This document shows positions 1 through 28,171 of a DNA stretch of 28,171 bases, piece after piece. The DNA is from Saccoglossus kowalevskii (lineage: Eukaryota; Hemichordata; Enteropneusta; Harrimaniidae): assembly GCF_000003605.2 (NCBI RefSeq), contig NW_003113970.1, positions 165,799-193,969 of the forward strand. Reading direction: 5' to 3'. Each line of letters opens with the position of its first letter. The stretch's first letter is position 1. Position numbers and translations under genes: made by a program. Under the pieces are notes generated by a model that saw only the letters and a list, made by a program, of their open reading frames with translations, was not told the DNA's origin and made no database searches.

Positions 1-32
1 TTTCACTATAGGAGCTCAATCTTGTGTTCCAG

Positions 33-359
33 TGGTGGTTATACCTTTCCCTTTGGTGACATCAACGGCAGGATATGAATCCATATTGAACTGCAGCTAT
101 ACACTTCAACCGTGTAATGCAGAAAATAAACAATTGAGTTGGTTCGATGGTAACAATACGTTAATAGTAACCAAACTCAATGATAATAACCCAGTTTATC
201 ATAATACAGATTTGTTTGGAAATTTTACACTGATCGGAGATAGCGATTTACATATATCCTACACAGAATACAAGCACGCTGATATTTACAAATGCGCGGT
301 CCAATTATTTCACCCTGGCTTCTCCTCAGATAGTGGGAATGTGACATTACTAGTACAAG
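33..359 (+). CDS. Exon: Ig domain 1 of the receptor
   Basis: Acceptor TTCCAG ends at 32 and the donor GTAATT starts at 360; both ends are phase 1. Ig landmarks are Cys in ILNCSY, Trp in LSWFDG and Cys in ADIYKCAV. Several N-x-S/T sequons are present. No signal peptide is seen, so at least one exon lies before the window. Confidence 0.85.
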
Positions 360-3300
360 GTAATTTTATTTTATTTTATTTTATTTTATTTTATTTTATT
401 TTATTTTATTTTATTTTATTTTATTTTATTTTGAAGACAAGTACAATGTATACTATATTTTTCCGCAGCCCCACAGCCCCCTTATGGGACCCAAATAACA
501 GTTAATCGCAACCCAGCGATAGAGGGCGATATAGTACGTATGGTATGCACAGCAGAAGGCTCCCCACAGCCAACGTATCAATGGTACAAACTGGGTGGAT
601 ATTCTCCTGTTGATGAACGTTATACATTTAATGATGATGGAAGTGAATTAATAATTAATCCATGTCTGCGTAACGACACTGGATCATACGAATGTACTGC
701 TGTGAATGATGAAGGCACTGACAGTACCTGGGTATTTCTTGATATATATTGTAAGTAATATATTTATCTCAGTGAATGAAGGGTTTTGTAGAGCATGGCG
801 AGATGGGAAAGAAACCGCCTTATCAAAATACCCCTTAAACGAGAACGGCTGTGAAATTATTGCCCATATCAGAGCACTTTCTAACTTTCTTCTCTTAATG
901 GTTAATAAAACCTAGAAGAAAGGTAAAGCAGAAGGACAGTGGTTTGAGCGTTTTTTTTTGGCATTTATTTGTTGTTATAAGTCTTATCTTGTGTCAAAAC
1001 AGTAGCTTGGAGACATTGTGCTATATGAAATTGAGTGGGATGCTTGCGTTTCTGTCTTTCAGATGAGCCTGTATCCCCTTGGCCAAATTGTAGTGTAGAT
1101 CCAATGAATAACACTGAATATTTAGAAGCCGGATATGACATCACAATTGTGTGTGAAGCTTCTGGCGGTAATCCTTATCCATACCTAGTATGGTATAACG
1201 GAACTGATCGATTGCCTGGAAATTATTCCACACCATCAACGGGCGACGACAATGAAGTCACAACTAATGAATATTCTTGGATGTTAGATAAATACGATAA
1301 TGGTAAATATTATCGTTGCCATGGTGACCAAGCTGTCTCTGGTCAAGAACAATGCTACACAGATCAGTTAGATGTTAAATGTAAGTAACTTTGTACACAA
1401 GTGTGAACGTACTTCAGTTTAGATTCAACTGTAGTCAAAAGCATTTTTTGATTTTTAGTTGTTAAAACATACGTGTATAATATTTTTCCAGACTCCCCTG
1501 AAACCCCTTCTTGTACAGACCTCACTCGTGATAGCTACGTTGAGGGCAGTGTCATCACAATTACTTGTGAATCTACCGATGGTAACCCATTAGCAACACT
1601 GAGATGGTTGAACGAGACAGACGATACAGTCATGCTGTTGACAACCCCAATGCCCGGTGATGAGACAAGTACTGCAGTGTATGAATGGGTAGTGAGTAGA
1701 GTCGATAACCATGGAAGCTTCAGATGTGAAGCTGTTAATCTTGTACAGTTAGATCCGTTGATATGTACTACCGGAAGTGTAGATGTTGTTTGTAAGCAAC
1801 TAATGTATTATCTTTAGTTTAGGAGATTTACATGGCGAATTTAACATAACCGCCATTGTGAAATTATAAGTATATCAACAAACACGTTTAAGTCATCATG
1901 TGAATTACATATTTAAAAAAAGTATTCTGTATGATATTATTTTAAAAGTTTCGCCTACGTCTGTGGAATTATTTGGTTACGAGAGAGCCGTGAATGCAGG
2001 TGATGATACAATCCTTACATGTGAAAGTGGGACCAGTAATCCGAAGTCCAATATAACATGGTTTAAAAACAACACGCTCATAGTGGAGAGTGAGTACGAA
2101 GAATGTGGAGAAGAATGGTATAATGCCGGTGACTACTACGGTATTGTCACCAGACAAGATATAATCATACACTTAACGGCGCAACATAATAGTGCTGTGT
2201 TCTACTGTTCTGCTAATAATAATATTTACGACATTGTGATATCAAATAGTAATACACTGGAAGTATACTGTAAGTAAACTTGCTTTTTATTCAATCAGGC
2301 CACCTTTTCTTGTTTTTCTCTTGTGATATGGCCCTGTGACAGCAACACAATTAAATGACATTGGCTTTACTCTTTCTCGTAAATGTCATTTTTGCGTAAC
2401 ATAACACTTTATCGCCTTAAATCCTTAGTCACTAATCACTTTTAATACCCATTTATTTACTTATTTTGAATACTGTTGCAATATACTTATATACTTCATA
2501 ATTTAAGCTATTAATTTAAATTTGATTAAGCATGTTGCGTTAGTTAATTACTTATCATCTAAAGTTATGTTATTACCAATTTGCCTATATTTTTCATAAT
2601 GTGCATAGTAAGGCACAGTAACTTTTTAAGATTCATTAATTACCAAACACTAAACAACTAATTACAACTGGAAATAGTTCATTCTGCAGTGAAGTTTTCC
2701 AGTGAACATGTTTAGCAAGTATAATGCCGTGTCTTTCAGTTCCACCATCAGAGCCAGATGGTTGTCGTACAAGTCTTACTGGGTATAATGGTTATGCGAC
2801 GGCGGGCGGCGAACTAACATTGACGTGCACATCGTGCAGCAGTAATCCACGGTCCCGGATAATGTGGTACGTAGACGGTAGCGAGGTGCAGGACGGACTC
2901 AGTGAACCCGGGTATACCCATGCCGAATACAATGGAGTGAGAACATCGCAAGACCTATCTACAATATTGTCATACCTCCATCATGCAGTGACAGTATGGT
3001 GCGAGTGCGTCAACGAGGTTTATCCTGACGATTCACATCCGTCGGATCACATCACGCTGGATGTGCATTGTAAGTATAGACATAAACAAATTACGTTCCT
3101 TGTGTAGCAGCATTTCATAATCTCATGGTTTGGCGACGTAGCAAACGTTGATTAGTTAAAATTTAAAATCCCACATGTAACATTCGTTTATAACGTTGTA
3201 ACTACGTATACTCGTACAATACATTGATCGTCTCACTATATATAATTCGCTTTATTATATATAATTACATATTATATATGGACGTGGTAATCAATTTTAA

Positions 3301-6300
3301 TTTTTTCATTCGATAAATTTACAAAAAGTTGTATTGCTTGTTTTGAGTTACATTGTTACGTTACCCTGGTAACGCGATATGCGTCTAGTACAGTCAATGT
3401 ATTGAATAACTTCGTGTATAGACCTCAAAATCCCAACGCAAACTTATATATTATTTACTGCCTTCTGTTAATGGGACGTTACTAGTTACTTTATATAGTG
3501 TAACCTACCTTAATTTGGGTAATATTCAAAATTATTCACAAATCAATCAGAAATATTGTCGTGATAAAAATAAAAGTTGATTTTTTTCTTTTGATGACAA
3601 CATAAATAATTTCAGTTTTGACCTTTGATAACCAATATTTATCAGAAACGGAAAATCGATTGATTATATTTCAAGAAAACGTTCAAGAAAAAGTTTTGAT
3701 CTACATTAAAGTAGCAATGTTTAAATAATTTCTTTGATAACAATATTTTTTTTTGTAAAGATCACAGGTCATGAACGAAAACTGCGATGTTGCCAGAAAC
3801 GTATTTAGCCTAATATTAACATTATTTAAATGCTTACAAAATATTCGAAGTTACATAATTTATCACTTCAACAAACACACCACGTCTCTCGGCAAGTCTT
3901 TATAATAGTTGTGCTATATGTATTGTTAGTGCCTAGCACCAATGTACAAAGGTCAATATGTGATACGGAGATTAAGTCATAATTGACAATCTTATTTTTA
4001 TTTTATATTGTTGGTAAATTCAAAGTTGGCTACCCTCCTATACGCTTCCAACACGCACCAAACAAAATACTGTTTGTCTAATAAATAACGGGAAAATCTC
4101 ACATGCATAATTGCTTACCATTAAAGATGGACCGTTCGTAACGAACATAGATGAAACACGATCACGAGCTAACGAAGGAGAAATTGGCAATCTGACATGT
4201 GTGGTCGATAGCAACCCAGATGGAAGTATCACGTGGTACAATCCGGAAGATGAAAAGATTATCAACGGAACCGAAGGACGAACTATAGTGGAAAATAAAG
4301 ATGACACAATACGCGTGAGCAGATTGATAATAGAGGATGTGACCCGTGCAGATTATGGAAATTATACTTGTTGTGCCGAAAACTATATCAATACAGCACT
4401 GTTTGTCATTGAACTTAATGGATTGAGTAAGTTTATTCGTATCAAAATTATCGATTGATTTATCGATTAATTAAAGATTAATTCACTCATACATACTGAT
4501 TCTTCATAATATGTGATTCATGTGTAGCTAGCCCGCAGGCGGCACAGAATATTGAAGTAACAAACCGTACAGAAAGTTCTCTTTCACTGAAGTGGGAACC
4601 CGGGCACGATGGAGGCACGCAACAGTTATTCTTCTTAGCATACTCTGCTCTTGACAATGCGAGTGATACTGGTTATGTAGATCGTATCAATATCACGTGG
4701 AATAGAACAGATTATACGTCGAACAACTACGATACCATATATGGCCTTGAGCATTCAACATACTACGCTGTCGTTGTTATTAGCCAAAACACAATAGGAT
4801 ACACGCCAAGCGAAGCTGTTACTAATTCCACATTGCGTAAGTTGACTGTCATAAAAGTTACTTTGTAATGTGAATGAACATATATGTCTTCCAATATAGA
4901 ATATTACTATTTCCTTGCTAAATAAAACCTTTTTTTTAAATTTCAGCAAATAGTGATAATGGTGAGTATTGTTTTTCGATTAATTTGTATTTCTGATATA
5001 TTTTTTATTTGGAAATTTAAAAAAGATATATTATACTTTCTTTAATATACATAGTATTGGTACTCATACAAAGTTTCAATGTGAGAAATCTGATACTAGG
5101 GGTTCATTACTACTTCTCTTAGGGAATCATTTTTGAAAGACAATTTTTGGGTGATGACATTGACTACGTAAATAAAGATATAATTTAATCACGTTTTTTC
5201 ATTCATTCTTGTTTATTTAATATTATACATGTGATAAATTATCATGTTATTCTCCATCTATATTATTATAGATTCATTAAACTTGATGTGATTTTGTTTT
5301 ACCTAAATTTTGGGCTGGTTGTAACTGATTGTAGCTTTTAATAATTGGATGAATTACATTTGTATATACATACAGACTGAATGACATCAATAATGATACA
5401 TTATAATTTACATTTTCTATAGGACACGGTGGGTCATATGCGAAACACTTAACCGTATTATTGCTTGTTTTAATAATCATAGTGTGTATAATCGTGATTT
5501 TGTTTTATAAACGAAAACAAGCAACAGTTGAAAGTAAACAAGGTAGGTATGCAATTTGGTAGTCGTTTCAAATGAATATAATATACAATCTGTGCAATTG
5601 GATCTGTTTTTATTGTTGGGATGACTATTGATATAGAACATACAGACTGAACTGTTTTTTTTTTCAATTCCATACTACGCAAGATGAAGATGAAGTAAGG
5701 TAAGCGTGAGTATTCAAATATCAACGTTCATATTCCCAATCTGACACGCATCGCGGTGACTGCACACACAACCCGTGTATACTATAGCATTTAATTCGTT
5801 AGTGCACGATGATGTTAACTTTTATTTTCTAGAAACTATTGAGCATACGTGGCTGAGTTGATAGATTGACATAATACATTGATGGAATGCTGCTGTGTTT
5901 GTTTGTTCGCTTTTTCAATTTAATTTAATTTAATTTAATTATATTATTTACATGTTCAGACAACAACTGTTAATCTCAATATTTTAATGTAACACATCTC
6001 TGATATTACTCATTTAATTCCAGAGAGTCTGACTACATGGATCTTAACACACTTAATGAAGAGTCGACATACATGAGTCTGAGTTTCAATAATCCTGGTA
6101 TGGTAGCCTGTGTTATTTGCCTTGCAGATATTGCGTTCAATTTCGAATAAATGTAAAATTCAATCAACATAACACTGTTCTTTCATTTTTTCAGGTGTAA
6201 TAACAAGTAAGAACATGGATAGTGCTTTGTCTAAGGTAGGAATATACAAGTAAATGATTCCGAAATAATAATACCGCGTTTACCATGGAAATACATTGAA

Positions 6301-8343
6301 GATATGCTGTTTGAATACATTTATAATCTATTTGTATAGGCGACAGATTGGGAGGTACCGAGATCGAAAGTGACATTTATAGAACACATTTCAAGTGGAG
6401 CATTAACACATGTTATAAAATCACATATTTTGTCTGAGAATGGTCAGAAGGAAACAGTACTTGTAAAATTGTTTAAAGGTAAGTGTCAATCTATGTGTTC
6501 GGTTCAAAGGTCATTAGCAGAGTAATATAACTGATTATATACTTGTTATTTAATGATTTTTAGATAAGGAAACGGAAATGAATAAGGTGTGTTTTGTGAA
6601 AGAAATTGAATTGCTCAAGGGACTCGATCATCCCAATGTTATAAGAATGGTTGCCTGTTGCACAGTCCAAGGTGAGATAACCCGTGTTACTGTTAGGAGA
6701 AATGTGATGCAAAGAGTTTGGTAATCAGTTCGATTCTTATATTATATGTATAGGTTTGTGTGTGCCAAACAACATAATAACCGCACAATAGTATGTGTTA
6801 GGAGTGTTATTTACTACAGATCCCATTCTTCTTGTATTGGAATTCTGCGCCTTCGAGAACCTACGAAGTGTTCTTCGTGAATATCGAACCCAGGTGGATC
6901 CCGGAAAATTGTATCCAGACACCCCTGAAGAGTTTGACAGGACGGACGAATTTATAACATTTGGACTTCAAATTGTGCGTGGATTGAAATATCTTGAAGA
7001 AAATGAGGTAAATTACAGACAGGAATGTCTGACGTGTTCCCAGTGAGTGTGGTGACGACTGTATAAACATAAGTTCTAAAACAAAGCATATTTGCATATT
7101 GAGTACAATTATCAGACTAGCAGAAACCATATATAGACAAAATATGAACAACTGCCATTACACGTGGTAATTACAAGCTATTTCCATTCATAGGAAATAT
7201 TATTGTGGATGTTTTCGTGCCTCTTCACCAGATCTTACATATGTATACATGATACTGTGATTTTTACTTCCAGTGTGTTCTCCGATTCTTTTCCGCAAGA
7301 AGTATAATGGTTGGTGCAAACAAAATATGTAAAATATCGGATTTAGAATTCTCAACCTCTGTTATGAATGAACATGAATTTGAAACTACAACAAGTGTGA
7401 GTACGAACATGAATTTACACCTATTTGATTCAATACTATAGTATGCGCAGGTCGTTAAACAATGTCTAACAATTTTGCCCTGACTATGAATTGGTTCGCC
7501 TTAGTGGATGTACTCTCACGTTTGATTTGGACACATAAATGTATATACAGTCTGATCACAGTCCCATCTCACTAGAAAATTCTGTATTCTGACAATGTAT
7601 TACATAAACTGTGAAATTACTTACTTTTCAGGATCGTCTACCATTGCGATGGATGGCGCCAGAGTCGTTGCTGGCGTGTTCTTACACTGTCAAGTCAGAT
7701 ACTTGGTCGTACGGAGTAGTCTTGTGGGAAATATTTCATTTTGGTAAGGCACAATAATATTTACAAATATATTATTGCAGAAAACGTTATCGATTAATGC
7801 TGCTACTAATACTAGTATTTTATAAAATTGACTTTAGGTGAAACTCCATATACGGAATTGGTTGTTGTTGACCTTATCAATGAGCTACAACGTGGGTACA
7901 GAATGCCTGAACCGAAACATTGTCATAAACATATGTAAGCTATTTCAACGAGTCTGGTCGAATACGTTCACATCAGTTAGTAGAATGAAATTTCAGTTTG
8001 AGATATAAAGTGAACAATCGAACAAACGAGCGAGAATGAATAAATGAATATTCAATAATGAATTTATCATTTCAGATACAATATTATGCTGGATTGTTGG
8101 CGACAAGCGCCATCTGAGAGACCAACGTATCAAGAAATAATATTGAAACTTGGAACTAAGCCACATGTAAGACTTGTAAGTAGAAACTAGCAACGTAGAT
8201 GTTTTTTATGTTTTCACCGGCATACTCGTTGTCAGCCAATTATCTGGATTAATAACAACAATAATATATGTTTTGTATTGCTCTAGGCTGAAGAAGTATC
8301 AAATACCCAAGATGCCGACTGCAAGTTTACAGATGTTATATGA
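33..8343 (+). CDS. Ig/FN3 receptor tyrosine pseudokinase, 21 exons, 5'-partial
   Basis: Predicted single-pass cell-surface receptor. Exons: 33-359, 469-750, 1063-1380, 1492-1791, 1949-2269, 2740-3069, 4127-4426, 4528-4836, 4947-4961, 5423-5542, 5684-5699, 6024-6097, 6195-6235, 6340-6478, 6564-6671, 6820-7007, 7274-7396, 7632-7743, 7838-7934, 8076-8175, 8287-8343. All junctions are GT-AG and every phase matches, giving 1224 residues before the stop at 8341. The signal peptide and start lie upstream of the window. Order: seven Ig domains, FN3, transmembrane helix, ITAM-like tail, kinase domain. The kinase keeps its structural landmarks (WEVPR entry, LVK lysine, WMAPE, DTWSYG, CW-x5-ERP) but has LRF for HRD, Ser for the catalytic-loop Asn, DLE for DFG and a degenerate glycine loop. 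Seven Ig domains plus a dead kinase recall PTK7, but the FN3 domain and ITAM do not fit PTK7. The kinase is closest in style to VEGFR/FGFR-type kinases. Exon structure is inferred, not transcript-verified. Confidence 0.9.
360..468 (+). repeat. (ATTTT)n microsatellite filling an intron
   Basis: About fourteen near-perfect copies of the pentamer run from about 363 to 433. They start three bases after the splice donor and take up most of this 109-bp intron. The rest is a short acceptor region ending TTTCCGCAG at 468. Length is likely to vary between individuals. Confidence 0.95.
469..750 (+). CDS. Exon: Ig domain 2 of the receptor
   Basis: Phase 1 at both ends; the donor GTAAGT starts at 751. 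Ig landmarks are Cys in MVCTAEG, Trp in YQWYKL and the DTGSYEC signature, a classic I-set/C2-set F-strand. The domain runs to about LDIYC. The following 312-bp intron (751-1062) shows nothing beyond an AT-rich spacer and a CTTTCAG acceptor. Confidence 0.9.
1063..1380 (+). CDS. Exon: Ig domain 3 of the receptor
   Basis: Phase 1-1 exon after CTTTCAG, with donor GTAAGT at 1381. Landmarks are [16 protein letters not shown] and YYRCHG. It shares the CEAS-GNP pattern with Ig4 and Ig5, which suggests these domains arose by tandem exon duplication. Confidence 0.9.
1492..1791 (+). CDS. Exon: Ig domain 4 of the receptor
   Basis: Phase 1-1 exon after TTTTCCAG, with donor GTAAGC at 1792. Landmarks are [16 protein letters not shown] and SFRCEAVN. 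It closely matches the Ig3 exon in the pattern around the first cysteine and in the closing V-D-V-V/K-C residues, consistent with exon duplication. Confidence 0.9.
1949..2269 (+). CDS. Exon: Ig domain 5 of the receptor
   Basis: Phase 1-1 exon with landmarks [18 protein letters not shown] and VFYCSANN. The acceptor TTTTAAAAG at 1948 has a poor pyrimidine tract but is the only one that keeps frame and phase. Donor GTAAGT starts at 2270. The following 470-bp intron holds no recognisable exon. Confidence 0.88.
2740..3069 (+). CDS. Exon: Ig domain 6 of the receptor
   Basis: Phase 1-1 exon after GTCTTTCAG, with donor GTAAGT at 3070. Landmarks are [18 protein letters not shown] and VWCECVN. The SNP-RS motif parallels SNPKS in Ig5, pointing to a close duplicate. 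It has extra cysteines next to both conserved ones (CTSC and CEC), which could form a second disulfide. Confidence 0.9.
3070..4126 (+). other. Largest intron of the receptor gene (1057 bp), no exon seen
   Basis: AT-rich with many stops in all frames. No Ig-like Cys/Trp pattern, splice-bounded reading frame or obvious transposon was found. It separates the six-exon Ig block from Ig7 and the membrane-proximal part, so regulatory elements are possible but none is recognised. Confidence 0.6.
4127..4426 (+). CDS. Exon: Ig domain 7 of the receptor
   Basis: Phase 1-1 exon. Landmarks are [18 protein letters not shown] and [12 protein letters not shown], a strong I-set F-strand signature. The acceptor ATTAAAG at 4126 is weak, but frame and phase fit. 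Donor GTAAGT starts at 4427. This is the last Ig domain before the FN3 module. Confidence 0.9.
4528..4836 (+). CDS. Exon: fibronectin type III domain of the receptor
   Basis: An open phase 1-1 exon with no ATG at its start. It encodes an FN3 fold: [13 protein letters not shown] (B-strand Trp), FLAYSA (C-strand), a [17 protein letters not shown] stretch carrying the E-F-strand Leu and F-strand Tyr, then [13 protein letters not shown]. Membrane-proximal FN3 after Ig domains is standard for adhesion receptors and several receptor kinases. Acceptor ATGTGTAG ends at 4527; donor GTAAGT starts at 4837. Confidence 0.88.
4947..4961 (+). CDS. 15-nt microexon (stalk) of the receptor
   Basis: A 15-base exon between TTTCAG (ends 4946) and GTGAGT (starts 4962). 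It is phase 1 on both sides, so it is symmetric and can be skipped without changing frame. It would add about five residues (A/x-N-S-D-N) to the extracellular stalk. The sites are good, but the exon is too short to confirm without RNA. Confidence 0.6.
5423..5542 (+). CDS. Exon: transmembrane helix of the receptor
   Basis: Encodes about 23 hydrophobic residues starting [11 protein letters not shown] and ending VILFYKRKQ. The basic stop-transfer KRK marks the cytoplasmic side. Phase 1-1; acceptor TTCTATAG ends at 5422 and donor GTAGGT starts at 5543. It fixes the topology, with Ig/FN3 outside and kinase inside. Confidence 0.9.
5684..6235 (+). CDS. Juxtamembrane exons with ITAM-type motif
   Basis: Three small exons. 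The first, 5684-5699, is 16 nt (phase 1 to 2) and encodes the acidic DEDEV. The second, 6024-6097 (phase 2 to 1), encodes ESDYMDL then TYMSLSF. The third, 6195-6235 (phase 1 to 0), encodes [13 protein letters not shown]. The second holds YMDL (6034-6045) and YMSL (6070-6081) with exactly eight residues between, matching the ITAM consensus YxxL/I-x(6-8)-YxxL/I, with Glu three residues before the first Tyr. In known receptors, phosphorylated ITAMs bind the tandem SH2 domains of Syk/ZAP-70 kinases. The two YxxL motifs could instead act as AP-2 endocytosis signals. Confidence 0.8.
6340..8343 (+). CDS. Pseudokinase-domain exons and C-terminus of the receptor
   Basis: Eight exons encode a whole tyrosine-kinase-like domain. 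Key sites: glycine loop SSGALT (6391-6408) with two of three glycines lost; beta-3 lysine in VLVKLF kept (6466-6468); alpha-C Glu in VKEIELL kept (6602-6604); hinge [11 protein letters not shown]; catalytic loop [11 protein letters not shown], aligning with CVHRDLAARNI, so Asp is Phe (7286-7288) and Asn is Ser (7301-7303); DFG is DLE (7340-7348); APE kept (7656-7664); DTWSYG and [10 protein letters not shown] kept. The activation segment has no tyrosine (EFETTTS). The tail is short, ending KFTDVI before TGA. Intact frame and splice sites argue for a functional pseudokinase rather than a decayed gene. Confidence 0.9.
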
Positions 8344-8444
8344 TAAATGGTTTAACACGCTGATGGCTACACCCGAATATACATATACATATTTTGTTTT
8401 TAGAATTTACACTATTCTCATGAATATCATAACATACAATTCAA

Positions 8445-8450
8445 AATAAA
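8445..8450 (+). terminator. Poly(A) signal AATAAA of the receptor gene
   Basis: First AATAAA after the stop, 102 bp downstream of it, in an AT-rich 3' UTR. Further AATAAA copies occur (for example near 8556 and 8950), so alternative 3' ends are possible. Confidence 0.5.
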
Positions 8451-10984
8451 TTTGTATCTATAGTCCTTTGCTATGATAATGATTTATGCTAAATATGCAA
8501 CGCTACTAGAGAAATAATACAATTGTTGTGATTATACGGTGAACAAACGTCGAATAAAAAATCGATAACAATTTTGTAAAAGTGATTGATAGCATGTTTT
8601 CAGAAAATCCTATAATCAGTTATATTACTCTGCTAATGACCATTTGGTATATGACACTCTTCCATGTGCCAACACAGATCTTAATGTAATTTGCAAACGT
8701 TTCTTTAAGGACAAAAGTACTTCGCATTTTAACTTTAAATGTTTGTCAATGTGATATATTTAATCTATCAAAGATTTTGAGATCAGAATACTACACGTAT
8801 CTATAAGACATTGTATAAAAATGAAGTGTTTTGCTACCAAATGTGTGTATATTATGTGCTGCTAATGTAACAAAATATATATCGAATACCAATCTTTCGA
8901 TTCTACAAGTTACTTGTATATTGATGTGTTATTATATATTTGTACTACAAATAAACAAAAGACCGCAACTCATGAATAGATTATACTGAAGAAATGTGAA
9001 CCTGTTTATCGCTAATGTAATGAAACATGTGCATGTATTATTGCAAAGTATTTAATAGTATAAGTACAGGACTATACTTTTATAAGCATGGTTTATGTCG
9101 GCCGTAGTATAATGAATACACCTGCAAGTGTTTGCCTCAATTACATTGAACGACACCGGTGCTAACATATTAGTAAACGTTTTTTTATTTCATGATGGAA
9201 ATGTAGATGCTACTCACCGCTAATGATCAAAACACTGAGAATATGTACAAGAATTAACACTAAATATGAATAACAATGATTATTATTTTCGTAAAGGAAA
9301 GTATACTTTTAATCTTCATTTAACTATCATATTGTATTCACTTTGCAGAATTCTTTAAAATATGAGTAACACAGATATAAGCATTTTAATGAAAGTGTCT
9401 CAAAACAGAGAGACGAATACAAACAAACAATATGGCTTCTTGTTAAACGTGGGGGTAGTATCGGTGTGTAACAACTCAACGAAATAGGATAATAAATACG
9501 TACATACGTACTTTATGAACATTCCCTTTTGTAATTGAGTCGGTTGCGGACGTTCTATAAACAAATAAAAATAAATGTAACATTCACAATACTACCTCAA
9601 AGATTAGGGAAAACTTATAACAATGAAATGACTTAACATATCGCTGTATCCATTCGTAGTATGTGGCATCCCTATTGTTAACATTCAATAAAACATTGAC
9701 AATGCTTCTTGTGTAGCGTAAAAAACAGTTTCATTTTGTAGTTAGGATAATTATGTAAGATTTTGGCAAACATTTTCTCTAAAACGGGTGACCACTTTAC
9801 GACTCCATACTTCTCCCTGTGTTCTTTGAGCTATTTATTTCAGTTATTTAACACTTGTATGTCTTTACGTATTAATGAAAGGTTTACTGTCCGTGGTGCT
9901 AGCAACCAGATGCAATTAATCTATTTTTATCAGTTTATAGCGATATATATATATTGAATCGTTTTACGGAAATTCCAGTTTGCCACACAGTGAAACTCGT
10001 CTTTTCAGACTATGAATATTTACGTCAAGTTCCGTCCCCGTCTCTACTTAATTAAGATATGACATGAGGACGCACGGATTCTGTGTTTTAATTTCACATT
10101 CTTATCATGACTGAAAGATTATTATGATATGTTTGACATGCGTGCATTATGTGCAGTGTATTTATATTTGGTTCATGATTCACTAAATAAGTTTGGAAAT
10201 CCATATGTTCCATCGTGTCCATCATATAACTAATTAGAGTGTTTGTCACACGTTTATATGTACTGAATTGAACATATATTCTATACACGTGATACATGTT
10301 TTGTTTTGTAGTTTTCTCATTTATTTAATAAATTGATTGATCAACAAGATTCTACTTTTATTTCATTGACTTTATTGACACTTTGGTTAAGATGTAGTAT
10401 TAATTCACTCCATGTTGGGAAAAGTACCATGTCAATAGTTTGAGATACGACTTAAAGAGCGATCATAGAGGTGATTGCTGCCCAAATTGTATTTAACTCA
10501 GTCGCTGCGGACGCACTACATTCCGCGTGTTTACGCAAGAGTAACACCGTAACACGACACGTCCCACAATGCAACTTTACGGGACACAGGGACCACGAAA
10601 TTAGTGACGAGTTGGGTTGAAGAATATGTGAAAGACAGGTCGGTTCAGTACGGCTCACCACTATGCGTTGATGTACAATTAGTTCATATAACGTGCAACT
10701 CTGGGTGTTTTATATTACATGTTTAAATTATGAAAAGGACATGCAGTTACTTATATAAATATTGTTGAGCAGTTAAAATATCACCTGCACGATTCTATGA
10801 TGGTACTCTCATAACCAAATTCAACCCGGACAGCGTCACTCATTTCCCCTGGACTACATCCCACAAACCACAAACAACCCTGACAACAAACAGCCAAAAA
10901 CTTGATAAAAACAACAAAATATCGATTGTCACTTTGTGGCCACTCTATTTTTCGCCACAACTGCACTATTTCGTATTTTATACT
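8451..10984. other. AT-rich intergenic stretch, no gene recognised
   Basis: All reading frames are short and show no domain or splice-supported structure. It probably contains the receptor's 3' UTR and flanking DNA. No tRNA, transposon ends or long repeats were seen. Confidence 0.6.
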
Positions 10985-11145
10985 ACCTTCACGTTACGGG
11001 AACTCGGCACGTGCCGAACTTCTTTCTGTCCCAAGCATCTATCGGGTCCGAGATCGAGTTTTTTTCGGCACGTGACGACTCGGTCCCGACCGTTCTCATA
11101 CAAGTTTCGGCACGTGCCAACTCAGTTCCGAGTCTCGACTCATGA
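10985..11145. promoter_or_regulatory. Cluster of CACGTG palindromes
   Basis: Three CGGCACGTG cores occur within about 110 bp. The first is a perfect 14-bp palindrome TCGGCACGTGCCGA at 11004-11017, then CACGTG at 11069-11074 and 11111-11116. The last two sit in diverged repeat units 42 bp apart that share TTCGGCACGTG and an ACTC-GT-CCGA tail. Another CACGTG is at 11219. CACGTG is the E-box bound by Myc/Max/USF-type bHLH proteins. No gene start is visible beside it, so it could be an enhancer or part of a repeat. Confidence 0.4.
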
Positions 11146-12085
11146 TGAAATCTTAAACGTGAATGCCACTTTAGACATTTATTTCATTTTCTATGTAAAA
11201 AACGAAACAGATTATAAACACGTGTATACTTACAATAAGCAGCATCGACCGGTTAGACGAGTCCATGTACACGATACATGACCGACGATTTAGCCTTGCA
11301 AACCTGTCACTCGAAAAGTAACTACCTATAAATTTACGCCGAAAACGGACTTACACACATCTCGAAAAAATGTTGGAATAACTTGGATTTAAACCATAAA
11401 TTGGAAATCAACCATACAACTAAAAATACGTTGATCATACACGCGAAATATTAGTAATAACACGGGGTTACGCAGTAATCCAATCAAAGACTCGGAAAAG
11501 TCGTCTAAGCAACGTCTTGCTTGGCGATTTCTGAAATCCTTCCAACTTGATGTTGTTATTATCAGTGTTCACTAAGAAAATATTACGATCTATGTTTAAA
11601 AATACGATTATGTTAGGAAAAATGTTAGGTCCGTTGTTATTGTGATAAGTATGGTCATCGCAGAAGTACAATTCACGAGGCGAAAGTGAACAACGGTAAG
11701 CGTAATATAATAAAGGTTTAGTATTATTTCGCTGTGGTCCTAAGTTGCTCGAAGTGAGTTACAAGAAACACTGTATTTTTAAAGTGCCTGTTGCATGCCC
11801 ACTGACACGTTTCCCACTTTAGATCTGTGTCCCATTGAAATGAATAGTTTATTGATTTTGTTGTTGAAAATGATTACTCGTATCCACTGTTTCCGGAGTT
11901 CCGACTCTCGCCGAAGTTTAAGTGCGCCACCAAATGCCAAAGATATGAGAGGAAGCCATACACTTGAGTCTTACTTTTATAACACTGCATCTTTCAACAT
12001 ACTTTTAAACGATATTCATTTTTCGGTCGGCGTTTTTTCTCTATTTCAATTTGAGAGAGATAACAAACATTCACAACAAACATTT
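11146..12085. other. Stretch with no recognised gene
   Basis: No reading frame with a recognisable domain and no clear repeat was found. If the THAP exon downstream belongs to a spliced gene, its first exon should lie here or further upstream. I could not identify a Cys-x4-Cys start exon. Confidence 0.5.
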
Positions 12086-12349
12086 ATGATGGTAAACTTA
12101 TGCGTATAACCAGAGTGAGTATTCATGCGTTTCCAATCGATCCGAAGGTGCGACATCAGTGGACGAAAGCCGTGAAAGCAACGCGAAAAGGTTGGGATGG
12201 ACCTTTTTCTTACAGCGTCATATGCAGTGTCCACTTTACCTCAGATTCTTTTTTCGTTAAAACTGTCCTCGTTCATGAAAGAACAACTAGGTTTTAAAGA
12301 GGAGCGCCGGCAACTTAAACCTGGTGCAATATATACCAATACTTGTTAG
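12086..12349 (+). pseudogene. THAP zinc-finger exon, frameshifted
   Basis: Encodes much of a C2CH THAP DNA-binding domain. RVSIHAFPIDPKVRHQW, then KAV and YSVICSVHFTSDSF, match the family pattern (x-SFHRFP, invariant Trp, C-x2-H-F). Matching sequence continues in another frame after a run of six T (12249-12254): MKEQLGFKEERR and QLKPGAIYTN correspond to the family's C-terminal basic and xxPxAxPT region. Removing one T would restore continuity. The first Cys pair is missing; MMVNLC at 12086 may be a remnant. A possible acceptor ending at 12113 just before VSIHAF sits where THAP genes often have intron 1. THAP domains occur in host regulators and in P-element-type transposases. No transposase follows here. 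Confidence 0.7.
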
Positions 12350-14133
12350 TGTCGTGTAAGAGGAAGCAATTAGTTTGATAGTGACGCGAAAACGAAGCTT
12401 CGGACAAACAGGAAATTACGCAGCACTCAAACACTGCTAATTGTTTTCATCTTTGCAGGCTAAAACTTTCTGAATTATTCGCTGATTATGGTTGAATGTC
12501 GAATTCACACCTCTGCTACCTTAACTTACAGCTTGATATGCGTAATAATTTATGGAATAAGAATCTGGGCTTGGGACGTCAATGTGTTTTGACTAAATAT
12601 TTGTTTCATATGATGTCATAATTATGACAACCACGCTAACTTGTATCCACTCTGAATTTGTATGTATATGTGTCGCTCTCATTTATCTTTGTTATCCAAT
12701 TAAACGCCGCCATACATGGGTGACATTTTAGTCAAAGATGAGAAAAATGCACAAAAATGTGCCTTATATACACGTATCAGCAATGTAAGCTGCCCAGCAA
12801 GTTTCCCTTCTGACGTCACAAGGGGAATTTCTGTATGCAAATTAGAAGCTAATTGGAGCCTCGTTTTAAAATACACAAAAATAAAGTTGCTTAAAAACAT
12901 AAAAATTAATAATATTGATGTACCAATGAATGATTTTAGACGAGAAAATAGAAGCCATTTCACAGACACTTTAATGGAGAAAAAAAGTATGTTTACCCAG
13001 TCTCCAAATTGCCGGATTTTACAATGACAATACATTCTGTGACGTGTGCCATTCAATATACAAACTCACGCTGCGTTGGCAGTTCTTACCATCCAGTGTT
13101 ATTGAACTGAGGTGAACGAACTAGTTAAAGTTAATGGTTGTCAACGTAACGTGTGTATATTTGGCCTACGTCATCAGTATCAAGTTGCCGTTCAAACATG
13201 AAACTACACTGCTCCGCGTTGTATGCAGAGATAAATTCATCGAACAGTTAAGATTTCCCAGAAAATAAAAGTTGTAATGACAATAAAAGTTCGAAATTAT
13301 ACTATATTGATTGGTGCTTTATCTCTGTAGGCTAGAAAACACACACAAATTATGTGTTTTCGTCTAAAAAATCCGTTTGAAAAAAGTGTGAATCGCGTCA
13401 ACTATTCTAAGCGACTATCTGCGCATGCGCGAGTTTGTCTTTTTTGTGGTCTTTTGAGTTTGGTGCTGGTCCATTAGAAATCCGCTGTCATCTGCTTATA
13501 GATAAGTTATCTATTTGTATTTGTGTTCGTATCCTATAAATCGATATGTTAGCTTATTATTTTAGTGTATTTCGGTAAAATTTTTCGTGAAACAATTGTG
13601 GACATGAATGGCTAAAGACGTGGCTTGTTTTCCAGTGGTCGCCGTCTTGGTACTGTTGTGAACGACGACAAACGCAAAGCGTTTTTTTATTTCGTTGAAT
13701 CGTTTTTGAGATATACAAAGCGTATAACGTTTGTTGATCATTTATGTTTATGAATATGTGGTCATTGGTTTTGGTACACGTGTAGAGTAGAAGGGAAGAA
13801 TTTGTTTATTTCCGTCGTGCCATTGTTGACAAAAGTACACATGACATGCAATCGGGGGTTCACAACTTCGACGTTGTCACACTACTGCACTGACTCAGAA
13901 ATGGCATCTGTCCATCTAAGTAAACAACATATTTGAAGCAAGTCATGTTCACATTGTTAAGGTACATATACTATCAACGTTTGTCGGAAACTTCAGTTTA
14001 CATTTCGCTCATAAATGCATTGAGGAAGCGTTGTTTTTCATACATAAAGACTGTGTTTGTGTCTGGTGATCGCAGTGATGCCTGGAGTTGAAGGTCGCCT
14101 GACAGTTGGCATATGTTGGTCAGATGTTAGGCT
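12350..14133. other. Gene-free stretch with an NRF1-like site
   Basis: No coding exon is convincing. An NRF1-like palindrome GCGCATGCGC lies at 13421-13430. A short hairpin GCACAAAAATGTGC occurs at about 12749 and again inside the MITE near 14283. A palindromic GACGTC lies near 12812. An ATG near 13609 opens only 17 codons. The region could include a promoter, but no gene supports it. Confidence 0.4.
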
Positions 14134-14756
14134 TTAAGGTAGAGATGCAGTTTACCTGACAGGTATTTTAATTAGTTTATTAGGAAACCAAGATGACCTC
14201 CCTTGTCCACAAAACTATACATTTTCGGAAAGCTTATTGTATGAATTTTAAATTTTTTTATGGACACTGTAGTTTGAAATATGCACAAAAATGTGCTTTT
14301 TTGGTCACAAGTGATTTAAAAAAATAGCTTTTAAACCATGCTTCTGTTTCCTGTCAGATTTGGTTTACGGGTACATCTGTTTACTAAGAAGAAAGTTCCG
14401 TCTTGAAAACTGTCTACAAGTTGTCAATTGTGCAGGGCAGCAGCTCAAATATCACTACTTCAAGTTTATGCATAAATTAACACCAATGCTAGTTGTCTGT
14501 ACGATTGTTGTAACACTGTTCAACTAAAAACAATGCCCGATGGCGTTTTGACGATAAACACATTGTCAACCATTTGTGAAAATTTCAAAACAAAAGATCA
14601 AAGCGTCTAGGAGCAATATTTCTTTAAAGTTCTGGAATGTGCACTACAAAGAAGCCGAGATAATTGCTAATTTGCATATTATATAGATGTTCATACAATG
14701 CGAAAAAAAAGTGAAATTTGTCAAAATTTGCAAAATAAACTGCATCTCTACCTTAA
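14134..14756. mobile_element. MITE with 17-bp inverted ends and TTAA duplications (piggyBac-like)
   Basis: The left end GGTAGAGATGCAGTTTA begins at 14138 and the right end TAAACTGCATCTCTACC finishes at 14752; they are perfect inverted copies. Each is directly flanked by TTAA (14134-14137 and 14753-14756), the target duplication made by piggyBac transposases. The 615-bp interior has no transposase-like frame, so it is non-autonomous. The perfect ends suggest recent insertion. The GG start is less usual than the CCY starts of many piggyBac elements, so the superfamily is inferred from TTAA only. Confidence 0.85.
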
Positions 14757-15225
14757 AACGGATAGATATACTTCTATAATCTTGACGAGTTAAAATAAGT
14801 AGATCACGTACACATAACAAGAGCACGCCATTCTTGTGGAGTAGTTCGCATTTAGGTATATTGCATCCTTTAGCCGCCCGAGAAGTATGTATCAATAATT
14901 GTATAATATTAGGCTGATCTGTAAATGACATGCCTGGAGTCGATCTTCAGTGATGGTCATTTGACGACTATATACTCGATAATTCAATATTACAATTACA
15001 GTCAATTAAGGATTACGGCGGTCATGGCATTGACAAGCTATCTTGCAAAGTCAATAAGGTCTCGTCATTTGGTATTTGAAAATAACTTTGTGGTGGATGC
15101 AGATGTTACTCAGGTGTCAATGTATGTCACATATCATACGATCTTGATACAACGCCACAAGTCGCCATGAATAAAAATGTTTTTCAAACCACATGTCCTA
15201 TGCATCTGATGTTAAAGAGCGGTAG
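14757..15225. other. Stretch with no recognised feature
   Basis: Only short reading frames without domains. It lies between the MITE and the first solo LTR. Confidence 0.5.
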
Positions 15226-15732
15226 TCGTCTGTCACACGCAACGTAATATTACCGTAATTGGTATAGTACAGGTGTGATGGTTCAAATACCAACATGGCA
15301 ACAGTAACAGAAAGACTTCCCTGGCGGCGATGATAAAGTACGAACACGGAGCCAACAGATGAGGTTTCAACTGGTACTGGTATTATTATACTCTGCAAAC
15401 ATCAAGTACAATATCGCGGTAAAACTCCACTACTCCAATAACTAGATACTTAAATACAATTCAAAGAGATCTCCGATCTGACCTCAGTGCTGAACAACTC
15501 CCCTATATATACCCCCTCTGTCTATAAATAAACCATTACATCAGCATACATAATGAGTCTGGAACTTACTACAAATTTCTAGAATGTTCCATTACCTTCT
15601 ATTGCCTATAGTGTTTTATTACCTATTCAACCAGTTTCTAAAAAAATCTAGAATATTCCACCCAGACACAGTACAGTTCTAGAACATTCTCAGTGACACG
15701 GAAGTTGTAAATAAGTCGTATGCGACATCGTC
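15226..15732. mobile_element. Solo LTR, copy 1, with TCGTC target duplication
   Basis: A 497-bp unit at 15231-15727 starts TGTCACACGC and ends TGCGACA, the TG...CA form of LTRs. It is flanked by an exact 5-bp repeat TCGTC (15226-15230 and 15728-15732). It closely matches copy 2 at 19902-20408. It contains two perfect heat-shock-element-like arrays and one shorter one (see separate entry). A TATATA core near 15504 lies downstream of those arrays when read on the minus strand, which suggests the LTR's transcription direction is minus. No primer-binding site or internal coding region adjoins it, so it is a solo LTR. Family (Gypsy, BEL or other) is not determinable. Confidence 0.87.
15577..15689. 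promoter_or_regulatory. Heat-shock-element-like arrays in LTR copy 1
   Basis: TTC-TA-GAA-TG-TTC at 15577-15589 and TTC-TA-GAA-CA-TTC at 15677-15689 are perfect three-unit inverted nGAAn arrays with 2-bp spacing, the heat shock factor consensus. GAA-TA-TTC at 15651-15658 is a two-unit site. On the minus strand all three lie about 70-190 bp upstream of the TATATA core, a normal promoter arrangement. Binding is inferred from the consensus only. Confidence 0.65.
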
Positions 15733-15738
15733 GCGCCA

Positions 15739-15748
15739 CGCATGCGCA
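15739..15748. promoter_or_regulatory. NRF1-like site upstream of a possible gene start
   Basis: CGCATGCGCA is the palindromic core bound by NRF1 in animal CpG-rich promoters. It lies six bases after the LTR's target duplication and 34 bp before an ATG in an AAAGATGGCGAC context, which resembles a YY1-type motif over a start codon. Together they look like a housekeeping-type promoter. Confidence 0.45.
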
Positions 15749-15781
15749 AGATACAAATGTATTGGTCTCATATAAACAAAG

Positions 15782-16095
15782 ATGGCGACTTTGAATGTTG
15801 AACGAGTACAAGATGAGACATTACCAAGCTTTAATCAGGTATATTTTTAGCTGGTTGGAAAATATCGAAGGAGTCCCCGTCGGTAATTGGCGCGTCGCGC
15901 CCAGGTCATTACTCATACTTATGATTTCCTTTAGAAGAGTGCATTGGATTATGGGAAAATCAATGTTTATCAACAGAAATGTGACGTGTAGTACACATGC
16001 GTTGTTAGACTATTGACAATTTAATGTCTCTTGTTTCATTTCAGCCTAATATTGTCTTGCCCGGTCTCGGATACATCTCTTATTACGATGAATAA
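15782..16095 (+). CDS. Possible two-exon 35-residue protein, unknown
   Basis: Exon 1 (15782-15838) starts ATGGCGACT and encodes MATLNVERV then QDETLPSFNQ, followed by the donor CAG/GTATAT. A good acceptor TTTCATTTCAG ends at 16044. Exon 2 (16045-16095) continues in phase 0 with PNIVLPGLGYISYYDE and a TAA that overlaps AATAAA. I do not recognise the product. Support comes from the promoter-like motifs upstream, the matching splice phase and a non-random composition. Against it are its small size and the lack of any known relative. It may be the first part of a longer gene with different splicing, a microprotein, or chance. Confidence 0.35.
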
Positions 16096-16700
16096 AAAGA
16101 AAAACGGAAAAAAACGGAACAGGTTTTACCAAATACACCATCTAAATGTACGTGGACCTTAGAAAGTGATATATAAGAAAGTCCACATAAACATATTCCG
16201 CTGTAAGTTGTTTCTTCGCTCTGAACGTTTTATTGTGAACACTGTTACAGTACTTCTAAAGTGGGAGTAAAGTGCAAAAAATTTACCTTCTCCAGATAAA
16301 AACACAGCATTTGGCACCACGCGTATATAAGGTAGGCTCTCTGGTCTGCAAGTTGACAAAAGACACTATTCCCCAAATTAATTTAGAAATGTAGCACAGG
16401 GCGACCGATGCGATATTTGGATAACTAAACTAATGCAATGAAGCATCACACACCACAATGATTGGTCAAGAACGAAACTAATATATGTATAAGGTCACTA
16501 TTATTTATTCAACCTGGATTCCTGTACAGGGGGATACTATGGGGCAACCTGAACATACATTTTAGTTTGCAATAATGCACAATAATTATTAACAGCAGTC
16601 AATAGTAAACAAAAGTTCAATAAATAACAGAATATACCAATTGACAACAGTAGTTCACTAATATGTACAATTATTGACCACAAGAGTTAACTACTATATA
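16096..16700. other. AT-rich flank, ends in a segment repeated beyond the LINE
   Basis: No gene is seen. The last about 60 bp (16640-16700, with TTCACTAATATGTACAATT) resemble 21252-21307 on the other side of the LINE at roughly 80% by eye, in the same orientation. The LINE tail begins directly after it. Confidence 0.5.
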
Positions 16701-17707
16701 AACAAACAAATAAATAAATAAATAAGTTTATTCTCCTTATTATAACCAACACAATAATAAAATCAAAAACTAAAGACAATGCAAGCACGTAAGTGAGAAT
16801 AGGATCGGAAAATAGCCGTCAAGTGACAGCTAATCTAGTCTGTTCCTATCTTTTTAAATAGTCCTAATAATTAATTATTAGGGCTTGTCAGAGAAAGAGC
16901 GAAAAAAAAATATATATATTATATACATTTTATGTACAAGAAAACACTAAGTTAACTATGTATAAAAAGATATGTTTTTTATTCTTTTAAATATGTTTCT
17001 CGTCTGTATAGATATAATACGAGTCGGAATTTAGTTTAATATTTTCGGGCCAATATATTTTATAGAAAATTTACCACATCTTTTCTTAACTTTGGGGAGA
17101 GAAAGATTACATTTGTAGTAGTGTTTTGTGTTATATTTATGTTCAATCTGAGCGAAGTCGTTGTGACAAATTGGTGGTAATCTATCATAAAGTGCATCAT
17201 GCACTAAGGTTCCAATTTGTAGAGAATGTTGTTTATAAATATCTAAAATGCCTAATTGTTTAAACAAAGGTGCTGAGGGTGTATTGTAATTCCTAAAGGC
17301 GATAATGCGAACAATGTATGTTTTGTATACGTAAAATGCAGGTGACAATGATATGTATTTCCCCAAACCTCTAATCCATAAGAAATGTGGGGAAGAATAA
17401 ATGTGTTGTATAACAATATTAATACTGACCGTGGAACTAAAAATCTGAGCTTAAAAAATATACCTGCTAATTTATTGAATTTTTTTTCTAGTGATATATG
17501 ATGTCTGATGTTTATCAATAGTAATTCCAATGTAATTAATACTACATGTTTCACTCAATTGGTCACTTTTAAGATTGAATTCACCCTCAGTTTTGATTTT
17601 TGTATGTGTATTGGCAATAGACATGTAATTTGTTTTATCGGAATTAATAATAAGTTCGTTTGCATCACACCACAATACCACCTTTTGAAATTCACAATTC
17701 AGAGCGT

Positions 17708-17947
17708 TTATGTTGATTTGTTAGATTTGTTTTGAACTGTGTGGAAATTAATGGAGTAGTCAGCATATAATCTGAAGTTGAAATGGTCAGTGGATTGTGG
17801 TATGTCATTTATAAATAACAAAAATAGTATGGGCCTTAGAATGGAACCTTGGGGTACTCCACATGTAATTGGCAATGTTGGGGATTTAGTGTTATAAATA
17901 CAAATATACTGATTCCTTGGTGTCGAATAACTTTTAAACCAGGACAA
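17708..17947 (-). pseudogene. LINE reverse transcriptase fragment with broken YADD
   Basis: Contains the RT palm motifs GVPQGS and FINDIP, then LYADYSINF where active enzymes have F/YADD. The second catalytic Asp is Tyr (minus strand, about 17757-17768). The preceding WFKSY motif is cut from its upstream part by a frameshift. It cannot be active. Confidence 0.85.
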
Positions 17948-19382
17948 GGCAACCCCCTATACCATAATGTTGAAGTTTTGCAATTAAGATACCGTGGTTC
18001 ACTGTATCGAATGCTTTAGAAAAATATATAAACATTCCAATTGTTGCATTACCTCATCCATTTCAAATAGCAAATATGGAATTACGCTAATGAGTGAATG
18101 TTTGCAGCTATATTTTTCCCGAAAGCCATATTGATGTTTGTACAGTATATTATATTGTTTTTAAGTAGTTCATCAGGCATTTATTTACATTTTTTTCTAT
18201 AATTTTACTGATGATTGGTAGGATAGAGATTGGTCAAAAATTCCCCAGATTAGATGTATTACCTTTTTTATAGAATGGGATGACTCGGGCCTTTTTAAGA
18301 CAGTCTGGAATGTAACATAATGGCTGCAAAATTTCACTCATAGCATTCCTTATCAATCTTGCACTGATTCCCTTCCAACCTGCCGCTTTTTGAAGATCTA
18401 ACCGGATAATTTCAGTTTAGATATCATGAACAGTTACTGGAATAATGATTGGGTAGTTCGTTCCCCTAGAAAGTTGTAGAACATGCTATTATTGTTTGAA
18501 GTTATTTTATTGGCTAACTTTTCGCCAATTGTAACGAAAACTCATTAAAGTCATTCGCAATATTTTCTAAATTTGTGTGTATAATTGGTGCGCCATTATA
18601 ATCCAGCTTGACTTCGTTTGGTATAACTAATTTCGGTTTGGATTTTGCCAATGAGTTCATTGATTACTTCCCAGTTCTTGTTCAGAGTTCCTTTATTAGA
18701 GTTGAATAAATATGTGTAATATTGTTGTCGGGCTTTCCGTAGTAACTTGTTATAGGTTTATCTTTGCTCCGTTGTTTGCTGACTTTTTTTAATTTCATAG
18801 GTGCATGCTCATGACATATTTTAAAAAAAAAATGTCGTTGAATTTAGATCTAAATAACTTCACTTGGAATTTGGAGAAATCCCGGGAATACATATAATTG
18901 TTATCATTATGAAGTGGCAGTAGAGGGGAACTGCAAAATCCGGCTGGTGATCAGAAAGATCTGAGATAATAGTACCTGAAGAAATATCGGTTTTGCATAT
19001 ATCAGTGTATATGTGATCATTTATTGTATGGCTTGTTTTTGTTATTCTTGTTGGGGTTTTGATTAACTGTTCTAGGTGGAAACATTACAGTGTATTGAGA
19101 AGGAAGTTCACTTTGGGGTTAGAATTGTTATTCAGGTCAATATTGAAATCTCCAACTAAAATACAGCCATTGTATTGTTTTGATCTCATTCATTGTAATC
19201 TCAAGATTTCTGATAAAACTGTCAATTTGTGTAGCTGGGGGACTATACAATACTCCAACGATGTATTTGTGTTTGCCAATAGAGATTTCTATAAACAAAG
19301 ACTCTGCATTATTGACACGAACTGAGTTCTGAATGTAAATGCCTATCCCTCCACCTCTTCTATATCATCTCTGCAATTTGTT

Positions 19383-19571
19383 TCATAAGAATAATTTGTT
19401 AAACTGTAAATATTTTTTGCTTTTAATTTGCCAGATTTCAGTAAGTGCAACAATACTGAATTGATGTTTTATATAATTTTCATAAAATAAATTAAAATTG
19501 TCATAGTTAATTCTAAGGAACCGACTATTAATGAGATATAGAGAATGTGTCGAGTGAATTGGAGAATTCAA
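19383..19571 (-). pseudogene. LINE endonuclease N-terminal fragment
   Basis: NYDNFNLFYENYIKHQF followed by SIVALTEIW matches the start of AP-like endonuclease domains of CR1/Jockey-group LINEs, where the TE-W motif includes the metal-binding Glu. Downstream parts continue in other frames, showing frameshift decay. Confidence 0.8.
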
Positions 19572-19896
19572 TATTTAACTGGGAATGGTATATGACGAAC
19601 AGTGAATATTGAATAATTGGGGATCATTATCATCTTCCATGGTTAGTTATATATATAAACAGTATAGTATATATTTACAAGTAATTTAAACTATTTTTGA
19701 AATGTCAAACTCACTCTTGATTATAATATGTGGTGTACCATCTGCCTTTCTAAATAGACTTGACCATTTCTTGTCCACAGAAATCTGTAATTGATAGCTT
19801 TGCGTTTAGCACTGGCTAATGTCAGTAAATTTCCACCAGTTGGTGTCAGATTTTCATTGATATATATTTTACTCTTTTCTCTATACCCTTGATTGT

Positions 19897-20413
19897 CTGT
19901 GTGTCACACGCAACGTAATATTACCGTAATTGGTATAGTACAGGTGTGATGGTTCAAATACCAAAATGGCAACAGTAACAGAAATACTTCCTTGGCGGCG
20001 ATGATAAAATACGAACACGGAGCCAACAGATGAGGTTTCAACTGGTACTGGTATTATTATACTCTGCAAACATCAAGTACAATAACGCGGTAAAACTCCA
20101 CTACTCCAATAACTAGATACTTAAACTCCAATACAATTCAACAAGATCTCCGATCTGAACTCAGTGCTGAACAACTCCCCTATATATACCCACACTGTCT
20201 ATAAATAGACCATTACATCAGCATACATAATGAGTCTGGAATTTACTATAAATTTCTAGAATGTTGCATTACCTTCTATTGCCTCCTACAGTGTTCTATT
20301 ACCTATTCAACCAGTTTCTAAGAAAAATCTAGAATATTCCACCCAGACACATTACTGTTCTAGAACATTCTCAGTGACACGGAAGTGGTAAATAAGTCGT
20401 ACGCGACACTGTG
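19897..20413. mobile_element. Solo LTR, copy 2, with CTGTG target duplication, nested in LINE
   Basis: A 507-bp unit at 19902-20408 starts TGTCACACGC and ends CGCGACA. It is flanked by CTGTG at 19897-19901 and 20409-20413. It has the same sequence and orientation as copy 1, with scattered substitutions and a short insertion (extra ACTCCAAT-like segment near 20125). It lies inside LINE ORF1: the ORF1 frame runs into it from above 20413 and resumes in frame below 19897 if the LTR and one target copy are ignored. Heat-shock-like arrays are present, one perfect at 20358-20370, while that at 20254 has lost its third unit. Confidence 0.87.
20358..20370. promoter_or_regulatory. Perfect heat-shock-element-like array in LTR copy 2
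   Basis: TTC-TA-GAA-CA-TTC is preserved exactly as in copy 1. The neighbouring two-unit GAA-TA-TTC at 20332-20339 is also kept, while the array at 20254-20266 has TTG in place of its last TTC. Confidence 0.6.
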
Positions 20414-20757
20414 GTTATCTGATTTATTTTCTTTCGGTCACGGTACACTTCATCTCTTTTTCTTCGTACAGCGAATTTAACAATTATAGGTCTTGGCCGA
20501 GGTTTTTTATTTATTGCGCCATTTTTTTCTGCTGGGATGATCTTTCCTATTCTGTGGGTGATTTCAATATCCCTTGATGTCACATTTGGAACAATCTTCT
20601 GTATAACTTTAAGTGATATTTCATCGGTACTTTCAGTTGTAACTTCTGGTATGCCATGTATTTCTACGTTGTCTATTCTACTATACTGATTTTGTTCTTC
20701 ACTGGCCTTTTCTAAGACAGTAATATGCTGAACAAGATTAGCGTTACAATCTTCCAA
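20414..20757 (-). pseudogene. LINE ORF1 fragment (RNA-binding protein)
   Basis: From 20757 down, the frame encodes a coiled-coil-like stretch (NLVQHITVLEKASEEQNQ), then EIHGIPE, EITHRIGK and RPIIVKFAVRRKRDEVY. These are hallmarks of the RRM-like nucleic-acid-binding ORF1 of LINEs. The N-terminal part continues further up (about 20990-20770) in another frame. The frame enters the solo LTR at 20408. Confidence 0.85.
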
Positions 20758-20990
20758 TTTCTTATTCCTTTCTACTAGTGTGATGAATAATTCTTTTTGA
20801 TTTTTACAATATCATTAAGAAAGCCTTCATTTCTCTCATACTGAGTGTAAGTTCATTTATACAGCTTAGTTGACGGCTGATGTCATTCAAACGATCTTCA
20901 CTTGTTGGGAGTACAAATGTGTCATCCCCCACTTGACTAACTCCCCGAGTAGTACCACAATCTTAGCACGTTTTTGGCACTGTTCTAACA

Positions 20991-22185
20991 ATAGACCTTT
21001 GAATGGAATATGGTAATAACCTCCGTAGAACAAAGAGCCGTACTTGATCACAGTGACAACTAAGCCGGTGCAAGTAAAACTTGCTTTACGTGGAAATCAT
21101 CAGCAGATATGGCACTAAAAGTTGGTTATATAGACTCACCAGGCTTTATAAAAGATGAACATGTGATTGTCTGAGGTATAGATGCTATAATAGAATGCAA
21201 AATTACAATAAAATGCAAAATTACAATAATATGCAAAAGCAATATGCAATTATTGACACAATAATTCACTAACATATACAATTATTAACTAGAGTTCACT
21301 ACTATATGCAATGTCCATGATGTCCTAACAACAGGACTGTGCTTCGGCGTTGCTAAGGTAGTAATGTCACGACGTGTTGTTCAGCAATGTCGACGTCCAC
21401 GCACCGTCACACACATCACGGTCACGCACTCATAACAAATTCAGGCATAACATGCTTTCGTTGAAATCTTGATAAGCAAATTCACGGAACGTAGATTGTT
21501 CATTCACTTTCTTTACGATAAGAGGTACACTCATTGACGATATACACAATATATATGCGGAATACACAATGCTGTTGACAACGTACACAGCGCGAGGCAT
21601 TCACAGTATCGACACTTGTCGACGATGGTAGCTTTAACACTAAGAGGTACTCACGGTAATGTCACTCATCAATAATCTTCATGATAAAGAAGTACTCACG
21701 ACAATGTCATTCATAAATGATTAACAAACTAATACAAACTTCGTATGTAAACACTGCCACTTCCGGATTCGCAGACAAGTAGTCTCACGGATAATCATTC
21801 TATGCAATTCGGAGTGATGCCGTCTCGCAGTTTAAGTACCCACAACTTCAGTCAAGCAACTTTCCAATGATGAAAGTGCTCCCTTTAGTCAGTGACTTTC
21901 AGTTTTTACCACCGTGTCCCAACGTCAGTGAATTGTTCTCTTTTCCCGCATGGTTTCCTTTCACCCCTTGTGTCAATTCGCGAGCGCGTGACCAGTATCT
22001 CAAATTGACTGATGTGAATGAATCATGCGATTATAAGGAGAATAAACAGATCAATTAGAACAAATAACAAGTCATTCATAAATGTGACAAATAAACACTG
22101 GGCATGGCAAAATACAATAAGAGCTATTTTCTAAGCCGCATCACATGCGCTCCTTGATAGCTAAGTGTAGAACTATTTCACAACT

Positions 22186-22190
<5 letters not shown>
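20991..22190. repeat. Gene-free stretch with short degenerate repeats
   Basis: At 21252-21307 is a diverged copy of 16640-16700. Near 21195-21235 a unit with ATGCAAAATTACAATA is repeated in tandem. A unit AAGAGGTACTCAC...ATGTCACTCAT at 21642 recurs 45 bp later at 21687, with a weaker copy near 21520. No coding exon was recognised. Confidence 0.5.

Positions 22191-22234
<44 letters not shown>
22191..22234. repeat. (AT)n microsatellite
   Basis: About 22 uninterrupted AT units. Reading frames crossing it are artefacts. Confidence 0.97.
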
Positions 22235-22236
<2 letters not shown>

Positions 22237-23174
22237 CGTAATGACTATTAAACTGATTAGTCATATAACAGCGTATCCACTATGTCTTACAATCATAGAA
22301 ATTACACATGGTAACACGTACATGAGCATTTACATATGTCATATATTGGCAACATTGGGCAATTACTTTATTTGCTAATTGACATATAAGTGTAACAAAT
22401 TATGATATATATGTGGAATAGTGGTATAATATGCAAAGTAAAATCAGGATTAGACGCATTCATATTTGTTTTATACATTTGTGTTTGAATATGTGCTTGT
22501 AAAAATTATTACAAACATGCATATAATAGCTGATTATATTGAGATGCACGCTTTTAAATGTCTTTATTGTAATTTTGATCATGAGAAAACATTGTTATGT
22601 AAATAACATATAACATCATAGCCAAGCAAGAGATGGGTTATACTTTCAAATCAGTGGCAATGGTTTCCAATATTAATCTTGTTTGATTAAAAATCCATAG
22701 GCGTGGAATATATACTACATGCCCTGAATGTTATTACGCTGGGCAGTGTGATGAAGGTATTGAGAATTAATCTACAATGAAATGTATAGAAAGCATGTTT
22801 TCTGTCATCACTGGAAAGCCTATCATTTGCGTCATATTTAACATATATACGTACACAGCGTAAGGACTAATCGGTAAATGCAAACACAGTACACCATACG
22901 AGTCAAATCGTAATTATCAGGCAGGCAATGAATAGTATAATATCACAAATGTTGCCATTCACGTCAACCCGTATGTCTGTGGTTCACATTCATGAATTAC
23001 GTGGCAACTTATACCAAGTGACACACGCACAGCATATCGCACACGAGACACGTATATCGCATTTAATATCTCACTAGCTTCCCATACAAAACGAATGTGT
23101 ACAAAGTATTCGACATAAATGTTTGTAATTATCATTCGGTACAATATAACAATAACAGTGATAAATTGTTTTTA
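22235..23174. other. AT-rich stretch, nothing recognised
   Basis: Short frames only. No domains, transposon ends or RNA genes were seen. Confidence 0.6.
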
Positions 23175-23576
23175 TTAGCTCTGCTGTCCACTTTGTCGAG
23201 CGGAGCTTATCATATGAGTGATTGTCCGTCGGCGTCCGTCGTCGCCCGTCGTCCGTGTCAATGTTTTACGCTTTCGACTTCTTCTTGAAAACTACAAGTC
23301 TGAATGCTTTGATACTTGGTATATACGTACCTTGGGTAGACCTCTCTTAGATTTGTTCATTTCATGATGATATCTTCAATTCTCAAATTTTTGTCATTTT
23401 TGGTAAAAAGTGATATTTTCGATTTCTTTTGATATTAAATGTATAGCTACTATATGTGGACCTCTCTCATATTTGTTCATTTCATGGTGATATCTTCAAT
23501 TATCTAATTTTGATAAAAATGTTTGTCATTTGTGATGAAAAATTATATTTTCGAATTCTTCTTGAAAACAGCAAAT

Positions 23577-23579
<3 letters not shown>
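23175..23579. repeat. Interspersed repeat with GTCCGTC core and 120-bp period
   Basis: Begins with a GC-rich block of CGTC/GTCCGTC units (23225-23260), then TTCGACTTCTTCTTGAAAAC. A unit starting CCTCTCTTAGATTTGTTC at 23341 recurs exactly 120 bp later at 23461. A partial third copy of its TGATATCTTC motif follows the (AT)n tract near 23646. Blocks of this kind are scattered through many invertebrate genomes from my general knowledge; the family is not named here. Confidence 0.6.

Positions 23580-23631
<52 letters not shown>
23580..23631. repeat. (AT)n microsatellite
   Basis: About 26 uninterrupted units inside the interspersed repeat, about 100 bp before the CBS exon. Frames through it are spurious on both strands. 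Confidence 0.97.
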
Positions 23632-23633
<2 letters not shown>

Positions 23634-23727
23634 ATAATTTTCTAATGATATCTTCTGTTCTTTAATTGCAATGTGCACTGCTAACAGTGGATCTATCTCA
23701 GCCGACATGCTTCTTGTGACATTACAG

Positions 23728-26027
23728 ACCTGCCATGGAAGAGAAAATACTCCCGAATGTTTTGAGTCGTACTAGAAACACGCCATTGGTGAGAATCAAT
23801 AAACTCGGTATCGATGCTGTTTTGAAATGTGAATTACGTAAGTACCACTGATCTCAGTATTGGTTGCCTGATCCTTGATTAAATCAACTGCAGAATAATC
23901 ACAAAGTTGGCCTTGCATTGAGTGCATTGACATCAGTGATGTGAGGTGATATGACACACATTGTCTGCATAAAACTATTGAAAATATGTTGTATTTTTAG
24001 AGAGCGCTTATGAAGTACAATAGGCAGAGTTGTAATCCACTCATCATTAAATCAACCAGCTATTGTTGTGTGGTAGACACTGTAGCTGACATTCCAAAAT
24101 ATGGATTACGATCTTTAAAATCATAGTATTGGCTTATTTGTGTTCACTATATCGCATTACGCGATACTCTGCCGAACATTAATTTTGATAATTTCATGGT
24201 CGTGAATTCAAATTGCGTGTTTTGTATTTACACAACACAATATACCTTTAATTTATATTTACCACCCCAAAACGACGACACTTAATTAATGATCATCAGG
24301 CGCATGCGTTGGAGGTATTTCACTTTCGGTTTATCAACGCACACATGATGCAATATGGAAAAAAATAGACATATATTTGCGACAGACACTACATTCTTTC
24401 TTTTAAAAGATAAACCACAGACCGCATCGTACGCGGGCTCCGAACAGTTTGATTCGTATCAGAAACTGAAATCGCGTCTTTCGATACAACATTTTACAGG
24501 CCATATAATTAACCAATCAGGGGGTCGTTAATTTTGGCCAATCATATGTGATATAAATGATTTGACCTATATACTCTTTATGTTTATTAGTTTTGTTGAC
24601 TCTACGTAATAAACGCTGTTGCTGTTTCCTATTGGACTGGTTGTATCTGTTTGGTAATTATCGTCGAACCGCCTTCGAATACTACTGTTTTTTCATACTG
24701 TAATACACGTGAATTTCGCCGCACACGGCAGGATAGTGTTATCGGTGATATCACGTACACATAATTGTTCAAACGTGGTTGCAGTATTGTTTAGGATTAA
24801 CAAATTGTACGTTTAGCGTATACATCATGAACATATATTACAGGCATTTTATAAGTTGTTTGCTAATTTATTTAGTAGTGGCAACAACTTTAACAACAAT
24901 ACTTTAACCTTGAGACACATCTCTTGTAATCACGTGATCATGCCAATGACTACATTGACTGACTGCATGTTTACTCTTCCACACTTTAAAGTTTTACTGT
25001 TGAGTTTGTAACATTTGGTAACAGGAGAATGAGAGAAGAGGACAGCGAGGCTTGACCTCAGCTGACGGTAATGAAGGCCGTTGAAGCAACAATTAGTTGG
25101 TCCGGCCATCCATCGAGGGTCCAGGCCCGAGGCGTATGATGACGTTTGCTAGGAGGGACGTGTAAAAGTGGTCCGGCCATAGCCGATATGGCTGGTACGG
25201 TTCCTACGGTCTTGCGGTTTAGCCGTAAGGTTTATCTGTAATGAACTAATGTGTATTTCTTTTGGTCGAACCTGGTATCTTCGTGTCAGTCTTATCAGCC
25301 GACCAAGTCAAAGTTTACAACAGAGAGTTCACAACAATAGAATGTTTGAGGTAATGGAGGTAATGGTAATAGATTCATCAAGCAAGACACAAGACGATCT
25401 TCAAACTTTTATATCAAAGCTATCAATAACTATGCCGCCGACTGATAGCAGATACGTCTTTATTGTTAGCTTCAGAATTATAAAAAAAGATGAAGGGTTG
25501 TCTTCTTCAACATGCTCGAAGTATTTCAACTTAAGTGGGAACCGTTTCGTTAAGATTGAAACAGTAGTAACAAAATAATAAATACACCGACACATCTACG
25601 AAAACCGTTTACGTTGCTATGCGGAAAATCCAAGCGAGAATGGAATTTGTTTTAATTACTATGTCAAAGCTATCTCTGAACCCAGGCCAATTAGCGACCA
25701 TTGTCAATGCAGTATATGCATAGAGACAGCACATTTCAAGGTCTTCAGAACCCTAATATGGGAATGCGATGCAATGTGTAATCGGGAAAGTGTTCACAAT
25801 TTGTATTGTATCCACAGACTGGCATACTTATCAATATATTCATAAACTAATCAGTTCCTGTTTTTGAATTTATTATGATTGTTTTTATTTGTTTCAGTGG
25901 CTAAGTGTGAATATTTCAATGCCGGTGGAAAAAGAAAGAGTAGGCAGAAGAATGATAGAAGATGCTGAGGAAAAAAGATTAATTAAACCTGGTGACGTGA
26001 TCATTGAACCAACAGCAGGGAATACAG
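23728..26027 (+). pseudogene. CBS: Cystathionine beta-synthase, two N-terminal catalytic exons, frameshifted
   Basis: CBS condenses serine and homocysteine to cystathionine using PLP. Exon A (23728-23837) encodes MEEKILPNVLSR then NTPLVRINKLG and LKCEL, matching the start of the catalytic core (human-type KILPDIL, TPMVRINKIG, LKCEL). Its donor is C/GTAAGT, phase 1. Exon B (25898-26027) continues in phase with [11 protein letters not shown], then switches frame to [13 protein letters not shown] and [16 protein letters not shown]. Five bases are missing between GG and the PLP-lysine codon (family: GGSVKDR), so the frame breaks at the active site. Acceptor TTTGTTTCAG and donor GTACAA are intact. 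No further CBS exon is seen up to 28171. It is either a young pseudogene, a null allele or a base-call error. Confidence 0.8.
23838..25897 (+). other. CBS intron with a GC-rich structured block
   Basis: This 2060-bp intron is AT-rich except for about 25030-25230. There TGGTCCGGCCAT occurs twice (25099 and 25171). Two short hairpins are possible: GCCATA/TATGGC, and CTTGCGG with CCGTAAG around 25211-25230. A GCGCATGCG site lies near 24300. The open frame at 25249-25578 resembles nothing I know and is not called a gene. Confidence 0.45.
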
Positions 26028-28171
26028 GTACAAGTTCCATTATTGTCTTTAAGCAATTCCAGTTCGTTGTTACCATATGAGCAGTTTTAATATTATTTTC
26101 ATTTTCTAATCAGGCTTTTTGGTACGTAAATAAATAAATTCATAGCTTACGAACTTTACACTGCCAAGTTGCGATGACTATGGTATTTTGTGTGAACGTG
26201 TCGGATGGTTGTATCCGATTTTGCTTTCATTTGTTAAGAATAGCCACATACTCGTCATCACCAATAGCCACATACTAATATGGGGTTATTTCGAGGATAC
26301 TGCAAAATATGCTTAAAGGCAGTACAGCAGGAGTATCGACCGACGGGCTACGAAGGTTGATGCGATCGTGTGATATCTGGGTGCATACTTTGTTGTATCC
26401 TCGTAATAAGCTTATTATTATACATCTTTTCCTCCCAGGAATACATCATAGGAATGCCGAAATCAAAAACGTTTACAACAGTTTTAGCGAACTTCTTTCT
26501 GTGGGGTCTGGTCAAACCCTGGGGCAGTCCTGTTTTTGTTATTATTAGAGGACGATTACGCGCGTAATCGTTCCGTATTTGGAATTCGCTTTTCTAATAT
26601 GGTATGATGAAAATACCCCGTAAAATACCACCAAATTACAACACGCTGTAACATATGGCGTTACGGTGACAGATGTATAATAATGTTATTCAACCCCACC
26701 CCAATTACCCTTACCCATTCACTACTTTCAATTACTCACCATAGACTCCGGTCAGTCAAAATGACTATTTTGAACTGTAGACATTAATCAGCGATTCTGC
26801 CAATGACGGAGAGATAAAATCTAGGTCATGACCCCAAGATTTTTGTTTTCTTACGTCACGAACAACGTGACACCTTGACCTTCACTCTTTCTTTATCTTC
26901 GTATCAATGGGGATGAAGTCTAGCGGCTCTGCCTGGATAGCCTGCATTTTCCTGTCTGCGGCCAGCGGTAGCCAACACTGTGGCTGGTAGAATAAGTTTT
27001 TCTTATTTCCTTCCCCCCGTGTTGATTCCCCCTTTGTATGTATAGTTTTTCAAAACAAAGAAAATAAAACCCGGCGACACAACTTAACCACGGCGTTGGT
27101 TTTTGTTGTGTCACCTTTTCCAACTGTATTTAGCTTCCCTCATGCATGTTGTATTTATTTTCTGCTTTAACAATGTATTTAGAAATGGTCCTGTTGATAA
27201 TACGGACAAACATGGTTCTGTGACCCAGGTCGTGCTCCGATCAGGTGACTCTCAGCCAATCAATGATGTTGTAACAAAGCATATTTGACGCTAATTGAAG
27301 GGTCGTCGTACAATCCAATCACCGGCGTCGATTCACATAGTTTTTTGTGCTGTGACAGGCTTCAAAATTATTCGCTGAAAAACATATATTTTGACAAACT
27401 GATGGAATTTGACCTTAGTTCAAAAGAAAATACTAGGCTAAGATACATTAGAGTTCACGCGAATCAGTTTTCTCTGCAAGCTGTGAAATAAAGTAAACCA
27501 GAGTAGCGTCGATGATTTTCAGCCCTGAAGGACTTCCGTGTGAATCTCGAGTTTTGAATTGTTCATCGACTGGCCACCAAATAGTTATGGCTATAACTAA
27601 ATTTGACACGTTTTTCTTTTAAGCCCAATAAATTATTCATACATGTCAAGCTCTGTTCGATTTTTTCAGGGCATGTGGCCGTTTTTAGTCGAAAATATTT
27701 TTTGTGGGAACACTTTTGCGGTACGTATACAGTATAGACCGAGCTCATTCAATGATCGTGACTTAATTTTAAAAATTTTATGTCAAATTTTACCAGACGT
27801 GGACCGATGTGGATTCGGTATCGTTATTTTTGGAATTAATCACTAACATTTCCTCGTTTCTCTCTGCTCTGTCAAAAGGAGTTACCTAGGCTTTTACATC
27901 TACAGTTTGTATATTACATCTAGAACAAGCACCCAAAACACGTAACAAGAGGTCCCAGTTCAGTTGCTTTCACGATACAAGTGTCATACAACTACTAGAT
28001 TTGAAGTGTCGTACATAATTTAATAATAGTTAATACTAGTTGTATGTTCACACTTTACTATCAAAACCACCATTTCGACCACCCATGTGCCAGTTTTCAG
28101 TGTTTGGGCGAGCGGTCAATGTTTTCAATGAGCGAGCGAGCGAAAAAAAAAACGCGATTAAAATGCGGTCG
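26028..28171. other. No recognised gene to the end of the window
   Basis: If CBS continued, the next catalytic exon should encode the family's GLALAAAV and MPEKMS region, which I do not find. A hairpin with arms GGCGACACAAC and GTTGTGTCACC (10 of 11 pairing, 27072-27112) and GAGCGAGCGAGCG near 28130 are the only notable local structures. Confidence 0.5.

Follow-up and report, generated by a model that had tools for sequence, protein, structure and literature searches.

A predicted receptor pseudokinase with an ITAM-like tyrosine pair, and kinase-less siblings, some with inhibitory-type tails, in the acorn worm Saccoglossus kowalevskii

The window analysed here is a 28,171-nucleotide stretch of the Saccoglossus kowalevskii genome (NCBI RefSeq assembly GCF_000003605.2, contig NW_003113970.1, positions 165,799 to 193,969), and a receptor gene occupies bases 1-8343 of its + strand. 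The gene comprises 21 exons, whose positions follow from open frames and the splice consensus rather than from transcripts; every intron has GT..AG borders, and the phases are continuous (Table 1). Its product of 1235 residues is open to a TGA at 8341-8343. The first base of the window already lies within the first exon, and the 30 kb upstream contain 11,539 N that end at the window; the signal peptide and start are missing because of this assembly gap. In P0150, a relative whose N-terminus is complete, the first Ig domain aligns with Ig1 of the window gene, so the seven Ig domains found are probably the whole set.

Table 1. Exons of the receptor gene, numbered from the first base of the window
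Feature	Position	Strand	Basis
Ig1 exon (N-terminal part of gene in upstream gap)	1..359	+	V-set below cut-off
Ig2 exon	469..750	+	Pfam
Ig3 exon	1063..1380	+	below cut-off alone
Ig4 exon	1492..1791	+	Pfam
Ig5 exon	1949..2269	+	Pfam
Ig6 exon	2740..3069	+	Pfam
Ig7 exon	4127..4426	+	Pfam
Fibronectin type III exon	4528..4836	+	Pfam
15-nt exon	4947..4961	+	frame/splice consensus
Transmembrane helix and start of juxtamembrane region	5423..5542	+	by eye and hydropathy scan
16-nt juxtamembrane exon	5684..5699	+	frame/splice consensus
ITAM-pattern exon, YMDL at 6034-6045, YMSL at 6070-6081	6024..6097	+	translation
Juxtamembrane exon	6195..6235	+	frame/splice consensus
Kinase exon, degenerate Gly loop, VAIK Lys kept (VLVKLF)	6340..6478	+	alignment
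Kinase exon, alpha-C Glu kept	6564..6671	+	alignment
Kinase exon	6820..7007	+	Pfam
Kinase exon, HRDLAARN degenerate, DFG = DLE, activation-loop Tyr lost	7274..7396	+	alignment
Kinase exon	7632..7743	+	alignment
Kinase exon	7838..7934	+	Pfam
Kinase exon, kinase domain ends here	8076..8175	+	Pfam
Last exon, C-tail and stop	8287..8343	+	frame

Pfam matches the whole protein to PK_Tyr_Ser-Thr (E 2.5e-70, residues 940-1208), to several Ig models and to fn3. Exon by exon, five of the seven Ig exons pass the curated Ig cut-off alone, while the matches of exons 1 and 3 to Ig models fall below it (best E about 1e-4) and the fn3 exon matches at 1.4e-8. No other locus examined, paralogues included, gives a significant match to the FN3 exon. 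A first-pass annotation, whose span 5684-8343 runs from exon 11 through the stop, had described a layout of seven Ig domains, FN3, a transmembrane helix, paired YxxL motifs and a kinase domain without the catalytic Asp; the 21 open exons bear this out, and Pfam returns Ig, fn3 and tyrosine kinase domains from the spliced protein.

The remainder of the window holds unrelated features. Exons resembling cystathionine beta-synthase were read by eye at 23732-26038 on the + strand (Pfam PALP weak, E 0.0026), with an apparent frame break at about 25920, after NAGG; the break may reflect damage to this copy or a misassembly. A THAP domain at 12064-12297 on the + strand (Pfam E 6e-9) is possibly transposon-derived. 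Remnants of a LINE-type element lie at about 17031-20811 on the - strand, where RVT_1 matches 17708-17956 just under the cut-off (E 2.9e-6) and the rest was read by eye. At 15225-15727 and 19895-20408 lie the two copies of a direct repeat, each about 510 bases long, in the same orientation and with 93.8% identity.

The window protein has the build of a receptor tyrosine kinase, with extracellular Ig and FN3 domains, one transmembrane helix and a kinase domain, but the hallmarks of an active enzyme are replaced: HRD reads LRF (LRFFSARS for HRDLAARN), DFG reads DLE, and the Gly loop GxGxxG reads SSGALT (ISSGALTHV), with two of three glycines lost in comparison with FGFR2 and other receptors. The activation-loop YY reads EF. 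The VAIK Lys, the alpha-C Glu and APE are kept. Because the HRD Asp is lost, the gene is predicted to encode a catalytically dead receptor tyrosine kinase, or pseudokinase, which may still be able to bind nucleotide, since the VAIK Lys and the Asp within DLE remain.

The window gene belongs to a family with six further genes of the same genome or species. HRD is lost in all seven (LRF in the window gene, LRV in C4032, IRT in P0004, VRA in C1372, LRS in C2031, IRI in C2478 and VRT in P0150), which agrees with the first-pass statement that the catalytic Asp is absent. Kinase identity to the window gene is 43-56% for C2031, C1372 and P0004 over 147-264 columns. In a kinase tree with several partial rows, the window gene, C4032, P0004, C1372, C2031 and C2478 form one clade (FastTree support 0.90); P0150 was placed outside the tree by similarity (49% to C2031). 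The nearest outsider is the Ptychodera flava receptor pseudokinase P0107 (HRY, NFA; support 0.89), followed with weak support (0.52) by C2189, C665 and C1241. In C2189 and C665 (loci L030 and L032) HRD is intact and the DFG Asp is lost (GFG), and the corresponding exon of C1241 is unread; catalysis thus appears to have been lost by a different route in this neighbouring group. The window gene's family was encountered in this analysis in the acorn worm only, and viral contigs scanned with P0004 yielded no relative.

The gene models behind this family differ in completeness. The C1372 locus (L024) encodes, in eight exon pieces, 265 of the 290 residues of the NCBI protein P0001 of S. kowalevskii, all identical, and most of the remaining residues would lie past the end of contig C1372. 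Near GEMPYP this locus shows an apparent frame break after the W-E-I-F kinase exon, read by eye, which could be sequence error or decay. For P0004 and P0150, which NCBI names as S. kowalevskii proteins, the genome assembly contains no exact locus and is therefore incomplete or different; P0004 is a partial automatic gene model with no transmembrane helix and could be chimeric. Both P0001 and P0150 end in a C-terminal YVN, which we take to be a Grb2-type site. In a separate set of nine proteins that resemble receptor kinases, mostly Mytilus by name (P0172-P0174, P0176, P0178, P0181-P0184), HRRLAARN stands in place of HRDLAARN, and these are likely a further set of receptor pseudokinases, in mussels.

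A passage of PMC6433993 gives the ITAM consensus as YxxL/I(6-12)YxxL. The window protein carries YMDL-x8-YMSL on the cytoplasmic side, in its juxtamembrane region and within a single exon, so it shows the pattern YxxL/I-x6-12-YxxL/I and is, by sequence, a candidate member of the functional ITAM class. The strict pattern arises by chance in 0.15% of shuffles of the 59-residue juxtamembrane segment, in 2.4% for the cytoplasmic part and in 19% for the whole window protein; the pattern alone therefore means little, and what counts is where it lies and that it recurs in paralogues. An argument from pattern alone was rejected, as the strict pattern turns up in 18 of 149 proteins, most of them PDGFR-type receptors that have it within the kinase domain. 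A homologue survey covered 190 sequences including the window protein, of which 94 had a recognisable transmembrane helix and kinase motif; among these, a YxxL/I pair with spacing 6-12 between the two is present in the window protein only. The 96 sequences skipped for want of either feature include the Saccoglossus gene models P0001, P0004 and P0150.

The juxtamembrane region is readable in five of the seven family members (that of C2478 is mostly N), and four of these five have the pair: YMDL-x8-YMSL in the window gene, YMDL-x10-YEEL in P0004, YMDI-x10-YARL in C1372 and YMQL-x10-YMTI in C2031. C4032 retains YMDL only, its second tyrosine being lost. All four pairs have an acidic residue one to three positions before the first tyrosine, and the C1372 pair is present in 2.2% of shuffles. 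The first-pass description of a "perfect" ITAM thus holds for the window gene, with its spacing of 8, and does not extend to the other three paired genes, whose spacing is 10; both values fall inside the 6-12 consensus in the cited part of PMC6433993. Conservation is likewise partial: within the species the pair recurs in four of five genes and HRD loss in seven of seven, whereas C4032 and the more distant P0107 lack the pair, P0107 having no YxxL/I pair between the transmembrane helix and the kinase domain. An FN3 domain read by eye in P0107 was also discarded, since Pfam finds none at E 0.1. C2189 and C665 have two juxtamembrane tyrosines, YEDL-x9-YLKH, with the second +3 Leu absent. Because these HRD-intact genes already have two tyrosines, the pair may have grown from ordinary juxtamembrane sites.

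In the three genes with both exons read, the small exon pair that codes for this region measures 16 + 74 nt (window gene), 16 + 86 nt (C1372) and 31 + 89 nt (C2031); each pair sums to a multiple of three and neither exon does so alone. The C4032 motif exon, 49 nt with an uncertain acceptor, departs from this rule. Skipping the 74-nt exon alone would shift the frame, which is kept only when exon 11 is skipped along with exon 12 (90 nt in all), so an ITAM-free isoform of the window gene is possible by double skipping, and likewise of C1372 (102 nt) and C2031 (120 nt).

Searches with P0004 and P0150 also reached kinase-less genes: C4204 and two copies on C3851 have the same Ig series as the window gene, followed by tails without a kinase domain. 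C4204 (L070 and L073, C4204:11101-22000, no N) has Ig exons, a transmembrane exon (LILIIVDIILVYFIRREDW) and three tail exons that are mutually in frame to a stop and contain IAYADL and TEYASI, an ITIM and an ITSM-like site. Its phases demand one more small exon between the transmembrane exon and the tail, comparable to the 16-nt exon of the window gene, which was not found, and the 10.9 kb read contain no significant kinase match. The C3851 copies a and b share 89% ectodomain identity. In copy b (L072, C3851:84301-90300) the transmembrane exon is joined in frame to two tail exons that run to a stop, and the tail ends in IQYADI ... TEYATL, again an ITIM and an ITSM-like site. In copy a (L071, C3851:63501-69500), the first tail exon (3157-3359) reads YYEL-x7-YTSL, where the matching stretch of copy b reads QQKQ ... 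ACSD, and the second (from about 3498 on) has a stop before the YAD motif, with the second ITSM-like tyrosine gone. The two copies therefore look opposite in type on a nearly identical ectodomain. Shuffling produces an ITIM along with an ITSM-like site in 0.4% of trials for the C4204 tail and in 0.09% for the C3851b exon; the pair of copy a occurs in 4.9% of tail shuffles and is weak. No kinase match to C4204 or C3851 was among the matches listed, nor does a kinase match of weight lie in the 6 kb that follow each C3851 copy.

An ectodomain tree of eight genes was built from Ig3-Ig7, with P0004 represented by Ig3-5 only and C2891 without Ig7. C1372, a paired pseudokinase, groups with the kinase-less C3851a and C3851b, and P0004, also a paired pseudokinase, groups with the kinase-less C4204 and with C2891, whose tail is mostly N and unreadable; both groups have support of 1.0 in FastTree and 100% in IQ-TREE ultrafast bootstrap. 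The window gene and C2031 fall outside both. Ectodomain identity is 53-54% between C1372 and C3851a/b and 74% between the partial P0004 model and C4204, whereas the window ectodomain is 44-47% identical to the kinase-less genes and 44% to C1372 or C2031. Tail types thus cross the ectodomain groups, which implies that tails have been exchanged or have changed repeatedly. This interleaving hints at the pattern of activating and inhibitory paired receptors.

The window gene most likely encodes a dead receptor tyrosine kinase that works as an immune-type receptor, recruiting a tandem-SH2 kinase and opposed by inhibitory siblings, a reading whose chances are put at just under even. In ITAM signalling, both tyrosines are phosphorylated by a Src-family kinase, after which a tandem-SH2 kinase docks. 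Ligand binding to the Ig/FN3 ectodomain would cluster the receptor, and both juxtamembrane YxxL/I tyrosines would be phosphorylated, either by a Src-family kinase or by a partner receptor that is active. The doubly phosphorylated motif would then dock a tandem-SH2 kinase of Syk or Shark type, with the pseudokinase domain staying as a fold for dimerisation or docking. The kinase-less siblings with ITIM/ITSM-like tails would oppose the receptor via an SH2 phosphatase. Contig C93 carries a kinase exon that is presumably of Src type, judged by its signature, and C208 carries a two-SH2 stretch; KWYAPE, which we take to be the Syk signature, is absent from the loci examined, including 11 kinase stretches selected from 158 matches. 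According to a section of PMC10253181, only one Syk-like gene is present in invertebrates, alongside SHARK, and Draper/Shark and MEGF10/Syk use ITAM signalling outside lymphocytes according to a section of PMC8092387.

The same tyrosines could instead be ordinary docking sites in a receptor of ErbB3 type. An active receptor tyrosine kinase partner would then phosphorylate them in trans, and single-SH2 adaptors would serve as readers in place of any Syk-type protein. The similar pair of the HRD-intact C2189 and C665, which has no second +3 Leu, favours this reading, as do the variation in spacing between 8 and 10 and the C-terminal YVN of P0001 and P0150. It is nevertheless rather unlikely, since the +3 Leu/Ile is kept at both tyrosines in all four pairs despite kinase identity of only 43-56%, and all other usable sequences of the survey lack the pair. 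That the motif is a tandem ITIM or a YxxPhi endocytic signal, recruiting SH2 phosphatases or AP2 so that the receptor is dampened or internalised, is improbable. In its favour, the Ser at -2 of each window tyrosine matches the broad ITIM pattern [IVLS]xYxx[ILV] as well, a YxxPhi motif close to the membrane is an AP2 signal, and the siblings have ITIM-like tails. Yet the -2 residue varies among the relatives (N/S, S/P, P/A) though the tyrosines, the +3 residues and the close spacing are conserved, and the ITIM/ITSM-like sites of the siblings are far apart and differently worded. Decay, in which the gene would be a degenerating paralogue and the motif incidental, is very improbable: many window kinase residues are lost and relatives in the same genome are damaged (C4032 in one tyrosine, C1372 by the apparent by-eye frame break downstream of its HRD exon), but the window gene is open across 21 exons with consensus splice sites, its kinase domain still matches Pfam at the E value given above, and the motif recurs in homologous exons.

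The reading of a recruited-kinase receptor can be widened to the family, as a tentative and somewhat doubtful proposal. A paired immune-type system may have evolved in acorn worms, independently of vertebrates, from a receptor tyrosine kinase. One arm would be the kinase-dead ITAM receptors; in the other, the kinase would have been swapped for ITIM and ITSM-like tails (C4204, C3851b) or an ITAM-like tail (C3851a), with tails exchanged between ectodomain lineages.

Receptor pseudokinases, ITAMs and ITIM/ITSM tails are each known already, and what may be new is their combination. No report of a receptor tyrosine kinase that contains an ITAM, or of Saccoglossus ITIM receptors, was among the matches listed from the open-licence PMC literature, and within that scope the first-pass remark that no receptor with this layout has been described agrees with the present result. 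ITAM signalling is usually regarded as a property of kinase-less receptors. If the proposal is true, a dead kinase beside an ITAM, accompanied by inhibitory-type siblings, would occupy an intermediate position in evolution between receptor kinases that signal on their own and immune receptors that rely on a recruited kinase. It would sit in a phylum close to the chordates and hint at a paired on/off system outside vertebrates, and the origin of ITAM/ITIM pairing would become directly testable in a laboratory marine animal.

Several known systems share parts of this layout. ErbB3/HER3 and other receptor pseudokinases resemble the window gene in retaining the kinase fold with the catalytic Asp lost, and those of ErbB3/HER3 type must be phosphorylated by others; unlike the window gene, ErbB3/HER3 has another ectodomain, and to our knowledge the type has no such paired YxxL in the juxtamembrane region. 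PTK7/CCK4 has seven Ig domains, a single transmembrane helix and a pseudokinase domain, as the window gene does, and we know of no FN3 domain in it. Identity with PTK7 was rejected, because the window gene has FN3 and groups away from C1939, a locus whose kinase (HKD, SNL) presumably reads like PTK7, in a tree that holds no named PTK7. FGFR identity was also rejected: FGFRs are the best PDB matches after a top-ranked EGFR chain, yet the window clade stands apart in the tree. Membership in the FGFR or PDGFR-VEGFR groups fails likewise, as C4443 groups with a Capitella FGFR-like protein and the window clade stands apart.

Vertebrate paired receptors carry related Ig ectodomains on activating- and inhibitory-type tails. 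The acorn-worm family differs in that one tail type keeps a pseudokinase, and the comparison made here is one of layout. Fc gamma RIIA has an Ig ectodomain and, unlike the window gene, is a vertebrate leukocyte receptor without a kinase domain; orthology is not claimed. Its single-chain ITAM, given as YMTL-x12-YLTL in a passage of PMC6433993, is close in wording to YMDL-x8-YMSL. The tails of C4204 and C3851b resemble ITIM/ITSM tails of PD-1/Siglec type: TEYASI fits the ITSM consensus TxYxxV/I stated for PD-1 in part of PMC11599192, and TEYATL nearly does. Draper/MEGF10 differs from the window gene in its EGF/EMI ectodomain and in having no kinase domain, and is like it in being a receptor that bears an ITAM; in the relevant section of PMC8092387 a Src kinase phosphorylates this ITAM, with Shark or Syk as its reader, the course that the window receptor would follow.
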